Shown: positions 1 to 64,000 of the stretch, piece after piece | How the letters are laid out: every line of letters starts with the position of its first letter | How positions within the stretch are numbered: the first letter of the stretch is position 1 | Translations under genes and position numbers: made by a program | Origin: Maribacter sp. 1_MG-2023 | GTDB lineage: Bacteria; Bacteroidota; Bacteroidia; Flavobacteriales; Flavobacteriaceae | Reading direction: 5' to 3' | NCBI RefSeq assembly: GCF_030547005.1 | Contig: NZ_JAUOPN010000011.1 | Location: 1-64,000, forward strand | Length of the DNA stretch: 64,000 bases | The notes under the pieces: model-generated | Seen by the model: the letters and a program-made list of their open reading frames with translations, nothing else | Told to the model about the DNA's origin: nothing | The model's database searches: none

Positions 1-231
1 TAAATTCTTCATCAAATCTGACCTAAATAATAATTATTTATCGAATTTAGAGGTGTCCTAAGAAGGGGAAGCCTACAGTATGGGTCTACACCAAAATATT
101 TATAGACGAAATTTGATTACAAGCATTATAAAGAAAGTAAAATCTATAATTATTATTGTTTCTGGGTTAGGGGTAGAGGCAGACTAAATTTAAATATATT
201 TAGAAAAGATTATTGGCAATTTCTATTTTAA
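1..231. other. Left-edge non-coding stretch
   Basis: No supportable gene. On the plus strand one reading frame (codons from base 2) stays open to base 187 apart from a single TAA at 59-61, and could encode a short basic peptide from an ATG at 80. I do not recognise the product. It may be the 3' remnant of a gene beginning outside the window, or chance. Confidence 0.3.
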
Positions 232-876
232 TTAGTTATCAATTTTGAATACTAAACCAGCACTAAAGCCACCAATTAGCGAAGTGCTTGATAATGAAAC
301 GCCACCAGAAGCACCATCAAGACCAGCGCCTATATAAACGCTGCTCCACTGCACTGGAAACATCATATTTCCTTGAAAATTCAACCCGACCCTTTCTGAT
401 ATCATATAATTCAATCCGGCTTTAAACGTAAAACCGAATTTTGTTCTGTTACTCAATGAATTATCAACAATTTCCCTGTTTTCATTACTAGTACTTATTA
501 TTACAATACCTAAGGCACCACCTGCGAAAGGTCGTAGTTTTCCTTTTGGCAAGTATTTTGTCATTCCAACTAAAATCCAATCTCCGGCAATGTCGGATAA
601 TCTAGCCTCTGTTGGGCTAAGAATTCTATCTCGAATCAATAATTCAGAACCTTGATGAAAATAAGATACTTCGGCCATAGTATTATTATAGGTTTCAACA
701 CCAATAGTTAGACCGAATTGGTCACTATCATTAATCTTCAAATAACTTGGTCCATAGTTTACCTTAGTGCCAAATTGATACCCATAAGATGGTGTAATCT
801 CAATACTTTGTGAATAACTATTGTGCCATGAGAACATTAGATTAGTTAGAATCAATATTGTAAGTATTTTTTTCAT
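232..876 (-). CDS. Outer membrane beta-barrel protein (214 aa)
   Basis: Small predicted outer-membrane barrel. Residues 1-22 form a signal peptide (MKK start, hydrophobic ILTILILTNLMF, ending near SYS-Q). The rest alternates short amphipathic strands and turns and ends in a strand with a near-terminal Phe (GLVFKIDN), as in OmpW/OmpX/PorT-like porin families. It is the last gene of a minus-strand run of three barrel genes (2780 to 232), 75 bases after the gene before it. No catalytic motif is visible and the function is unknown. The gene class is well supported by the signal peptide and strand pattern, but the family is not precise. Confidence 0.75.
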   Translation of the reverse strand: MKKILTILILTNLMFSWHNSYSQSIEITPSYGYQFGTKVNYGPSYLKINDSDQFGLTIGVETYNNTMAEVSYFHQGSELLIRDRILSPTEARLSDIAGDWILVGMTKYLPKGKLRPFAGGALGIVIISTSNENREIVDNSLSNRTKFGFTFKAGLNYMISERVGLNFQGNMMFPVQWSSVYIGAGLDGASGGVSLSSTSLIGGFSAGLVFKIDN

Positions 877-951
877 TTCTTGTTATTTTTTGTACCATTA
901 CAAAAGAAAATAGTACTTATTATTCATATAAATTTATGGTAGCTAATATAA

Positions 952-1656
952 TTACTCTGCACTTTTTATAAAAGGTACACTTATATGTAAACTAAGAAAA
1001 CTTACTTTGTTAGAACCGTTTATATAGTTAGTCTTAAATACATTTGCTAAGCCTTGATAATAACGAAGTTGTAGATGTATTTCTTTGCCTTGACCATCTT
1101 TACCTAAAATATAGCCTAACTGAGCTAAAAAACCGTAATCTATTTCTTCTGTTTGATTTTTTATATTGAAATCAAATTCACCATCTTCATTTGAGAAAAG
1201 ACCATTAGCATCTGTTCTAAAAGAAATTTGGGGCGCTAAACCTAATTTTATTGATTTTTCAGTAAAAATATAGTTGAAAAAAATTGGTACATCAATATAA
1301 TTTAAAGAAAATTCAGTAGGCACATTTATAAATTGGTCATTTAAGGTTGAATTATTTGAGGTTAAAGAAAAGCTATCTGTCTTTAAATTTCTTCTACTTA
1401 AAAAATAAATATTTGGACTCATTATCCAATTTTCTGAAAGTTTAATGTTACCAGAAATTCCAAAATTCAAGCCAAGTTTAGGCGAAGAATCATCAATAGA
1501 TGATATCGAGTTGTAGGGAAATCCTATTTCTAAACCAATATTAAAATTTTCTGTAGCCACTTTATCCCCAAATACTAAAGCAAAAAGGGCTGCTTGTGCA
1601 TTGACTGTTGAAGTAAAACAAATAATAAGCGCTAAATGTAAAACTACTTTTCTCAT
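952..1656 (-). CDS. PorT-like outer membrane beta-barrel protein (234 aa)
   Basis: Secreted barrel protein. I choose the ATG at 1656 because translation from there begins MRKVVLHLALIICF, a proper signal peptide ending at VNAQA; the in-frame ATG at 1680 would add eight non-signal residues and overlap the stop of the upstream gene at 1670. The mature part contains strand repeats such as LGLNFGISGNIKLSENWIMSPNIYFLSRR and FLAQLGYILG, typical of the flavobacterial PorT / outer-membrane-protein-beta-barrel family. The intergenic gap to the upstream gene is 13 bases, so the two are probably co-transcribed. Specific role unknown. Confidence 0.75.
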   Translation of the reverse strand: MRKVVLHLALIICFTSTVNAQAALFALVFGDKVATENFNIGLEIGFPYNSISSIDDSSPKLGLNFGISGNIKLSENWIMSPNIYFLSRRNLKTDSFSLTSNNSTLNDQFINVPTEFSLNYIDVPIFFNYIFTEKSIKLGLAPQISFRTDANGLFSNEDGEFDFNIKNQTEEIDYGFLAQLGYILGKDGQGKEIHLQLRYYQGLANVFKTNYINGSNKVSFLSLHISVPFIKSAE

Positions 1657-1669
1657 TTTTTTTATATAA

Positions 1670-2780
1670 TTAAAACCCAAACCTATATTGTAGTCCGGTT
1701 ATTACATGGGTTCTAGTACCCAAAAAACCTACTTCAGCCCTAAGCATGAAGCTATCTGTTATTTGATATTGGCTACCTAAAACGAAATTCCAAGCCTTTT
1801 TTTGACTCTTTTCTATATTGTACTGCACTGTTGAATTCTCTACGGTAGAAACAGCGTTTGATAAATTATCGACAAAATTATCTGCTTTATTCAATACAGC
1901 ACTTGCTCCTTGATATTTTATTAAATTTTGGGCCTGTTCTAAAGGGGTGAGGCTATCATACCAAGTATCTAATTCGGTTCTTGTATCTGAAATGCCGGTA
2001 GCTGCATTATCTAATTTTGTATTAATACCATCTAGATTAATAAGACTATTAATGGGTAAGTTTCCTTTAGTGTCGGTATTTAGTTTAACTCGAAAACCAC
2101 CTGTCCAAATCGATAAATTACTTGTTTCTGAAAATTTAAATGTTTTTCCAATTCTTGGGTCAAATACCAAGGCAAAGGCAGGATCTTCTATTCCTTCAAG
2201 GTCAGTCCAAGTAAAATTCATATCTAAAGCTAACCATCCACCACCAATCCCAATAGTTGGTGTAATTCCGAATCCGGCGGAGAAACCTTCAAATTCAGCT
2301 TTTGTGCTTAAGTTCAAGACTTCTTTAGATGTTTCTTGGTTTGGTACATAAACAGAAACATCTACCGCTGTAGATGTACTCGATGAAGCAAAAATACCGT
2401 ACACATTTAAAAAAGGAAAAACCCAAATATCGGGTCGTATATTTACTATATTCGATTGTGCTACAGCGCTATTAAACCTTACTATATCATCTAGGTAAAA
2501 CAATTCGCCACCATTAAAGCCAACATTTAAGTTTCTAATATTGATATCGGCTTTTTGATATACATAATTAATGCTCATGCCCGACGGTAAAGGCAGTTTG
2601 AAACCAAGGTCTTTTACTTTTTGACCGAAAATCGGTAATAAGTAAGGGTATTCGGTATTAATTGAATCGTTTAGATGTCCTTTTTTTAGCTCCATATCAG
2701 CAAAAACTTGCCCTTGTAAATTTATCGCCATTAAGCAAAAAAAAGACTATTAGTAAATTGCAGAACTTATTCTTTATCAT
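1670..2780 (-). pseudogene. Secreted barrel-like protein with a frameshift in its signal peptide
   Basis: The open frame running from an ATG at 2731 to 1670 encodes 353 residues but begins MAINLQGQVFADMELKK, which lacks the charged and hydrophobic part of a signal peptide. A second frame starting at ATG 2780 encodes MIKNKFCNLLIVFF, a perfect signal-peptide beginning, one base out of phase. The two frames meet at a run of eight A (plus strand 2737-2744). Losing one A would give a single 369-residue secreted protein with the LQGQ-V cleavage region intact. As written, the upstream start yields only a 27-residue peptide. The body looks like a lipid-transport or porin-like barrel (GFSAGFGITPTIGIGGGWLA, C-terminal GLQYRFGF). 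This is either a sequencing error in a homopolymer, a true lesion, or slippage-based on/off control. It is first gene of a three-gene barrel operon. Confidence 0.7.
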
Positions 2781-2983
2781 ATTTTTAATTTCATCTAAAT
2801 TAATATTGAGATATTTTATTTTCAATATTGCTAAAATCCAATTTCTATTTTACTTTCCAAAACCAAGTATGATTTTATACGAAAAATTTTTTCAAGAAAG
2901 TAGATTTTGCTGCAACGTTAATTATTGTTCTTTAGACTATCAAACCCATAGTTTAATTTTTTAGTTTTTGGCGATTCGTAAAA

Positions 2984-5062
2984 TCATCTTCTGCTTCTTA
3001 CGTTTGCTCTAGACGGTTGGGCCGTAGGTCGATTGCTTGGGCGCGAACTTGGTCTCGTGCTTGGTCTGTTCATATTGGGGGTAGAAGGCCTTGTACTAGG
3101 TCTTGTACTTGGTCTTGTACTTGGTGTAGCCGGTCTAGAGTTCGGAACTGTTGGCCTTGTACTGGGTCTAGTTGCAGGTCGAGTTGGTCGTGTACTAGGT
3201 GTTGTTGGCTTAGTACTAGGTCTATTGATATTTGGTGTAGAAGGCCTTGTACTTGGGCTAGTAGGTCTTGTACTTGGTCTATTATTAGGGTTGGATGGTC
3301 TTGTATTTGGTCTTGTATTTGGCCTATTTGCGGGTCTAGCTGGTCGCTTATAATGGCTAATTCCTTTTCTACCTCTATAGATTGGGTGTGAAGGACGACC
3401 ATAGTAACCTCTTCTATAATATGGAGGACGATAATATCTAGGTCCCCAATGATGATAGCCAGGTCCCCAATAAGAAAAACCATACCAAGCATGGGGCGAA
3501 CCGAATCTGAAACCTACGCTCCATCCGTACCAAGGGTTGTATCTAACAGAAAAACCATAAGTATAATGGTGATGGTAATAATGACCATGATACCATGGGT
3601 TATAATGATAGCCTGTTCCATAAACCATTACGGGCCCATAAATATAGGATCCATAATAACCAGGTGTGTAGCCTACATATACAACTTGTGGTGACGTTTC
3701 ATAGATATAAACATACTTGGTATTGTATTTTGGATTATCGGCAGGTATTTTTTCAACTTCAAATGGTCTTTCGTCCGCTACTTTCCATGGACCATTTGCA
3801 TTATTCGATTTAAACCAAATTGCATTATCACATAGATAAAAATCGTTTTTGTCTTTAAATACGTCACTTTCGGTATTTACTGCAAATTCTAGTTGTAAAT
3901 CTTTTATTTTTTCAAATTCTGGAGTTCCGTTATATACAACTTCGGTAGCTTTGGTATCTCTACTTACGCTTGCAGTTTGTGGTAATTGGGCATCATAGAC
4001 CGCATTTTTAGCTTCTGAAGTACCTGGAACACTGCTTAATACATTCGACTTATCACTATCCTTTGGGATATTGGCAAAATCTTCGATGAGGTTGTCAGGC
4101 TCCACGTAAGACCAGGATCCTTTTAAGTCTTTTGTTTTAAACCATCTACCAGATACCAAAGTATAGTATACTTGATCTTTTATATGTATAAAAATATCAT
4201 TTTGTGAATTTTTTGCATATAGCAACTGGGTGTTCTGAATTGGCGCGTAATCTGGTTCTCCATCGAAAGTGATTAACTCGGCTACGGATGTTGAAACAAT
4301 GATTTTTGGAGGATTTTTAATATCGAATTCATCTTTTTCTTCAAGTTCTGTATCTTCTTTTGGTTCTGCTTTTTTTGCGATTTTTCTAACCGATGAAGGT
4401 GCTTTATTGATTACTGTCCAAGAATCGTTAATATTTTTGCTACTGTACCAAATATCACCACCTTTTAAGAAATAAGAGTTCGACTTTGTTTCTTTTATAA
4501 TAAGGGCGCTACTATTAATAATTACCTCGTAACCATTTTCTGCCTCTTTAAATTTAGGTTCCCCATCTATTAAGATTAAAACAGTGGGCTCTTTGGCGAA
4601 CAAAAAAGTTGGTGGTTCGTTCTTTAATAAATCTTGGTCTGCGGTTACTTCATCTAAAGAAGAGATTAAATCGTCTATGGAAAACTCTACATTCCATTTG
4701 GGAATTTCTGAATTTATTAAGTCTTGAAATTTCTGTTTTTTGTCTTCTGATACTTCTTCACTAAAACGAATTTCATTTATCTTGACAGTAACAAGAGAAG
4801 CTACTCTTGACTGACGATCGATATCAAGCAAAGAGGTTAGCCAAATCATGCCAAAAACTGGTGGTTCTTCATTTTTTTTAACTGAAAAAGCCAAATTTGA
4901 TTCTAATTTATTATCTAGATAAGAAGAATTCTCTGGCGAGTAAAGACTTATAGTATATTCTTTATTGACAGGAATTTCTTTAGGCCAGCTGCTTTGTGAT
5001 TGGCCAGATAAATTTATGATACCCAGAAGGGTGGCTAAAAAGAAAATAATACTTTGTTTCAT
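2984..5062 (-). CDS. Large secreted repeat protein with Tyr/His-rich and Arg-Pro-Ser/Thr-rich C-terminus (692 aa)
   Basis: Secreted protein of unknown function; relatives in flavobacteria are often labelled carbohydrate-binding family V/XII, which I could not verify. Signal peptide at 1-20 (LLGIINLSGQ). At least three degenerate repeats follow, each with DGEP/NGTP, a central strand pair and an aromatic end (IWYSS...SW at about 205-217, WFKT...GSW at about 310-320, IWFKS...GPW at about 415-425). Residues about 465-560 are extremely rich in Tyr, His, Gly and Trp (YNPWYHGHYYHHHY). The tail, about 565-692, is a low-complexity RP-S/T-N repeat made of imperfect DNA tandem repeats. It has no obvious operon partner: flanking gaps are about 200 bases or more. 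Surface or adhesive role is only an inference. Confidence 0.75.
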   Translation of the reverse strand: MKQSIIFFLATLLGIINLSGQSQSSWPKEIPVNKEYTISLYSPENSSYLDNKLESNLAFSVKKNEEPPVFGMIWLTSLLDIDRQSRVASLVTVKINEIRFSEEVSEDKKQKFQDLINSEIPKWNVEFSIDDLISSLDEVTADQDLLKNEPPTFLFAKEPTVLILIDGEPKFKEAENGYEVIINSSALIIKETKSNSYFLKGGDIWYSSKNINDSWTVINKAPSSVRKIAKKAEPKEDTELEEKDEFDIKNPPKIIVSTSVAELITFDGEPDYAPIQNTQLLYAKNSQNDIFIHIKDQVYYTLVSGRWFKTKDLKGSWSYVEPDNLIEDFANIPKDSDKSNVLSSVPGTSEAKNAVYDAQLPQTASVSRDTKATEVVYNGTPEFEKIKDLQLEFAVNTESDVFKDKNDFYLCDNAIWFKSNNANGPWKVADERPFEVEKIPADNPKYNTKYVYIYETSPQVVYVGYTPGYYGSYIYGPVMVYGTGYHYNPWYHGHYYHHHYTYGFSVRYNPWYGWSVGFRFGSPHAWYGFSYWGPGYHHWGPRYYRPPYYRRGYYGRPSHPIYRGRKGISHYKRPARPANRPNTRPNTRPSNPNNRPSTRPTSPSTRPSTPNINRPSTKPTTPSTRPTRPATRPSTRPTVPNSRPATPSTRPSTRPSTRPSTPNMNRPSTRPSSRPSNRPTAQPSRANVRSRR

Positions 5063-5290
5063 ATTTTTAATTTTAATAAATAGCAGATTATTAATATTGA
5101 ATAATTAATAAGGTTACACACTAAATCTAGAAAAACATATTGATTTTTTTGTAGTATAATACATTTTTCTGTTAATTCTCCTTTAAATTGAATTTTCTTT
5201 CTAAATTTAATGGTCAAAATAGCTTTGTTATTGGGTATTATTTATAAGTTCATAACATTTGTAAAAGAGTTATATGGTTCTATTAATAGA

Positions 5291-6079
5291 TTAAAATCCA
5301 TCTTCTTCGTTAATATGTAATACTTGTTTTTTAGGGTTTCCTTTATATACCCTTAGCCTCAAAACAAATTCACTAGATTTATCGTTTGTTTCGGTAATAT
5401 TTTTAGTTCTATTAAATATACCATATAATTCAAACCTCCAGTCGTTTTTAAATCTATACCCAATACCTGGTGATATTCTAATAAGATCATTAAATCTTTC
5501 TGCCCTTTTTAAATTAAAAAAAACTTCAGTTTGTATAGGAATATACAAGCCTTCAGCGAACGACAAATAATGCTTTTTCCAACTTAGAATGGTAGATAGT
5601 TGATATCGCAACCTAAAACCAGCCGTCCAACCTGAGTTGGCAAAAGAATTTTGTAAACGTTCTTCTAGCCTAACATAATTATATAAGGTGATTAGTTTTA
5701 TAGTCGGAATTTCAAATCTAAAACCTTGTATTAAACGTATTTCTATATTATCACTAGTATTATAGTTTTGAGTGTAAATTAAACCACCACCAATGTGGTA
5801 AGAGTTTATCAATGGTTTTTCTCTTAAATTTATCAGTTTTTTAGTGTTTTTGATATTTAATGTTGATATACCTAAAACTCTATTATAAATTTCTGGGGTA
5901 ATTTTACGAAATCCAATCAGTGTTGATAGGTTTTGGTTTTCATTAAAAATTTTAGAGAAATTATAATCTAGCCAAATTTGACTGTTTATTTTTACATCTT
6001 GATCAACAATACTGTCTTGCGCTATTGCATGATGTAGAATGGTCAAAAATACTATACATATGATATAAATTTGCTTCAT
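5291..6079 (-). CDS. DUF2490 domain-containing outer membrane protein (262 aa)
   Basis: Predicted periplasmic/outer-membrane barrel of the DUF2490 family. Residues 1-20 form a signal peptide (MKQIYIICIVFLTILHHAIAQ). The mature protein begins with the typical feature of this family, a QIWLDYNFSKIF strand, and later contains HYLSFAEGLYIPIQTE and the late strand ending RISPGIGYRFKNDWRFELYGIFNRT, which match the usual DUF2490 layout and length. It lies 58 bases downstream of the HAD lipoprotein gene on the same strand, so it may be in the same transcript. Molecular function is unknown for the family. Confidence 0.75.
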   Translation of the reverse strand: MKQIYIICIVFLTILHHAIAQDSIVDQDVKINSQIWLDYNFSKIFNENQNLSTLIGFRKITPEIYNRVLGISTLNIKNTKKLINLREKPLINSYHIGGGLIYTQNYNTSDNIEIRLIQGFRFEIPTIKLITLYNYVRLEERLQNSFANSGWTAGFRLRYQLSTILSWKKHYLSFAEGLYIPIQTEVFFNLKRAERFNDLIRISPGIGYRFKNDWRFELYGIFNRTKNITETNDKSSEFVLRLRVYKGNPKKQVLHINEEDGF

Positions 6080-6137
6080 ATATAGTAGTGATTATTACAA
6101 ATTTGATTTGGTTTTTTATTATTATAAGCTATATGCC

Positions 6138-7163
6138 TTACTTATTTAACTCGAATGGATAAACTACGTTCCAATCGGTTTTCATATTTGCTACAGTCCA
6201 ACCTTTTTCGTTTGACTCGGTAAGACCCTTGTCTAATCTTCCAATAGAAGATTCACGGTCGTATGCCCATTCTCTCCCTGCATCGGTGTGGTGTATGTAT
6301 ATTTGAAAAGATGGGTATGTGTTAGAGTCCGTCCATTGTAACATTTGTAAATCGCCATCAGAATTTCCAGCTGCAAATACTGGTTTTCTACCTATAAAAC
6401 GATTAATACCAACAGGTTTTCCTGCTTTGTCATTAATAAAGTCTAATGCTGCAGAACGCTTTATTTGTGTAATACCGTCTGTTATAACAAATTCAGTTTT
6501 TATACTACTGCCAATTACGTGATCTTTTGATATTCCATAAACACTTTCTACCCATGGCCTCATAAATTCTATGCCGCCACCAGATACAATGTAGGTTTTG
6601 AAATCATTTTCTTTTAAATAGTTTAATAACTCAAGCATAGGTTGATAAACCAAATCGGTATAAGGTCTATCAAAGCGTGGGTGTTTTGCGGTTGCAAGCC
6701 AATCTTTTACAATTTGTTCAAATTCATCAACTGTATTTCCTGCGTGAGATGCCATTACAATTTCTATAAGACCATGCTCACCATAGGTCATAAGTTTTTT
6801 CATGTCATTTTCAAGAACTGCTTGAAAGGGTTGAGTATTTTTCCATTCTGGATTTTCTTGTGCGAGGGCTTTTATTCTATCTATTGCAAAAAACAATTGA
6901 AAATAAGCTGGTTGCTCTGACCATAATGTTCCATCATTATCAAAAACAGCAACACGCTCGCTTACAGGTATGAAATCAACACCTTCTGTGGTTACTGTAT
7001 TCACATAATTTATAATTGCATCTTTTGTTTCACCTTCTTTCCATGAAGGTAATGGTTCTGTGTTTTTAACAACAATAGACGCAGTATCTTGTTTTGTAAC
7101 TGTACTTTCTTTACAGGCTACAACAATGAATAAAATTAGAAGGTACTGTACTACAATTTTCAT
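6138..7163 (-). CDS. HAD-superfamily hydrolase lipoprotein (phosphoserine-phosphatase-like, 341 aa)
   Basis: Exported HAD-fold phosphatase, probably anchored by a lipid: the start MKIVVQYLLILFIVVAC carries a lipobox with Cys17. Motif I is FDNDGTLW (about residues 73-80, DxDGT with the nucleophilic Asp), motif II is the IVSGGG strand (about 193-198), and motif IV is GNSDGDLQML (about 266-275). The insertion between motifs I and II is helical, as in phosphoserine phosphatase-like members. It sits 81 bases after a broken sulfatase gene on the same strand and 58 bases before the DUF2490 gene, so the three were probably one transcription unit. Substrate unknown. Confidence 0.82.
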   Translation of the reverse strand: MKIVVQYLLILFIVVACKESTVTKQDTASIVVKNTEPLPSWKEGETKDAIINYVNTVTTEGVDFIPVSERVAVFDNDGTLWSEQPAYFQLFFAIDRIKALAQENPEWKNTQPFQAVLENDMKKLMTYGEHGLIEIVMASHAGNTVDEFEQIVKDWLATAKHPRFDRPYTDLVYQPMLELLNYLKENDFKTYIVSGGGIEFMRPWVESVYGISKDHVIGSSIKTEFVITDGITQIKRSAALDFINDKAGKPVGINRFIGRKPVFAAGNSDGDLQMLQWTDSNTYPSFQIYIHHTDAGREWAYDRESSIGRLDKGLTESNEKGWTVANMKTDWNVVYPFELNK

Positions 7164-7244
7164 TTTACTTTAATTAAAGAAAATTGGTAGTATAAAATGT
7201 AAAGACCATTAAATACTACCAATTTCAGAATAATTACCTCTTAT

Positions 7245-8767
7245 CTAGTTAGGATTTTGTTGCAGTTTAGCCAAAACTTGATCTAAATTAAAACTACCCG
7301 GTTTTTGTCTAGGTGGAAATTCTTCGTATGTTTCAAGGTGTTTTGAAACATAACCTACTGCAGGTAAAACCATGAAAGCTCTATCAAACCTCCAAATATT
7401 ATACGTCTCCGCTTCATGATCGGCTCTTTCAAAAGGGTCTCCAAGCATATCTAATAATTTCGGCAATCTAAGGGTTACCATAGGTTCTGACCAAACATCG
7501 AAACCATGGGCACGTTGTTCCATAAATACCATTTTCCAACGACCGTAGCGTAAATTTGCTAATTGCCCATCATCTGTCCAATAAAAGAACTCTTTTCTTG
7601 GCGCTTCTTTAACATCACCTTTAAAATATGGTAATAAGTTGTAACCATCTAAATGTACCTTAAAGTTTCGTCCATTTGCAGAATGCCCTTTAAGAAGTTT
7701 TTCTTTTACATTGCCTTCACCAGCAGCTGCTAATATAGTTGGCAACATATCTTCATGTGAAAAAACATCATTATAAACAGTTCCTGGCGCTATAACACCA
7801 GGCCATTTTATAACTGTAGGTACACGGTAACCACCTTCCCAGTTAGAGTTTTTTTCATTTCTAAAAGGTGTCATACCACCATCAGGCCATGTGAAAACCT
7901 CAGCACCATTATCTGATGAATACATGATTATTGTATTGTCTGCAATACCTAGCTCATCTAGTTTGTCTAATATTTGACCAACATGTCTATCATGTTCTAC
8001 CATACCATCGGCATAAATACCAAGCCCGGTTACACCATCTGATTCTGGTTTAAGATGCGTATTTACATGCATTCTTGTAGTATTGTACCATAAGAAGAAA
8101 GGTTTGTCTTCACTTTTAGATCTTTCCATAAAGTCAATTGCACCAGCAGTAACTTCGTCATCTATTGTTTCCATACGTTTTTTGGTTAATGGACCCGTAT
8201 CTTCAGTCTTTCCATCAGCAGAAGATTTAATAACACCTCTTGGTCCAAAATTTTCTGCAAAACCTGGAACTTTAGGATAGTCTGGATGTTCTGGTTCTTC
8301 TTCTGCATTTAAATGATATAGATTTCCAAAGAATTCATCAAAACCATGGTTGGTAGGTAAGTGCTCATCTAAATCACCTAAATGATTTTACCATATTGTG
8401 CGGTTTTATAGCCGTGATTTTTTAATAATTCGGCTACAGTAGGATCTTTTTCACTTATACCCTCTTTAGCACCTGGTAAGCCAACCTTTAATAAGCCTGT
8501 TCTAAAAGGGCTTTGACCTGTAACAAATGCCGATCGGCCCGCAGTACAACTTTGTTGACCGTACCAATCAGTAAAAAGTGCTCCTTCTTTTGCAATATGA
8601 TCTATATTAGGGGTTTTATAGCCCATCATACCATTATTATAGCAGCTGGGGTTAAATCAACCGATATCATCGCCCCATATTACCACAATATTGGGTTTCT
8701 TTTGACTATAGACCCCTATGGTCATAGAAAAAACAAGACAAGTTGTAAAAAAATGCTTCATTTTCAT
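7245..8767 (-). pseudogene. Arylsulfatase gene broken by a nonsense codon and a frameshift
   Basis: Read from the ATG at 8767, the gene encodes a signal peptide (MKMKHFFTTCLVFSMTIGVYS) and the first metal-binding strand KPNIVVIWGDDIG, then a TGA at 8659-8657 where sulfatases usually have Trp. The same frame continues through GMMGYKTPNIDHIAKEG and the formylglycine motif CTAGR (SCTAGRSAFVTGQ), then stops after AQYGKII. Adding one A within the run at 8386-8389 restores GKNHLGDLDEHLPTNHGF, the conserved sulfatase GKWHLG-like site. From there the frame is open without defect to 7245 (309 codons are open from the ATG at 8174), with the metal-site strand MYSSDNGAEVF and WPGVIAPG. Repaired length is about 507 residues, normal for the family. 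All else is intact, so the damage is recent, or is sequence error at two places. Confidence 0.85.
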
Positions 8768-8899
8768 AGTTTCAAATTTTAGGATTATTTATTTTTGTTA
8801 AATATTTAAAGCTACCAATAACTTAAGGGGGTACTTATTCTATTTTATTAACATTTGACCTCTAAGATTAAAATTTTAGATTTTCAAATATTATAACAA

Positions 8900-9493
8900 T
8901 TACCAATTTATTTTTAAAGGTTGTTCTAGTTGAAATTGTGCTTCTGTTCCTGCGGGAAATTGAATACTCTGTCCTGGTCGTAATAAACCAGCAGCACCAC
9001 CTATAGCAGCACCACGTCCTGCACCCTTACCGCCATCGAAAGCAGCACCTATACCGGCGCCGATTGCTGCTTTTTTAATTGTTCCACCTGCTGTATCTTC
9101 GGTAGTAATCAATTTTGCCTCCGTTTTTACCTGTTGCAAATAATTATCAATGATAAACCCGCCTACTGTAACACCAAATTCACTGGCCCTACGCTTTTTA
9201 TTTTCAGAAACCAATACCTCCATTTGTACAATGGTACCTTTAGGTATAAGCACTTTTCCTTTGCTTGTAACATCTTTGTCAAGTTCTACAAAAAAGTGAT
9301 CCCCTGCGCTGAAATTTTTTGCAGAAATAGTTTTGGTAGACTTCAAAAATAAAATAGTACCAATAGGCAAAACTATAGGTTCTTGAAGTATTTCAATAGC
9401 CCCATTGGTAGTTTTGATTTCATTTGCGTCGACTGTTACCGTTGTCAATACTAGACAAGCCATCAGTAAAAACACATTCTTTATATTTTTCAT
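8900..9493 (-). CDS. Exported protein with C-terminal glycine zipper (197 aa)
   Basis: Secreted protein of unknown function. The start at 9493 gives MKNIKNVFLLMACLVLTTVTVDA, a clean signal peptide; an in-frame ATG 87 bases upstream would add unlikely residues. The middle (residues about 30-125) is beta-rich, with ILFLKSTKTISAKNFSAGDHFFVELDKDV and VLIPKGTIVQMEVL, resembling a domain that handles lifetime or insertion of envelope proteins. Residues about 140-180 form a glycine zipper, AAIGAGIGAAFDGGKGAG followed by RGAAIGGAAGLL, which can pack into a membrane. The tail PAGTEAQFQLEQPL resembles that of other glycine-zipper envelope proteins. It has no close neighbour on the same strand. Confidence 0.7.
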   Translation of the reverse strand: MKNIKNVFLLMACLVLTTVTVDANEIKTTNGAIEILQEPIVLPIGTILFLKSTKTISAKNFSAGDHFFVELDKDVTSKGKVLIPKGTIVQMEVLVSENKKRRASEFGVTVGGFIIDNYLQQVKTEAKLITTEDTAGGTIKKAAIGAGIGAAFDGGKGAGRGAAIGGAAGLLRPGQSIQFPAGTEAQFQLEQPLKINW

Positions 9494-10217
9494 TTTGTAC
9501 AATTTTAATGTAATTAATATTCTGTTATTTAATTTTAATGATGAAATCACTTTCGAAATACTAAACAATTCAAATACCACTAAAAAATTCTATACTAAAC
9601 TAATTAAAGGCTTACGCATTAGTATACGTAATCTTAAGTAAATGTACTTACTAAGATCGTAGGTATTATTATCTTTTTAGGACATGTAACAATTTTGGTT
9701 GATTCAATTTCAATATCTCTTTATAATAATTGATGAAACTACATTAATTTATAAATGTTTGCATTTTGAATAGTATTCTGTTAAACCTTAGTTAGACTGT
9801 TTCTATCTATTTGTCTAGATTATTTTATTGTTCAGTGAGATGTTATATTAAGTATCAATATGCCTTTGGTTATTAGTACTGTTATGCCTAAAAATTTAAA
9901 GGTTGTAATACTGAAAATATACCTCACGATATTTAGATTTTTTTTAGAGTTGTTTTGTAGTAAAAAAGAAATCAATTCAAGGGTGAATATTTTAGGAGGG
10001 GATTTTAAATTAATTTTTGGCTTTTATGTAAACCCAATAAGAATTAATTATTTGTACAAATAATATTCCAAGATAGTAATAGGTTATAATTTAAAAAACC
10101 AGTATTTTTAGCAAGCAACGCTTAAAAATTTGTTTAACAATTAAAACTTGTTGTAAGGTCACATGTTTCTATGTTTTTCGGTAAAGTATTGTGATTAATT
10201 TTAAGAAAACCTTGTGC
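9494..10217. other. AT-rich intergenic region between divergent genes (about 720 bases)
   Basis: It lies between the glycine-zipper gene (minus) and the Omp85-like gene (plus), so it should hold promoters for both. A near-consensus TATTTTTA occurs at about 10104-10111, roughly 105 bases before the ATG at 10218, but I see no well-placed TTG for it. A 67-codon plus-strand open frame at 9860-10063 has no signal peptide or family features and I do not accept it. No RNA gene recognised. Confidence 0.4.
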
Positions 10218-11291
10218 ATGAAAAATTTTTCTTGTTTACTAATATTGTTATTGTATTGTAGTAGTACGCTTTCCCAGCAAAGTGAAGCCGATAGTTTGAC
10301 AACGAATCAGCTTGAGGAGAAAAATATGGAGTTTACAGTAATGCCGTTTGTGAGTTATAATAATAACCTAAAGTTCATGCTTGGCGCGGTACCAATGGTT
10401 ATGTATAAATTAAACCCACGCGATACAATTTCTCCGAAATCACTTTCTGGGGTAACTGCTGTATACACTACCAATAATTCTTATTTTGTCGGTTTCTTTA
10501 ATAAATTTTATTTTAATGAAGATAAGTGGCGCGGTACATTTTTCATGGCTTTAGGTGATATAAACTCCCAATTTTTTGGTGGAGAACTAGAAGATGCAGA
10601 TTTCTATAATTATGCTACCAATGCCAAGATTTTCAGTATAGGAGTCCAACGAAAATTGAAGTCTAACCTTTACGGTGGGTTAACTTATACTTATGCAAAT
10701 TATAATACAATATTTGAAGATGGTATTGTTGATGAATCGAATACGGTTACAAATGGCTTAGAGTTAAATACGCTATTTGATACAAGAGATAATGTTTATT
10801 ATCCGACTTCTGGAAATATGATTAGAGCAAGGTGGATTAATTATGGCGAATGGTTTGGTAATGAGGTCGAAGCTAATAAAATCAATACTTCATTTAATAA
10901 ATACTTTTCAGTAAGAAATAACAAAGATGTTTTTGCCGCCCGTTTCTCGGGCGTGTTTGGTTTAGGTGATATAGCATTTGAGCAGCAAACTACAGTTGGT
11001 GGTAAAGATATAAGAGGTTATTCTGAAGGAAAATATCGTGGTAATACGGTGGTGGCGTTACAAGCCGAATATCGACTCAATTTTGCTGAGCGTATGGGTG
11101 TTGTAGGTTTTTTAGGTGCGGCGACCCTGTATGGTGCCGATAATGAAGCTTTTGATGGTAAGTTATTACCAGGGGGTGGTGTAGGGTTTAGGTACAGGGC
11201 TTTTAAGGCGTTTAAATTCAATATTGGTGTCGATGCAGCATTGGGTAAAGATGACTGGGGTATTAATTTCAGAATTGGAGAAGCTTTTTAA
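10218..11291 (+). CDS. Omp85/BamA-TamA-like outer membrane barrel protein without POTRA domains (357 aa)
   Basis: Predicted 16-strand surface-antigen (D15) barrel. I choose ATG 10218, which starts the signal peptide MKNFSCLLILLLYCSSTLSQ; an earlier in-frame GTG at 10191 adds nine unlikely residues. The protein shows the Omp85 features in order: the barrel core with TLFDTRDNVYYPTSGNMIRARW (about residues 190-215) and the lid motif GGKDIRGYSEGKYRGN (about 265-280), where IRGY stands for the conserved VRGF/Y, followed by paired strands ending in INFRIGEAF. There are no POTRA repeats, so it is not BamA itself. Related flavobacterial proteins are listed as BamA/TamA family outer membrane protein. 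Transport role is unknown. Confidence 0.83.
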   Translation: MKNFSCLLILLLYCSSTLSQQSEADSLTTNQLEEKNMEFTVMPFVSYNNNLKFMLGAVPMVMYKLNPRDTISPKSLSGVTAVYTTNNSYFVGFFNKFYFNEDKWRGTFFMALGDINSQFFGGELEDADFYNYATNAKIFSIGVQRKLKSNLYGGLTYTYANYNTIFEDGIVDESNTVTNGLELNTLFDTRDNVYYPTSGNMIRARWINYGEWFGNEVEANKINTSFNKYFSVRNNKDVFAARFSGVFGLGDIAFEQQTTVGGKDIRGYSEGKYRGNTVVALQAEYRLNFAERMGVVGFLGAATLYGADNEAFDGKLLPGGGVGFRYRAFKAFKFNIGVDAALGKDDWGINFRIGEAF

Positions 11292-12274
11292 GTATTTCTG
11301 GCAAATTAAATTGTACTAAATAGTCTAAATGTTTTATGATTCTTACAGCTTTGGTATCTTTAATTTGATTAAAAAATTTGACTACAGATTATTGCTCAAA
11401 ATTCCACTTAATTGTATTTAGTTTTTACCTTTAATAATACGATATAAAGTGTATTACAAATAGTTTATGCTTTTAAAGTTTGTCTGGATACGACCTTTAT
11501 ATGAACTGTTTTATAAATATTTTTATTTTTTATTTGTTTAGTGATAATTGAAATAGAATTAATTATTAAATAATCATATGGTATAAGTTTTCTGAACATT
11601 TAAGAAGCGACAATATAAATTTCAGATAATTAGTAACTGTATTTTATCTATATAGTTTTCTCCATGTTAGGTTTTTAAACCTAAATTTCAGGATCACGTT
11701 TTTTAGAATTATACCCTTTGCTCTATGGGTTTTCTTTTTTTATTGGAGTTCTTTTGTCTTGTCTTTGTTTACAACGAAATTTTAACAATAAATTTTATAA
11801 AAAGTAGATTAGCAATATTTTGTTTATTGTTAGAAATATAGTCAGTTTCTGTTAAATAATATTTAAAAGCAGCAGTGTTATCTTGAATTTTTAAATAATT
11901 ATAGCCTCTTAATTTTGTGTTAAAGTGAAGTTTTTTTTGTTTAGTAATATAATTTTAATTAACTGGTTATAATTGTTTTACGTTTTTATAAAAAGATTGT
12001 GTAGATTAAATTAGAGTGTAAGCATATATTTTGTTTAACTAGTATACTTAAAAATTAGACAATAATTACTTATTTTCGTTTGAATTACGTTTGGTAATGC
12101 AGAAAAATTAAATAATAATTGTTGTAGTTCATAGAATTATATCTAATTTCGATAAGATTGTAAGTTAAATCTGTCTTATAATGATAATTCAGTTGTTTAA
12201 AGATTAAGTTTTGGTTTCCGAAAAATTGGTTATACCATTTAAAAATTTATTCTAGCCAAATTAAAATTAGTGCT
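11292..12274. other. Long AT-rich region without a gene (about 980 bases)
   Basis: No open frame of useful length with coding character on either strand. It holds a short perfect inverted repeat at 11667-11684 and, just after it, a stretch with a weak ACCC...GGGT hairpin followed by T-rich sequence (about 11711-11742) that looks terminator-like. A TACGTTTG box at 12086-12093 matches the -7 consensus but has no TTG at the right distance. A small RNA is possible and untested. Confidence 0.4.
11667..11684. repeat. 8-bp inverted repeat with 2-base loop
   Basis: The sequence TTAGGTTT-TT-AAACCTAA is a perfect 8-bp stem. It is isolated in non-coding DNA, about 375 bases after the Omp85-like gene, and could be part of an RNA structure or a binding site for a dimeric regulator. 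Confidence 0.45.
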
Positions 12275-12682
12275 ATGGGGAATTTTAAATTTCAACATAT
12301 AAAAGAGGAGGCAAGCGAAAGGTATAATCTTCTAAAGGAGCAATTGTTATTTCCAATCGATGAAATTGAATCTCGTGTGAGATTGTCAGCAATTTTATTA
12401 TCTAAAAACATTAGCGAACTTGATTTTGATAATAATGAGATTTTCAATATCGAAAATATAAAACCTCTTTGCGAAGATTATCTTGACAAGATAGAATGTA
12501 AGGTGAATGAATTGCTTGAAAAAAATGAAGAATTTCAAGCTGATGAAAGTAATGTAGATCAGAGCTATAACTCTAAAATAATTAAGCTAGAAAAAGCATT
12601 TAAAGATTTTAAAATGAATGTTTCTATTTTGGTGTTGAAAAAGAATTTATGCCATTCAGGTATTGATATTGAAAGACTTTAA
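12275..12682 (+). CDS. Hypothetical protein, mostly helical (135 aa)
   Basis: I do not recognise this protein. It has no signal peptide or membrane segment, is highly charged, and consists of long amphipathic helices (KIECKVNELLEKNEEFQADE, KIIKLEKAFKDFKMNVSILVLKK), so it is probably cytoplasmic and may form coiled coils. It stands alone after nearly 1 kb of non-coding DNA and is followed, toward the convergent neighbour, by a 17-bp perfect hairpin. Codon use looks like its neighbours. Real gene is likely but not certain. Confidence 0.6.
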   Translation: MGNFKFQHIKEEASERYNLLKEQLLFPIDEIESRVRLSAILLSKNISELDFDNNEIFNIENIKPLCEDYLDKIECKVNELLEKNEEFQADESNVDQSYNSKIIKLEKAFKDFKMNVSILVLKKNLCHSGIDIERL

Positions 12683-12744
12683 GTGTGTTACACATTATTT
12701 AAGTAATTTAAAAAAAGCCCACGCTTCAACTTTTATCCTTATAG

Positions 12745-12789
12745 TATATATTGTTTAAAAAATTTAATAAACTTTTTAAACAATATATA
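12745..12789. terminator. 17-bp perfect hairpin between convergent genes
   Basis: Left arm 12745-12761 and right arm 12773-12789 are perfect reverse complements (17 bp) around an 11-base loop. The arms are nearly all A/T (TATATATTGTTTAAAAA), so it lacks the usual GC-rich core of an intrinsic terminator. It lies 62 bases after the stop of the plus gene and 29 bases after that of the minus gene, so a bidirectional terminator is the simplest reading. Confidence 0.55.
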
Positions 12790-12817
12790 TAATATCTCTA
12801 TTTGTTGAAACAAAGGG

Positions 12818-13285
12818 CTATTCGTCAAGTGCGCCAATAAATGGTAGATTAGCCATTAATTCTGTGCGGGTAGCGCTTAAAAAAAACAACTCTAATTGTA
12901 CAAATTGAGCCGCAGTTTTTGAATCTGAAATCTTTTTTATTTTTTTATGATAATTTTTTATTAGTTTATCTAATTGTCCCCTTTGTTTAATTGAAGATAA
13001 AACTAGATAATCTAATTGTTCATTGTTTAAAGTAGTATAATTATTAACATAGTTGAAAATGTTTGATATCCGTTGTTGACCTATGGCTTTTCGCTTGTCT
13101 TCATATTCGTCATACAAAAACCAAAAGTCTTGGTTAAATTGTTTTTCTGGTTGAAAAACTTGGGCAGCTGCTTTCTTCTTTTCCATGCCGTATAGCGATT
13201 GATAAAGTTCTACTTCCTCTTTAACAGATTGTGCACCTATTATTAAAGGAGCTAAAAAAAAGCATAATAAAATTGAACGGATCAT
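12818..13285 (-). CDS. Secreted hypothetical protein (155 aa)
   Basis: Small exported protein of unknown function. Residues 1-18 are a signal peptide (MIRSILLCFFLAPLIIGAQS). The mature region is helical and charged, with paired aromatic residues in FNQDFWFLYDEYEDKRKAIGQQR, and contains no Cys pattern or catalytic motif. I cannot place it in a named family. It is the only gene on the minus strand between the 12.7 kb hairpin and the AraC gene. Confidence 0.68.
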   Translation of the reverse strand: MIRSILLCFFLAPLIIGAQSVKEEVELYQSLYGMEKKKAAAQVFQPEKQFNQDFWFLYDEYEDKRKAIGQQRISNIFNYVNNYTTLNNEQLDYLVLSSIKQRGQLDKLIKNYHKKIKKISDSKTAAQFVQLELFFLSATRTELMANLPFIGALDE

Positions 13286-13475
13286 TTTTTTTCTTTTATT
13301 GTTTTAATCATAATTCAAACTAAGTATATTGTTTATGTAAAACTATTTCTACTTAGAGTAACTAAATTAACCATTATAGTAATGGTTAGGTTTATCAGTT
13401 TAGGACAAGTGAGTAATTACTTTGAAAATGAAGTCAATTTGCCAATAAAGTAATTTTCTTGTGTTATTTCATTAA

Positions 13476-14495
13476 TTAGTCAAGAATAAGAGACCTAGAA
13501 GAAAAATGGTTTAAGCTAAAATAAGTGTCTTTAAAAGTGTGTGGCGGTAATCCTGTCCAACGTTTGAACGAACGTACAAAATTTGAGCTATCTGAATATC
13601 CAAGTTTTTCGCTTATCTCTATTATGGAGGTGTCATTATCGCATAACATTATAAGTGCATCTTTTAATATACTGGTTGACAATACTTTTGAAAAAGTAGT
13701 TCGTTCGATTTCTAAATGTCGCTTTATACTTCTGGCAGATGTCTTGAATAGAGATGATAATTCTACAAGTCTTGGTCTATGATTAGGCTCGAAACTTTGA
13801 AGTATTTTTTCTATAGATGAAATAGTATCTATAGTGTTTTCTGCATGATTGTTTTTGAGACTCGTTATATTGTTTTCAATCGAGCTAGAAGAGTAGGTTG
13901 GCTCAAGAAGCAGTCGATAACAAGACTGTCCATATAAAATAGGGTATTCTTCGATTAGTTCTAATTCCCTTAAGCTTTCTAAACTTGGGCTCATTACGTG
14001 TAGTGCTTTTGGCAACCATTCATCTCCTCGAAACTCTTTGATTAAATCCAATAGAAAGATTAACCAAATCTGTTCAGCGATTCTTCTGCCAAGGCAAAGA
14101 TTATCTGGAAAATTAAAAGTAATTTCTAACTGTTGGGGGGTAATGTTGATTTCAACCTTAGCATTACTTTTAAATTCATTTGCTTTAAGTACGAATATTT
14201 CCAAAACGGTTTCAAGGTCAATAACCATATCTTGGAGCAATTCAAAATCAATAAGATCATAAATAGAAAGTGACCTACCATAATAAGCTACGAAACTGCG
14301 CTTACCTAGAGCAACCCATACTTCTTGTAAGACATCATGCATTGTAGCCGTAGGTATAAAAGTGTCTTTTTTAAACAGATGGTTTTTTAGACCGTATCTC
14401 TCATTAATTTGTTTAAGACAGAAACCCGATTCTTCTAAATTTTTAAAAAAACCCGTGAATAAAGCACAATTATATATGTGTAATTTATCTTTCAT
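13476..14495 (-). CDS. AraC-family transcriptional regulator (339 aa)
   Basis: DNA-binding regulator. Residues about 235-330 hold the paired helix-turn-helix of the AraC/XylS family: the first HTH around VELSSLFKTSARSIKRHLE and the second around SIIEISEKLGYSDSSNFVRSFKRWTGLPPHTFK, with the conserved GYSDSSNFVRSFKRWTG signature. The N-terminal 200 residues resemble the OruR/ArgR-type sensor region (Arabinose_bd-like, with LYDLIDFELLQDM-type spacing) rather than a cupin, but this is a weak judgement. It is divergent from the PAP2 phosphatase gene, with 557 bases between, so that gene may be its target. Effector unknown. Confidence 0.85.
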   Translation of the reverse strand: MKDKLHIYNCALFTGFFKNLEESGFCLKQINERYGLKNHLFKKDTFIPTATMHDVLQEVWVALGKRSFVAYYGRSLSIYDLIDFELLQDMVIDLETVLEIFVLKANEFKSNAKVEINITPQQLEITFNFPDNLCLGRRIAEQIWLIFLLDLIKEFRGDEWLPKALHVMSPSLESLRELELIEEYPILYGQSCYRLLLEPTYSSSSIENNITSLKNNHAENTIDTISSIEKILQSFEPNHRPRLVELSSLFKTSARSIKRHLEIERTTFSKVLSTSILKDALIMLCDNDTSIIEISEKLGYSDSSNFVRSFKRWTGLPPHTFKDTYFSLNHFSSRSLILD

Positions 14496-15052
14496 AATAC
14501 TTTTTATAGAAAATCTTCCAAATATGGGTACTTAACTCTACAAATATTTTTAAAAAAAAAACAGTTTTAAGTTACAAAATTCAATTCAAAATTCCTTGTA
14601 TTTTATGTAGTTATATATTCTTTATTTTGGTCTACTTGTTTAATGTTAGTTCTTTTATGAATGGTCCACTAATTTAATTGTGTGTATTCAATTTATTGTT
14701 TTTTTTTAATTCATTATCCGTCAATAAATTAGATTTTTTTTTCAGGGATAAAACGATTTTTTTAATTAATTAAATAGATATAAGTTGGTTAGAAAAATTT
14801 CATTTTTTACCTGAATTTATAAATTATGGTGAGATTGTAATTATGTTTAGTAGTTTTATAGCTTGAAAATTTTGCCTTATAATTTTAGTTTTAAGCTTGG
14901 TTTTTATTCGGTGGATTACTCTAAGGTTTAATGGGAATGCATATTTTTTTAAGGTAGATGATAGCCTAAAAACAAAAGTTTTTTTATTTTAAATGTCTTA
15001 CCAATTTAACGAGTGGTATTTAACTAAGATTAGTTAATAATATTTTTAGAAA
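14496..15052. other. AT-rich divergent intergenic region (557 bases)
   Basis: It separates the AraC regulator (minus) from the PAP2 phosphatase (plus) and should contain both promoters. Poly-T and poly-A runs are common (for example about 14699-14708), but I find no clear TAnnTTTG box or long inverted repeat. Confidence 0.4.
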
Positions 15053-16534
15053 ATGAAGTTACTTTATTCTGTATTTTTATTTCTATTCTTTGGTCATATA
15101 AGTGCTCAAACAACTATGAGTAATTCATTGAAATTTTCTTTAAACAAAGATTTAGATTCTATTGTTGATGTTGACTATGCGGCTTTTCAACCCTCGATAA
15201 TAGATTTGAATTACGAGTCTTTACAAATTTCGCCAAGTTTGGTTTTTCAAATTACTACGCCAGTTTTAAAATGGCATCAAACTGATACGGGGCGAGCACT
15301 GATTGCTTCAGGAGCGCTTGTAGGCTTAGGGCTTTATACTTATAAGGATGAAGGTTTTTTAAATAGGGTAACTGTTAAAAACGGCATTAATCGATATTTG
15401 CCTGATTTTTCAAATCCATTAGACGATTATTTACAATACACACCATATGCCGCGACCTTTGCTTTAGATGCCTTTGGGGTCAAAAGTAAGCACAAGTTAA
15501 AGAGAAAAACGACTACTATTGCCACTGGGGTGCTTACATCGTTATTGGTTATTCAAGGTATGAAATATGGTATAGACGAAAAAAGACCTGATGGGTCTAC
15601 AAGTAACTCATTTCCATCTGGTCATACTGCCACAGCTTTTATGGGTGCACATATTTTTCACAAAGAATATGGTGATCGAAGTGTCTATTATAGCATAGGT
15701 GGGTATTTAATGGCAACGATAACAGGTATGTTTCGGCAACTAAATGATCGCCATTGGGTTTCAGATGTACTTGTTGGTGCAGGTTTAGGAATTTCGATAG
15801 CCGAATTTTCTTATTTTCTTAATGAAAAAATTTATAAGGATGAAGGAATAAATATAATCTCAACTTCTAAAAGCCTACCCAATCGCCAAAAACCATCATA
15901 TTTAGCTGTTAAGGTTGGGTATGCGTCTTTGACTAAATCATTTGTGGCGCCCGATGCTGGTTTTGAAGCTAAAAACGGATTTTCTATGTCTGTAGATGGT
16001 GCTTGGTTCTTAAACAGAAATTTTGGAATAGGTGCTGAAGTAGGGTTTCAAAGTTTTCCAATACAGATTAATGAAAGTATTCAGGAAAAATTTCAAGAAA
16101 TGGGTTATAATCTTATTTTTCAGCCGGTGGGGAGTACTAAATATCTTATAGGTCCTCATCTTCAATTAGACCTTAATAAAAAATATTCAATAGGAGTGAA
16201 AACCTTGTTTGGTACAGCTCAAATAGCCGATACAAAACTATTTCTTCAAGATATTGTAATAGATAATCGTAGTGAAACAGATGATATTGTTTATGCTCAA
16301 ATACGTCCTGTTTCCAATTTTGCTTGGACTGCAGGTATTTATCATAGATTTTTAATAAGTGATAGAACTGCATTAAGTCTATATCTTGATTATAATGCAA
16401 CCAATCTCAAAAGCACGCTAGCGTATATAAAAGAATTTGATCCAGATCTTACGGTCGAATATACTCAAAGACCATTAAATGGTACTTTTAATTCCATTTC
16501 AGCCGGTGCCTCTTTTGTTGTTATGCTTTGGTAA
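15053..16534 (+). CDS. PAP2-family phosphatase with C-terminal beta-barrel region (493 aa)
   Basis: Envelope phosphatase of the PAP2 (type 2 phosphatidic acid phosphatase) superfamily. Signal peptide at 1-18 (MKLLYSVFLFLFFGHISAQ). All three catalytic signatures are present: K171-to-P KYGIDEKRP, PSGH at 188-191, and R228-x5-H234-x3-D238 (RQLNDRHWVSD). After a linker, residues about 275-493 are strand-rich (FGIGAEVGFQSFPI, SNFAWTAGIYHRFLISDRTALSLYLDY) and end in GASFVVMLW, like an outer-membrane barrel. Related enzymes dephosphorylate lipid A or undecaprenyl pyrophosphate. The convergent neighbour is an LpxR-type lipid A deacylase, so lipid A remodelling is a reasonable guess. Confidence 0.85.
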   Translation: MKLLYSVFLFLFFGHISAQTTMSNSLKFSLNKDLDSIVDVDYAAFQPSIIDLNYESLQISPSLVFQITTPVLKWHQTDTGRALIASGALVGLGLYTYKDEGFLNRVTVKNGINRYLPDFSNPLDDYLQYTPYAATFALDAFGVKSKHKLKRKTTTIATGVLTSLLVIQGMKYGIDEKRPDGSTSNSFPSGHTATAFMGAHIFHKEYGDRSVYYSIGGYLMATITGMFRQLNDRHWVSDVLVGAGLGISIAEFSYFLNEKIYKDEGINIISTSKSLPNRQKPSYLAVKVGYASLTKSFVAPDAGFEAKNGFSMSVDGAWFLNRNFGIGAEVGFQSFPIQINESIQEKFQEMGYNLIFQPVGSTKYLIGPHLQLDLNKKYSIGVKTLFGTAQIADTKLFLQDIVIDNRSETDDIVYAQIRPVSNFAWTAGIYHRFLISDRTALSLYLDYNATNLKSTLAYIKEFDPDLTVEYTQRPLNGTFNSISAGASFVVMLW

Positions 16535-16545
16535 TGAATTATCAT

Positions 16546-17529
16546 TTAAAACAAATAAGTGAATTCAAATCTTCCAAATACATGTCGTTCTCCTTTGATG
16601 ATTTTACCGTAGGTAAAAATGTGGTCGAACCCAATTGAAAGACGTTTTGTTCTGATGTAGACGCCATGGGTCATTGAGGTGTGTAGATGATTAAGGTCTT
16701 TTACTGCATATTCATAATCACGATTAAAAATGTTTCCTTGTGCAGTTGCGTCGTACCAATTTACGGTTGCTGATAACGAACTTTTAATATAGATTTCTCT
16801 TAGAGAAGTTGAGCCCAACAGCGTATTTCCAAAAGCCGTTGATGAAGCGAGTGGTCCAAATTTACCGATTCTAATTCCTACTAATGGGGTGGTATCAATG
16901 TATAAATTTCCAACTCGTGCTTCTAGACCAGAATAAACATCAAATCCATTATAGCTTGGCGTTAGGTCATAAAGCCCCTTGAAATTGGTGTTGAATATTA
17001 TTTGGTCTGGTATCTGAAAATCCCAACCACTCAAAACACCATCTCCAGTAATTTTTTTGTGTACCCAATCTTGAATTTCTCTTGTAAATGCCGAAGGTCC
17101 CATAACGCCTAAAAGCAATTCTCCTCTAAAAAATAATCTTTCGAACGAGTAAGTTATACCAGTTTTGCTGAACAAAAGACCGGCAAAAGGTCTGTCAAAA
17201 ACAATGCTGTCATTTAAAATTGATTCTAAACTAATTTCCGGATTTGATGCTGTATAACCTTCAGACTTGATTTCAAAATCAATAAAGAAATCCTTTTTAT
17301 TGATAATTTTTTTTTCAAAACCTAAAAATTTTTCTGGTTTTATAGCGACTTTTAGTCCAAGTCCAAATGAATAAAAGCGATCTGAATTTTGCCAAAATAT
17401 AAACGCATCATTATCTGAGTTGATAGTAGCGGCATACTTTAATTCTTTCTTTTCTTGAGATGTTGCGATAGAAACCAGAAATAGTATTAAACTATTTTGT
17501 AAAAAAAATATAAGCCTGTTCAAACTCAT
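16546..17529 (-). CDS. Lipid A deacylase LpxR family protein (DUF2219, 327 aa)
   Basis: Predicted outer-membrane enzyme that removes the 3'-acyloxyacyl chain of lipid A. N-terminal signal region 1-24 (MSLNRLIFFLQNSLILFLVSIATS). The family's N-terminal signature is clear: YAATINSDNDAFIFWQNSDRFYSFGLGL (about 31-58), with the Asn/Asp pair of the active site. Later, RPFAGLLFSKTGI corresponds to the conserved RP-x-AG strand, and the region with AFTREIQDWVHKKITGD matches the GPSA..xxxQxxxH active-site helix of LpxR. Length is normal. The gene converges with PAP2 phosphatase at 11 bases between stop codons. Catalytic residues were assigned from memory of the family. Confidence 0.8.
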   Translation of the reverse strand: MSLNRLIFFLQNSLILFLVSIATSQEKKELKYAATINSDNDAFIFWQNSDRFYSFGLGLKVAIKPEKFLGFEKKIINKKDFFIDFEIKSEGYTASNPEISLESILNDSIVFDRPFAGLLFSKTGITYSFERLFFRGELLLGVMGPSAFTREIQDWVHKKITGDGVLSGWDFQIPDQIIFNTNFKGLYDLTPSYNGFDVYSGLEARVGNLYIDTTPLVGIRIGKFGPLASSTAFGNTLLGSTSLREIYIKSSLSATVNWYDATAQGNIFNRDYEYAVKDLNHLHTSMTHGVYIRTKRLSIGFDHIFTYGKIIKGERHVFGRFEFTYLF

Positions 17530-17706
17530 TCAGTAATTTAAGGTTTTGTTTTATTGAGTATTCAAAGTGTATATCGATAATTCTTTAGGGCTTTATGTAA
17601 AGTATAGATTTAATGGTAAAGTCATTTAGAATAATAATATGTTCAGATAGAGTGTTTACCAAAAAAAACAATAGGCAAAAAGAAAACTGTTCTGTTACAG
17701 TGTTGG

Positions 17707-18723
17707 TTAATTATTAGAATTACCAGTTAAAACAATGTAGTTTAGGCGTAAGCTTAAATTATTGTAACCTTGAAAGGTGTAATCTAAGTTAATGCTGAAT
17801 CTCTTAATATTTACTTTTCCACCTATATTGATCTTAAAACCAGATATTTCGTTTTTAATATTAAAAGGGTCTTGGTAAGAAATTGTTCTTGATTGTGTTT
17901 CTATGGTATAAATTCCTTTTAAATCATAGTTGGCTTTTCCTTTTACAAATCCAATTGCTCCATAAGTGTTCCATACTGGGTGTTTAGTCGATGCCAAAAT
18001 TTCTGCAGAGAAACTATTCAAATAGCTCTCTAACCTTTGTGATTGTCCAGTTAAAAATCCATCAGTTTGAAAGTCATATCGAATATCTAATCTGGTAAAA
18101 GCTGCAAAAGCTGAAATTGAAACTGGCCATTTTTGCCAATTTCTAATACTCTCTGTTAGTTCATGTTTTATGCTAATACCGGTAACACCTATATTGGCAC
18201 CATTTATATTCATTTTTGGAACGTAGCGAAACCCCAATTCAGAATTACCAGGCAAACCAATGCTAGCCTGAAGCATAGCGTTTGGTAGTAAATTGGTTGA
18301 AAGCAGACCGATACCTGTAGGTGCATCAAATTCGAATTCTTGACCATCTAAAGTAGCGATTAGACCGACTCGAGAGTCATTGCTTCCTAGAATTGTTGGT
18401 ATTTTTATAACATTACCGCCATTGGCTAAACTCAGATTCTCAAACTCACCTACATTGTACTCACGAAATAATTTATCTTTAGGTACAAAAGAACCATTGG
18501 TGACCAATGATAATTCCAATTCCCATTTATTTTTAACTTGTGCTGTATTATACCATCCACCGGTTAAACCGTAAAGCAAGCCCTCGCTTAGGGGTTCGAC
18601 ATAGCCAGTAGCCAATTTTTCGGCTTGGTCAACTCCTAAAAGTAAATAGTCTTTGAAATTGAAGTTTTGAGCCCTACCATCGAACCAAATTAAAATAATC
18701 AAGAAAATTATTATTTTTTTCAT
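17707..18723 (-). CDS. DUF6588-like outer membrane protein (338 aa)
   Basis: Exported protein of unknown function. Signal peptide 1-18 (MKKIIIFLIILIWFDGRAQ). The start of the mature region, DYLLLGVDQAEKLATGYVEPLSEGLLYGLTGGWYNTA, followed by LELSLVTNGSFVPKD, matches what I know as the DUF6588 family of Bacteroidota. The rest is barrel-like, with repeated long strands (ELGFRYVPKMNINGANIGVTGISIKHELTESI, GFKINIGGKVNIKRFSINLDYTFQGYNNL). It is on the same strand as the LpxR-type gene (177 bases upstream of it) and the lipoprotein gene upstream (72 bases). The family name is from memory and is moderately sure. Confidence 0.7.
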   Translation of the reverse strand: MKKIIIFLIILIWFDGRAQNFNFKDYLLLGVDQAEKLATGYVEPLSEGLLYGLTGGWYNTAQVKNKWELELSLVTNGSFVPKDKLFREYNVGEFENLSLANGGNVIKIPTILGSNDSRVGLIATLDGQEFEFDAPTGIGLLSTNLLPNAMLQASIGLPGNSELGFRYVPKMNINGANIGVTGISIKHELTESIRNWQKWPVSISAFAAFTRLDIRYDFQTDGFLTGQSQRLESYLNSFSAEILASTKHPVWNTYGAIGFVKGKANYDLKGIYTIETQSRTISYQDPFNIKNEISGFKINIGGKVNIKRFSINLDYTFQGYNNLSLRLNYIVLTGNSNN

Positions 18724-18795
18724 ATGCTAAGGATCATACTTTTTTTAATTCACATATCTGTTTCTTTGATATAGATAACGGCTATGTATAGTTCT

Positions 18796-19434
18796 CTATT
18801 TAGAAATGCTGTTTTCTATCAATGCCTCAGACAGTTCTCTTGAATAATTGTCAGTTGTCTTTGAAAGATTACTTGGGTCTTTAATTTTAAACCTACCTAC
18901 CCATTGAAGGTTGTCGCCGCTTTTTGTTCGTAAGTCATAAAGGCAACTTTCAAGAATATATTGGACTCCTGTACTAATTCTGTCGGGTTCCCATGTAGAT
19001 ATTGGGTAAGCTCCATAATATCTTCCAAATCGACCATATCTAACGGGCATTGCTCCATAACCAACTGAATTACCTGGTATTACATCGGTATATTCACTTG
19101 AGTCAATAAGGTTTGTGATTATTACGCCGTTGTAGCCCTGCTCAATTAATCGTGTAACCATTTCATTAAGCTCATCAACTGTAGGCTTGGTAATAAATGT
19201 TTTAGTTTCAATAACATTTGATGAAGCTTCTGCGTTTATGCCGTTTTGAGATAGTGCACTTACAATGCTCTTTTCAGAACTAATTCTAGTGGTAATATCA
19301 GAAGTTCTACTTACTACCAATATTTTATCATACTGTTTTTTTTGACCACTAACATTGGTCGATTGATTTAAGTATGAACTTTTACAAGATTGTAGTACCA
19401 ATCCAGCGAGAAATAATAGGAATAACTTTTTCAT
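18796..19434 (-). CDS. Lipoprotein of unknown function (212 aa)
   Basis: Predicted lipoprotein. I choose ATG 19434 (MKKLFLLFLAGLVLQSC) because it starts a standard lipoprotein signal with the lipobox LVLQS-C, whereas an in-frame ATG at 19452 adds six residues. The body has a Rossmann-like beginning (KQYDKILVVSRTSDITTRISSEKSIVSALSQNG, VIITNLIDSSEY) that recalls DUF4136-like or FlgO-like periplasmic domains, and a Tyr/Gly/Arg-rich loop (RYGRFGRYYGAYP). The family is not certain. The gene leads into the barrel gene downstream at 72 bases. Confidence 0.68.
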   Translation of the reverse strand: MKKLFLLFLAGLVLQSCKSSYLNQSTNVSGQKKQYDKILVVSRTSDITTRISSEKSIVSALSQNGINAEASSNVIETKTFITKPTVDELNEMVTRLIEQGYNGVIITNLIDSSEYTDVIPGNSVGYGAMPVRYGRFGRYYGAYPISTWEPDRISTGVQYILESCLYDLRTKSGDNLQWVGRFKIKDPSNLSKTTDNYSRELSEALIENSISK

Positions 19435-20072
19435 AATTATTGTATTTAACAATTTATTTTCAAATTACTAAAATGGTTTTTGATACATATTACTATTTAT
19501 AGAATAGTGCTTTGCTGTCCTGAAATGATAATAATTTAAAACAGTATGAAGATTATTCTGACAAAATATTACGGAGTATTTGGTGAAGATAGACGTTAAA
19601 AATTATCATAAAAATTGAATCTTTGGTTATTAGAAAGTCAGCCAAAATACAAACACAACGAAAATGTCGTTTTGTACAAATACAGAACCTTTTATGTTGT
19701 TAAAAAATGGGAGCTAAAAAATAAGATTAAAATAGTACATGTCATCGATTTGGTTTTAATGCTAAGTAAGTTTTTCTCAAATTACATTGTCTTCAGCGCA
19801 ATTTATTTTCACACTCGACTTATTATTTACTAAACATTTCTCAAATATTGTTCGTTAAATAACATTAGAGCTACATTTTCTGCAATTCTTATTCATACTT
19901 GACAGTTAACGAATTTTGTGTTGTAATGATTCTGAAATGAGATTACGTCATTTTACTTAAAGTGTATTGCTTGGTTTAATGAAGTTGTTATTTATCTGAA
20001 TAATGGTAAAGTGGTTTTTGTTTCATCTCTAAAACTGTACTTTTAGATTCCAAAAAAAATAGGTATCCTTAA
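19435..20072. other. Intergenic region (about 640 bases) before the thioesterase gene
   Basis: The region separates the divergent lipoprotein and thioesterase genes. A 72-codon plus-strand open frame (19615-19833) has no start context, signal or family resemblance and is not annotated. No clear promoter box or RNA gene is seen. Confidence 0.4.
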
Positions 20073-20933
20073 ATGCAAACAATTAAAGAACTGATAGAGT
20101 TGATAACTCTTAAAAGAATAGATGAAACCATATTTGAAGGGGAAAACTACAATGCCCCTTGGGGTAGGGTTTTTGGCGGGCAAGTATTAGCACAATCTTT
20201 ACATGCAGCCTATCAAACGGTGCCAGAAGATCGTATTGCACATTCGCTACATGGTTATTTTATTTTGGGCGGAGATTTAAAGTATCCGATTCGCTACGAG
20301 GTCGATACCATTAGAAATGGAGGCAGCTTTACTACAAGAAGGGTAGTGGCAAAACAAAACGGAAAAGCAATTTTCAATATGGCCGCATCATTTCAGGTAA
20401 AGTCCGATGGAGTTAACCATCAATTTCCGATGCCTAATTTAATTCCGCCAGAGAAACTAACTACCAGTCTCGAGCAGTTAGAAGAGATTAAGTATCTGTA
20501 CCCTGGTGCATATAAAAGATTAAAAGCGGTCCAGCCTAAAGTATTTGAATTTAAACCAGTAGAAAAATTTACAACGCAACTAATCGAAAATGGTTCTCCA
20601 TTTTTTAATACTTGGTTACGCACTTCTGATAAAGCTGAAATCGCTTTGCCGATGCAACAACAATTATTGGCTTACGCATCTGATTATAATTTACTGACCA
20701 CGGCGACATTACCACACAGAGAAGTATTGAATAAAGGCGAGACTTTTTATGCCAGCTTAGATCATGCTATATGGTTTCATCGCGATTTTGATATCCAAAA
20801 ATGGTTGTTATATAGTATGGATAGTCCAAGTGCTTCTAACTCTCGAGGATTTTCAAGAGGTAGTGTATATGACAGAACTGGAGTGTTGGTTGCTTCTGTA
20901 GCGCAAGAAGGGTTAATGCGTCCAAGTATATAA
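20073..20933 (+). CDS. tesB: Acyl-CoA thioesterase II (286 aa)
   Basis: Cytoplasmic thioesterase that hydrolyses medium- and long-chain acyl-CoAs. It has the double hot-dog fold of TesB. The first hot-dog domain contains APWGRVFGGQVLAQSLHAAYQTVP (about 27-50) and HSLHGYFILGGD. The second holds the catalytic triad: Asp in ASLDHAIWFHRDF (about 229-240), the Ser/Thr position in SMDSPSASNSRG (about 249-260) and Gln in SVAQEGLMR (about 275-283). Length and order match E. coli TesB (286 residues). It precedes the fatty-acyl catabolism cluster and may release excess CoA thioesters. No regulatory site is evident. Confidence 0.93.
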   Translation: MQTIKELIELITLKRIDETIFEGENYNAPWGRVFGGQVLAQSLHAAYQTVPEDRIAHSLHGYFILGGDLKYPIRYEVDTIRNGGSFTTRRVVAKQNGKAIFNMAASFQVKSDGVNHQFPMPNLIPPEKLTTSLEQLEEIKYLYPGAYKRLKAVQPKVFEFKPVEKFTTQLIENGSPFFNTWLRTSDKAEIALPMQQQLLAYASDYNLLTTATLPHREVLNKGETFYASLDHAIWFHRDFDIQKWLLYSMDSPSASNSRGFSRGSVYDRTGVLVASVAQEGLMRPSI

Positions 20934-21190
20934 CTAGAAATTTACGCTAAAAGCTTCATGAAAAACAGTAAAAGAGGTTCTGATAACTACTGATTTTGAC
21001 AGAATACATCATGTTGTAAAAGGGAAAGCAGTGGTATTGCTCTATTTTTCTTGAGCGGCTATTTTTTTATATTCTTAAAATTATAAGTGCGGTTGGTAGA
21101 ATATGGTAATATTTTGTGCTCTATTTTTTGAAATTGCCTATATTTATAATCATCCTAAATCGATTATACTAATTATAAAACAACCTAAAA

Positions 21191-21787
21191 GTGACTTCTC
21201 TGCAAAATCTTAAGAATAAAATTCTCTCTTACAATAAAGTAGATGACGATGTTTTAGATTATTGGTTGTCACTGTATGAAAGAATTGAATTGAAGAAAGG
21301 CGAAGCACTGATTTCTTCAGGTCAAATGGTTAACTATTTTTATTATTTAGATGCTGGTTGTATCTATTATTATAAAGTTCAAGATGGGGAGACCAAAGTT
21401 TTGGAGTTTTATACCGAAGATATTTTCTTTACCGATCTACCAGCCTATGTAAAAGGTTCGCCTTCAAGATATTTTTTAACGGCAACTGAAGAATCCACAG
21501 TCTTTGCAATAAAAAAATCGAATGCAGAAATGTCTTTTGATAATTCGCATCAATTAGAAAGATTTGGCAGATTGTCAATGCAAGAAGCTTTTTTAAAATC
21601 ATACAGTCGTGTAGAACGTATGAACAGTCGTACAAATGAAGAGCGTTATTTGAGGTTATTGGAGAAAAGGCCCGATTTATTTCAGCGTCTACCACAGTAT
21701 TTAATAGCATCATATTTAGGTTTGACACCTGTCGGGCTCTCTAAAATTCGAAAGCGTGTGGGTCAAAGAGAAAGCGATTGTGTTTAA
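21191..21787 (+). CDS. Crp/Fnr-family transcriptional regulator (198 aa)
   Basis: Regulator with an N-terminal cyclic-nucleotide-binding-like jelly roll (residues about 1-120; LKKGEALISSGQMVNYFYYLDAGCIYYYKV) and a C-terminal HTH (ERYLRLLEKRPDLFQRLPQYLIASYLGLTPVGLSKIRKRV). The recognition helix pattern AxYLGLTPVGLSKIRK is typical of flavobacterial Crp-like proteins. It starts at GTG 21191; no better ATG is in frame nearby. No Cys cluster for an iron-sulfur centre is present. The stop codon overlaps that of the convergent SBF transporter gene by the bases TTAA. Its target is unknown. Confidence 0.85.
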   Translation: MTSLQNLKNKILSYNKVDDDVLDYWLSLYERIELKKGEALISSGQMVNYFYYLDAGCIYYYKVQDGETKVLEFYTEDIFFTDLPAYVKGSPSRYFLTATEESTVFAIKKSNAEMSFDNSHQLERFGRLSMQEAFLKSYSRVERMNSRTNEERYLRLLEKRPDLFQRLPQYLIASYLGLTPVGLSKIRKRVGQRESDCV

Positions 21788-22650
21788 ATAATTTGTTTTT
21801 TAATCTGTTTATTGCTCCAGTAAATAAAAATACCTGCAGTAAAAAACATTAGAGTTCCATAAATAGCTGGTGCTATGGCATAAGCGGTATTGTTAAGTAG
21901 AATCGTTGCAATACTTATACCCAATGTTCCATTTTGTATTCCACCTTCTATAGCTACAGAAATACGTTGTTTAAGGGGTAGGCTGAAAATATATCCTAAG
22001 ATATATCCAATAGACATGGTAATAACATTAAGAGTTAAAGTTACAAGACCGGCTTCTTGAATATTGTTTATTAGCAGCGCCCGTTCTTTAATAAGAATTG
22101 CCACCAAAACAATGACAAAGAATATACCCGATGCTTTTTTTACTGGTTTTTCCATTTTCAAAGCAAAGCTTGGGCTTTTATATTTTAGTATCATCCCTAA
22201 GCCAACAGGTAAAATTACGATGATGAATACTTGTAAAATGGTTTGGGCTATATTGAGTTGAATAGTTGTGCCTTCACCCAAAACTTCTTGCAAACCTAAA
22301 TTGATAATAAAAGGAATCGATACCAAGGTTATTAAGCTACTTATTGCGGTTAGTGAAACTGAAAGTGCAGTATCGACATTTGCTAAATGTGTAATTAAGT
22401 TTGAAGTTGGTCCGCCAGGGCAGGCAGAAATAATGATGACGCCAATCGCAATTTCTGGCGATAAGTTGAAGATTCGTATGAGGATGAAGCCAACTATGAG
22501 AAGATTGATTAATTGACAGCATAGACCAATTAATATGGCTTTAGGTTTACTGAATATTCGAACGAAATCTTTGATCTCTAAAGATAAACCCATGCCGAAC
22601 ATGATGATGATTAGGGAAATAGCAAGAATTGCGTTAGAAATATTATCCAT
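21784..22650 (-). CDS. Bile acid:sodium symporter (SBF) family transporter (288 aa)
   Basis: Inner-membrane carrier of the SBF/BASS family with about nine or ten membrane spans. Signatures include IIIMFGMGLSLEIKDFVRIF near the N-terminus and the highly conserved ACPGGPTSNLITHLANVDTALSVSLTAISSL (about 80-110), which carries the sodium-binding crossover. Later, VAIEGGIQNGTLGISIATILL holds the second conserved E-x-GIQN site. Substrates of bacterial members include organic acids and sulfonates, so a bile-acid role should not be assumed. It converges with the Crp-type regulator, overlapping at the stop codons, and is divergent from the acyl-CoA dehydrogenase gene. Confidence 0.9.
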   Translation of the reverse strand: MDNISNAILAISLIIIMFGMGLSLEIKDFVRIFSKPKAILIGLCCQLINLLIVGFILIRIFNLSPEIAIGVIIISACPGGPTSNLITHLANVDTALSVSLTAISSLITLVSIPFIINLGLQEVLGEGTTIQLNIAQTILQVFIIVILPVGLGMILKYKSPSFALKMEKPVKKASGIFFVIVLVAILIKERALLINNIQEAGLVTLTLNVITMSIGYILGYIFSLPLKQRISVAIEGGIQNGTLGISIATILLNNTAYAIAPAIYGTLMFFTAGIFIYWSNKQIKKQII

Positions 22651-22790
22651 AAAATGCTAAGGTTTAGAGAGATAGTTCTAAATATAGAAGATTTGACTGT
22701 GATAATCGTTGGTTTCATTCTTTTATTAAACTAGTTTAATGAGTTTGGGTAAAATATCTACTAACTTGATGTTTCATAAAATACAACGCA

Positions 22791-24605
22791 ATGGCAAATC
22801 AATATGTAGACTTAGAAACGCTCAAATTCTTATTATATAAAGTAAATAATCTGCAAGATGTTCTTGACCAAGAGCGCTATGCAGAATATGATCAAGAATC
22901 GGTAGAAATGATGCTGAATTCGGTTAAAGATTTTTCTGACAAAGAGCTTTACCCTTATTTCAGGGAGATGGATGAGAAGCCAGCACATTTTAAAGATGGT
23001 GAGATTGTAGTGCATCCTCAGGTGTTAAAATTTATGAAAGCTGGTGGAGAAATGGGGCTGATTGCAAGTTCATTTTCATATGAGCATGGTGGTATGCAAA
23101 TGCCTGCCATGGCGGCACATGCTTCGGCATTTATACAAGATGCAGCTAACAATCATTTACAAGGTTATATTGGTTTAACGGTGGGTTCTGCAGAATTGAT
23201 TGCCCATTTTGGTAGTCAAGAGCTTAAAGATATTTACTTGTCTAATATGCTTTCTGGAAAATGGGGCGGTACTATGTGTTTAACTGAACCACAGGCAGGT
23301 AGTTCACTTTCAGATATTACAACATCTGCTACGCCCGATGGCGATACCTATAAAATTAACGGACAGAAAATATTTATATCAGGTGGTGATTACCAAGGTG
23401 CAGAGAATATTGTGCATTTGGTTTTGGCAAGAATAAAAGGTGCACCAGCGGGCACAAAAGGAATATCTTTATTTGTGGTGCCTAAAAATAAACCAACTGC
23501 CAATGGTGGTTTAACACCTAATGATGTAACCGTAGTTGCCGATTTTGAAAAAATGGGACAACGTGGCTATTGTACAACGCACTTATTTTTTGGTGATAAA
23601 GAAAATTGTGAAGGTTGGCTTGTAGGTGAGGCTAATCAAGGGTTAAAATATATGTTTTTAATGATGAATGGCGCGAGAATCGGGGTTGGTAGAGGTGCAG
23701 CGGCGATAGCTTCGGCAGCATACCAAGCTTCTTTGAACTATGCGAACGAAAGACCACAAGGGCGTAAATTAACAAGCACAGGTAAAAAAGATGCAAACCA
23801 AGAGCAGACCTTAATTATTAACCATGCAGATGTTCGTAGAATGTTATTGTTGCAAAAAGTAATTACCGAAGGTGCTCAAAGTTTAGTACTGTTGACTGCA
23901 AAATATCATGACCTTTCTATAGCAAGTGCAACAGTAGAAGAACGCGAAAAATATAGATTGCTATTAGAGATTATGACACCTTTAGTAAAAACATATCCGT
24001 CTGAAGCGGGTATTGTTTCGGTAAATAATGGTGTTCAGGTTTTAGGTGGATATGGGTTTTGTTCCGAATATATATTACAACAATATTTAAGAGATATCCG
24101 TATTTCAGCTATCTATGAAGGTACAACGGGTATTCAATCTCAAGATTTATTAGGTAGAAAAGTAACGATGGATAACGGGAAGGCTTTACAGCTATTATCC
24201 GAAGAAATCACAAACACCATAAAAGCGAGTATGGTTCACGATTCTTTAAAACCATATGCAAATAAATTAGGAGGTAAATTAGAATTGACACAACAGGTAT
24301 TACAAAGCTTAATGGGCTTTGCCATGAAGGGCGATTACCAGCGTTTCTTAGCAGATGCTACTCCGTTTATGGAATTCTTTAGTACAATAGTACAAAGTTG
24401 GTTATGGCTAAATATAGGTCTTGAAGCTCAAAATGCCTTAGTAATGGGTAATAATGATCACAGTACAGAATTCTATGAAAGTAAAATTCATGCCATGGAA
24501 TTCTATTTCAAATACGAACTTCCAAAAACTTCGGGACTAGCAGAAATACTTATGGATAATGAGAAAGCTTTAACCATCGGTACAGATAAAGAAGTCTTTA
24601 TTTAA
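22791..24605 (+). CDS. Acyl-CoA dehydrogenase with C-terminal extension (604 aa)
   Basis: FAD-dependent dehydrogenase for the first step of beta-oxidation. Length and N-terminal pattern match the DUF-extended bacterial ACADs (about 600 residues). Visible signatures: MCLTEPQAGSSLSDI (about 160-175, the first family signature), KIFISGGDYQG, and the second signature ending in QVLGGYGFCSEYILQQYLRDIRISAIYEGTTGIQ with the catalytic base Glu443 in YEGT. The C-terminal 130 residues (about 470-604) form the extra helical domain. A strong hairpin terminator lies 91 bases after the stop, so it is transcribed separately from the cluster at 24.9-32.4 kb. The substrate range is likely long-chain acyl-CoA. 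Confidence 0.92.
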   Translation: MANQYVDLETLKFLLYKVNNLQDVLDQERYAEYDQESVEMMLNSVKDFSDKELYPYFREMDEKPAHFKDGEIVVHPQVLKFMKAGGEMGLIASSFSYEHGGMQMPAMAAHASAFIQDAANNHLQGYIGLTVGSAELIAHFGSQELKDIYLSNMLSGKWGGTMCLTEPQAGSSLSDITTSATPDGDTYKINGQKIFISGGDYQGAENIVHLVLARIKGAPAGTKGISLFVVPKNKPTANGGLTPNDVTVVADFEKMGQRGYCTTHLFFGDKENCEGWLVGEANQGLKYMFLMMNGARIGVGRGAAAIASAAYQASLNYANERPQGRKLTSTGKKDANQEQTLIINHADVRRMLLLQKVITEGAQSLVLLTAKYHDLSIASATVEEREKYRLLLEIMTPLVKTYPSEAGIVSVNNGVQVLGGYGFCSEYILQQYLRDIRISAIYEGTTGIQSQDLLGRKVTMDNGKALQLLSEEITNTIKASMVHDSLKPYANKLGGKLELTQQVLQSLMGFAMKGDYQRFLADATPFMEFFSTIVQSWLWLNIGLEAQNALVMGNNDHSTEFYESKIHAMEFYFKYELPKTSGLAEILMDNEKALTIGTDKEVFI

Positions 24606-24695
24606 TAAGAAAGAATAGTACTATTTGTTACCTTGAAAAGAGATTGATACAGATGTTTTAAACTTTTTAAGGCATTAATTAAAATAGGTAGAATT

Positions 24696-24728
24696 TCCTC
24701 CTTTCAATTGAAGGGAGGAGTTTTCTAA
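24696..24728 (+). terminator. Intrinsic terminator after the 604-residue acyl-CoA dehydrogenase
   Basis: Left arm 24696-24707 (TCCTCCTTTCAA) pairs with right arm 24708-24719 (TTGAAGGGAGGA), with one G-T wobble and a palindromic centre, followed by GTTTTCT. It separates the first dehydrogenase from the catabolic cluster. Confidence 0.7.
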
Positions 24729-24863
24729 CTTAGGGTGAAAACACGAGAATAGGAATGTTTCGTTCACAAGAAAAAGTTTAAAATAAATTCACATTTAGAA
24801 TATAACGCAGGTTTTGTCATTTCTTGATATAAAAACTAGCACAGAAAAACGAGATATAAACAT

Positions 24864-25640
24864 ATGAATAGCATAAAACAAAAATTTGATCTTACAGGAA
24901 AAGTGGCAATCGTTACAGGTTCTAGTAAAGGAATAGGCTTATCTATTGCGCGTGGTTTAGCGGAGAACGGAGCCAAGTTGGTTATCAGTAGTCGAAATCA
25001 AGAAGCTGTTGATGCTGTTGCAGCTGAATTTAATGAAGCTGGTTTTGATGCTATTGGTATTGCCTGTCATATTGGTGATGCAGAACAGAGAGAAGCACTG
25101 CTAGCAAAGACGGTTGAAAAATATGGACGAATAGATATATTGGTAAATAATGCAGCGATCAATCCTTTTTATGGTCCCATAGAAAGTGCTGAAGAAGAGG
25201 TTTTTGATAAAATAATGAATGTTAACGTAAAAGCACCTTGGTTACTCTCAAACCTGGTGCAACCATTTATGAAAGAGAATGGCAGCGGTAGTATTATTAA
25301 TATTTCGTCTGTAGAGGGTATTCATCCAGGGTTTAGATTAGGATTGTATAGTATGACCAAATCTGCCTTAATTATGCTTACAAAAAATCAGGCTAAAGAG
25401 TGGGGTAGATACGGTATTCGTTCTAATGTAGTTTGTCCCGGACTCATTAAAACAAAGTTCAGTCAAAGTCTTTGGTCCAATGATAAATTAGTTGAAGGTT
25501 ACAATCAGACCGTGCCATTAAAAAGAATGGCAGAACCAGATGAAATGGCAGGCATCGTAATGCTCTTGGCATCAGATGCAGGTTCGTATATGACCGGTGG
25601 TGTTTACGCAGCAGACGGTGGATATTTAATTTCAGGATAA
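24864..25640 (+). CDS. Short-chain dehydrogenase/reductase (258 aa)
   Basis: NAD(P)-dependent oxidoreductase with a classical SDR fold. The cofactor loop is TGSSKGIG (residues 18-25), the stabilising motif is NNAAINPF (about 95), and the active site is S-x12-YSMTKSALIML, giving the usual Ser-Tyr-Lys arrangement (Tyr about 161, Lys about 165). The fold finishes with VVCPGLIKTKFS and the glycine-rich tail DGGYLISG. It is the first gene of the plus-strand cluster that continues to 32371, with a 120-base gap to the next gene. Substrate probably a hydroxyacyl-CoA or ketoacyl-CoA; LvaD, an SDR, has the comparable place in the levulinate pathway of Pseudomonas. Confidence 0.9.
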   Translation: MNSIKQKFDLTGKVAIVTGSSKGIGLSIARGLAENGAKLVISSRNQEAVDAVAAEFNEAGFDAIGIACHIGDAEQREALLAKTVEKYGRIDILVNNAAINPFYGPIESAEEEVFDKIMNVNVKAPWLLSNLVQPFMKENGSGSIINISSVEGIHPGFRLGLYSMTKSALIMLTKNQAKEWGRYGIRSNVVCPGLIKTKFSQSLWSNDKLVEGYNQTVPLKRMAEPDEMAGIVMLLASDAGSYMTGGVYAADGGYLISG

Positions 25641-25760
25641 AAATCTGTATTCGATTTTGGTTAAGAGTTATGCTATCCTAAGGGGGTAAAGCTTATCAAC
25701 TAAAATTCAAATCCAAATCCAAAAATACATTCTAAACACTATCAACGAAAACGAGAAAAA

Positions 25761-26975
25761 ATGAATTTTGAATATTCAGAAAAATCCAAAGAACTTCAAG
25801 AAAAGCTAAAGCAGTTTGTATCTCAAAATTTGGCTCCTGTTGAAAAAGAAGTAGAGGCTTTTCATAAAGACCCGGCAAATGCATGGACAAAGTGGCCAGG
25901 TTTAGAAGGATTAAAACAAAAAGCAAAAAATGCAGGTTTATGGAATCTTTTCCTTCCAAAAACATATGGTGATTTAAGTCCGGGTTTGACCAATATGGAA
26001 TATGCTCCATTGGCAGAGATTATGGGGCGCACGTTATGGTCATCAGAAGTATTCAATTGCAGCGCACCAGATACCGGTAATATGGAAGTATTATCAAAAT
26101 ATGGTACTCCAAAACAGCAAGAAAAATGGTTAAAACCATTGATGAATGGCGACATTCGTTCTGCATTTTTAATGACAGAACCTGACGTCGCTTCATCAGA
26201 TGCTACCAATATAGAAACATCTATCGTAGCCGATGGTGATGAATACGTAATTAATGGTCGTAAATGGTGGTCATCGGGTGCAATGGATCCTAATTGTAAG
26301 ATTGCCATTGTCATGGGAAAAACAGATTTTGATGCTCCCAGACATGTGCAACAAAGTATGATTTTGGTTCCTATGGACACACCGGGTCTAAAAGTGATTA
26401 GACCGTTAACAGTTTTTGGTTACAACGATTCTCCAGAGGGTCATGCAGAAATTCTTTTAGATAATGTTCGCGTACCCAAAGAAAACTTATTGGTTGGCGA
26501 AGGTCAGGGGTTTGCAATTGCTCAGGGTAGATTAGGTCCTGGTAGAATACATCACTGCATGCGATTGATAGGTATGGCGCAACGCTCGCTAGAAATTATG
26601 TCGCAACGTACAACGCAACGCAAACCTTTTGGAAGAACTTTAGATACCTACAGTAGTGTTCGTCAAGATATTGCAAATTCAGCTTGTGAGATAGAGCAAA
26701 CAAGACTTCTGGTACTCTCTGCAGCCGATAAAATGGATAAACTAGGCAACAAAGAAGCCAAAGATTTAATTGCCATGATTAAAATTGTAACGCCAAATAT
26801 GACACTGAGAGTAGTAGATAGGGCAATGCAAATTTTAGGTGGATTGGGTGTAAGCAGCGATGTACCATTGGCACATTTTTTTGCTGCTGCCAGAATGCTC
26901 AGATTAGCTGATGGACCAGATGAGGTTCATATGAGCCAATTGGGTAAGAATGTTATAAAGCAGTACTCGAAGTAA
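25761..26975 (+). CDS. Acyl-CoA dehydrogenase, ACAD10/ACAD11-like (404 aa)
   Basis: Flavoprotein of the acyl-CoA dehydrogenase fold. It carries hallmarks I associate with the ACAD10/11 branch: [18 protein letters not shown] (about 94-111), [15 protein letters not shown] (about 136-150) and the C-terminal [16 protein letters not shown]. At the place of the usual YEGT catalytic Glu it reads A-D-G-P, with Asp384 instead of Glu. In mammals and in Pseudomonas LvaC, these enzymes act with a kinase on 4-hydroxyacyl-CoAs, where the kinase phosphorylates the 4-hydroxyl and the ACAD domain eliminates the phosphate. The next gene here encodes just such a kinase. This inference rests on remembered family features, without an alignment. 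Confidence 0.88.
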
Positions 26976-27028
26976 CAACAGAATAAGAATAAACTAGCAC
27001 TAAGTATATGGTAAAGGGAGACTTAGAT

Positions 27029-27050
27029 GTCATTTCGAACTTGTCGAAAA
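27029..27050. repeat. Short REP-like inverted repeat in cluster intergenic gap
   Basis: The block TGTCATTTCGAAC-TTG-TCGAAAAC contains the inverted repeat TTTCGA (27033-27038) and TCGAAA (27044-27049). The GTCATTTCGA half resembles dispersed intergenic repeats common in flavobacterial genomes. It lies in the 153-base gap between the ACAD and kinase genes. Only one copy is visible in this window. Confidence 0.4.
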
Positions 27051-27128
27051 CTTAAGTATACAAAAAGTGTATTGGTTTAAGAATGATTGTAAACTAGAAA
27101 GAATAAAGAGCAACTGATAATAAAGAAG

Positions 27129-28196
27129 ATGAATTTAAAACCAGTCAGAGAAGGTGAAGAATTAAACGACGTCAAACTTAAGAAATTCTTGTTTGAGCAT
27201 AACCTTATTACAGACGCCAAAAGCGAGCTGCAGGTTGGTCAATTCTCCAATGGTTTTTCAAATCTAACATATCTATTACATATAGAAGATAAAGAATATG
27301 TATTACGTCGCCCTCCATTTGCCGCTCCGAAGAGAGGTCATGATATGGGAAGGGAATATAAAGTAATTCACAACTTGAATAAGGTATTCGATAAGGCACC
27401 AATGGCATTTGCCTATACAGAAGATGTCGATGTAATTGGTGCCCCATTTTATATAATGAGTAAGGTTTTAGGTGAAATTTTAACTGCAAAAGAAGCAAGA
27501 ACAAGACAGGTTTCTCCTTCAGAATTCAAAACAATTTCAAATACCTGGCTCGATACTTTCGTAGAATTTCATAATGTCGATTACAAGGCAGCAGGATTAG
27601 ATAATTTAGGCAGACCTGTAGGGTATGTTGAAAGACAAGTTACCAATTGGGGTAAACAATATTTAGCAGCCGCTACCGATGACGTGCCTACCGCTGAAAA
27701 GGTAATGGCATGGATGCAAGATAATCAGCCGAAAGAATACGATCATACTTTAATACATAACGATTTTAAGTATGACAATGTCGTTTTTAAAGATGATACG
27801 TGGAAAGAGATTACGGCTATTCTAGATTGGGAAATGTGCACGCTAGGTGATCCTTTAATGGATTTAGGTACTTCTTTAGGCTATTGGACCACTGCTGCCG
27901 ATCCCGATTTTATGAAGCAAGGTTTGCAATCGCCAACGGTAATGGAAGGCAACCCATCTAGAACAGAAATCGTTCAGCAATATGGACTGAAGAGTGGTAG
28001 AAATATAGATAACCTTACATTTTATTATACGTACGGACTTTTTAAAATAGCGGTTATCGCGCAGCAAATATATTACAGGTACAAGCACGGGCATACTAGT
28101 GACCCAAAATTTGCTAACTTGAATAAAGCTTCAGAATTATGTTGTAATACAGCGTGGCAAGCCATTCAGAAAAATCAAATTGATAATTTATTTTAA
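27129..28196 (+). CDS. APH-family phosphotransferase (ACAD10/11 or LvaA-like kinase, 355 aa)
   Basis: Kinase of the aminoglycoside phosphotransferase fold. It has the ATP-binding start QVGQFSNGFSNLTYLLHIEDKEYVLRRPP (about 35-66, with Lys-to-Arg placement as in this family), the catalytic loop LIHNDFKYDNVVF (His210, Asp212, Asn217) and the metal-binding DWE at 233-235 in AILDWEMCTLGDPLMDLG. That last phrase is very characteristic of ACAD10/ACAD11-type kinases. It directly follows the ACAD10/11-like dehydrogenase and precedes a small gene by four bases, as in the lva operon of Pseudomonas putida (LvaA kinase, LvaB small protein, LvaC dehydrogenase). Proposed role: phosphorylating a 4-hydroxyacyl-CoA. 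Substrate is inferred, not shown. Confidence 0.88.
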   Translation: MNLKPVREGEELNDVKLKKFLFEHNLITDAKSELQVGQFSNGFSNLTYLLHIEDKEYVLRRPPFAAPKRGHDMGREYKVIHNLNKVFDKAPMAFAYTEDVDVIGAPFYIMSKVLGEILTAKEARTRQVSPSEFKTISNTWLDTFVEFHNVDYKAAGLDNLGRPVGYVERQVTNWGKQYLAAATDDVPTAEKVMAWMQDNQPKEYDHTLIHNDFKYDNVVFKDDTWKEITAILDWEMCTLGDPLMDLGTSLGYWTTAADPDFMKQGLQSPTVMEGNPSRTEIVQQYGLKSGRNIDNLTFYYTYGLFKIAVIAQQIYYRYKHGHTSDPKFANLNKASELCCNTAWQAIQKNQIDNLF

Positions 28197-28200
28197 GGGT

Positions 28201-28584
28201 ATGAAAAAAGAAGCATTTCTAGAAATCAATGAAGAACAATTTAAGGCATTTGTAAAATTTCCCAAGGATACTTCTGTAGTGATGCTTAATTTATTGAAAT
28301 TTAAAGAATTGGTGACAGAAACAGGCTTGTCGGGAGCTGATTCTTATAAAGAATATATGAAAAAAGCGACTCCTTTTTTCATAAAAGCAGAAGCAGAAAT
28401 CTTATTTATGGGAAAAGAAACCACCATGTTAATAGGACCGGAAGACGAAGAATTATGGGATAAAATTTTACTCATAAAATATAAAACGATTTCAGATTTT
28501 TTAGAAATGATACAAGCCGAAGGTTATCCTTCTCATTTAAGAAATCAAGCATTGGAAGATTCTCGGTTAATTCATTGTAGCTGA
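28201..28584 (+). CDS. DUF1330/EthD-like small protein (127 aa)
   Basis: Small protein with a ferredoxin-like (dimeric alpha-beta barrel) fold suggested by VVMLNLLKFKELV, YKEYMKKATPFFIKAEAEILFMGKETTMLIG and ILLIKYKTISDFLEMIQAEGYPS, matching the DUF1330 pattern. The start is ATG 28201; an earlier in-frame TTG at 28180 overlaps the kinase gene and is unlikely. It begins four bases after the kinase stop, so the two are translationally coupled. In the lva operon a small protein (LvaB) is needed with the kinase LvaA. Position here is similar but homology has not been shown. Confidence 0.75.
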   Translation: MKKEAFLEINEEQFKAFVKFPKDTSVVMLNLLKFKELVTETGLSGADSYKEYMKKATPFFIKAEAEILFMGKETTMLIGPEDEELWDKILLIKYKTISDFLEMIQAEGYPSHLRNQALEDSRLIHCS

Positions 28585-28702
28585 ATAGCAGGAATATAAA
28601 TTGAAAAAATAACCAGGCAGTAGTTAGATAGTTAATCAATCTTTTTTGCCAAAACCAACACAGTCAAGAATCTGGTAACACTAAAAGTTTAAAAAGGAAC
28701 AA

Positions 28703-29458
28703 ATGAATTTAAAAGACAAAATTGTAATTATAACAGGTGCAGGTAGTGGTATTGGCGCAGCAACGGCAAAACTTTTTGGAACACATGGTGCAAACGTTAT
28801 TGTTTCTGATATTAACGTAGAGAACGCGAATAAGGTAGTTGAAGAAATAAAAAGCGCAGGTGGCACGGCATCGGCAGTTAAAACCGATGTAACCAAGTTT
28901 GAAGAAGTTGAAAGCTTAATAACAGGCACAGTTTCAAAATACGGTAGTCTTGATGTCATGGTAAATAATGCGGGTATTGGTGGAAAGCACCAAGCAAAAA
29001 CTGCAGATCATACGCATGATGATTGGCATAATGTAATAGCCGTGAACCAAACTGGCGTATTTTATTGTATGCAGGCGGCCATAAAGCAAATGCTCTCTCA
29101 AGGAAAAGGGAATATAGTAAACGTAGCATCGCTTGCAGGTTTGAAAGCATCAGGAAATAACTTGTCGTATAGCGCAAGCAAATTTGCAGTGGTAGGTATG
29201 ACAAAGTCCGCCGCCTTAGAATATGGCAGAAAAAATATCCGTGTCAATGCCGTTTGTCCTGGATTTACACACTCAGCACTATTAGAACAATTATTGTCCG
29301 TAAGTCCTGATATGGGCTCTAAACTTAAACGCTTTATACCAATGGGGCGCTTTGGTGAAGCAGATGAAATTGCAGAGGCAATCTGCTGGTTGGCTTCTGA
29401 TAATTCTAAATTTATTACAGGTCAGACCATAACATTAGACGGTGGAACTTCATTATAA
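28703..29458 (+). CDS. Short-chain dehydrogenase/reductase (251 aa)
   Basis: NAD(P)-dependent SDR. Cofactor loop TGAGSGIG (residues 11-18), stabilising NNAGIGGKH (about 90), active-site YSASKFAVVGMTKSA (Tyr about 155, Lys about 159) and the C-terminal TGQTITLDGGTSL. It lies within the catabolic cluster, 118 bases after the small gene and six bases before the enoyl-CoA isomerase-like gene, with which it is surely co-transcribed. Likely a 3-hydroxyacyl-CoA or alcohol dehydrogenase, on the evidence of its neighbours. Stereochemistry and chain length cannot be read from the sequence. Confidence 0.9.
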   Translation: MNLKDKIVIITGAGSGIGAATAKLFGTHGANVIVSDINVENANKVVEEIKSAGGTASAVKTDVTKFEEVESLITGTVSKYGSLDVMVNNAGIGGKHQAKTADHTHDDWHNVIAVNQTGVFYCMQAAIKQMLSQGKGNIVNVASLAGLKASGNNLSYSASKFAVVGMTKSAALEYGRKNIRVNAVCPGFTHSALLEQLLSVSPDMGSKLKRFIPMGRFGEADEIAEAICWLASDNSKFITGQTITLDGGTSL

Positions 29459-29464
29459 GCAAAT

Positions 29465-30235
29465 ATGAAAACATTAGAAATAACATATAAAGGTGATTAT
29501 GCTATAGTTCAAATGAACCGTGGTAAGGTAAACGCGATTAATGCCGAAATGGTAAATGAATTATCGACTACGTTTCGTGACTTAGAAAAAAATATAGCGG
29601 TAAAGGGGGTAATTCTAACAGGTCAGCCCCATTACTTTTCTGCAGGTTTAGATTTAATTGAATTGTATCAATATGAACAAGAACAAATCACTCATTTTTT
29701 CACAGTATTTGGTGCTTTATATCTTCAATTAGTCCAGTTTAAAAAACCATTCATCTCAGCAATTACCGGTCATTCTCCGGCAGGAGGTTGTGTATTGGCA
29801 GTGGCAAGTGATAATCGGTATATGGCAGAAGGAGACAAGTATGTTATAGGCTTAAATGAGGTAGCCGTTAACATTCAAATAAGTCAAAACCTAACAGAAG
29901 CATATGCATTTTGGATGGGCGATGGTTTGGCAAGTAGATATATTCTAGAAGGAAAATTACTATCTGGAAAAGAAGCATTGGCAGCCGGACTGGTAGATGA
30001 GTTAGTGCCTTTAGAAAATGTATTGGAACGTGCTGAAAAGCAGATGAAAATATATATGAGGGCAGACCAAGAAATTCTTATGAATACAAAGGCAAAACTT
30101 AGAAAGCACCTTTTAGATAAACTAGACTTAAATGCCGAAACTTCATTGAAAGAAGCATCAGAGCTTTGGTGGAAACCAGAAATTCGAGCCAAAATGAAAG
30201 CTTACGTCGAAAGTTTTTCGAGCAAGAAGAAGTAA
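29465..30235 (+). CDS. Enoyl-CoA hydratase/isomerase family protein, ECI-like (256 aa)
   Basis: Crotonase-fold enzyme. The first oxyanion-hole segment is GQPHYFSAGLDLIELYQ (about 51-67) and the second is ISAITGHSPAGGCVLAVASDNRYM (about 97-121). The HSPAGG turn resembles that of delta3,delta2-enoyl-CoA isomerases (ECI) more than classical hydratases, and the two catalytic glutamates of hydratases are not clear. An isomerase acting on unsaturated acyl-CoAs would fit a cluster for lipids that need extra processing before beta-oxidation. It starts six bases after the SDR. Confidence 0.85.
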   Translation: MKTLEITYKGDYAIVQMNRGKVNAINAEMVNELSTTFRDLEKNIAVKGVILTGQPHYFSAGLDLIELYQYEQEQITHFFTVFGALYLQLVQFKKPFISAITGHSPAGGCVLAVASDNRYMAEGDKYVIGLNEVAVNIQISQNLTEAYAFWMGDGLASRYILEGKLLSGKEALAAGLVDELVPLENVLERAEKQMKIYMRADQEILMNTKAKLRKHLLDKLDLNAETSLKEASELWWKPEIRAKMKAYVESFSSKKK

Positions 30236-30315
30236 AGTAAGGGGTTCGAAATTAAAATTATAAGGTTCAAATTAAACAGATTTCCTTTAGCAGGAATTTA
30301 AAAGATAAAAGAAAC

Positions 30316-31314
30316 ATGAATAAACAATTATTATTTGTAAAAAGACCACAAGGTGAAGCAGATGCTTCTACATGGTCGCTAGTAACGACTCCAACACCTG
30401 AAATAGAGGAAGGTCAATTTTTGGTAAAACAACATTATGTATCACTAGATCCTGCTATGCGCGGGTGGATGAATGATGCAAGATCATATATAGCACCAAT
30501 GGAAATTGGTTCGGTCATGAGAGCGGGTTCTGTTGGCGAGGTAGTAGCCTCTAAAAACCCAAAATTTAAAGTAGGACAATATGTTGCTGGTACCGGTGGA
30601 GTTCAACAATATGCCGTAACTGACGGAACAGGATTTTATCCTGTAGATCCAAAATTAGCTCCGTTACCCACTTATATAGGTTCTTTAGGTATGCCAGGAA
30701 TGACAGCTTTTTTCGGAATTCAAGAAGTAGGGAAGATTAAAGCAGGCGATATCGTTGTGGTTTCAGGTGCTGCAGGAGCTGTTGGGAGTATCGTTGGTCA
30801 AATTGCCAAAATAAAAGGTTGCCATGTGGTAGGTATAGCCGGTGGCGCAGATAAATGTAAATATGTAGTTGACGAACTTGGTTTTGACGCTTGTATCGAC
30901 TACAAAAATGAGGATATCAAAGCACGTTTGAAAGAAGAATGCCCAAAGGGATTAGATGTTTATTTTGATAATGTAGGTGGTGAAATTTTAGATGCCGTTC
31001 TAGGCAGATTAAGACTTCATGCAAGAATTGTTATTTGTGGTGCCATTTCTCAGTATAACAATAAAGAGGCGGTAAAAGGCCCAAGTAATTATCTATCACT
31101 TTTGGTCAATAGAGCCAGCATGACAGGTATCGTTGTTTTTGATTGGGCAGATAGATATAAAGAAGGAGCTGAACAATTAGGCATATGGATGGCACAAGGA
31201 AAAATAAAGAGCCGTGAAGATATTTACGAAGGAATTGAAAATTTTCCACAGACCTACAACCGACTTTTCTCAGGAGATAAAATGGGGAAATTGGTTTTGA
31301 AGGTGATAGAATAA
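30316..31314 (+). CDS. MDR-family NADP-dependent alkenal/enone reductase-like protein (332 aa)
   Basis: Zinc-free medium-chain reductase similar to prostaglandin reductase, leukotriene B4 dehydrogenase and curcumin reductase CurA. Characteristic features are YVSLDPAMRGWMNDARSY (about 40-58), the nucleotide-binding VSGAAGAVGSIVGQIAKIKGCHVVGIAGG (about 150-178) and DVYFDNVGGEILDAVL (about 213-230). Enzymes of this group reduce the alpha,beta double bond of enones and alkenals, including 4-hydroxynonenal. Located in the putative 4-hydroxyacyl cluster, it could feed lipid peroxidation products into the pathway. This is a functional guess; substrate cannot be read from the sequence. Confidence 0.87.
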   Translation: MNKQLLFVKRPQGEADASTWSLVTTPTPEIEEGQFLVKQHYVSLDPAMRGWMNDARSYIAPMEIGSVMRAGSVGEVVASKNPKFKVGQYVAGTGGVQQYAVTDGTGFYPVDPKLAPLPTYIGSLGMPGMTAFFGIQEVGKIKAGDIVVVSGAAGAVGSIVGQIAKIKGCHVVGIAGGADKCKYVVDELGFDACIDYKNEDIKARLKEECPKGLDVYFDNVGGEILDAVLGRLRLHARIVICGAISQYNNKEAVKGPSNYLSLLVNRASMTGIVVFDWADRYKEGAEQLGIWMAQGKIKSREDIYEGIENFPQTYNRLFSGDKMGKLVLKVIE

Positions 31315-31393
31315 ATATAACTAACCGCAGAATGCCAAACGCATCACTTCTCAAGCAGAATATGCGATGAGCGATGAGCACAAAGCTAAAAAA

Positions 31394-32371
31394 ATGAAAG
31401 CAATACGATGTAATAAATACGGTCCTCCATCTTCTTTGGTATTGGAAGAAGTTGATAATTTAAAACCAAAGGCGAAGGAGGTTTTAGTAGCGGTAAAAGC
31501 ATGCGGACTTAATTTCCCTGATACACTTATAATACAAGGGTTGTATCAATTTAAACCAGAATTACCTTTTACACCAGGTAGTGATGTAGCAGGAGTTGTG
31601 AAGGAAGTAGGCGAAGGTATAACTCATTTGAAAGTGGGTCAAGAAGTATTTGGTTTTGTAGCTCACGGCGGTTTGGCAGAAGAAGTTATCGTACCTGCAA
31701 ATGCCTGTTTTCCAAAACCACCACAAATGGATTTTCCGACAGCAGCGTCATTTTTAATGGCGTACGGTACTTCTTACCATGCATTAAAAGATAGAGGTGT
31801 ATTGGTAGAAGAGGAAACTCTTTTAGTACTGGGGGCATCTGGTGGCGTAGGGTTGGCAGCTGTTGAGTTAGGTAAGTTAATGGGAGCAAAAGTTATTGCA
31901 GCAGCTTCAACAGATGAAAAACTATCCTTATGCCAAGAATATGGAGCTGACGCAACTATAAACTACACCACACAAGATTTAAAAGAATCAATTAAAGTTC
32001 TGACAGAAGGTAAAGGTGTAGATGTCATATATGATCCGGTAGGTGGTGCATATTCAGAAGCGGCATTTCGTGGTATGGCCAGAAACGGTAGGTATTTGGT
32101 GGTTGGATTTGCCGCTGGTGATATTCCGAAAATACCATTGAACCTTCCTTTATTAAAAGAGGCTTCTATTGTTGGTGTTTTTTGGGGAGCTTTTGCAATG
32201 AAAGATTCTAAAGCAAATATGGAAAATACAATGACTTTAATGAAATGGCATGCCCAGGGAAAATTGAAACCACATATTCACGCCATTTACAATTTGGAAG
32301 ATACATCAAAAGCATTGGAAGAAATGACGAATAGAAAAGTGATGGGTAAGTTGATTGTAAAGATTGAGTAG
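31394..32371 (+). CDS. NADPH:quinone reductase family MDR protein (325 aa)
   Basis: Zinc-free medium-chain dehydrogenase/reductase of the quinone oxidoreductase group. N-terminal GroES-like domain MKAIRCNKYGPPSSLVLEEVDN to about 120, including NFPDTLIIQGLYQFKPELPFTPGSDVAGVV. The Rossmann domain has LVLGASGGVGLAAVELGKLMGAKVIAAAS (about 140-168) and DVIYDPVGGAYSEAAFRG. I choose ATG 31394, the family start; an in-frame ATG at 31367 adds nine residues. It closes the plus-strand cluster and is followed by hairpins and heptamer repeats. Role in quinone or enone reduction is likely. Confidence 0.85.
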   Translation: MKAIRCNKYGPPSSLVLEEVDNLKPKAKEVLVAVKACGLNFPDTLIIQGLYQFKPELPFTPGSDVAGVVKEVGEGITHLKVGQEVFGFVAHGGLAEEVIVPANACFPKPPQMDFPTAASFLMAYGTSYHALKDRGVLVEEETLLVLGASGGVGLAAVELGKLMGAKVIAAASTDEKLSLCQEYGADATINYTTQDLKESIKVLTEGKGVDVIYDPVGGAYSEAAFRGMARNGRYLVVGFAAGDIPKIPLNLPLLKEASIVGVFWGAFAMKDSKANMENTMTLMKWHAQGKLKPHIHAIYNLEDTSKALEEMTNRKVMGKLIVKIE

Positions 32372-32466
32372 TGTTTTTTTTAAGTACAAAGTAAAAAGTA
32401 TGAAGTTGAAATGTAGTCGATTTTTGATTATATGCTGTCGTTTAGTATGAAACAGATTTTAAGAAA

Positions 32467-32483
32467 ATATTGAAATTCAATAT
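32467..32483. repeat. 8-bp hairpin upstream of the heptamer array
   Basis: ATATTGAA-A-TTCAATAT, with arms 32467-32474 and 32476-32483, is a perfect inverted repeat with one central base. Its last base touches the larger hairpin that follows. Confidence 0.5.
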
Positions 32484-32520
32484 GGTTGTTATAAAAATCA
32501 TTTGATTTTTATAACAACCA
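32483..32520. terminator. 18-bp perfect hairpin between convergent genes
   Basis: Left arm 32483-32500 begins TGGTTGTTATAAAAATCA; right arm 32503-32520 is its exact reverse complement with a two-base loop. The stem ends with ACAACCA, the unit of the following tandem array. It sits between the MDR gene and the convergent cyclophilin gene, so it may act as a terminator in both directions. Confidence 0.6.
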
Positions 32521-32590
32521 ACAACCAACAACCAACAACCAACAACCAACAACCAACAACCAACAACCAACAACCAACAACCAACAACCA
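32514..32590. repeat. Tandem array of ACAACCA, 11 perfect copies
   Basis: Seventy-seven bases consist of eleven identical 7-base units. The first copy is the end of the right arm of the 18-bp hairpin. The array stops 12 bases before the stop codon of the cyclophilin gene on the minus strand. No direct repeats with unique spacers exist, so it is not CRISPR. Such arrays are prone to copy-number change by slippage. Confidence 0.95.
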
Positions 32591-32601
32591 AAAGTCAAAA
32601 A

Positions 32602-33321
32602 CTACTCTAGTACTTCAGCCTTTTCGATGTAGATATTTTGCAAAGGCCAATCTCCTTTTTCAACGGGTACATTGTTAATTTTATCAACCACATTCATACC
32701 TTCTATAATTCTGCCAAAAGGAGTGTATTCATTATCTAAATGATACGATCCAGGGTCGGTAACAACTATGAAAAATTCAAAAGGAGATGCTAGCATATGA
32801 GGGTTGTCCATTTCACTACTAGGCATAGAAACTGTGCCTCTATGATGCTTATGACCTTTTCGAGTATCTGGTGGTAATAAATACCTGCCTATGTCATTTC
32901 TCTTCTTTCCTGTTTTCTCGTCATCAGAATTACCACCTTGGATAATGAAATTTTTCACGACTCTATGAAATTGCGTATAATCAAAATAACCCTTTTCGGT
33001 AAGGTAAATGAAATTGGCTCGGTGATAAGGTACATTTTCAAATAGCTCTATGGTAAAACTGCCTAGATTAGTAGTGATTTTAACCTTATTGGATTTTAAA
33101 GTTTTTTCATAATTGAAAAAGAAATCAATGGCATTGTCTTCGGTGAGTTCAAAAGCTTCTTCTTGCTCGTCATTTATAATTTCTTTTTCTGTAATTTTAG
33201 TAGAGTCTATAATTGTCTGGGCCGTAGAAATTGTAGTGTCAACTTTCTTAGAAGTATCTTTACAGCCAGCTAAAGCTACAATAGCAACAAAAAGGAATAT
33301 ATAGAATTTAAGTGAACGCAT
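32602..33321 (-). CDS. Cyclophilin-type peptidylprolyl isomerase, lipoprotein (239 aa)
   Basis: Proline isomerase anchored outside the cytoplasm. Signal FLFVAIVALAGC with lipobox Cys19 indicates a lipoprotein. After an acidic, Thr-rich linker (about 20-75), the cyclophilin domain runs from KITTNLGSFTIELFENVPYHRANFIYL to the end, with FHRVVKNFIIQGG (about 140-150) holding the conserved Arg of the active site. The final third contains MLASPFEFFIVVTDPGSYHLDNEYTPFGRIIEGMNVVDKIN, the normal cyclophilin end. Its start codon overlaps that of the divergent NUDIX gene by two bases. Heptamer repeats lie just after its stop. Confidence 0.92.
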   Translation of the reverse strand: MRSLKFYIFLFVAIVALAGCKDTSKKVDTTISTAQTIIDSTKITEKEIINDEQEEAFELTEDNAIDFFFNYEKTLKSNKVKITTNLGSFTIELFENVPYHRANFIYLTEKGYFDYTQFHRVVKNFIIQGGNSDDEKTGKKRNDIGRYLLPPDTRKGHKHHRGTVSMPSSEMDNPHMLASPFEFFIVVTDPGSYHLDNEYTPFGRIIEGMNVVDKINNVPVEKGDWPLQNIYIEKAEVLE

Positions 33322-33961
33322 GGATTTTAAATTTTTTGAACAACAAATATCAAAAATAAAGGATCTACCGCTACCGGGAGAAGCTTCGCAGTATAAAATG
33401 GCTCCAGAAATTCGTATAGAAGAGTTGCAGCGAATTAATCAGGCGAAGAAGAATCCGAGGAAAGCGGCAGTTATGGCATTATTTTATCCAACGTTAAATC
33501 AAAATACCAATCTATTGTTGATTCTGAGAAAAACATATAAAGGTGTACACTCGAACCAAGTAGGTTTTCCAGGCGGTAAAGTAGAAAAATCAGATAACGG
33601 ATTGCTTACTACAGCGTTACGCGAAACTTATGAAGAAGTAGGGGTAGACCCCAAAGATGTAACCTTGGTGAAAGAAATTTCAGAAATTTTTATTCCTCCA
33701 AGTAATTTTATTGTTCAGCCATTTATAGGGCTATATAAAGAACCGAAACCTTTTGTAAAACAAGAATCAGAAGTAGAATTGATTCTAGAAGTTCCAATTG
33801 TAGATTTTTTAGACGAATCAAAAATTGTATCCAAAAAAATAACAACCTCTTATGCTGTAGATATTGAAGTACCTGCCTTTAAATTAAACGGTTATATAGT
33901 TTGGGGTGCTACGGCAATGATGTTGAATGAGATTAAAGAGTTATTAAAGCAGGTGTTGTAA
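33320..33961 (+). CDS. NUDIX hydrolase, CoA diphosphatase-like (213 aa)
   Basis: Cytoplasmic enzyme that probably cleaves coenzyme A or acyl-CoA to phosphopantetheine and 3',5'-ADP. The NUDIX box is clear: GGKVEKSDNGLLTTALRETYEEVGVD (about 90-115), with the REx2EE metal site, and is preceded by VHSNQVGFPGGK, the CoA-pyrophosphatase signature. The N-terminus MDFKFFEQQISKIKDLPLPGEASQYKMAP is the standard start of this flavobacterial group, which supports ATG 33320 although it overlaps the start of the divergent cyclophilin gene. It is followed after 26 bases by an acyltransferase gene and is likely co-transcribed with it. Confidence 0.9.
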   Translation: MDFKFFEQQISKIKDLPLPGEASQYKMAPEIRIEELQRINQAKKNPRKAAVMALFYPTLNQNTNLLLILRKTYKGVHSNQVGFPGGKVEKSDNGLLTTALRETYEEVGVDPKDVTLVKEISEIFIPPSNFIVQPFIGLYKEPKPFVKQESEVELILEVPIVDFLDESKIVSKKITTSYAVDIEVPAFKLNGYIVWGATAMMLNEIKELLKQVL

Positions 33962-33987
33962 GGCATATTTATTTATTTTAGCATTCT

Positions 33988-34794
33988 ATGGGATTATTCG
34001 ATAAAAACCCTTTCGGGCATAATGTATATATTAAAAAATGGCTAATTCGTATTTTGGCCTTGCTTTCGCATCAGCGCTATAAAGGATTTAATACGTTAGA
34101 AATTGAAGGCTCTGATATTATTAGAAGCCTGCCAGATAGAAATGTACTATTTGTAAGTAACCATCAAACTTACTTTGCTGATGTAGTGGCTATGTTTCAT
34201 GTATTCAATGCTAGCTTAAGTGGCAGAGAAGATTCTATAAAGAACTTAGGTTATATATGGCAGCCTAAATTGAACATGTATTATGTTGCGGCTGCAGAAA
34301 CCATGAGAAAAAGTCTGTTGACGAAAATTATGGCCTATGCAGGTTCTGTAAGTGTAGAGAGAACATGGCGTTCTGAAGGTAAAGATGTAAAGCGTCAAGT
34401 AAAAATGAGCGATATCTCTAGCATTGGTTTAGCTTTAAACGATGGTTGGGTTATTACTTTTCCTCAAGGCACGACGACACCATGGAAACCTTTAAGAAAG
34501 GGTACGGCACATATTATTAAAAAATACAAACCAGTAGTTGTACCTGTAGTAATTGATGGCTTTAGACGTTCTTTTGATAAAAAAGGACTACGTGTCAAGA
34601 AAAAAGGAATTCTTCAATCTATGGTTATTAAAGAGCCATTACAAATAGATTATGAGAATGAATCTTCTGAATCTATAATTGAAAAGTTAGAATACGCCAT
34701 AGAGCAACATCCATCATTTTTAAAGGTTATATCTAAAAAAGATTTAATGGCTGTAGAAGAGGAAAACAAGCAGCGTAAGTGGAGAAATTCTTAA
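33988..34794 (+). CDS. PlsC-like 1-acylglycerol-3-phosphate acyltransferase (268 aa)
   Basis: Membrane-associated acyltransferase that adds an acyl chain to lysophosphatidic acid or a similar lipid. Motif I is NHQTYFADVV (NHx4D, His and Asp about residues 60-66). Motif III-like sequence is TFPQGTTTPWKPLRKGTAHI (about 165-184), where PQGT stands for the usual PEGT. Motif IV is KYKPVVVPVVIDGFR. It follows the NUDIX gene at 26 bases. The stop codon overlaps the stop of the convergent membrane gene in TTAA. Substrate specificity is not certain; some members act on ornithine lipids or other lysolipids. Confidence 0.85.
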   Translation: MGLFDKNPFGHNVYIKKWLIRILALLSHQRYKGFNTLEIEGSDIIRSLPDRNVLFVSNHQTYFADVVAMFHVFNASLSGREDSIKNLGYIWQPKLNMYYVAAAETMRKSLLTKIMAYAGSVSVERTWRSEGKDVKRQVKMSDISSIGLALNDGWVITFPQGTTTPWKPLRKGTAHIIKKYKPVVVPVVIDGFRRSFDKKGLRVKKKGILQSMVIKEPLQIDYENESSESIIEKLEYAIEQHPSFLKVISKKDLMAVEEENKQRKWRNS

Positions 34795-35441
34795 ACTGCT
34801 AAGTGCCTTAATTCACTATAATTTTTCTTTAGTTTTCTTAGTAGTAGACCGTAAAGTAAAAAGTAAATTACTCCCATTAATAAAGTTAAGATTACTCCAA
34901 AAATACCAATGGATAGCATTACGGTGATTTTCAACTTTTCTTGTGATATGTTTTCTAGACTACCTTTTAATTCAGGGAAAGCTGAAATAATATTATCGTT
35001 CAAATAAACACCGATTATCATAATGATAATGGTAACCATTATCATTGATAATGAAAAAATGACGTAGTGCTTTACTGTTTTTCTTGTCTTTATAATTTTC
35101 TTCATCAAGTTTTTAGAATTATCTAAAACTGATATTTCTTTAAATCGTTTATAGAATTGAAATATAAAGTAAAATGCAACTGCATACGTAAATACAGAAA
35201 TAATCAGTAGGTATTTAGATACGCCAATTTTATCATAGATTTCCATTCCTTCACGCATAGAAGGTAATAGGTACAAAAGATGGGGTAAGGTGAATTCTAA
35301 AATACTAATAATCAATATCCATTTAACAATAGAGGAAGATTTCTTCCATATCATTTTGTGAATATCTTCATAGCTCAGTTTAGGAACATTAAATTCCTTC
35401 TTCTGCCAGTCTTTCTTTAATAATTCCAGTTCGTCCGTCAT
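34791..35441 (-). CDS. Membrane protein following an ECF sigma gene, putative anti-sigma factor (216 aa)
   Basis: Protein with an N-terminal cytoplasmic stretch of about 35 residues (LLKKDWQKKEFNVPKLSYEDIHKMIWKKSSSI) and four predicted membrane helices: about 39-60, 75-95, 125-150 and 178-205. It begins four bases after the stop codon of the upstream ECF sigma factor, an arrangement typical of a cognate anti-sigma factor, but there is no zinc-binding HxxxCxxC motif. Its role is therefore an inference from position. The stop codon overlaps that of the convergent acyltransferase gene. Confidence 0.7.
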   Translation of the reverse strand: MTDELELLKKDWQKKEFNVPKLSYEDIHKMIWKKSSSIVKWILIISILEFTLPHLLYLLPSMREGMEIYDKIGVSKYLLIISVFTYAVAFYFIFQFYKRFKEISVLDNSKNLMKKIIKTRKTVKHYVIFSLSMIMVTIIIMIIGVYLNDNIISAFPELKGSLENISQEKLKITVMLSIGIFGVILTLLMGVIYFLLYGLLLRKLKKNYSELRHLAV

Positions 35442-35445
35442 ATGC

Positions 35446-35940
35446 TTATGGATTCAAAATGGTTCTTAATTTTGTTTTGATACGATTCATCTTCACTCGT
35501 GCATTTACTTCGGTAATTCCCAAAGTTTCTGAGATTTCAGTGTAATTTTTATCCTCCAGATATAAAAAAACCAATGCTTTGTCAACATCATTCAACTGCT
35601 TTACCGCTTTGTACATCAACTTCAATTGCAATTCTTCGGTTTCATCATACTCATCTGCCTTGATTTTAAAAATTATAGACTCATAATCAGCAGTATCAAT
35701 TCTTCTTTTATTTTTTCGATATAAGGTGATGGCGGTGTTCAATGCCACACGATACATCCACGTGCTAAACTTAGCTTCACCCCTAAATTTGGGATAAGCT
35801 TTCCATAATTGAATAGTTATTTCTTGAAACAAATCGTTGTGAGAGTCGCGGTCATTTGTATATAGGGTACACACTTTATGGACAATATTTTGATTGTCCT
35901 GCAGCTCGGTCACAAATTTGTGTTCAAGTTCTTTATTCAC
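35446..35940 (-). CDS. ECF-type RNA polymerase sigma factor (164 aa)
   Basis: Sigma-70 family member of the extracytoplasmic-function group with region 2 (about 20-80: DLFQEITIQLWKAYPKFRGEAKFSTWMYRVALNTAITLYRK) and region 4 (about 110-160: LNDVDKALVFLYLEDKNYTEISETLGITEVNARVKMNRIKTKLR), and no sigma 1.1 or 3 domains. It begins at GTG 35940, as no ATG upstream in the frame exists. It is followed at four bases by a membrane protein that may restrain it. Such pairs usually control their own operon, but no target promoter is evident here. Confidence 0.88.
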   Translation of the reverse strand: MNKELEHKFVTELQDNQNIVHKVCTLYTNDRDSHNDLFQEITIQLWKAYPKFRGEAKFSTWMYRVALNTAITLYRKNKRRIDTADYESIIFKIKADEYDETEELQLKLMYKAVKQLNDVDKALVFLYLEDKNYTEISETLGITEVNARVKMNRIKTKLRTILNP

Positions 35941-36015
35941 TATTGGTTGGTTATTCTTATCACGTTAGTCTATCAATAGTTTCTTTTGTTACAATAAATC
36001 TACAAATACATAAAA

Positions 36016-36047
36016 AAAAAGTGCCAAAGTATACTTTGGCACTTTTT
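36016..36047 (-). terminator. Intrinsic terminator after the M20 amidohydrolase gene
   Basis: An 11-bp perfect palindrome, GTGCCAAAGTA-TACTTTGGCAC (36021-36042), extended by AAAAA and TTTTT on the flanks. It lies 20 bases after the stop of the amidohydrolase gene in minus orientation and is followed there by a run of T. Confidence 0.88.
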
Positions 36048-36066
36048 AATCTATAGTAATCTATGA

Positions 36067-37494
36067 CTATTTTCTGTAATCTAAAGCAGGTGCTCTATCC
36101 CCTAAAAGAGGAATGTATTTAAAATGTGCACCTCTTTTTTCAATGAATTCTTTCTTTGCAGTTTCAATCAGTTTTTTATCCTTGAACAAATCTATTGCAG
36201 TCATTGTTAATGTTTTTGCGGCAATCATCATCCCTTTATTGCCAATAGAAGTTCCGCCCGCAGCAACTGCTTGCCAGCTATGCGCCGGTGTACCTGGCAC
36301 CCAAGTAGCAGCGCTAAAGCCAACTGTTGGTACGGTGAAGCTAACATCACCAACATCGGTAGAACCAAATGCTTTAGCTTCGGTCTTGTACGGTTGTACA
36401 TTTTTTGCAGTAGCAAGATCTGCTTTTTCTTGACCTAATGTTTTTGCAATTTTATCGGCAAAAGCCTTTTCTTTTGCTGTATATTCCATTCCGCCAACTT
36501 CAGATAGGTTTTCATGCATCACTTTCTGTAAAGTAAGATTTGGTAGTAACTCATGCGTACCACCGATCATTTCATAATCCATCGTTGTACCTGTGCCTAA
36601 AGCAGCACCTTCGGCAGCTTTTACCATACGGTCAAAAATTTCAATAACTACGTCGCGTCTATTATGGCGAGCATAGTAATACACTTCTGCAAAATCAGGA
36701 ATAACGTTCGGTGCTTTACCACCATCTGTAATTACATAATGAATTCTGGCTTCTTGAGGTATGTGCTCACGCATCATATTGATCATCATATCCATAGCTT
36801 CAACACCATCTAAAGCAGAACGACCTTTGTCTGGCGAAGCAGCTGCATGTGCAGAAATACCATGAAATCTAAATTTAGCAGATTTATTTGCTAAGGCCGC
36901 GCCAGCACTTGCAGCATTTTGAGCTCCTGGGTGCCAGTGTAAGGCAATATCAACATCATTAAAAAGTCCTTCACGAACCATATAAACTTTACCAGAACCA
37001 CCTTCTTCTGCGGGTGTGCCGTAGAAACGAATAGTGCCTTTAGATTTGTTTGCCTCTAACCATTCTTTTGTTGAAATTGCAGCAGCTGTAGAAGCTGTAC
37101 CAAATAAATGGTGTCCGCATGCGTGACCTGCAGCTGCGCCAGCAGATTCTTTTTCAGAGACCGCTTTTTGAGAAAGACCAGGTAAGGCATCAAATTCACC
37201 CATAATGGCAATTACCGGGCTTCCACTACCATATTCTGCAATGAAAGCTGTTGGTATGTCTGCAACACCTTTTTTAATGGTGAAACCAGCATCTTTTAAT
37301 GTCTGTTGCAGAAGACCAGAACTTTGTTCTTCTTGATATCCCATTTCTGCGAACTCCCAAATATTTTGAGCTATAATTCCGTAATCGGCACTTTTTTGCT
37401 CTAAATTTTTAATAATGTCTTTTTCGCTCTTTTGAGCATTCATCGAATAAAAGGAAGTACCGAGTACTGCTAATAAAATAAGGGTTTTACGCAT
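36067..37494 (-). CDS. M20-family amidohydrolase, AbgB-like, exported (475 aa)
   Basis: Zinc-dependent amidohydrolase resembling AbgB, which splits p-aminobenzoyl-glutamate, and related peptidase M20D proteins. Residues 1-20 form a signal peptide (ILLAVLGTSFYSMNAQ), so it works outside the cytoplasm. Metal and catalytic residues are visible in AGHACGHHLFGTAS (about 125-139), GTPAEEGGSGK (about 158-168) with the catalytic Glu pair, and near the end in GVPGTPAHSWQAVA. The dimerisation domain with GISAHAAASPDKGRSALDG lies between. A strong terminator follows. Substrate is unknown; dipeptides or acylated amino acids are possible. Confidence 0.88.
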   Translation of the reverse strand: MRKTLILLAVLGTSFYSMNAQKSEKDIIKNLEQKSADYGIIAQNIWEFAEMGYQEEQSSGLLQQTLKDAGFTIKKGVADIPTAFIAEYGSGSPVIAIMGEFDALPGLSQKAVSEKESAGAAAGHACGHHLFGTASTAAAISTKEWLEANKSKGTIRFYGTPAEEGGSGKVYMVREGLFNDVDIALHWHPGAQNAASAGAALANKSAKFRFHGISAHAAASPDKGRSALDGVEAMDMMINMMREHIPQEARIHYVITDGGKAPNVIPDFAEVYYYARHNRRDVVIEIFDRMVKAAEGAALGTGTTMDYEMIGGTHELLPNLTLQKVMHENLSEVGGMEYTAKEKAFADKIAKTLGQEKADLATAKNVQPYKTEAKAFGSTDVGDVSFTVPTVGFSAATWVPGTPAHSWQAVAAGGTSIGNKGMMIAAKTLTMTAIDLFKDKKLIETAKKEFIEKRGAHFKYIPLLGDRAPALDYRK

Positions 37495-37594
37495 TTTGTT
37501 GTTTGTTTGAGTTAGACCTTAAAGATACTGAAAACACATAATTATTTTAAAGTAGAAATCCATTTGTTTAATTTCGCATTTAAGTATTCATACT

Positions 37595-38887
37595 ATGAAC
37601 ATACCACTTTCGAGCTATCCTAGAATTGTAATTATAGGTGGTGGTTTTGGCGGAGTCTCTCTGGCTAAAAAATTGAGTAAGCAAGAAGTACAGGTAGTTC
37701 TTATCGATAAGAACAATTACCATACTTTTCAACCCTTATTATATCAAGTATCTACAGGTGGTCTTGAACCAGATTCTATAGCATACCCGCTACGTAAAGT
37801 TTTAATAGGGTATGATAATTTTTATTTCCGCTTAGCTGAAGTTGAGCATATAGATACTAACGGTAAAAAGTTGAATACAAATATTGGAGATATAAGTTTT
37901 GATTATTTAGTAGTCGCAACAGGTTCTGAAACTAATTTCTTTGGAAATGAGGAGATAGAAAAGAACGCGATGTCTATGAAGTCGATTCCGCAATCATTAA
38001 ATCTGCGTAGTTTAATTTTAGAGAACTTTGAGCAGGCCCTTCTTACAGATGATTATCATGAAAGAGATGCTTTGATGAATTTCGTAATTGTAGGTGGTGG
38101 ACCAACAGGGGTAGAGTTGTCTGGTGCTTTGGCAGAAATTAAGAAAGGTATTTTACCAAAAGATTACCCAGATTTAGATACTAGAAGAGCACAGATTAAT
38201 CTTGTACAAGGTGGCGATTGTTTACTTCCGGGCTTTAGTGCGCAAGCATCAAAAAAGGCTGAAGATTTCTTAGAAAAGTTAGGTGTCCAAGTTTGGAAAG
38301 GAGTTCGGGTTACCGGGTATAATGGTAAAACGGTTACAACAAAAACAGATTTAAAATTCGATGCAGCTACTGTGGTTTGGGCTGCCGGGGTAAAAGGTGC
38401 CGGTATTAAAGGTTTAGATGCTGAAGGCGTAATTGTTGGTGGCAATAGAATAAATGTCAATGAATTCAATCAGGTAATAGGTCATCCTTTTATATTTGCA
38501 ATAGGCGATATTGCGTGTATGGCTACTCCAGATAATCCTCGTGGGCACCCAATGGTAGCACAACCTGCAATACAGCAGGGTAAACTACTGGGTGAAAATT
38601 TAGTAAATTTATTGGAAAATAAGCCCATGAAGCCATTTGTCTATAATGATAAAGGTAGCATGGCAACTATTGGTAGAAATAAAGCGGTCTGTGATATTAA
38701 GAAATTCAGATTTCAGGGTATTTTTGCTTGGTTCGTTTGGATGTTCGTACACCTGTTTTTCTTAATCGGTTTTAGAAATAGAATGGTAGTATTTATCAAT
38801 TGGGTATATAACTATATTCGATTTGATCGTGAAGCACGATTAATCATCCGTCCATTTAAAAGAGATTACAGTCAGTTTAAAGATTAA
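37595..38887 (+). CDS. ndh: Type II NADH:quinone oxidoreductase (430 aa)
   Basis: Non-proton-pumping NADH dehydrogenase. The FAD-binding motif IVIIGGGFGGVSLAKKL (about 10-26) is followed by FQPLLYQVSTGGLEP (about 50-60), both diagnostic of NDH-2. The second Rossmann motif FVIVGGGPTGVELSGALAEI (about 161-180) binds NADH. AIGDIACM (about 304-311) and QPAIQQGKLLGENL form the C-terminal FAD and quinone region. A hydrophobic C-terminal segment (FAWFVWMFVHLFFLIGF) fixes it to the inner membrane. It stands alone between the divergent amidohydrolase gene and the following envelope gene. It passes electrons from NADH to menaquinone. Confidence 0.92.
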   Translation: MNIPLSSYPRIVIIGGGFGGVSLAKKLSKQEVQVVLIDKNNYHTFQPLLYQVSTGGLEPDSIAYPLRKVLIGYDNFYFRLAEVEHIDTNGKKLNTNIGDISFDYLVVATGSETNFFGNEEIEKNAMSMKSIPQSLNLRSLILENFEQALLTDDYHERDALMNFVIVGGGPTGVELSGALAEIKKGILPKDYPDLDTRRAQINLVQGGDCLLPGFSAQASKKAEDFLEKLGVQVWKGVRVTGYNGKTVTTKTDLKFDAATVVWAAGVKGAGIKGLDAEGVIVGGNRINVNEFNQVIGHPFIFAIGDIACMATPDNPRGHPMVAQPAIQQGKLLGENLVNLLENKPMKPFVYNDKGSMATIGRNKAVCDIKKFRFQGIFAWFVWMFVHLFFLIGFRNRMVVFINWVYNYIRFDREARLIIRPFKRDYSQFKD

Positions 38888-39022
38888 GAATACTTCAATT
38901 TAGGTATTTATAATTAAAGCGTTCTAAATACTTGGCAGTTAAATTTTTGCAAAGTATTTCGGTGGTTCTTATTTTTAGAATATCTTTTGTAGGAATTTAT
39001 ATCAATAAACGATATTTTACCT

Positions 39023-39538
39023 ATGAAAGTTCTGATAAGTTCTTTTCTTTTCTTTTTCGTAATTACTACTAGAGGGCAGACAATAGAAGAACCACCAGTA
39101 TCAAACCTACCTTCTTCATTAAACGGATTGTTTATAACCGGGCACGCATATCCTACTTCTGCAATTGGTGATGTTCATAAGTCTTTTATGGTGCAATACG
39201 GAGTTTCAAAATCGTTACAATTAGAACTTCAAGGTTTTTATGATACGTATATTTTAAGTGAAAGATTTAGATCCAGTGTATTAGCTAAAGTGTACTTGAA
39301 TGAACGATTATATTTACTTGGTGGGGTAGAAGCAGAGATAGCTACAGAAAATGCAGGTGTTGGACAAACACCATATCGTATTGGTTTTGTTACTGGGATA
39401 GGATATGATGTCGATCCTAATTTAATGATTGAGTTGAAGGCTAATATTCAAATGAATAATCCGAGTATGGGTGCATTTGGTGAAAAGCACGTAGTAATGC
39501 CCGCTGCACTTACATTAGGTAGTAAGTGGAAATTTTAA
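39023..39538 (+). CDS. Outer membrane protein of unknown function (171 aa)
   Basis: Small exported beta-rich protein. Residues 1-19 are a signal peptide (MKVLISSFLFFFVITTRGQ). The body shows alternating strands, for example KSLQLELQGFYDTYI, SSVLAKVYLNERLYLLGGVEAEIA and GYDVDPNLMIELKANIQ, ending LGSKWKF as expected for an outer-membrane barrel. No family assigned. Its stop codon shares the TTAA at 39535-39538 with the convergent xerD gene. Confidence 0.68.
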   Translation: MKVLISSFLFFFVITTRGQTIEEPPVSNLPSSLNGLFITGHAYPTSAIGDVHKSFMVQYGVSKSLQLELQGFYDTYILSERFRSSVLAKVYLNERLYLLGGVEAEIATENAGVGQTPYRIGFVTGIGYDVDPNLMIELKANIQMNNPSMGAFGEKHVVMPAALTLGSKWKF

Positions 39539-40437
39539 TGACTCTTTCTAGGGTGATACGTATTCATGACTTCAGCTAAGTGAGATCGGTCTACATGCAT
39601 GTATATTTCTGTGGTAGTAATACTTTCATGCCCAAGCATTTGTTGAATAGATCGTAAATCAGCACCATTTTCAAGTAAATGAGTAGCAAAAGAATGCCTA
39701 AATGTATGCGGACTTATACTTTTCTGCAATCCGATGGTTACAGCTAAGTTTTTTACTATAGTAAATATCATAGCTCGGGTAAGTTGCTTACCACGTCGAT
39801 TAAGAAATAGGATATCTTGAAAACCTTCTTGAATATTTAAATGTACCCTAATTTCATTTCTATAAATATCAATGTATGTCTTGTTTACAGTGCTAATGGG
39901 TACAAAGCGTTGTTTGTCTCCTTTGCCGGTTACCTTTATAAAATCTTCCTCAAAAAAAAGATCAGATATTTTTAATCCGATAAGTTCAGATACTCTTAAT
40001 CCGCAGCCATATAAAGTTTCTAGCATAGCGCGGTTACGTTCTCCTTCTGCAGAACTCAAATCTATGGCGCCGATTAATTTGTCTATTTCATTTTCAGAAA
40101 GTGTATCAGGTAGTTTTCGTCCAATCTTCGGAGATTCGATTAAATCTAAGGGATTGTCTTTTCTGTAATCTTCAAATATTAAATAGTTGAAAAAACTTTT
40201 GAGTCCCGATATAATTCGTGCTTGTGATCTAGGGTTGACCACTTTGGCAATTTCATAGATGAATTGCTGAACCGTGTTTTTGTCAATAAGTATTGGGGTG
40301 GTAGTAATGGCATGGTTATCAAGAAAAGTCATCAATTTCTCGATATCCATAGTATAACTCTGTATAGAGTTTTTTGATAACCCTCGTTCAAGCTTAAGAT
40401 ATACTGTGTAATCTTTTAATGCATGTTTCCAATTCAT
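39535..40437 (-). CDS. xerD: Site-specific tyrosine recombinase XerD (300 aa)
   Basis: Recombinase that resolves chromosome dimers at dif together with XerC. N-terminal SAM-like DNA-binding domain about 1-95 (YTVYLKLERGLSKNSIQSYTMDIEKL), catalytic domain about 105-295. Catalytic residues are seen in CGLRVSELIGL (Arg, about 148), HTFRHSFATHLLENGADLRSIQQMLGHESITTTEIYMHV, which supplies His, Arg, His and the nucleophilic Tyr (about 278). Length and the TFRHSFATHLLENGADLR signature are standard for XerD rather than for phage integrases. It lies next to aroQ with the barrel gene between. A dif site was not seen. Confidence 0.93.
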   Translation of the reverse strand: MNWKHALKDYTVYLKLERGLSKNSIQSYTMDIEKLMTFLDNHAITTTPILIDKNTVQQFIYEIAKVVNPRSQARIISGLKSFFNYLIFEDYRKDNPLDLIESPKIGRKLPDTLSENEIDKLIGAIDLSSAEGERNRAMLETLYGCGLRVSELIGLKISDLFFEEDFIKVTGKGDKQRFVPISTVNKTYIDIYRNEIRVHLNIQEGFQDILFLNRRGKQLTRAMIFTIVKNLAVTIGLQKSISPHTFRHSFATHLLENGADLRSIQQMLGHESITTTEIYMHVDRSHLAEVMNTYHPRKSH

Positions 40438-40595
40438 GGTTTAAAGATAAAGAATCCATTAATTATGAATATGATAATGTAGTAATGTGGGTTGTATTTA
40501 GATGCAGTAAATTAATATGACCTATCTAAAAGTTAGTTGTACCACTACTTTAATGGTATTCACAACAAAGATGCTTTTAAGCTTAGTCTTACTTC

Positions 40596-40603
40596 TATTT
40601 TTG
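40596..40603 (+). promoter_or_regulatory. Candidate Bacteroidota -7 box for the 172-residue protein gene
   Basis: TATTTTTG is a perfect match to TAnnTTTG, 22 bases before the ATG at 40626. No clear TTG lies at the -33 position, so the assignment is moderate. Confidence 0.45.
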
Positions 40604-40625
40604 TAAGAAATAAACCGACCAAACC

Positions 40626-41144
40626 ATGAATAAGTATTTCATTTTATTATTTGCATTATGTCTTTCAACCGGAATTTTCGCTCAAGAAGGCTTCAAATTT
40701 GGTATACAAGGAGGTATTCCACTAGATGATTATAACGAAGCTGTAAGTATTGTGCTTGGAGCAGATTTCTCATACATGTATCCTTTAGGTGAAGTAGTGG
40801 ATGTGGGGCCGGCAGTAGGTTTTATACATGGTTTTGCAGAAACCTTTCAAACAACGATTATTAGAGAAGAACAAGAATCTATTCAGTTTTTGCCGTTGTC
40901 TGCAGGCGTTCGTTTTTGGACATCAAATGATTTCTCATTTGGTGGAAATATAGGTTATGCGATGGGTTTAAGTGATGGTAATGAAGGCGGTTTGTATTAC
41001 AGACCTACAATTGCTTATTTAATGAGTTCAAGTGTTGAGGTTAATTTTTCTTATACAGGTATAGATATCGAAGAAACTACTTGGTCAACTTTGACATTGG
41101 GTATCGTTTATAATTTCGAGCCAAAGTACAGAACCCGTCGCTAG
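40626..41144 (+). CDS. Outer membrane beta-barrel protein (172 aa)
   Basis: Small secreted barrel. Signal peptide at 1-19 (ILLFALCLSTGIFAQ). Mature segment alternates strands with charged loops: FKFGIQGGIPLDDYNEAVSIVLGADFSYMYPLGEVVDVGPAVGFIHGF, and later GVRFWTSNDFSFGGNIGYAMGLSDG, which suits an eight-strand OmpX/OmpA-like barrel. The end, LGIVYNFEPKYRTRR, is unusual because basic residues follow the last strand. No catalytic features. It is 76 bases before aroQ on the same strand. Confidence 0.72.
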   Translation: MNKYFILLFALCLSTGIFAQEGFKFGIQGGIPLDDYNEAVSIVLGADFSYMYPLGEVVDVGPAVGFIHGFAETFQTTIIREEQESIQFLPLSAGVRFWTSNDFSFGGNIGYAMGLSDGNEGGLYYRPTIAYLMSSSVEVNFSYTGIDIEETTWSTLTLGIVYNFEPKYRTRR

Positions 41145-41208
41145 ACTTTACTTTATTTAAGTATTGTTAACGACAAACATTTCTAATTCATTGTAAAGTA
41201 ACATTCAT

Positions 41209-41216
41209 TATTTTTG
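41209..41216 (+). promoter_or_regulatory. Candidate -7 box of aroQ giving a leaderless transcript
   Basis: TATTTTTG ends four bases before the ATG of aroQ (41221). A TTG at 41191-41193 lies 15 bases upstream, a little short of the usual spacing. Transcription would start at or next to the A of the start codon. Confidence 0.45.
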
Positions 41217-41220
41217 ATGT

Positions 41221-41637
41221 ATGAAGATTATCATTATAAATGGTCCCAACCTAAATCTATTAGGAAAAAGGGAGCCAGACGTTTACGGTTCTGAAACTTT
41301 TGAAGATTACTTTTCAAAATTACAATTCAAATTTAAAGATGTTGAATTAGAATATTTTCAATCGAATATTGAGGGTGAGCTAATTTCTAAAATTCAAGAT
41401 ACAGGCTTTTCATATGATGGTATTGTGCTCAATGCAGCAGCTTATACACATACTTCTGTGGGTATTGGTGATGCTGTAAAAGCGGTAGAAACTCCCGTAA
41501 TTGAAGTTCATATATCAAATACCCACCAGCGCGAAGAATATAGGCATGTATCTTATATATCGCCTGCTGCAAATGGTGTTATACTTGGTTTTGGTTTAAA
41601 AAGCTATGATCTTGCTATCGCGAGCTTTTTGTTTTAA
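41221..41637 (+). CDS. aroQ: Type II 3-dehydroquinate dehydratase (138 aa)
   Basis: Third enzyme of the shikimate pathway, converting 3-dehydroquinate to 3-dehydroshikimate. It starts with the type II signature IIIINGPNLNLLGKREPDVYGSETF (about 2-26), where Asn10 and Arg17 and the catalytic Tyr22 fall. The second signature is GIVLNAAAYTHTSVGIGDAV (about 66-85) and the third is VIEVHISNTHQREEYRHVSYISP (about 92-114), with the catalytic His. Length is slightly below the usual 145. A candidate -7 box abuts the start. It is the only shikimate gene in the window. Confidence 0.93.
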   Translation: MKIIIINGPNLNLLGKREPDVYGSETFEDYFSKLQFKFKDVELEYFQSNIEGELISKIQDTGFSYDGIVLNAAAYTHTSVGIGDAVKAVETPVIEVHISNTHQREEYRHVSYISPAANGVILGFGLKSYDLAIASFLF

Positions 41638-41758
41638 AAAAATAAAACCATTTTGATTTACTCAGGACACTTTTTTAGGTATGAATACCAGTGTTTAATT
41701 AAGAATAAGTTCTTGATTTATATATTTATGAACTAAAGGTGTTCGAGATAAATTTGCC

Positions 41759-42046
41759 TTAACCGTTATCTTCTGTTCTTAAATATTTCTCTTCTACGTA
41801 AAATGTAGCAAAGGGTAGAAGGGAGGCTATACCAAAAATAAAGACTTTTTTAAAGCTCCATTTGTGTTTAAAGCCTACTATAAGTGTGAGAGCTATAAAG
41901 GCGATGAACAAGAAACCGTGAGCGTAGCCGACCAATTTATTTGGTTCTGGTATTTCTGCCCAATATTTTAATGGCATGGTTACCCCGAACAACGCCAAAT
42001 AGGAGATTCCTTCTAAAATTGCCGTTGCTCGAAATAATTTTAACAT
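41759..42046 (-). CDS. DUF3817 domain-containing membrane protein (95 aa)
   Basis: Small integral membrane protein with three hydrophobic helices: about 1-25 (TAILEGISYLALFGVTMPL), 42-62 (GYAHGFLFIAFIALTLIVGF) and 68-86 (VFIFGIASLLPFATFYVEE). The ILEGISYLALF start, the KYWAEIPEPNKLVGYAHGFLF loop and the FATFYVEEKYL end match the DUF3817 family. The gene ends the minus-strand pair with lpd, 21 bases after it. Function is unknown. Confidence 0.82.
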   Translation of the reverse strand: MLKLFRATAILEGISYLALFGVTMPLKYWAEIPEPNKLVGYAHGFLFIAFIALTLIVGFKHKWSFKKVFIFGIASLLPFATFYVEEKYLRTEDNG

Positions 42047-42067
42047 GCTATACTATTTTGTATTTAA

Positions 42068-43459
42068 TTATAAGTGAATTACCTCGTCATAAGCTGCTGC
42101 AGTAGCTTCCATAACAGCTTCGCTCATGGTTGGGTGTGGGTGAATAGCTTTTAATACTTCATGACCAGTAGTTTCTAGTTTACGACCAAGAACCGCTTCA
42201 GCAATCATATCTGTAACACCTGCACCAATCATATGGCAACCTAACCATTCGCCGTACTTGGCATCATATATAACTTTAACGAATCCTTCAGATGCACCAG
42301 AAGCTTGTGCTTTACCACTTGCAGAGAAAGGAAATTTACCAACTTTAATGTCGATACCTTTTTCTCTAGCTTGTTTTTCGGTTAAACCAACAGAAGCGAT
42401 TTCAGGAGAACAGTATGTACAACCTGGTATGTTACCATAATCTAGAGGCTCAACATGCATTTCTGCTAATTTCTCTACACATAAAATACCTTCTGCAGAT
42501 GCAACGTGGGCAAGTGCTGGACCCGGTGTAACATCACCAATCGCGAAATATCCTGGTATGTTCGTTTGGTAATAATCATTAACCAAAATCTTATCTCTGT
42601 CGGTAGCGATACCAACATCTTCTAATCCTATATTTTCAATATTGGTTTTAATACCAACAGCAGATAATACGATATCAGCTTCTAAAACTTGTTCGCCTTT
42701 AGCGGTTTTTACGGTAGCTTTTACACCACCGCCAGAAGTGTCGACAGAAGTAACTTCTGCAGATGTCATAATTTTAACACCCGCTTTTTTGAAGCTTCTT
42801 TCTAATTGTTTAGAAACGTCTTCATCTTCAACTGGTACTATATTCGGTAAATATTCAACAACGGTAACCTCAGTTCCCATGGAGTTGTAGAAGTAAGCGA
42901 ACTCGATACCAATGGCACCACTACCAACAACAATCATTTTCTTAGGTTGTTTTTCTAAGGTCATTGCTTGTCTGTACCCAATAATTTTCTTACCATCTTG
43001 TGGTAAGCTAGGTAGTTCGCGACTTCTTGCACCTGTAGCAATGATAATATTGTTTGCACTGTATTCGGTGGTAGAACCATCTTCGGCCTTAACAGAAACT
43101 TTCTTTCCGGCTTTTAATGTTCCGTAACCTTTAATAACTGCTATTTTATTCTTTTTCATCAAGAATTGAACACCTTTGCTCATTCCTTCGGCAACGCCAC
43201 GGCTTCTTTTTACTACGGCATCAAAATCTTTATCGGCACCATTAATTTTTAAACCATAATCTTCTGCATGTTTCAAGTATTCAAATACTTGTGCAGATTT
43301 CAACAATGCTTTAGTAGGTATACAACCCCAATTTAAGCAAACACCTCCTAAACTTTCTTTTTCAATAATGGCAGTCTTAAACCCTAATTGTGCAGCCCTA
43401 ATAGCGGTTACATATCCACCAGGACCACTACCTAAAACAATAATATCGAAAGTGCTCAT
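42068..43459 (-). CDS. lpdA: Dihydrolipoyl dehydrogenase (463 aa)
   Basis: E3 component of 2-oxo acid dehydrogenase complexes and perhaps the glycine cleavage system. I choose ATG 43459 (MSTFDIIVLGSGPGGYVTAIRAAQLG) over the ATG 42 bases upstream. The redox-active disulfide is GGVCLNWGCIPTKALL (about 39-54). The NAD-binding site is MIVVGSGAIGIEFAYFYNSMGTEVTVVE (about 174-201), and the C-terminal interface with the catalytic His-Glu pair is EVLKAIHPHPTMSEAVMEA. A TATTTTTG box lies just upstream. It is far from any E1 or E2 gene in this window. Confidence 0.95.
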   Translation of the reverse strand: MSTFDIIVLGSGPGGYVTAIRAAQLGFKTAIIEKESLGGVCLNWGCIPTKALLKSAQVFEYLKHAEDYGLKINGADKDFDAVVKRSRGVAEGMSKGVQFLMKKNKIAVIKGYGTLKAGKKVSVKAEDGSTTEYSANNIIIATGARSRELPSLPQDGKKIIGYRQAMTLEKQPKKMIVVGSGAIGIEFAYFYNSMGTEVTVVEYLPNIVPVEDEDVSKQLERSFKKAGVKIMTSAEVTSVDTSGGGVKATVKTAKGEQVLEADIVLSAVGIKTNIENIGLEDVGIATDRDKILVNDYYQTNIPGYFAIGDVTPGPALAHVASAEGILCVEKLAEMHVEPLDYGNIPGCTYCSPEIASVGLTEKQAREKGIDIKVGKFPFSASGKAQASGASEGFVKVIYDAKYGEWLGCHMIGAGVTDMIAEAVLGRKLETTGHEVLKAIHPHPTMSEAVMEATAAAYDEVIHL

Positions 43460-43490
43460 ATTTTGATTTTTTGTAGATTGAATTGAGCTG

Positions 43491-43498
43491 CAAAAATA
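43491..43498 (-). promoter_or_regulatory. Candidate -7 box of the lpdA promoter
   Basis: Read on the minus strand the bases are TATTTTTG, matching TAnnTTTG, 31 bases before the ATG at 43459. The -33 element is not clear. Confidence 0.5.
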
Positions 43499-43610
43499 CA
43501 AAACCTTATTGAAATTAATTGTAGGTTTTTAAAATATGACCTTTAATATGAAATTGTGATATTTAAGAAATTCACCTAGCTGCTTTAGTATGAGTCTTAT
43601 AGAAAAAAAG

Positions 43611-43632
43611 AAGAGGTCTAAAAAGACCTCTT
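43611..43632 (-). terminator. Intrinsic terminator after msrB
   Basis: Stem AAGAGGTCT (43611-43619) pairs with AGACCTCTT (43624-43632) around a four-base A loop. On the minus strand it is followed by a T run. It lies 25 bases after the msrB stop. Confidence 0.85.
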
Positions 43633-43657
43633 GCAATTATAAATTCTAATTTAAATG

Positions 43658-44155
43658 TTATTTGGCAGGCACAAAATTTAGTGCAACACCGTTAACACAA
43701 TGGCGCAAACCGGTTGGGTCTGGTCCATCTTCAAAAACATGACCTAAATGTCCGCCACATGTGGCACAATGCTCTTCGGTTCTTTTATAACCAATTTTAT
43801 AATCTACATCATAAGCTACATTACCTTCAATTTCTTCATAGAAACTAGGCCACCCTGTACCAGAATCGAATTTGGTATAACTTTTAAATAGGGGAGTAGC
43901 ACATGCAGCACAAACGTATGTACCTTTTTCTTTATTTTTTAATAGTTCGCTAGTAAATGGGTTTTCAGTAGCGGCTTCACGAAGTACGTAATATTGAGAA
44001 TCGGTCAACTCCTTTTTCCATTCGCTATTCGTTTTTTGAACGGCGAATTCTTTTTTCTCATAAGTTTTTGAGCTAGTAGCCATCTCTTTTTCTTGAGAAG
44101 TGCCTTTACAGCTTACAAAAAGTATGAGTAGTGCAATTACAATATTTATTTTCAT
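43658..44155 (-). CDS. msrB: Peptide-methionine (R)-S-oxide reductase, lipoprotein (165 aa)
   Basis: Envelope-located enzyme that repairs methionine-R-sulfoxide in proteins. Signal MKINIVIALLILFVSC contains a lipobox with Cys16, so it is a lipoprotein. The MsrB domain spans about 45-162: WKKELTDSQYYVLREAATENPFTSELL, then the zinc ligands in CAAC (YVCAACATPLF) and CATC (EEHCATCGGHLGH), and the catalytic Cys153 in LRHCVNGVAL. A strong terminator follows. It stands alone; the MsrA partner is not in the window. Confidence 0.93.
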   Translation of the reverse strand: MKINIVIALLILFVSCKGTSQEKEMATSSKTYEKKEFAVQKTNSEWKKELTDSQYYVLREAATENPFTSELLKNKEKGTYVCAACATPLFKSYTKFDSGTGWPSFYEEIEGNVAYDVDYKIGYKRTEEHCATCGGHLGHVFEDGPDPTGLRHCVNGVALNFVPAK

Positions 44156-44256
44156 CTTTTCAATTTTTTAGTTCTGTCGATAAAATTATACATTCCTTTC
44201 AATGTACTGTATCTACGTAACATTTTAGGTTAAAGTTCTAAACAAAGTAAATAAAA

Positions 44257-44285
44257 AAAGCCTTTGATTATCATTCAAAGGCTTT
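44257..44285 (-). terminator. Intrinsic terminator after the collagen-like lipoprotein gene
   Basis: Arms AAAGCCTTTGA (44257-44267) and TCAAAGGCTTT (44275-44285), a perfect 11-bp stem with a seven-base loop, followed on the minus strand by TTTT. It lies 28 bases after the stop at 44314. Confidence 0.85.
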
Positions 44286-44313
44286 AGATTAAATAGGTTA
44301 ACTACATGGGGTG

Positions 44314-44901
44314 TTAATCTAATTTTACTTTTTGAATGCTATCTTCCGTGATACCTAAATGTGCCATTACAGAATTGATGTTAGAGGTGTCTAACTTACC
44401 GGTTGTTGCTATTTCTCCAGGAATAATAACTACACGTAAAATTTGATTATCCGTATAATCTGTATCTAAAGTACTTAAGTCGAAATTGCCATCAATGAAA
44501 ACTTGTGTGTCAAATAAAGTATGTGAAAAAACATATTGTATTATTCCTTCATCAAAAAAATAATTTTGAGGTAAGAGTCCCCATGAATCTTCTACAGCTC
44601 CGTCACCAAATTCCACCGGTCCATCATATCGATAAATTAAAACCACATCTTCTTTAAAAGTCTCAAAACTGGTAAAATCTGAAAATGTAATCAAATTATC
44701 ATAAAGATTATCAGTGGCATTATAAGTGAAATTAACCCCTTCTAATTCAAACACCTGTGCTTGAATTGCATCTACGCCATCTTGTCCGGCAGGACCTCTT
44801 TCACCATCAAATCCATCAAAACCAGCAGGTCCCTGTGGTCCTTCACATGAAATAAAAAATAGTGTTGCAAGTGCTCCAATAAATAAATTCAGTTTTCTCA
44901 T
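44314..44901 (-). CDS. Lipoprotein with a collagen-like Gly-X-Y segment (195 aa)
   Basis: Exported lipoprotein. Signal MRKLNLFIGALATLFFISC with lipobox Cys19 at once followed by the collagen-like stretch GPQGPAGFDGFDGERGPAGQ (residues about 21-41, with Pro in several X positions). The rest is an unrecognised mixed domain, including QVFELEGVNFTYNATDNLYDNLITFSDFTSF and PQNYFFDEGIIQYVFSHTLFDTQVFIDGNF, with one Cys only. Short collagen repeats right after the lipid anchor occur in many flavobacterial lipoproteins. The function is unknown; a stalk that keeps the domain away from the membrane is one reading. Confidence 0.78.
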   Translation of the reverse strand: MRKLNLFIGALATLFFISCEGPQGPAGFDGFDGERGPAGQDGVDAIQAQVFELEGVNFTYNATDNLYDNLITFSDFTSFETFKEDVVLIYRYDGPVEFGDGAVEDSWGLLPQNYFFDEGIIQYVFSHTLFDTQVFIDGNFDLSTLDTDYTDNQILRVVIIPGEIATTGKLDTSNINSVMAHLGITEDSIQKVKLD

Positions 44902-45074
44902 AATGTTATATTTTTTCGGTTTGAGTTTTTATTTTGAATAGTTGTTTCAAAAAGCGTTCCATTTTTGGTATTTAGATATTTAAATCGGATATTAACTGCT
45001 ATATTTTCAACATAAATGAATTGAAGTCGACCGTCTTTAAAAGATGATTAGCTTTACAAAAATAAACACTCTAT

Positions 45075-46970
45075 ATGCCTAACGTACAAGTTCACTCACT
45101 TTTTACTGATTTTGACATAGACCTTTTTAAAGGAGGTAAGCATTATCGACTATATGAAAAGTTGGGTTCGCATTTGGTAGAAGTTGACGGTGTAGCGGGT
45201 ACATACTTTGCCGTTTGGGCACCGTCTGCAAAATCTGTTTCTGTAGTTGGTAATTTTAATTCTTGGGATTCAGATGACCACAAGTTGAATGTTCGTTGGG
45301 ATTCTAGCGGAATTTGGGAAGGTTTTATTCCTAAAATAAGAAAGGGCGAAGTTTATAAATACAAGATACAGTCCAATAATAATGACATCTGGACAGAAAA
45401 AGCGGATCCTTTTGCAAGGTACTGCGAACACCCACCAAATACAGCATCTATTGTTTGGAAAGCCGAGCATGATTGGAAAGATGATGCTTGGATGGGATAC
45501 AGAAAAGATAAAAACGGATTAGATAAACCATACTCCGTTTATGAAGTGCATTTAGGGTCATGGAAGAAAAATTTAGAGAATAAGTTTTTAACCTATAAAG
45601 AGTTTGCAATAGATCTTGTAAACTATGTAAAAGAAATGGGGTATACCCATGTAGAATTTATGCCGATCATGGAGTATCCTTATGATCCTTCTTGGGGGTA
45701 CCAATTAACAGGTTATTTTGCGCCAACATCAAGATTTGGTTCTCCTGAAGAATTTAAGTTTTTAGTAGACGCTTTCCATCAAAACGATATAGGAGTAATT
45801 TTAGACTGGGTACCTTCTCATTTTCCAGAAGATGCACATGGTCTTGGTTTCTTTGATGGTTCTAATTTATATGAACATCCAGATAGAAGAAAGGGCTACC
45901 ATACCGATTGGAAGAGTTTGATATTTAATTATGGTAGAAATGAGGTTAGAGCATTTCTGATAAGTAATGCCATATTTTGGTTAGACCAATTTCATGTAGA
46001 TGGTCTTCGTGTAGACGCCGTTGCATCTATGTTATATTTAGATTATTCTAGAGAAGATGGTGAGTGGGAACCAAATATATATGGTAGTAATGAGAATTTA
46101 GAAGCCATATCTTTTATTCGAGAACTGAATGAAGCGGTATATTCTAGTTTCGATGGTGTACAGACTATTGCCGAAGAATCTACAGCGTTTTCAGGGGTTT
46201 CAAAACCAGTTGAACATGGTGGCTTAGGTTTTGGTATGAAATGGATGATGGGCTGGATGCACGATACATTACAGTTTTTTCAAAAAGAACCAATTTATAG
46301 AAAGCACCACCAGAATGATCTAACATTTAGTATGACCTATGCTTTTACCGAGAATTTTATGTTGCCTTTTTCGCATGATGAGGTAGTGTATGGCAAGCAG
46401 TCATTAGTATATAGAATGCCAGGTGATGAATGGCAACGGTTTGCAAATTTAAGATTGTTGTTCGGGTATATGTTTACCCACCCAGGTACCAAATTAATGT
46501 TTATGGGTGGCGAATTTGGTCAAACGGCAGAGTGGAATTTTGAGCAAAGTTTAGATTGGCATTTATTGCAGTATGATGGTCATAAAGGAATTCAAGACTT
46601 TGTAAAAGATTTAAATCATCTATACAAAAGCGCACCGGCATTATATGAAAAGCAATTTAGTCCAGAAGGTTTTCAATGGATAGATTATGGCGATCACGAA
46701 AATTCTGTATTGACCTATGTACGCAAAGGTCATGATGAAAAGAACGATTTAATTATAGCGTGTAATTTTACGCCAGTACCAAGAGAGAATTATAGAATCG
46801 GTAATCCTAAAAAAGGAAAATTAATAGAAGTTTTAAATAGTGATGATGCCAAATATGGTGGCGGCGGAAATTTAAATAGTAAAATAAAATCGTCTACCAA
46901 ACCGGCTCACGGACATAAAAAGTCTATAGAAATTACTATTCCGCCTTTAGGTATAGTAATACTGAAATAA
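45075..46970 (+). CDS. glgB: 1,4-alpha-glucan branching enzyme (631 aa)
   Basis: GH13 enzyme that makes alpha-1,6 branches in glycogen. The N-terminal CBM48 region spans about 25-120 (GVAGTYFAVWAPSAKSVSVVGNFNSWD). The catalytic barrel contains the nucleophile Asp314 in DGLRVDAVASMLYLDYSRE, the acid/base Glu367 in QTIAEESTAFSGVS and the transition-state Asp435 in PFSHDEVVYGKQSL. The C-terminal all-beta domain ends about residue 628. Length matches bacterial GlgB with a short N-terminus. It is followed after 79 bases by a GH31 glucosidase, which forms the only other polysaccharide gene in the block; no glgA or glgC lies nearby. Confidence 0.95.
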   Translation: MPNVQVHSLFTDFDIDLFKGGKHYRLYEKLGSHLVEVDGVAGTYFAVWAPSAKSVSVVGNFNSWDSDDHKLNVRWDSSGIWEGFIPKIRKGEVYKYKIQSNNNDIWTEKADPFARYCEHPPNTASIVWKAEHDWKDDAWMGYRKDKNGLDKPYSVYEVHLGSWKKNLENKFLTYKEFAIDLVNYVKEMGYTHVEFMPIMEYPYDPSWGYQLTGYFAPTSRFGSPEEFKFLVDAFHQNDIGVILDWVPSHFPEDAHGLGFFDGSNLYEHPDRRKGYHTDWKSLIFNYGRNEVRAFLISNAIFWLDQFHVDGLRVDAVASMLYLDYSREDGEWEPNIYGSNENLEAISFIRELNEAVYSSFDGVQTIAEESTAFSGVSKPVEHGGLGFGMKWMMGWMHDTLQFFQKEPIYRKHHQNDLTFSMTYAFTENFMLPFSHDEVVYGKQSLVYRMPGDEWQRFANLRLLFGYMFTHPGTKLMFMGGEFGQTAEWNFEQSLDWHLLQYDGHKGIQDFVKDLNHLYKSAPALYEKQFSPEGFQWIDYGDHENSVLTYVRKGHDEKNDLIIACNFTPVPRENYRIGNPKKGKLIEVLNSDDAKYGGGGNLNSKIKSSTKPAHGHKKSIEITIPPLGIVILK

Positions 46971-47049
46971 TTTGAAGTAGTTTTTGTTTTAGTCTGCTTT
47001 AAAGAATTTCTTTGAGAGTAATAATTGATATTTTTTAATTTATTAGTTC

Positions 47050-49452
47050 ATGATCACAAATACAGAGCTTGAGTATAAAGGTAATTTATACCCAAACCAT
47101 ATCGTTGAATTTTCACAAGACTCAGATAAATTATACTTCACAACAGACAACGGTGTTGTTTTACAAATAACAATATTAAGAGGTAGCATTATTCGTTTTA
47201 GGTATGCTACCAACTATAATTTCGAACCAGATTTTTCATATGCCATTGACCCAGATGCAACCATGGGTTATAGTAAGTTAGAAATTGTAGAGAATGATAC
47301 AGAATACGTTGTAGCTACTGCGCGGTTAAGTATTTTAGTAGATAAAAAGACGTTACGTACCCAAATTTCAGATTTAGAGGGAAATATCATTAGTGAAGAT
47401 GAATTAGGTTTTCATTGGGAAGAAAACTATGAATATGGTGGTAATACTGTAAAATTGAGTAAAATTACCCAGTCGGGCGAGAGTTTTTATGGCATGGGCG
47501 ATAAAGCCATGCATAGTAACCTTAAGGGTAAAAGAGTAGAAAATTGGGTAACCGATCAATTTGCTTTTGCAAAAGAGCAAGATCCGCTTTACAAGGCGAT
47601 ACCATTTTACGTTGGCTTAAATAAAGGCAAGGCATATGGTATTTATTTTGACAATAGTTTTAGAACAGGTTTCGATTTTTCGCAAGAGCGAAGAAATATA
47701 ACGAGCTTTTGGGCAGATGGTGGCGAAATGAATTATTACTTCATTTTCGGGCCAGATATGTCAAAAGTTGTGAGCTCATATTCAAGTCTTACCGGTACGC
47801 CCGAATTGCCGCCAATGTGGGCATTAGGCTTTCACCAATCGAAATGGAGCTATTACCCAGAAAGTAATGTAAAAGATATTACTAGCGAATTTAGAAGACT
47901 ACAAATACCTTGCGATGCCATCTATTTAGATATAGATTATATGGATGGCTTTAGGTGTTTTACTTGGAATAAAGAGCACTTTCCTGATCCAAAGAGAATG
48001 ATTTCAGAATTGGAAGAAGATGGCTTCAAGACTGTAGTGATGATTGATCCAGGTATAAAAGTGGATCGTGATTATTGGATATATAACGAAGCATTAGAAA
48101 ACGATTATTTCTGTAAAAGGGGAGATGGGCCGTTAATGCATGGTAAGGTGTGGCCTGGTGAATGTAATTTTCCAGATTTCACTAATCCTGCGGTTCGAGA
48201 GTGGTGGGCAGAATTGTATAAAGAATTTATGTCAGAATTGGGAGTTCATGCCGTTTGGAATGATATGAACGAACCTGCAGTTATGGAGGTACCTACAAAA
48301 ACGGCACCTTTAGATACCCGTCATAATTACGACGGACACCCATGTACACACCGAAAAGCACACAACGTTTACGGTATGCAAATGGTAAGGGCAACTTATG
48401 AAGGTGTTAAAAAGTATGTATATCCAAAACGACCATTTGTAATAACAAGAGCGGCATTTGCAGGTACACAACGATATTCTTCTACTTGGACAGGCGATAA
48501 TGTAGCTACTTGGGAGCATCTATGGATAGCCAACGTGCAGGTACAGCGTATGTGTTTAAGCGGCTATTCTTTTGTAGGTTCTGATATTGGCGGATTTGCC
48601 GAACAACCAGATGGCGAATTATTTGCCAGATGGGTGCAATTAGGTATTTTTCATCCATTTTGTAGAGTACATTCAAGTGGAGATCATGGTGATCAAGAAC
48701 CATGGTCATTTGGTTCAGAGATAACAGATATCGTTAGAAAGTTCATAAATCTACGCTATCAATTGTTACCGTATTTGTACACCATGTTCTATAAATACAC
48801 GAAAGAGAATATACCTATGATTCAGTCTTTAGTGTTCTATGATCAAGAAGATAATCAGACACATTTTAGAACTGATGAATTTATTTTTGGAGAAAAAATA
48901 TTGGTTTGCCCTATACAAGAACCCAATGCGCAAGGACGTAGAATGTATATACCTAGAGGAGATTGGTACGATTTTTGGACTAACGAACATGTTGTCGGAG
49001 GTAAAGAAAAATGGGTAGCGGCAGAAATCGATATGCTTCCGATTTTTGTAAAAGCCGGAGCTATAATTCCGAAATATCCTATTCAACAATACGTAGGGGA
49101 AAAGAAGATAGAAGAATTAGTTTTAGAAGTTTATTACAAAGAAGGTACAGAAGCATCTGAGGTATATGAAGATTCAGACGATGGGTATGATTATAAGAAA
49201 GGGCGGTATTCGTTGAGTAATTATAAGTTAACAGGTAAAGAAAATTCATTGACTATTCAGTTATTTAAAGATGGAACTTTCGATACCGAATATGAAATGA
49301 TAAAGCTTAATTTTCATGGACTTCCTTTTGAGGTTGATAGCGTTATGATAGACAATGAAAAAATAGCATTAGATAGTATAGCGGTTAACGAAAACAGTGA
49401 TTTGCGAATAGACAAAAACTTTACGCTATTGCATTTATCAGGAAAACAATAA
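47050..49452 (+). CDS. Glycoside hydrolase family 31 alpha-glucosidase (800 aa)
   Basis: Exo-acting alpha-glucosidase of family 31 without a signal peptide, so probably cytoplasmic. N-terminal galactose-mutarotase-like domain to about 250, with FYGMGDKAMHSNLKGK (about 155-170). The catalytic barrel begins near PPMWALGFHQSKWSYYPES. The nucleophile Asp405 is in GVHAVWNDMNEP and the acid/base Asp483 in STWTGDNVATWEHL, both in canonical GH31 positions. A beta-sandwich domain closes the protein. It follows glgB by 79 bases and may act on glycogen-derived oligosaccharides. The -33 element of the following gene's promoter lies in its final codons. Confidence 0.92.
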   Translation: MITNTELEYKGNLYPNHIVEFSQDSDKLYFTTDNGVVLQITILRGSIIRFRYATNYNFEPDFSYAIDPDATMGYSKLEIVENDTEYVVATARLSILVDKKTLRTQISDLEGNIISEDELGFHWEENYEYGGNTVKLSKITQSGESFYGMGDKAMHSNLKGKRVENWVTDQFAFAKEQDPLYKAIPFYVGLNKGKAYGIYFDNSFRTGFDFSQERRNITSFWADGGEMNYYFIFGPDMSKVVSSYSSLTGTPELPPMWALGFHQSKWSYYPESNVKDITSEFRRLQIPCDAIYLDIDYMDGFRCFTWNKEHFPDPKRMISELEEDGFKTVVMIDPGIKVDRDYWIYNEALENDYFCKRGDGPLMHGKVWPGECNFPDFTNPAVREWWAELYKEFMSELGVHAVWNDMNEPAVMEVPTKTAPLDTRHNYDGHPCTHRKAHNVYGMQMVRATYEGVKKYVYPKRPFVITRAAFAGTQRYSSTWTGDNVATWEHLWIANVQVQRMCLSGYSFVGSDIGGFAEQPDGELFARWVQLGIFHPFCRVHSSGDHGDQEPWSFGSEITDIVRKFINLRYQLLPYLYTMFYKYTKENIPMIQSLVFYDQEDNQTHFRTDEFIFGEKILVCPIQEPNAQGRRMYIPRGDWYDFWTNEHVVGGKEKWVAAEIDMLPIFVKAGAIIPKYPIQQYVGEKKIEELVLEVYYKEGTEASEVYEDSDDGYDYKKGRYSLSNYKLTGKENSLTIQLFKDGTFDTEYEMIKLNFHGLPFEVDSVMIDNEKIALDSIAVNENSDLRIDKNFTLLHLSGKQ

Positions 49453-49457
49453 CTTTG
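49429..49457 (+). promoter_or_regulatory. Bacteroidota-type promoter for the M48 metallopeptidase gene
   Basis: TTG at 49429-49431, an 18-base spacer, then TAACTTTG at 49450-49457, a full match to TAnnTTTG. Transcription would begin at about 49462, about 27 bases before the ATG at 49489. The -33 element lies inside the end of the GH31 gene. Confidence 0.65.
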
Positions 49458-49488
49458 TAGCTTATTACCATTAACTAAAATTAAAAAT

Positions 49489-50298
49489 ATGAAAAAATTA
49501 GTATTAATAGTATTTGTATTTATAGGCGTTTCAGCTTGTAAAGTAAACCCGTTTACGGGTCAGAAAACTTTGAATTTTTATCCGAATAGTCAGGTGTTCC
49601 CTTCTGCCTTTGCGCAATACGACACTTTTTTAACTGAGAATAATGTTGTCACTGGTACAGCAGATTCTCAAATGATTACTAGAGTGGGTCAACGTATTTC
49701 TTCTGCTGCAGAACGCTGGTTAACTGCAAACGGACACCCAGGTTACTTAGCAGACTATAAGTGGGAATATAACTTGGTAAAAGATGAAACTGTAAACGCT
49801 TGGTGTATGCCGGGTGGTAAAATTGTATTTTATACAGGTATTTTACCAATTACTCAGACAGAAACTGGTGTTGCAGTGGTAATGGGTCATGAGGTAGCTC
49901 ATGCTCTTGCTGATCACGGTGCACAACGTATGAGTGCAGGTACGTTACAACAAGTAGGTGCTGTTGCGGGTAATGTTGCAATTAAAAATCAACAAACATT
50001 AGGTTTGTTCAATCAGGCTTATGGTGTAGGTACGCAGTATTTAGGTATGTTGCCATTTAGTAGAGGTCATGAGACAGAAGCCGATAGAATAGGTTTACAG
50101 ATTATGGCTATTGCAGGTTACGATCCTTACGAGGCTGCCGAATTATGGAAACGTATGAAGGCAAACAGTGGAGGAGAAGCGCCACCAGAATTCATGAGTA
50201 CACACCCTTCTAATGACACAAGAATAAATAACCTAACAGTTTGGGCACCAGATGCCGCGGCAGAAGCAGCTAAATTTGGAGTAACTAAATTTAACTAA
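49489..50298 (+). CDS. M48-family metallopeptidase, lipoprotein (269 aa)
   Basis: Envelope zinc protease similar to LoiP/YcaL or the protease domain of BepA. Signal VLIVFVFIGVSAC contains a lipobox (Cys17), and the mature end begins KVNPFTGQKTLNFYP. The zinc-binding and catalytic motif is VVMGHEVAHALADHGAQRM (HExxH, about 138-142) and the third ligand lies in HETEADRIGLQIMAIAGYDP (about 197-215). There are no TPR repeats after the protease domain, unlike BepA. It is preceded by its own promoter and followed by a strong terminator. Confidence 0.92.
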   Translation: MKKLVLIVFVFIGVSACKVNPFTGQKTLNFYPNSQVFPSAFAQYDTFLTENNVVTGTADSQMITRVGQRISSAAERWLTANGHPGYLADYKWEYNLVKDETVNAWCMPGGKIVFYTGILPITQTETGVAVVMGHEVAHALADHGAQRMSAGTLQQVGAVAGNVAIKNQQTLGLFNQAYGVGTQYLGMLPFSRGHETEADRIGLQIMAIAGYDPYEAAELWKRMKANSGGEAPPEFMSTHPSNDTRINNLTVWAPDAAAEAAKFGVTKFN

Positions 50299-50322
50299 AA
50301 CCTTTAAGATTATTGTATATTG

Positions 50323-50350
50323 AAGCCGTTCAGAAATGAACGGCTTTTTA
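50323..50350 (+). terminator. Intrinsic terminator after the M48 metallopeptidase gene
   Basis: Stem AAGCCGTTCA (50323-50332), tetraloop GAAA, then TGAACGGCTT (50337-50346) and a T-rich tract TTTATTTTT. The hairpin covers the first in-frame ATG (50336) of the next gene, which argues that translation starts later. Confidence 0.92.
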
Positions 50351-50359
50351 TTTTTATAT

Positions 50360-51700
50360 ATGGGGAAGACACTAGTTGCAAAAGGAAGTAAAAAATTATT
50401 GAACGCATGGGCCTTTTATGATTGGGCAAATTCAGTGTATACACTAACTATAGCCTCTTCTATTTTTCCTATCTATTATTCTTCACTTTTTACATCTAAA
50501 GATGAGTTAGTTTCGGCATTCGGTTTCGATATGAAACAAACCGTGCTCATTTCAATAGTTACTGCTTTTACCTTTCTTGTTGTTGCATTTTTGTCACCCG
50601 TATTATCGGGCATCGCAGATTATGTTGGTAATAAGAAAATGTTCATGAAGTTTTTCTGCTACACAGGTAGTATAGGCTGTATGGGTTTATATTGGTTCGA
50701 TTTAGAACAAATTCATATAAGTCTTCTGTTCTATTTTATGGGATTAATAGGATATTGGGGAAGTCTGGTTTTTTATAATTCTTATTTACCTGATATTGCT
50801 TTTGAAGATCAGCAAGATAGTATTAGCGCAAAAGGATTTTCTTTAGGGTATTTTGGTAGTGTTCTTTTGTTGTTATTGAATTTAGCCATGGTTATGAAAC
50901 CAGAATGGTTCGGATTTGATATTGGTGAAACAGAAGATACCCTAAACGCAGCTAAAGTAGAAGCGATGAGAATATCTTTTATAACGGTTGGGGTATGGTG
51001 GTTGCTTTTTAGTCAATATACATTTTGGGTACTACCAAAAGGGGTAGGTAAAGGTCACAAAATTACTCGCGACGTTCTCTTTAATGGTCTTAAAGAGTTA
51101 AAGGTGGTTTGGGGTCAATTGAAAGAAAATGAAAGACTAAAGCGCTATCTGTATGCCTTTTTTGTATTCAGTATGGCGGTGCAGACAATTATGCTAGTAG
51201 CGGTTTATTTCGGAGAAAAGGAAATTGCTTGGGTTTCGGAAAGTGAAAAAACTACAGGGTTAATTATAAGTGTATTGGTAATTCAATTGGTTGCAATAGC
51301 TGGTGCTATAATCACCTCTAAGGCATCTGATAAATATGGTAATATAAAAACCTTAATAGCTGTAAATGCTATTTGGATGTTATTATGTATTTACGCTTAT
51401 TTTATGGTAACACCGACTCAATTTTACATCGCAGCAGGATTTGTTGGTTTGGTAATGGGCGGAGTGCAATCTTTAGGAAGATCTACATATTCAAAATTTT
51501 TACCCGAAACAGAGGATACTACGTCGTATTTTAGTTTTTATGACGTTGCTGAGAAAATAGGCATTGTTATCGGTATGGCACTCTTTGCTATAATAGATCA
51601 GGTAAGTAATATGCGATATGCCATTTTGTTTTTATTTGTATTCTTTTTAGGCGGTATTGTATTGTTATTTAGGGTAGATGAATCAAAAAAGCCTCTATAA
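50360..51700 (+). CDS. MFS transporter of the UMF1/Atg22-like family (446 aa)
   Basis: Inner-membrane transporter with about twelve spans, similar to bacterial UMF1 proteins and the vacuolar effluxer Atg22. I choose ATG 50360 (MGKTLVAKGSKKLLNAWAFYDWANSVYTLT) because the earlier in-frame ATG at 50336 lies inside the terminator hairpin of the preceding gene. The N-terminal AWAFYDWANSVY motif is diagnostic of the family, and LGIADYVGNKKMFMKFFCYTGSIG and LVMGGVQSLGRSTYSKFLPETEDTTSYFSFYDVAEKIGIV belong to its conserved core. The stop codon is inside a hairpin that acts as terminator for the convergent gene. Substrate is unknown; amino acid efflux is the guess for Atg22. Confidence 0.9.
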   Translation: MGKTLVAKGSKKLLNAWAFYDWANSVYTLTIASSIFPIYYSSLFTSKDELVSAFGFDMKQTVLISIVTAFTFLVVAFLSPVLSGIADYVGNKKMFMKFFCYTGSIGCMGLYWFDLEQIHISLLFYFMGLIGYWGSLVFYNSYLPDIAFEDQQDSISAKGFSLGYFGSVLLLLLNLAMVMKPEWFGFDIGETEDTLNAAKVEAMRISFITVGVWWLLFSQYTFWVLPKGVGKGHKITRDVLFNGLKELKVVWGQLKENERLKRYLYAFFVFSMAVQTIMLVAVYFGEKEIAWVSESEKTTGLIISVLVIQLVAIAGAIITSKASDKYGNIKTLIAVNAIWMLLCIYAYFMVTPTQFYIAAGFVGLVMGGVQSLGRSTYSKFLPETEDTTSYFSFYDVAEKIGIVIGMALFAIIDQVSNMRYAILFLFVFFLGGIVLLFRVDESKKPL

Positions 51701-51709
51701 AAGAGGCTT
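51689..51709 (-). terminator. Intrinsic terminator for the head GIN-domain gene
   Basis: Stem AAGCCTCT (51689-51696), loop ATAAA, arm AGAGGCTT (51702-51709). Read on the minus strand it is followed by TTTTTT, so it fits the convergent gene ending at 51746. It overlaps the stop codon of the MFS gene (51698-51700), so part of the hairpin lies within its coding sequence. Confidence 0.8.
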
Positions 51710-51745
51710 CGTTGAATTGATTGTTCGCTATTTTGATTTTATATG

Positions 51746-52480
51746 TTATCCTTTAGATATGTCTCCAGAACCTGAAGTTTTAGTATTCACCTTTTCTGGG
51801 TTTCCTCTGTATGAGATATCACCTGATCCAGATACGCGTGCTTTAATTGATTTGTTTGCTGTTACCTGAATATCTGCAGAACCAGAAACAGTGGCTTCAA
51901 CATTATCAGCTTCAAGGTCATACGCTTCTATATCGCCGCTGCCAGAAATAGTTGCTTCAAAATCAGTGGTACTTCCGCTTAAAGTAATATCACCAGAACC
52001 AGACATTGTAGCAGAAATAGAGCTTGTTTCAATGTCTAAGGTAATATCACCAGATCCTGACATTGCTGTACTGAATTTTTCCGCTTTAATTTTTGTCTTT
52101 CCAACGATATCTCCAGATCCAGACATAGCCACAGAACTTATAGATTCTACAGGTACCGTAATGTGAATTCCAGATTTCCAATTACTAGATTTGAGATTGA
52201 CACCTTTCTCTGTTTTAATGATCAATTTGCCATCTTTAACTTCTGTAATGATATATTCTAATAGGTTCTCTTCGCCTTCAAGAGTAATCTCACCTTCGCT
52301 GCCAGCAACTAAATCGATATCGAACCAGCCAGAAACAGCTACTCCGTCATAATCTTCGGTGGTTCTTTCAATAGAAACATTATTTCCATTTCCTTTTATG
52401 GTCTTTCCCCATTGAGCAGAACAGGATATAGATAATAGGCCCACAAATACTAATACACTTAATTTTCTCATGATTTTCAT
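51746..52480 (-). CDS. Head GIN domain-containing secreted protein (DUF2807, 244 aa)
   Basis: Exported beta-helix protein. ATG 52480 begins MKIMRKLSVLVFVGLLSISC, a lipoprotein-like signal; the upstream ATG at 52537 would read through the previous gene and adds unlikely residues. The mature region matches DUF2807 (putative auto-transporter adhesin, head GIN): VSIERTTEDYDGVAVSGWFDIDLVAGSEGEITLEGEENLLEYIITEV, then a long run of VSGSGDI-type repeats about 14 to 20 residues apart (SGSGDIVGKTKI, SGSGDITLDIET, SGSGDITLSGST), the turns of a right-handed beta-solenoid. It closes the ECF sigma operon and is preceded by a 22-base gap containing four TTGA repeats. Confidence 0.85.
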   Translation of the reverse strand: MKIMRKLSVLVFVGLLSISCSAQWGKTIKGNGNNVSIERTTEDYDGVAVSGWFDIDLVAGSEGEITLEGEENLLEYIITEVKDGKLIIKTEKGVNLKSSNWKSGIHITVPVESISSVAMSGSGDIVGKTKIKAEKFSTAMSGSGDITLDIETSSISATMSGSGDITLSGSTTDFEATISGSGDIEAYDLEADNVEATVSGSADIQVTANKSIKARVSGSGDISYRGNPEKVNTKTSGSGDISKG

Positions 52481-52486
52481 ATTTAA

Positions 52487-52502
52487 TTGATTGATTGATT
52501 GA
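52487..52502. repeat. Tetranucleotide repeat TTGA x4 in an intergenic gap
   Basis: Sixteen of the 22 bases between the start of the head GIN gene (52480) and the stop of the upstream gene (52503) are four perfect TTGA copies. Copy change would alter spacing between the two reading frames or the leader before the start codon. Confidence 0.85.
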
Positions 52503-53597
52503 TTATTTTTTGGTAAAACTGATTCCGCCATAGTCACTTGATAGTGTCATTTTATTTCCACTTCCTTTAGAGCCATAAAAGCCTTCATAGTGTTTATCAG
52601 AAGATTTTTCTGTGCTGATATTAATAGTAAAGTCGTCTTTTCCACTAACTCCAGAATAACTAGTCGAAATATCGAAATCGAAATGATAGTCGCTATGGTA
52701 TCCAATTTTGATTCCCGTATAATCTGTTCTAATATTTACATTACCGGCATCAGCTGCAAGTTCATTTATACGTATTGATCCATAGTCAGCGACAATAGAA
52801 ACATCACCATGTACGGTGCCTAATTTTACAGTAATATAATCGCCATTACCATCAATGCTTTTTAGTTCGTCGATATCCATATTGCCATAGTCGCTTGTAT
52901 ATTCAAGATTATCCATAGTACCAATACTTGCGTTGGTGTAGTCTGCGTTTATAGCTAGATTACCAGCTTTTTCTATGGTAAAACCTGAGTAGTCGGCTCT
53001 TATTTCTCCACTATTGATATACCCAATTGTAGATTTTGAGGTGTAGTCAAAATTTAAACGATTATTACGACCTCTTAGTTCTCCTAAATCCAATCTTCCG
53101 TAGTCACAATTGATTCTAGCATGACCATCAATTCTATCGAGGGTAATATTGCCGTAATCATTACTTAGGTCCACATTGTTTTTTACAGGAACTTTAATGG
53201 TGTAGTTGATCTGCATGTTAACATTGTTGTTGTTTCCCCAGCTCCATCCCCAGCCATTATTATTTTTATTGAATATAGTTTCTGCAGAAACACGCTCGTT
53301 ACTGGCTTCAAAATCGATAGATATTTCATCTAGTTTTTTCTGAACCTTTTCTTCGTTATTACCATTGGTTTTAATGTGAACTTCGATAACGACCCTATTT
53401 TCGTTCCAGGAAGTAATATTTAAATTACCGTAAGAGTTGTTGATTTTCAGCAGCGCATTAGCATTAACATTAAACTCTTTTTTAATGGTTTTTTCTTTAG
53501 TATGCTTGCCATCAAAAGAAGTGTCATTTGCAGTTGTTACAGTGGTAAAGGCAAGTAAAAGTAGCCACGTGTATTTATATAGTATAGTTTTCATCAT
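52503..53597 (-). CDS. Secreted beta-solenoid-like protein of the DUF4097 type (364 aa)
   Basis: Exported protein of an ECF sigma operon. The start is ATG 53597 (MMKTILYKYTWLLLLAFTTVTTA), which overlaps the end of the upstream gene by 23 bases; an earlier in-frame ATG at 53627 lies deeper in that gene. Residues about 30-150 begin KEKTIKKEFNVNANALLKINNSYGNLNITSWNENRVVIEVHIKT, the DUF4097-type adhesin start; the rest is a repeated pattern of short strands with DYGxI/DYTN turns (NVDLSNDYGNITLD, ARINCDYGRLDL, IRADYSGFTIE, VSIVADYGSIRI), making a beta-solenoid. Its genome context beside an anti-sigma and the head GIN gene is common in flavobacteria. The function is unknown. Confidence 0.82.
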   Translation of the reverse strand: MMKTILYKYTWLLLLAFTTVTTANDTSFDGKHTKEKTIKKEFNVNANALLKINNSYGNLNITSWNENRVVIEVHIKTNGNNEEKVQKKLDEISIDFEASNERVSAETIFNKNNNGWGWSWGNNNNVNMQINYTIKVPVKNNVDLSNDYGNITLDRIDGHARINCDYGRLDLGELRGRNNRLNFDYTSKSTIGYINSGEIRADYSGFTIEKAGNLAINADYTNASIGTMDNLEYTSDYGNMDIDELKSIDGNGDYITVKLGTVHGDVSIVADYGSIRINELAADAGNVNIRTDYTGIKIGYHSDYHFDFDISTSYSGVSGKDDFTINISTEKSSDKHYEGFYGSKGSGNKMTLSSDYGGISFTKK

Positions 53598-54138
53598 TCG
53601 ATTTTTTAATTGATTTAATATTTTCAATTTGTATCATTACCTCGTTTAAAAGGTCTATTCTGGTTTGGAAATTAGTAATCATAGCACTTAATATAAGTTT
53701 GCTATTACCACCGTTTAAAAGATCCTGTTCCATTTTGGTGTAGTTCAATTGAAGCTTTTTCAATTGAGTCATGGTATCGTTAATTATTCTTTCTGTCTCT
53801 GGTGATTTTTCAGAGTTCAGTTCATTGATTTGCTGTTCGATTAAATTCGCGAAATAAAATTGAGTCTTAGAGGCTTCAGGTGAAATATCGGCAACCTGAT
53901 CTCCAATGCTACTAGTAGTATTAAGTTGAAATATTCCAACTGATAATAATATAGCAATAGAAGCGGCAACAGACAAAAAGAGCATCCAAGGACTCTTTTT
54001 CTTTGGGGCAAGTGTTGCAACACCTTTACTTTGGTTTAATTTTTCTAAAAACCGCTGTTGGTGCCCACTGGTGGGTTCCGCATAATCTATTTTGTCTTGT
54101 AGCTCATTAAAAAGCTCTTCTATGTTATCTTTCTTCAT
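53575..54138 (-). CDS. Putative anti-sigma factor, membrane protein (187 aa)
   Basis: Single-pass membrane protein with a cytoplasmic N-terminal domain (about 1-50: DNIEELFNELQDKIDYAEPTSGHQQRFLEKLNQSKG), one transmembrane helix (about 51-71: SPWMLFLSVAASIAILLSVGIFQL) and a helical exterior domain. The start codon ATG (54138) shares its A with the stop codon TAA of the sigma gene. This tight order, sigma then single-pass protein, is the usual form of an anti-sigma factor, and the N-terminal pattern NELQDKI fits sigma-binding helices, though no zinc motif is visible. The gene overlaps the following one by 23 bases. Confidence 0.75.
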   Translation of the reverse strand: MKKDNIEELFNELQDKIDYAEPTSGHQQRFLEKLNQSKGVATLAPKKKSPWMLFLSVAASIAILLSVGIFQLNTTSSIGDQVADISPEASKTQFYFANLIEQQINELNSEKSPETERIINDTMTQLKKLQLNYTKMEQDLLNGGNSKLILSAMITNFQTRIDLLNEVMIQIENIKSIKKSNDENYTI

Positions 54139-54692
54139 TAGACTGCGAGTATTAATTTTTTTCTAAGACTTTCTTTAGCTCGTGAAACAGTAGTTCTGCA
54201 ATTGGCATAACTAATGTTCATGATTTCACTAATTTCATCATAATCGAACCCTTCGATTAGATGTAAGGTCAAAGAAATTCTGTAATTGTCTTTTAAATCT
54301 TTCATGGTTTCCATCACTTTTTGAGCCTTTAGTTCTGTAAACACATGGTCAGATGCAATTCCGTCATTATCCTCGACCTTGTACAATACCTCATCTAAAG
54401 CAACTTCATTCTTTTTTTGTTGCTTTCTATATTGATGTATGCTGTTGTTAATAACAATGCGCTTCAACCAAGATCCAAAAGTTACTTCCCCTTTAAAAGT
54501 ATGCAGTTTCGTAAATGCGCTTAGAAACGATTCTTGCATAATGTCTTCTGCTTGGGCAGTGTCTTTTACGATTCTTAGAGATGTATTGAACATAGCCTTG
54601 TAATACCTATTGTACACTTCTAGCTGTGCACTCTGTTTACCGGCCATGCACAATTGCACTAGCTCATCAATATGTTCTCTTTGTTGGCTCAA
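54138..54692 (-). CDS. ECF-type RNA polymerase sigma factor (184 aa)
   Basis: Sigma-70 member of the ECF group. Region 2 (about 23-95) contains YNRYYKAMFNTSLRIVKDTAQAEDIMQESFLSAFTKLHTFKGEVTFGSWLKRIVINNSIHQYRK. Region 4 (about 125-180) contains MKDLKDNYRISLTLHLIEGFDYDEISEIMNISYANCRTTVSRAKESLRKKL. Only a TTG start is available (TTG 54692, giving MSQQREHIDELVQLCMAGKQSAQ); an in-frame TAA lies shortly upstream with no ATG between. It begins a four-gene operon in which all junctions are tight or overlapping. It probably activates its own promoter. Confidence 0.9.
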   Translation of the reverse strand: MSQQREHIDELVQLCMAGKQSAQLEVYNRYYKAMFNTSLRIVKDTAQAEDIMQESFLSAFTKLHTFKGEVTFGSWLKRIVINNSIHQYRKQQKKNEVALDEVLYKVEDNDGIASDHVFTELKAQKVMETMKDLKDNYRISLTLHLIEGFDYDEISEIMNISYANCRTTVSRAKESLRKKLILAV

Positions 54693-54993
54693 AAAGTGAT
54701 TGGTTTTATTGAAAGATGATTAAATTTACGGTTTGTTACAGTTGAAGGGATTTTTTTCTTAATGAATGGAGTAATTAACACAATAATCTAAGTATTATTC
54801 AAAATTTAAATGGTTAACTAAAAATTGATTTCAAATTCTTTTTAATATTTAAGTAAGTTAATAATAATGGTAGTTCATCGAATATATAATGGAATTTACT
54901 TGTAACGAAGTCTGAAGTTATGATTTTGGCGTATTTAATATGTACTTAAACGTATAATGAATACAATTTCTTCCAAATCCTAACCTAAAACCT
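54693..54993. other. Divergent intergenic region (301 bases)
   Basis: It lies between the ECF sigma operon and the T9SS protein gene and should hold both promoters. It is very AT-rich. I see TGATTTTGGCG and several TAAA-rich stretches but no convincing TTG-TAnnTTTG pair on either strand, which would suit an ECF-dependent promoter on the left. Confidence 0.4.
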
Positions 54994-57900
54994 ATGTATA
55001 AAAAATTACTTTCATTTTCATTTTTATTGATATTTGTTTTTTATAGTTTCAGTCAAGAAGCAGTAACATATCAAGATGCTTTTCCAAATTTATCATTTCA
55101 GTTTCCAGTAGAAATACAAAATGCTTCAGATGATTCTAATAGAATTTTTGTTGTAGAGCAGCAAGGAATTATTAAGGTTCTTAATAATGATCAATCTACA
55201 ATAGAGGCAGATATATTTCTTGACATTCAGGATATCGTTAGCTTCTCATCTGGTCAAGAAATAGGACTTTTAGGTTTGGCATTTCATCCAAAATTTAAAA
55301 CTAATGGAACTTTTTTCGTATACCATACCAAAGCAAGTACTGTTGCCAATGTAGGTGTTGAAATAGTACTGGCAAAATATACTGTTGATGCTGTCAATAA
55401 AAACCGTGCTAATAAAAATAGTAGAGTTGAGGTCTTCAGTTTTGATAAGAACCAAAGTACCTCTAACCATAATGGCGGAAAAATAGGATTTGGTCCAGAT
55501 GGCTATTTATATGCCTCTTTAGGTGATGGTGGTGGTGGTGGAGACCCAATGCGTAATGCTCAGAATCTAGATAATGTTTTTGGGAGTATTTTACGTATTG
55601 ATGTGGATTTGGATGGTAGCAATCCTTTAGAGACAAATCCAGATTTACCAAATGGTAATTATGAAATCCCTAGCGATAACCCACGAGTTGGTATTAGTGG
55701 ATTAGATGAATTGTATGCTTGGGGTATTAGAAACACATGGAAATTTTCTTTTGATAACGATATTATGTGGGGCGCTGATGTTGGGCAAGATAAAGTAGAG
55801 GAAATTAACCATATAGTAAAAGGAGGTAATTATGGTTGGAATAGGATTGAAGGTAATGCCACCTATAGCGGTTCTACTGCATTGATAACCAACCCAGATA
55901 TAAAACCAGTTTTTGAATATGGACATACCAACGGAGATTTATCCATAACTGGCGGTTACGTTTACAATGGGTTGAGTAATAATACGCTATTAAAAGGAAG
56001 ATATATTTATGCGGATTATGTGTCAGGTCGAGTATGGTCGCTTAATTATAATAATGCAAACAAAAGTGCAACAAGCACTCTGTTATTTCGAACGTCAGGT
56101 GAATATGTTTCTAGTTTTGGTCTTGATGAGTCTGGCGAGCTATATTTTAGCGGGTATGGTACAACTGCAAAAATTTATAAAATATCTGGAGGGCAAGAAC
56201 CAATTATTCCAGAGCCTACACAGATTAATGGTATTGGCTATTGGGATGAAATTGCCAACGGCACTAATGGCGTAATAAACTGTCTTTTAGAGGATGGTGA
56301 TAATATTTACATTGGCGGATTATTTTCAAGAGCTGGAAATGCAGCAGCTAATAATTTTGCTGTTTATAATAAAATATCTGGGTGGGAAACTTCCTTAGGT
56401 TCGGTAAATGGCGAGGTGAAAACAATTGCAACTACAACAACTAACCAACTGGTAATCGGTGGGTCTTTTAGTCAGGTTAGTGGAGTTAATGCAAATAATA
56501 TTGCCATTTTAAACGGTACATCTTGGTCAGCTTTGGGTTCGGGTACAAATGGGTCAGTCGCAAAAATAGCTATTGACAATAATAAAATATATGTAGGTGG
56601 CGCTTTTACCAGTGCAAATGGTATTTTGGCAAACAATATTGCGGTTTGGAACAATGGGTGGAAATCTCTAAAAGAACAAACTTCTACCCAATTAGGTGTT
56701 AATAATGAAGTTCGTGAGATTGTAATTTCAGATACAGGAATTGTGTATGTTGGCGGTAATTTTGATACTGCTGGTGGTAAGAGTGCTCCAAGAATTGCAC
56801 ATTGGGACGGTACCACTTGGGGTACATTGGGTTCAGGTACAAGTGGATTTGTAGAAGCCATAGCTATAAAGGATAACTATGTTTATGTAGGAGGTAATTT
56901 CAATTTAGCATCAGGACAAACGGTTAATAGAATTGCAAGATGGAATAAGTCATCATCTCAATGGGAGAAATTAGGGAATGGACTAAGTGGTAATGTTAAT
57001 GATATTACTATTGATAATGATAATGTATATGTAGGAGGTAATTTTGTTTTTGCCAGTAATGAGGTTTCAAAATCGGTAATCGTTAACAATTTAGCGCGCT
57101 GGAGTCTTGATGTAGGATGGCAACCACTAGGTGAAAAATTACAAGTTGGCTCAAATAACATTGTAAATGCTATTAGTTTAACTTCAGACAGCGAAACACT
57201 TTTTGTTGCAGGTAATTTTACTTCGGTTGGCAATGTGACCTCTAATTATATAGCAAAATGGTCAGAGAAATTTAATTGTTCTAACAGCGGAATAATCCAG
57301 GAATATCAAATTAACGGTACTTGGGCAAGTGGAAAAAGTGCTATAGAAATTAATGAAGGAGACAAGGTTGTGCTTAGTATTTTACCTAATGGAGAACAAT
57401 TTTCGATAAAACTGCCAAATGGTACAGTGGTTAACGGCGACTATTCTTTAGGCGAAATAGATAAAGGTCAAGAAGGTATTTACGAATTCCAAACGCAAGA
57501 TGGGTGTACCGCTACTCTGAAAATTACGGTAATGACAGAAACGGACTGTACCGCAACTATATTAACACCACAATACCAAATTGATAATGGTGGTTGGGAA
57601 TTTTTTATCAACGACACGTTAATTGTTGGTGAAGAAAGTTTACTGAGTTTAAGGTTAAGTGATTATACAGATACATATTCAATCGAATCACCTTCGGGGG
57701 CAATCAATTCTGGTCCTATAGTTTTACAGAACGTAACAGTAGGAAATTATACCTTTAGTAGTACAGAAGGGTGCTCTAAAACTATTGTTTTACAAGGCTG
57801 TACAACTGCCACTGTAATACCAGAATTTAAAATAGGTGAAGGAGATTGGGTTAAAGGCGAAACGAGCTTAATTGTTGATGAAGGGTCGTCTATTATTTTG

Positions 57901-59304
57901 GGCTTGTCTGCTTTAGAAGATACTAATTATTCTATTATTCGTCCTAACCAAGAAGTCAATATTGGTGCACTTAATTTAGAGGAAATCACCCAAGAAGATG
58001 AAGGTCTGTATGTTTTTAAGAATGCTATGGGCTGCGCTGCAACTTTTGAATTGAAAGTTATATCATTTTCTTCGGGCATATGTCCTGCAACAATCACTAA
58101 CGAAAATCAGTTGCTAGTTTTACCCAATGGTGAGTATGACAGACTTTTATTAAATGTTGAAGGTATAGATGATGATACCAACAATTCGGCTTGTGCCATG
58201 AAAATTACTTCTACCGATAACGGTGGTCTTTGGGATAAATATACCATAGCACTTAATTTAAATGAATTAGGACTAAAACCTGGAGATGAATTAAATTTTA
58301 GTATTGATGCGAAAAGTATAAATGGGAATGCTAGGATAGAGGTTGTTGAAAATAATGTGCCAAATACTTGGAAGATAGGACACACTTTTACAAAAGAATG
58401 GACAACCTATTCTCAAATAATTACCGTACCGGATAATGTTAGTAAATTAAATATTTGGTTATTTTCTAATTATGGGAAAATAGATGCCGGTACAGCACTT
58501 TATGATAATCTTATCGTTGAAAAAATTATAGATGAAGTAGAGTTGGAGTGTAAGGATTACTTCCCTAGTGAAGATATTATTTTCAAAGAAGCAATTTTTC
58601 AAGCGGGTTTAGATTCGATTGAAGGTTTTGATAGTGGAATTGCAGGAATTGATTGCGCAATAGAACTTACGAATAAAGACCAAGATCAGCCTTGGTCTAG
58701 ATATAGCATTCCTATTAATCTATTAGAAAATGGATTTAAATCAGGTGATGTGATAACCATAAGTTTAGATGGTAAAACCATTACGGGTAATGCAAGAATT
58801 GAGGTTGTTTATAATGATAAACCAAATAGTTGGGATTTAGGACATTCTTTTACAAAGGAGTGGTCTTCCTATTCAAAAAATATAATTATTCCTGTAAATA
58901 CTGAAACACTAGACATTTGGTTATTTACAAATTATAATAAAACATCAAGTAATGGTATAGCGCAATTTGCGAACCTACGTGTTGAAAAGGCATCTGGTCA
59001 GCAGTTAACTACTTTAAAATATAATTCTGCAGAAACTGAAACAGGCTTTTTAGAGACTGATATTATTATTTTTCCAAACCCTACGGCAGATATGGTTTTG
59101 GTAGATGTTTCTAAGTTTAAAAACCAAGCATTTACATTAGCAGTTGTTTCTTCAAATAATACCGCAATTATGATAAAAAATATTGATAAAGGTCATGATG
59201 ATTTAATTAGCTTAGATTTTTCACAGTATCCAGAAGGAGTATATATATTGACTTTGAGTATGGATAATGGGGAAAGTTTTGTCAAGAAGATTATTAAGAA
59301 GTAA
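54994..59304 (+). CDS. Multidomain T9SS-secreted glucose/sorbosone dehydrogenase-like protein (1436 aa)
   Basis: Large extracellular protein. Signal peptide 1-20 (MYKKLLSFSFLLIFVFYSFS). Residues about 25-400 form a six-blade propeller of the glucose/sorbosone dehydrogenase (GSDH) family: FVVEQQGIIKVLNNDQ, GLLGLAFHPKF, NHNGGKIGFGPDGYLYASLGDGG, IRNTWKFSFD and NYGWNRIEGN. A second array (about 410-755) repeats YVGGxF...GxxxNxIAxWNG...W about nine times. Three Ig-like repeats follow (about 760-1015; GxYxFxTxxGCxATxKITV), then two duplicated sugar-binding-like modules (about 1030-1190 and 1190-1345). The end (FPNPTADMVLVDVSKF to IIKK) is a type A T9SS sorting domain. A large hairpin terminator follows. 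Exact substrate is unknown. Confidence 0.88.
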   Translation: MYKKLLSFSFLLIFVFYSFSQEAVTYQDAFPNLSFQFPVEIQNASDDSNRIFVVEQQGIIKVLNNDQSTIEADIFLDIQDIVSFSSGQEIGLLGLAFHPKFKTNGTFFVYHTKASTVANVGVEIVLAKYTVDAVNKNRANKNSRVEVFSFDKNQSTSNHNGGKIGFGPDGYLYASLGDGGGGGDPMRNAQNLDNVFGSILRIDVDLDGSNPLETNPDLPNGNYEIPSDNPRVGISGLDELYAWGIRNTWKFSFDNDIMWGADVGQDKVEEINHIVKGGNYGWNRIEGNATYSGSTALITNPDIKPVFEYGHTNGDLSITGGYVYNGLSNNTLLKGRYIYADYVSGRVWSLNYNNANKSATSTLLFRTSGEYVSSFGLDESGELYFSGYGTTAKIYKISGGQEPIIPEPTQINGIGYWDEIANGTNGVINCLLEDGDNIYIGGLFSRAGNAAANNFAVYNKISGWETSLGSVNGEVKTIATTTTNQLVIGGSFSQVSGVNANNIAILNGTSWSALGSGTNGSVAKIAIDNNKIYVGGAFTSANGILANNIAVWNNGWKSLKEQTSTQLGVNNEVREIVISDTGIVYVGGNFDTAGGKSAPRIAHWDGTTWGTLGSGTSGFVEAIAIKDNYVYVGGNFNLASGQTVNRIARWNKSSSQWEKLGNGLSGNVNDITIDNDNVYVGGNFVFASNEVSKSVIVNNLARWSLDVGWQPLGEKLQVGSNNIVNAISLTSDSETLFVAGNFTSVGNVTSNYIAKWSEKFNCSNSGIIQEYQINGTWASGKSAIEINEGDKVVLSILPNGEQFSIKLPNGTVVNGDYSLGEIDKGQEGIYEFQTQDGCTATLKITVMTETDCTATILTPQYQIDNGGWEFFINDTLIVGEESLLSLRLSDYTDTYSIESPSGAINSGPIVLQNVTVGNYTFSSTEGCSKTIVLQGCTTATVIPEFKIGEGDWVKGETSLIVDEGSSIILGLSALEDTNYSIIRPNQEVNIGALNLEEITQEDEGLYVFKNAMGCAATFELKVISFSSGICPATITNENQLLVLPNGEYDRLLLNVEGIDDDTNNSACAMKITSTDNGGLWDKYTIALNLNELGLKPGDELNFSIDAKSINGNARIEVVENNVPNTWKIGHTFTKEWTTYSQIITVPDNVSKLNIWLFSNYGKIDAGTALYDNLIVEKIIDEVELECKDYFPSEDIIFKEAIFQAGLDSIEGFDSGIAGIDCAIELTNKDQDQPWSRYSIPINLLENGFKSGDVITISLDGKTITGNARIEVVYNDKPNSWDLGHSFTKEWSSYSKNIIIPVNTETLDIWLFTNYNKTSSNGIAQFANLRVEKASGQQLTTLKYNSAETETGFLETDIIIFPNPTADMVLVDVSKFKNQAFTLAVVSSNNTAIMIKNIDKGHDDLISLDFSQYPEGVYILTLSMDNGESFVKKIIKK

Positions 59305-59326
59305 TTAAAAAGGGAGTATAAAGGCT

Positions 59327-59363
59327 AACTGGCCGGAATAATATTATATTATTCCGGCCAGTT
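59327..59363 (+). terminator. Intrinsic terminator after the T9SS protein gene
   Basis: A 37-base near-palindrome with 18-base perfect arms, beginning AACTGGCCGGAATAATAT, around a single central base, followed by TTATTTT. It begins 22 bases after the stop at 59304. The GGCCGG core makes it one of the strongest terminators in the window. Confidence 0.9.
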
Positions 59364-59479
59364 TTATTTTCACTTGGCACAGGAATTGAAATACCTTTAT
59401 GCAAATGAAGGTGCAAAAGCTGTATTCGCTTAGTTTTCATTGCTATTACAGCATTTATGTATAATTTATAAAAATAAAA

Positions 59480-59501
59480 TTCTGTTAGTTTAATGACAGA
59501 A
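59480..59501. repeat. 6-bp inverted repeat upstream of lon
   Basis: TTCTGT (59480-59485) and ACAGAA (59496-59501), separated by ten bases, sit 11 bases before the ATG of lon. It may be an operator or chance. It is not a CIRCE element. Confidence 0.3.
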
Positions 59502-59511
59502 TGACCGATAT

Positions 59512-61968
59512 ATGAGTATGGGAGATTCTAAATTTTCAAATTTTGACAATATGTCTTTACAGGGAATAGATCAAGATTCTGAGCTTATACCACTATTGAC
59601 CCCCGAAGATGAGGAGCAGATGAATAGTGAGACATTGCCAGAAACCTTGCCAATATTGCCTTTAAGAAATACAGTGCTTTTTCCTGGCGTGGTAATTCCT
59701 ATTACTGCGGGTAGAGATAAAAGTATTCGCTTAATAAAAGATGCTAATAATGGTTCGAAGGTCATTGGTGTGGTTTCTCAGAAAGACGAGGAAACTGAAA
59801 ATCCTGATGTGCAGGATATCAACACCTTGGGTACCGTTGCTAAAATATTACGTGTGCTTCAAATGCCCGATGGTAATACGACGGTCATCATTCAAGGTAA
59901 AAAACGTTTTGAGGTTGCCGAAATTTTGACTAAAAAGCCATATTTAACAGCTACAGTTAGAGAGACTGAAGAAGTTAGGCCAAAAAAGAATGACAAGGAG
60001 TTTTTAGCTATTATTGAGTCGATTAAAGAATTGGCACTAAAAATAATTAGAGACAATCCGAACATTCCTAGTGAGGCTTCTTTTGCTATTAAGAATATTC
60101 AAAGCGATTCTTTCTTGATCAACTTTGTATCGTCTAATCTTAATTTAGATGTTAAGGCAAAGCAAGAATTATTAGAGATAGGCAGCTTACAAGAAAGAGC
60201 ATTGGCAACATTGAAATATATGAATGTTGAAATGCAAAAGTTGGAGCTTAAAAACGATATACAGTCTAAAGTTAGAAATGACTTGGATCAACAGCAGAGA
60301 GAGTATTTCTTACACCAGCAAATGAAAACCATTCAAGAAGAATTGGGTGGTGTTTCGTATGATGAGGAGTTAGAGGAGATGAAAATCAAGTCTAAAAAGA
60401 AAAAATGGGGCAAGAAAGTTAAAGAGCATTTTGATAAAGAATTAGCAAAAATGAAGCGGATGAATCCGCAGGTAGCAGAATATTCTATTCAAAGAAATTA
60501 TTTAGATCTTATGCTAGATCTACCTTGGAAAGAGTTTTCGAAAGATAAATTCGATTTAAAAAGAGCACAAAGAATATTAGACCGTGATCATTATGGTTTA
60601 GAAGATGTCAAGAAAAGAATCATAGAGTATCTAGCGGTATTAAAACTGCGTAATGATATGAAATCTCCGATCTTATGTCTGTACGGACCTCCAGGAGTTG
60701 GTAAAACTTCTTTAGGCAAATCAGTTGCAGAAGCATTAGGAAGAGAATACGTAAGAATGTCTTTGGGTGGTTTACGTGATGAAGCTGAAATTAGAGGGCA
60801 TCGTAAAACCTACATTGGTGCTATGCCAGGCAGAATTATTCAAAGTCTTAAGAAGGCAGGTACTTCAAATCCTGTTTTTATACTAGATGAGATAGATAAG
60901 TTGTCTAATAGTAATCAAGGTGATCCATCTTCAGCAATGTTAGAGGTGTTAGATCCTGAGCAGAATAGTGATTTTCACGATAACTTTTTAGAGTTAGGTT
61001 ATGACCTTTCTAAAGTGATGTTCGTTGCTACCGCAAATAATTTAGGTAGTATTCAGCCGGCACTTAGGGATCGTATGGAGATTATTCATGTAAGTGGTTA
61101 TACCATTGAAGAAAAAGTAGAGATTGCCAAAAAGCATTTACTGCCAAAGCAATTAACTGAGCATGGTTTAGATTCTAGTCATTTAAAAATCGGAAAGCCA
61201 CAATTAGAGAAAATTGTTGAAGGTTATACCCGCGAATCTGGTGTACGTTCTTTAGAGAAGCAAATTGCCAAAATGGTACGTTATGCGGCTAAATCTATCG
61301 CTACTGAAGAGGAATATGAGATAAAAGTCAGTAATGAAGTTATTATAGAAGTATTGGGCGCACCAAAAATGGAGCGTGACAAATATGAAAATAATGAAGT
61401 TGCAGGTGTAGTAACAGGTCTTGCTTGGACTAGTGTTGGTGGTGATATATTGTTTATTGAATCTATACTTTCAAAAGGTAAAGGTAATATGACAATTACC
61501 GGTAACCTTGGTAAGGTGATGAAAGAATCTGCTACCATTGCAATGGAATACATAAAATCTAACGCTGAACGATTTGGAATTGATCCAACGGTCTTTGAAA
61601 AGTACAACGTGCATATTCACGTGCCAGAGGGTGCAACCCCTAAAGATGGACCAAGTGCAGGTATAACTATGTTGACTTCTTTAGTTTCGTTGTTTACTCA
61701 AAAACGTATTAAAAAGAGCTTGGCAATGACAGGTGAAATTACCTTACGTGGTAAAGTATTACCTGTAGGTGGCATAAAAGAGAAGATTCTTGCAGCAAAA
61801 AGAGCGAAAATTAAAGAGATAATTCTTTGTGCAGATAATGAGCGTGATATTAAGGAAATCAAAGAATCTTACTTAAAAGGATTGACCTTTCACTATGTAA
61901 AAGAAATGTCTGAAGTAATTGATATTGCCATTACAGATGTCAAAGTAAAAAACGCAAAGGAGCTATAG
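59512..61968 (+). CDS. lon: Endopeptidase La, ATP-dependent protease Lon (818 aa)
   Basis: Cytoplasmic ATP-dependent protease for misfolded and regulatory proteins. The N-terminal LON domain runs about 40-235 ([26 protein letters not shown]), followed by a coiled-coil region, then the AAA+ module with Walker [14 protein letters not shown] (about 392-404) and Walker [12 protein letters not shown] (about 460). The protease domain contains the catalytic Ser in [11 protein letters not shown] (about 715) and Lys in [14 protein letters not shown] (about 756). Length is normal for LonA. The start at 59512 gives MSMGDSKF; a second ATG lies two codons on. It is upstream of cmk. Confidence 0.96.
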
Positions 61969-61983
61969 TATAGCTTTTCTTTA

Positions 61984-61991
61984 TATTTTTG
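61984..61991 (+). promoter_or_regulatory. Candidate -7 box of cmk, leaderless
   Basis: TATTTTTG is a full match to TAnnTTTG and ends five bases before the ATG at 61997, so a transcript would start at or near the start codon. The upstream -33 element is unclear, and it lies close after the lon stop (61968), so cmk may also be read from lon. Confidence 0.4.
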
Positions 61992-61996
61992 GAACA

Positions 61997-62695
61997 ATGA
62001 AAAAAATCACTATTGCAATCGACGGATTCTCTTCTACGGGAAAGAGTACTTTGGCTAAGCAATTAGCTAAAAAACTAGAATATGTATATGTAGATACTGG
62101 TGCAATGTACCGCGCAGTTACATTATTTGCAATGAAGTCCGGTTTTGTAGAAGCGGGTGAAGTTGATGAAGATGCATTGGTGAAATCATTAGGTGATATC
62201 GAATTGAATTTTATATTTAATTCAGAATTAGGATATGCCGAAATGTATTTGAATGGTGAAAATGTAGAGAAGGAAATAAGAACTATGCCTGTGTCAAAAA
62301 ATGTGAGTCAGGTTTCTGTTATAGCAGCTGTGCGAGAAAAATTGGTAGCCATGCAGCAAGCAATGGGTGTTGATAAAGGTCTTGTTATGGACGGTAGAGA
62401 TATCGGTACTGTAGTATTCCCTGATGCTGAACTTAAAATTTTCATGACGGCTTCGCCAGAAAAACGTGCGGTTAGAAGATACAAAGAATTGTTGGATAGG
62501 GGAGAGAATGTTGTTTATGCAGATATTCTAGAAAATGTTGAAAAGCGAGATTATATAGATAGTAACCGTGCAATTTCACCTTTAAAAAGGGCAGAAGATG
62601 CTATTGAGTTTGATAATAGTGATTTAGGACTAGAGGATCAGTTTCAAAGAATCTATGAACATTCGCTTCGGGTTATTGAAAAACATCAAGCATAA
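61997..62695 (+). CDS. cmk: (d)CMP kinase (232 aa)
   Basis: Cytoplasmic nucleoside monophosphate kinase converting CMP and dCMP to the diphosphates. The ATP-binding loop is AIDGFSSTGKSTLAKQLAKKL (about 8-28). The CMP-binding domain has VDTGAMYRAVTLFA (about 34-47) and LVMDGRDIGTVVFPDAELKIFMTASPEKRAVRRYKE (about 130-167), and the lid helix has RDYIDSNRAISPLKRAEDAIEFDNSD (about 185-215). Length and order match bacterial Cmk. Location just before rpsA (with a LysM gene on the other strand between) follows the common cmk-rpsA order. Confidence 0.96.
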   Translation: MKKITIAIDGFSSTGKSTLAKQLAKKLEYVYVDTGAMYRAVTLFAMKSGFVEAGEVDEDALVKSLGDIELNFIFNSELGYAEMYLNGENVEKEIRTMPVSKNVSQVSVIAAVREKLVAMQQAMGVDKGLVMDGRDIGTVVFPDAELKIFMTASPEKRAVRRYKELLDRGENVVYADILENVEKRDYIDSNRAISPLKRAEDAIEFDNSDLGLEDQFQRIYEHSLRVIEKHQA

Positions 62696-62726
62696 AAAAA
62701 GAGGTTAGCATTGCTGACCTCTTTTT
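62696..62726. terminator. Bidirectional intrinsic terminator between cmk and the LysM gene
   Basis: Stem AAAAAGAGGTTAGC (62696-62709) pairs with GCTGACCTCTTTTT (62713-62726) around a three-base loop, with one G-T wobble. The run of T after it in the plus direction and A before it in the minus direction serve both convergent genes. Confidence 0.9.
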
Positions 62727-62744
62727 ATTTATATAGTATCGATA

Positions 62745-63125
62745 CTATTTATTTGGAATAACCAATACTTGATCAGGATGAATAACATCTGGACTTTTCA
62801 AGATACCAGTGTTCGCTTCAAAAATAGCTTTGTATTGCATAGCATCACCGTAGTAGTGCTTCGCTATTTTACTTAAAGACTCACCACCTTTAACAACGTG
62901 TCTGTGATATACAGAATCGTCTTCAACAGAGATATTAGCTTTAATGTCAGAAGGACTTTCGCCACCTAATTGCTTAATTTTATCCCACATTAGGTCTTTT
63001 TCATAAGGCGTTTTTGCTTGCCCTTTTACTTTAAGAACATCACCTTCAACAGTTACATTACCGTCTTTTATACCTAATTGCTCACCAAGATCTAATACAC
63101 CTTGATATTTTGCCTTAACACTCAT
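62745..63125 (-). CDS. BON-LysM domain protein (Kbp/YgaU-like, 126 aa)
   Basis: Small protein with a BON-like domain (about 10-68: LDLGEQLGIKDGNVTVEGDVLKVKGQAKTPYEKDLMWDKI) and a C-terminal LysM domain (about 75-126: YHRHVVKGGESLSKIAKHYYGDAMQYKAIFEANTG to PDQVLVIPNK). E. coli Kbp (YgaU) has the same order and binds potassium. There is no signal peptide, as in Kbp, so it is probably cytoplasmic. The gene converges on cmk with a shared terminator and is divergent from rpsA. Confidence 0.88.
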   Translation of the reverse strand: MSVKAKYQGVLDLGEQLGIKDGNVTVEGDVLKVKGQAKTPYEKDLMWDKIKQLGGESPSDIKANISVEDDSVYHRHVVKGGESLSKIAKHYYGDAMQYKAIFEANTGILKSPDVIHPDQVLVIPNK

Positions 63126-63237
63126 AATTTTACTTTTTTTAATGGTTATTATAATACTTCTAAGATAAGCATATTTAGGATATTTAATTCTAAAATCATG
63201 CCAAATTCATTAAATGAACGTGTAATATCTTGTTGTG

Positions 63238-63268
63238 TTGCCTAATTTAAATAAAATGATTATTTTTG
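63238..63268 (+). promoter_or_regulatory. Bacteroidota-type promoter for rpsA
   Basis: TTG at 63238-63240, a 20-base spacer, then TATTTTTG at 63261-63268. This is a close match to the housekeeping sigma consensus TTG-N(about 20)-TAnnTTTG. Transcription would start at about 63274, leaving a leader of about 118 bases before the ATG at 63392. Confidence 0.75.
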
Positions 63269-63365
63269 CACACCTTTTTTGCAAGGAAGTCAAGAGAAAA
63301 AAGGGATTAGATAAACAAATAAATATAACTACTTTCATAGTCGTTGCCTAAGTCTTGATAAGGTT

Positions 63366-63422
63366 ATGGAATACAAATTATTAATCAGCAAATGGCTGAA
63401 GAAAAAACAAACGCAGAGGTAG
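63366..63422 (+). CDS. Short upstream open frame overlapping the rpsA start (18 codons)
   Basis: ATG 63366 opens MEYKLLISKWLKKKQTQR and stops at 63422, in a different frame and across the rpsA start codon (63392). It might influence S1 translation, but nothing besides position supports it. It may well be chance. Confidence 0.2.
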   Translation: MEYKLLISKWLKKKQTQR

Positions 63423-64000
63423 AAGTTACTACTGAAGCAACACAACAAGCTGTTGAAACTCCACAGCAAGATCCACAAGAATTTTTAGAAAGTTTCAATT
63501 GGGAAAAATACGAGCAAGGAATTGAGCGTGTTGATGATTCTAAATTGAAGGAATTTGAAAAATTAGTTGCCGAAAACTTTGTAGATACTGCCGATGAGGA
63601 AGTTGTAGAAGGTACTGTAGTTTATATCACAGATAGAGAAGCTATTATTGATATCAACGCAAAATCTGAAGGTGTAATCTCGTTAAACGAATTTCGTTAC
63701 AATCCAGGTTTAAAAGTTGGTGACAAAGTAGAGGTATTGATCGATATTCGTGAAGATAAAAGTGGTCAACTAGTATTATCTCACAGAAAGGCGAGAACTA
63801 TTATGGCTTGGGATCGTGTTAACGCGGCTCATGACAAAGAAGAAATCGTTAGTGGTTTTGTTAAGTGCAGAACTAAAGGTGGTATGATCGTTGACGTATT
63901 TGGTATTGAAGCTTTCTTACCAGGTTCTCAAATCGATGTTAAGCCTATTCGTGATTACGATCAGTATGTTAACAAAACAATGGAATTTAAGGTTGTAAAA
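63392..64000 (+). CDS. rpsA: 30S ribosomal protein S1, 5' part (203 codons, runs off window)
   Basis: Start of ribosomal protein S1, which binds mRNA and aids initiation. ATG 63392 opens MAEEKTNAEVEVTTEATQQ, an acidic, Gln-rich N-terminal extension usual in Bacteroidota. The first S1 domain spans about 65-140 (EEVVEGTVVYITDREAIIDINAKSEGVISLNEF) and the second begins near EEIVSGFVKCRTKGGMIVDVFGIEAFLPGSQID. The frame is open to the last base, exactly 203 codons. Upstream is a consensus promoter and a leader of about 118 bases with a short overlapping upstream frame. Most of the gene lies outside the window. Confidence 0.96.
   Translation, partial: MAEEKTNAEVEVTTEATQQAVETPQQDPQEFLESFNWEKYEQGIERVDDSKLKEFEKLVAENFVDTADEEVVEGTVVYITDREAIIDINAKSEGVISLNEFRYNPGLKVGDKVEVLIDIREDKSGQLVLSHRKARTIMAWDRVNAAHDKEEIVSGFVKCRTKGGMIVDVFGIEAFLPGSQIDVKPIRDYDQYVNKTMEFKVVK

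What the first reader, a model, noticed from the sequence alone, without database searches (positions are those of the whole stretch)
24864..32371. Possible kinase-dependent 4-hydroxyacyl-CoA catabolic cluster
The ACAD10/11-like dehydrogenase (25761-26975) is followed by an APH-type kinase (27129-28196) with HNDFKYDN and DWE, then a small protein. In mammals ACAD10/11 and in Pseudomonas putida LvaA/LvaC, such a pair phosphorylates and then removes the 4-hydroxyl group of 4-hydroxyacyl-CoAs. Here they are separate genes, with two SDRs, an ECI-like protein and an MDR reductase of the type that acts on 4-hydroxynonenal. I infer a pathway for degrading 4-hydroxy acids, perhaps from oxidised lipids or levulinate. 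No acyl-CoA ligase is in the cluster.
Basis: partly seen in the sequence, partly recalled or inferred. Interest (0 to 1): 0.62.

Follow-up and report, generated by a model that had tools for sequence, protein, structure and literature searches.

The report
Bacterial kinase pathway for 4-hydroxy acids
A flavobacterium carries, as separate genes, the same kinds of kinase and unusual dehydrogenase that mammals use to burn 4-hydroxy fatty acids, inside a conserved gene cassette that may salvage oxidised lipids; the core chemistry is known, the cassette around it looks new.

Summary
The dehydrogenase (25761-26975) is an ACAD10/11/LvaC-class enzyme: its best solved relative is ACAD11, and it keeps the Asp base, HCMR motif, extra Arg and Pro that mark the class. 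The kinase (27129-28196) keeps the catalytic residues but branches apart from mammalian ACAD11. Both genes occur in exactly the same 17 of 149 family genomes, within 1.6 kb of each other in all 17. All 20 lone-kinase genomes that I searched hold such a dehydrogenase elsewhere.

The cluster is larger than stated. In relatives it is a cassette: long-type acyl-CoA dehydrogenase, DHRS4-like SDR, ACAD11-type, kinase, often a small protein, SDR, isomerase, enone-type and quinone-type reductases, then in some SDR, MaoC hydratase and acyl-CoA ligase. This genome has those last three on another contig.

The core chemistry is known. The cassette, and a small dimeric-barrel protein set directly after the kinase, are the new parts. 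The substrate (4-hydroxy/4-oxo fatty acids, perhaps oxylipins) is inferred only.

The parts
21191..21787 (+). cNMP-binding (Crp-like) regulator; like the gene directly upstream of the cassette in several relatives
   Evidence: Pfam PF00027; 52-67% identical gene upstream of the 604-aa ACAD in L022, L027, L028, L030, L077
21784..22650 (-). SBF/BASS-type transporter, between regulator and cassette here and in L077; loosely associated
   Evidence: Pfam PF01758 134.8 bits; 70% identical gene at the same place in L077
22791..24605 (+). 604-aa acyl-CoA dehydrogenase with canonical Glu base, probably the ordinary beta-oxidation ACAD of the cassette
   Evidence: Pfam, best PDB 8pns, 313 bits; Glu at the base position
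24864..25640 (+). SDR1, DHRS4-like; candidate 4-oxoacyl/4-hydroxyacyl-CoA reductase (role of LvaD), inferred
   Evidence: best PDB DHRS4 2zat, 229 bits; within 3.5 kb of the kinase in 14 of 16 family loci at 37% identity or more
25761..26975 (+). ACAD10/11/LvaC-class dehydrogenase; predicted to turn 4-phospho-acyl-CoA into 2-enoyl-CoA
   Evidence: best PDB ACAD11 2wbi, 453 bits; P103, R257, R262, H265-C-M-R268, D384
27129..28196 (+). APH-type kinase; predicted 4-hydroxyacyl-CoA kinase
   Evidence: Pfam APH; PDB 9o56 300 bits, ACAD11 157 bits; D212, N217, R169 match mouse D220, N225, R176
28201..28584 (+). small dimeric alpha-beta barrel protein (RPA0582-like, near DUF1330), 4 bases after the kinase
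   Evidence: PDB 3dca/3hhl E about 1e-19 to 1e-18; model pLDDT 90, 3dca Z 17.2, rmsd 1.9, 123 aligned; same place in 5 other family genomes
28703..29458 (+). SDR2, FabG-like
   Evidence: conserved at this place in relatives
29465..30235 (+). crotonase closest to mitochondrial 3,2-trans-enoyl-CoA isomerase
   Evidence: PDB 1xx4, 122 bits
30316..31314 (+). PTGR/alkenal-enone reductase type MDR
   Evidence: PDB 4b7c 471 bits, prostaglandin reductase 2 229 bits; NF058644 394.8 bits, below its cut-off of 440
31367..32371 (+). quinone-oxidoreductase-type MDR (PIG3-like)
   Evidence: TIGR02824 249 bits, below its cut-off of 296.8; conserved at this place in relatives

Best explanation
This is a catabolic cassette for 4-hydroxy (and 4-oxo) acyl-CoAs. 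Proposed steps: an acyl-CoA ligase encoded elsewhere in the genome activates the acid; the PTGR-type reductase removes a 2,3 double bond next to a 4-oxo group where present; SDR1 interconverts 4-oxo and 4-hydroxy; the APH kinase puts a phosphate on the 4-hydroxyl of the CoA ester; the ACAD10/11-class flavoenzyme expels the phosphate and leaves 2-enoyl-CoA without an outside electron acceptor; MaoC, SDR3/SDR2, the isomerase and the 604-aa ACAD then run ordinary beta-oxidation. Shown here: family membership, active-site residues, strict co-occurrence of kinase and dehydrogenase in the genomes sampled, a conserved cassette. Taken from published work on ACAD10/11 and LvaA/LvaC: the two core reactions. 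Inferred: the substrate, the roles of SDR1, PTGR and the quinone-type reductase, and that the distant ligase belongs to the pathway. The confidence given is for the core pair acting on 4-hydroxyacyl-CoAs; for fatty-acid-length or oxidised-lipid substrates I would say about 0.45.
For: ACAD: best PDB matches are ACAD11 at 453, 442 and 440 bits and 4hr3 at 428, against 142 bits for the next ACAD. All class-marking residues are present in the window enzyme and in 34 (window included) of the 35 proteins that labels ACAD11 or ACAD393 (the 35th is a 25%-identical ACAD in L036 without them), while the 604-aa ACADs at 57% identity or more, window's included, have Glu (12 of 12). Kinase and ACAD are in the same 17 of 149 family genomes and at most 1.6 kb apart in all 17 (window and 16 of 16 relatives). 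20 of 20 lone-kinase genomes searched have such an ACAD elsewhere. Cassette order is conserved and in some relatives ends with SDR, MaoC and AMP-binding ligase; an SDR, MaoC and ligase of this kind lie together in this genome on contig C2. Core reactions are reported for mammalian ACAD10/11 and for bacterial kinase and ACAD orthologues (PMC12440821, PMC11342911, passages).
Against: The kinase is only 34% identical to the mouse ACAD11 kinase and branches apart from it; LvaA itself could not be compared. The DUF6285 family, which I recall (unverified) as that of LvaB, is absent from the genome. Of the 80 named kinase loci only 34 have such an ACAD within 5 kb, and of the 46 others only 14 genomes were searched further. 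The kinase is sporadic: 17 of 149 family genomes, 27 of 395 phylum genomes, and neither gene is in the one congener sampled. L132 and L135 have the 604-aa ACAD and SDR1 with the pair but no PTGR or SDR2 above threshold. Nothing tests the substrate.
Confidence: 0.83

Rival explanations
1. The pair does the known chemistry, but the natural substrate is a short acid such as levulinate or 4-hydroxyvalerate, as in Pseudomonas putida, and the other genes are incidental beta-oxidation genes.
For: Kinase, ACAD and SDR together as in the lva operon (PMC6692424 passages); most of the 121 other loci have the kinase without PTGR and the 604-aa ACAD.
Against: In the family the long-type ACAD (nearest 8pns), SDR2, PTGR and second MDR travel with the pair in 8 of 16 loci plus the window, the isomerase in 5 of those 8 plus the window; a C5 acid would hardly need them (inference).
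Confidence: 0.15
2. The cassette mainly detoxifies reactive enones, enals and quinones (lipid peroxidation products), and the kinase/ACAD pair only clears the end products.
For: Two MDR reductases, one nearest to alkenal/enone reductases.
Against: SDR3, MaoC and ligase in relatives, with ACAD604 and isomerase, look like a chain-shortening set, which points to carbon use.
Confidence: 0.2
3. The kinase acts on another hydroxyacyl-CoA position or on a ring substrate (for example steroid or terpenoid side chains), with the ACAD adapted to it.
For: SBF/BASS-type transporter beside the cassette here and in L077; kinase branch differs from the mammalian one.
Against: All residues that are modelled to hold the 4-phospho group in ACAD11 are kept (PMC12440821 passage); in cells, ACAD10-dependent phospho-product was seen with 4-hydroxy- but not 5- or 6-hydroxyhexanoate (PMC11342911, passage). 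The transporter is not generally linked (2 of 121 other loci at the thresholds, and a weaker one, L045).
Confidence: 0.08

Closest known systems
Mammalian ACAD10/ACAD11
   Same: Same dehydrogenase class with Asp base, HCMR motif, extra Arg and Pro; an APH-type kinase for the preceding step
   Different: Two separate genes here, not one fused chain; kinase about 34% identical and in another branch; set among SDR, isomerase and reductase genes
Pseudomonas putida lva operon (LvaA, LvaB, LvaC, LvaD, LvaE)
   Same: Separate kinase and ACAD genes with an SDR and, in the same genome, ligases
   Different: No DUF6285 gene in the genome (that LvaB is DUF6285 is recalled); a dimeric-barrel protein follows the kinase instead; added PTGR, second MDR, isomerase, long-type ACAD. 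LvaA and LvaC letters were not available, so no direct alignment
Pseudomonas citronellolis levulinate cluster
   Same: Kinase, ACAD and SDR clustered; no LvaB found there (PMC6692424, passages)
   Different: There a histidine phosphatase stands by the kinase, as in L029, L031, L032 and others here; the window genome gave no match to the L031 phosphatase

Membership tests
ACAD10/11-LvaC dehydrogenase class | Asp instead of Glu as catalytic base (D753 of mouse ACAD11) | tested here: met
   D384; [11 protein letters not shown] aligned to ACAD11
ACAD10/11-LvaC dehydrogenase class | HCMR motif with upstream Arg (R626, H634, R637) | tested here: met
   R257, H265-C266-M267-R268; features from PMC12440821
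ACAD10/11-LvaC dehydrogenase class | Conserved Pro said to widen the active site (human ACAD11 Pro463) | tested here: met
   P103; feature from PMC11342911, matched by the motif APDTGNM
ACAD10/11-LvaC dehydrogenase class | Closest solved relative is ACAD11, not an ordinary ACAD | tested here: met
   453 bits against 142 for the first match after ACAD11 and 4hr3
ACAD10/11-LvaC dehydrogenase class | Phosphate elimination from 4-phosphoacyl-CoA without electron acceptor | not testable with these tools
   needs enzyme assay
LvaA / ACAD10-11 4-hydroxyacyl-CoA kinase | Catalytic Asp, Asn and DWE, and CoA-contact Arg (D220, N225, R176 of mouse ACAD11) | tested here: met
   D212, N217, R169, D233-W234-E235. 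The Arg that the paper calls R86, next to the alpha-C Glu, was matched by context only: position 86 by my count is Phe in the mouse chain and Tyr in the window, while R75-E76 is invariant in 13 of 13 rows
LvaA / ACAD10-11 4-hydroxyacyl-CoA kinase | Same sequence clade as a proven kinase | tested here: inconclusive
   Mouse ACAD11 kinase, 3dxp and L049 group together; the window kinase is in another part of the tree (midpoint root); LvaA was not available
LvaA / ACAD10-11 4-hydroxyacyl-CoA kinase | Partner dehydrogenase of the HCMR/Asp class in the genome | tested here: met
   same 17 of 149 genomes; 20 of 20 lone-kinase genomes searched
lva operon | LvaB beside LvaA | tested here: inconclusive
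   No DUF6285 match in the genome, but that LvaB is DUF6285 is my recollection; LvaB letters were not available
lva operon | Acyl-CoA ligase (LvaE role) in the operon | tested here: not met
   None among the genes of 22791-32371; a ligase 71% identical to the cassette ligase of L022 lies on contig C2
RPA0582-like dimeric barrel (small protein) | Sequence profile and fold match to RPA0582 | tested here: met
   3dca E 9.7e-20; Z 17.2, rmsd 1.9, 123 aligned, rows other than RPA0582 at 10.8 or below

The most novel reading that the evidence does not exclude
The Flavobacteriaceae cassette is a bacterial counterpart of the mammalian route that salvages oxidised lipids: PTGR-type reductase, DHRS4-like carbonyl reductase, 4-hydroxyacyl-CoA kinase and ACAD11-class enzyme in one gene cluster, used on algal oxylipins or peroxidised fatty acids. 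The small RPA0582-like barrel protein, placed directly after the kinase, is a new kinase partner or substrate-handling protein (for example for the gamma-lactone form of 4-hydroxy acids, its fold being shared with muconolactone isomerases) that fills the slot held elsewhere by LvaB or a histidine phosphatase.
Probability: 0.3. Interest if true: 0.62.

Novelty: new variant of a known kind. Interest (0 to 1): 0.42.

Why it matters
The 4-phosphoacyl-CoA route was assigned to mammalian ACAD10/11 only in 2024-2025, and the bacterial enzymes characterised in the papers whose passages I saw are from Pseudomonas and Burkholderia. A conserved Bacteroidota cassette ties the kinase/dehydrogenase pair to an enone-type reductase, a DHRS4-like SDR and, in some relatives, a ligase, which gives testable candidates for the steps before the kinase. 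If 4-hydroxy or 4-oxo fatty acids from algae are the substrate, it would show how flavobacteria use oxidised lipids.

Tried and rejected
Considered and dropped: an aminoglycoside-resistance role for the APH gene (best solved matches after the functionally unassigned 9o56 are ACAD11 kinase domains, and the gene goes with the HCMR dehydrogenase). Steroid or bile-acid use suggested by the SBF transporter: apart from the window, it passed the thresholds in 2 of 121 loci (a third, weaker, in L045). LvaB in the genome by way of DUF6285: none, and the link LvaB = DUF6285 is recalled, not checked. Histidine phosphatase elsewhere in the genome: no match with the L031 protein (the tool notes that an empty answer shows little). 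Search for LvaA in 11 Pseudomonadaceae genomes: each gave one kinase of the window type and one gave a second weak match; none was identified as LvaA. Rand 2017 (PMC5705400) is not held and is known to me only through passages of other papers. Papers: ACAD11+Flavobacteri+phosphotransferase gave none; at least four of 4-hydroxy acid, Bacteroidetes, acyl-CoA dehydrogenase, phosphotransferase, levulin gave only the two ACAD10/11 papers; so 'not in print' is meant only for the searches in an open-licence library. RPA0582 is named in one held paper, on software (listing only). PADLOC on the small protein: no match. The simple ORF picker fails in GC-rich loci (L047, L049 and L093 among them), so counts over all loci come from tblastn. 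The HCMR filter also accepted HTMR, HSMR and HAMR: this lets in L092 (HHAMR), while L049 (RLSPARLSHCMR, no DG-type Asp motif found) has HCMR without the first His. Of 27 phylum genomes with the kinase, 20 surroundings were newly taken, two were already held and five were left. The kinase tree used 26 of the 80 named loci, chosen by hand for spread, and two of the three other APH matches of this genome; it is rooted at the midpoint only, and the long branches of 9fsg, L002, L003 and L096 are unsafe.
Full report
Observation. The window lies in a 4.27 Mb genome of 45 contigs as C3:1-64000. The kinase contains HNDFKYDN and DWE. The small protein starts at ATG 28201, 4 bases after the kinase stop. 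The gaps between the genes of 22791-32371 run from 4 to 258 bases, all on the + strand.

The dehydrogenase. Its best solved relatives are ACAD11 (2wbi 453 bits; 8v3u and 8v3v 442 and 440 bits, taken to be the mouse protein of PMC12440821) and 4hr3, a putative ACAD (428 bits); the next match scores 142 bits. PMC12440821 (abstract, section list and passages) names D753, R626, R631, H634 and R637 of mouse ACAD11 as the catalytic base and substrate contacts, with HCMR as the class motif. PMC11342911 (passages) adds Pro463 of human ACAD11 and proposes oxidation, phosphate elimination and re-reduction without an outside acceptor. The window enzyme has P103, R257, R262, H265-C266-M267-R268 and D384 at these places. 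So do, window included, 34 of the 35 proteins that labels ACAD11 or ACAD393; the 35th, in L036, is only 25% identical and lacks them. The 604-aa ACADs at 57% identity or more, window's included, have Glu (12 of 12).

The kinase. Its nearest solved chain is 9o56 (300 bits, named only 'Aminoglycoside phosphotransferase'), then ACAD11 (157 and 154 bits) and 3dxp (147 bits). Against the mouse kinase domain it is 34% identical (104 of 307), with D212, N217 and R169 at mouse D220, N225 and R176. In a tree of 74 kinases mouse ACAD11, 3dxp and the Sphingobium kinase L049 group together, while the window kinase sits in a well-supported flavobacterial group in another part. Two of the three other APH matches of this genome were included; they fall far outside on very long branches, and score 13 and below 0 bits against the window kinase where mouse ACAD11 scores 158. 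LvaA could not be included. So the kinase belongs to the broad class, but it is not shown to be in the clade of a proven kinase.

Co-occurrence. In 149 genomes of the family (148 genera), the kinase is found in 17 (E 1e-30) and the dehydrogenase in 17 (E 1e-60), and they are the same 17. In the 16 relatives and in the window (153 bases) the two are at most 1.6 kb apart on the same strand. In the phylum, 27 of 395 genomes have the kinase at E 1e-40; of 20 surroundings newly taken, 14 have an ACAD with the motif within 5 kb. In the best 80 of 595 named hits from one capped scan, 34 of 80 do; some of the other 46 are cut by contig ends. For all 6 phylum loci without one, and for 14 of the 46 named loci, of my choice (11 of them Pseudomonadaceae), the genomes were searched: 20 of 20 have a dehydrogenase of this class elsewhere. 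Of the 24 matches, 23 carry HHCMR and one HHAMR, and by eye all have an Asp at the base position. These genomes are related, so the counts are not independent trials.

The cassette. In relatives the pair lies in a conserved series: 604-aa ACAD, SDR1, ACAD11-type, kinase, small protein (not always), SDR2, isomerase (not always), PTGR-type reductase, quinone-type reductase, SDR3, MaoC, AMP-binding ligase (the last three not always). At the thresholds, PTGR, SDR1, SDR2 and the 604-aa ACAD are together in 8 of 16 family loci, 3 of 20 phylum loci and 3 of 80 named loci (one of them a duplicate of a family locus), besides the window; a fourth named locus (L128) has PTGR, but its record begins just upstream of the kinase. 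L132 and L135 have the 604-aa ACAD and SDR1 without PTGR or SDR2. The ligase is in place in 4 of 16 family loci, none of 20 phylum loci and 1 of 80 named loci. Other relatives have other settings: ACAD11-type, SDR, kinase and histidine phosphatase (L031, L032), or SDRs, MaoC, crotonase, a 393-aa HCMR-type ACAD, kinase and two further ACADs in five genomes of 1.3 to 2.0 Mb (L033-L037). In the window genome an SDR, a MaoC (76% identical to that of L022) and a ligase (71%) lie together at the end of contig C2, the SDR 145 bases from the contig end.

Neighbours and likely roles. SDR1 is nearest to DHRS4 (229 bits), the PTGR-type protein to 4b7c and, among named functions, to reductases such as prostaglandin reductase 2 (471 and 229 bits), the 604-aa ACAD to 8pns (313 bits) and the crotonase to mitochondrial 3,2-trans-enoyl-CoA isomerase (122 bits). 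These are family placements, not tests of function. That PTGR-type enzymes saturate 4-hydroxy- or 4-oxo-2-alkenals is general knowledge, recalled. From this I infer a route from 4-oxo- or 4-hydroxy-2-enoic acids through saturation, 4-oxo reduction, phosphorylation and elimination to 2-enoyl-CoA. The weakest step is the identity of the substrate.

The small protein. It has only a sub-threshold DUF1330 match (17.6 bits, cut-off 23). A four-row profile finds RPA0582 of Rhodopseudomonas palustris (3dca, E 9.7e-20); an AlphaFold model (pLDDT 90) matches 3dca with Z 17.2, rmsd 1.9 over 123 residues, while 4-methylmuconolactone methylisomerase and others of the dimeric-barrel fold score about 8 to 9. 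In the 149 family genomes strong members (157 bits or more) occur in 6, all among the 17 with the kinase and all directly beside it; 8 weaker relatives (59-83 bits) occur in genomes without the kinase. So 11 of the 17 do without it. In 121 other loci the small protein is near the kinase in 8 and a histidine phosphatase in 41, never both (the loci are related and include at least two duplicates). The guess that it serves the kinase, as LvaB is reported to bind LvaA (PMC6692424, passage), is open.

Known or new. The two reactions are known. What I did not find in the papers reached (searches; an open-licence library only, listings and passages) is this Bacteroidota cassette, its link with a PTGR-type reductase and a DHRS4-like SDR, or the small protein. 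PMC6692424 states, citing Rand 2017, that lvaABCD homologues occur in Alpha-, Beta- and Gammaproteobacteria (passage). I therefore call it a new variant of a known kind, of moderate interest.

Noticed in passing
window 21784-22650: An SBF/BASS-type transporter on the minus strand sits between the cNMP-type regulator and the cassette; the same arrangement is in L077 (70% identical), and an SBF relative (39%) lies near the kinase of Alteromonas L205.
   Followed up: partly
L029, L031, L032, L045, L047, L048 and 35 of the 80 named loci: A histidine phosphatase stands near this kinase type in 41 of 121 loci, also in the published Pseudomonas citronellolis cluster; its role beside a kinase that makes a phospho-CoA ester is unexplained.
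   Followed up: partly
L033-L037: Five small flavobacterial genomes have a different cassette: kinase, a 393-aa HCMR-type ACAD about 40% identical to the window's, two further ACADs, crotonase, MaoC and SDRs; a second subtype of the dehydrogenase, also common outside the family.
   Followed up: partly
L049 4787-5965: The Sphingobium plasmid ACAD beside an ACAD10/11-type kinase reads RLSPARLSHCMR, with the first His of HHCMR changed, and no DG-type Asp motif was found in its tblastn hit.
   Followed up: no
window 20073-20933: A TesB-like acyl-CoA thioesterase lies just upstream of the regulator; not labelled near the cassette in the relatives shown.
   Followed up: no
window 7245-8174: An ORF that by eye reads like the C-terminal part of a sulfatase without its start; possibly a fragment. 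Recalled resemblance, not searched.
   Followed up: no
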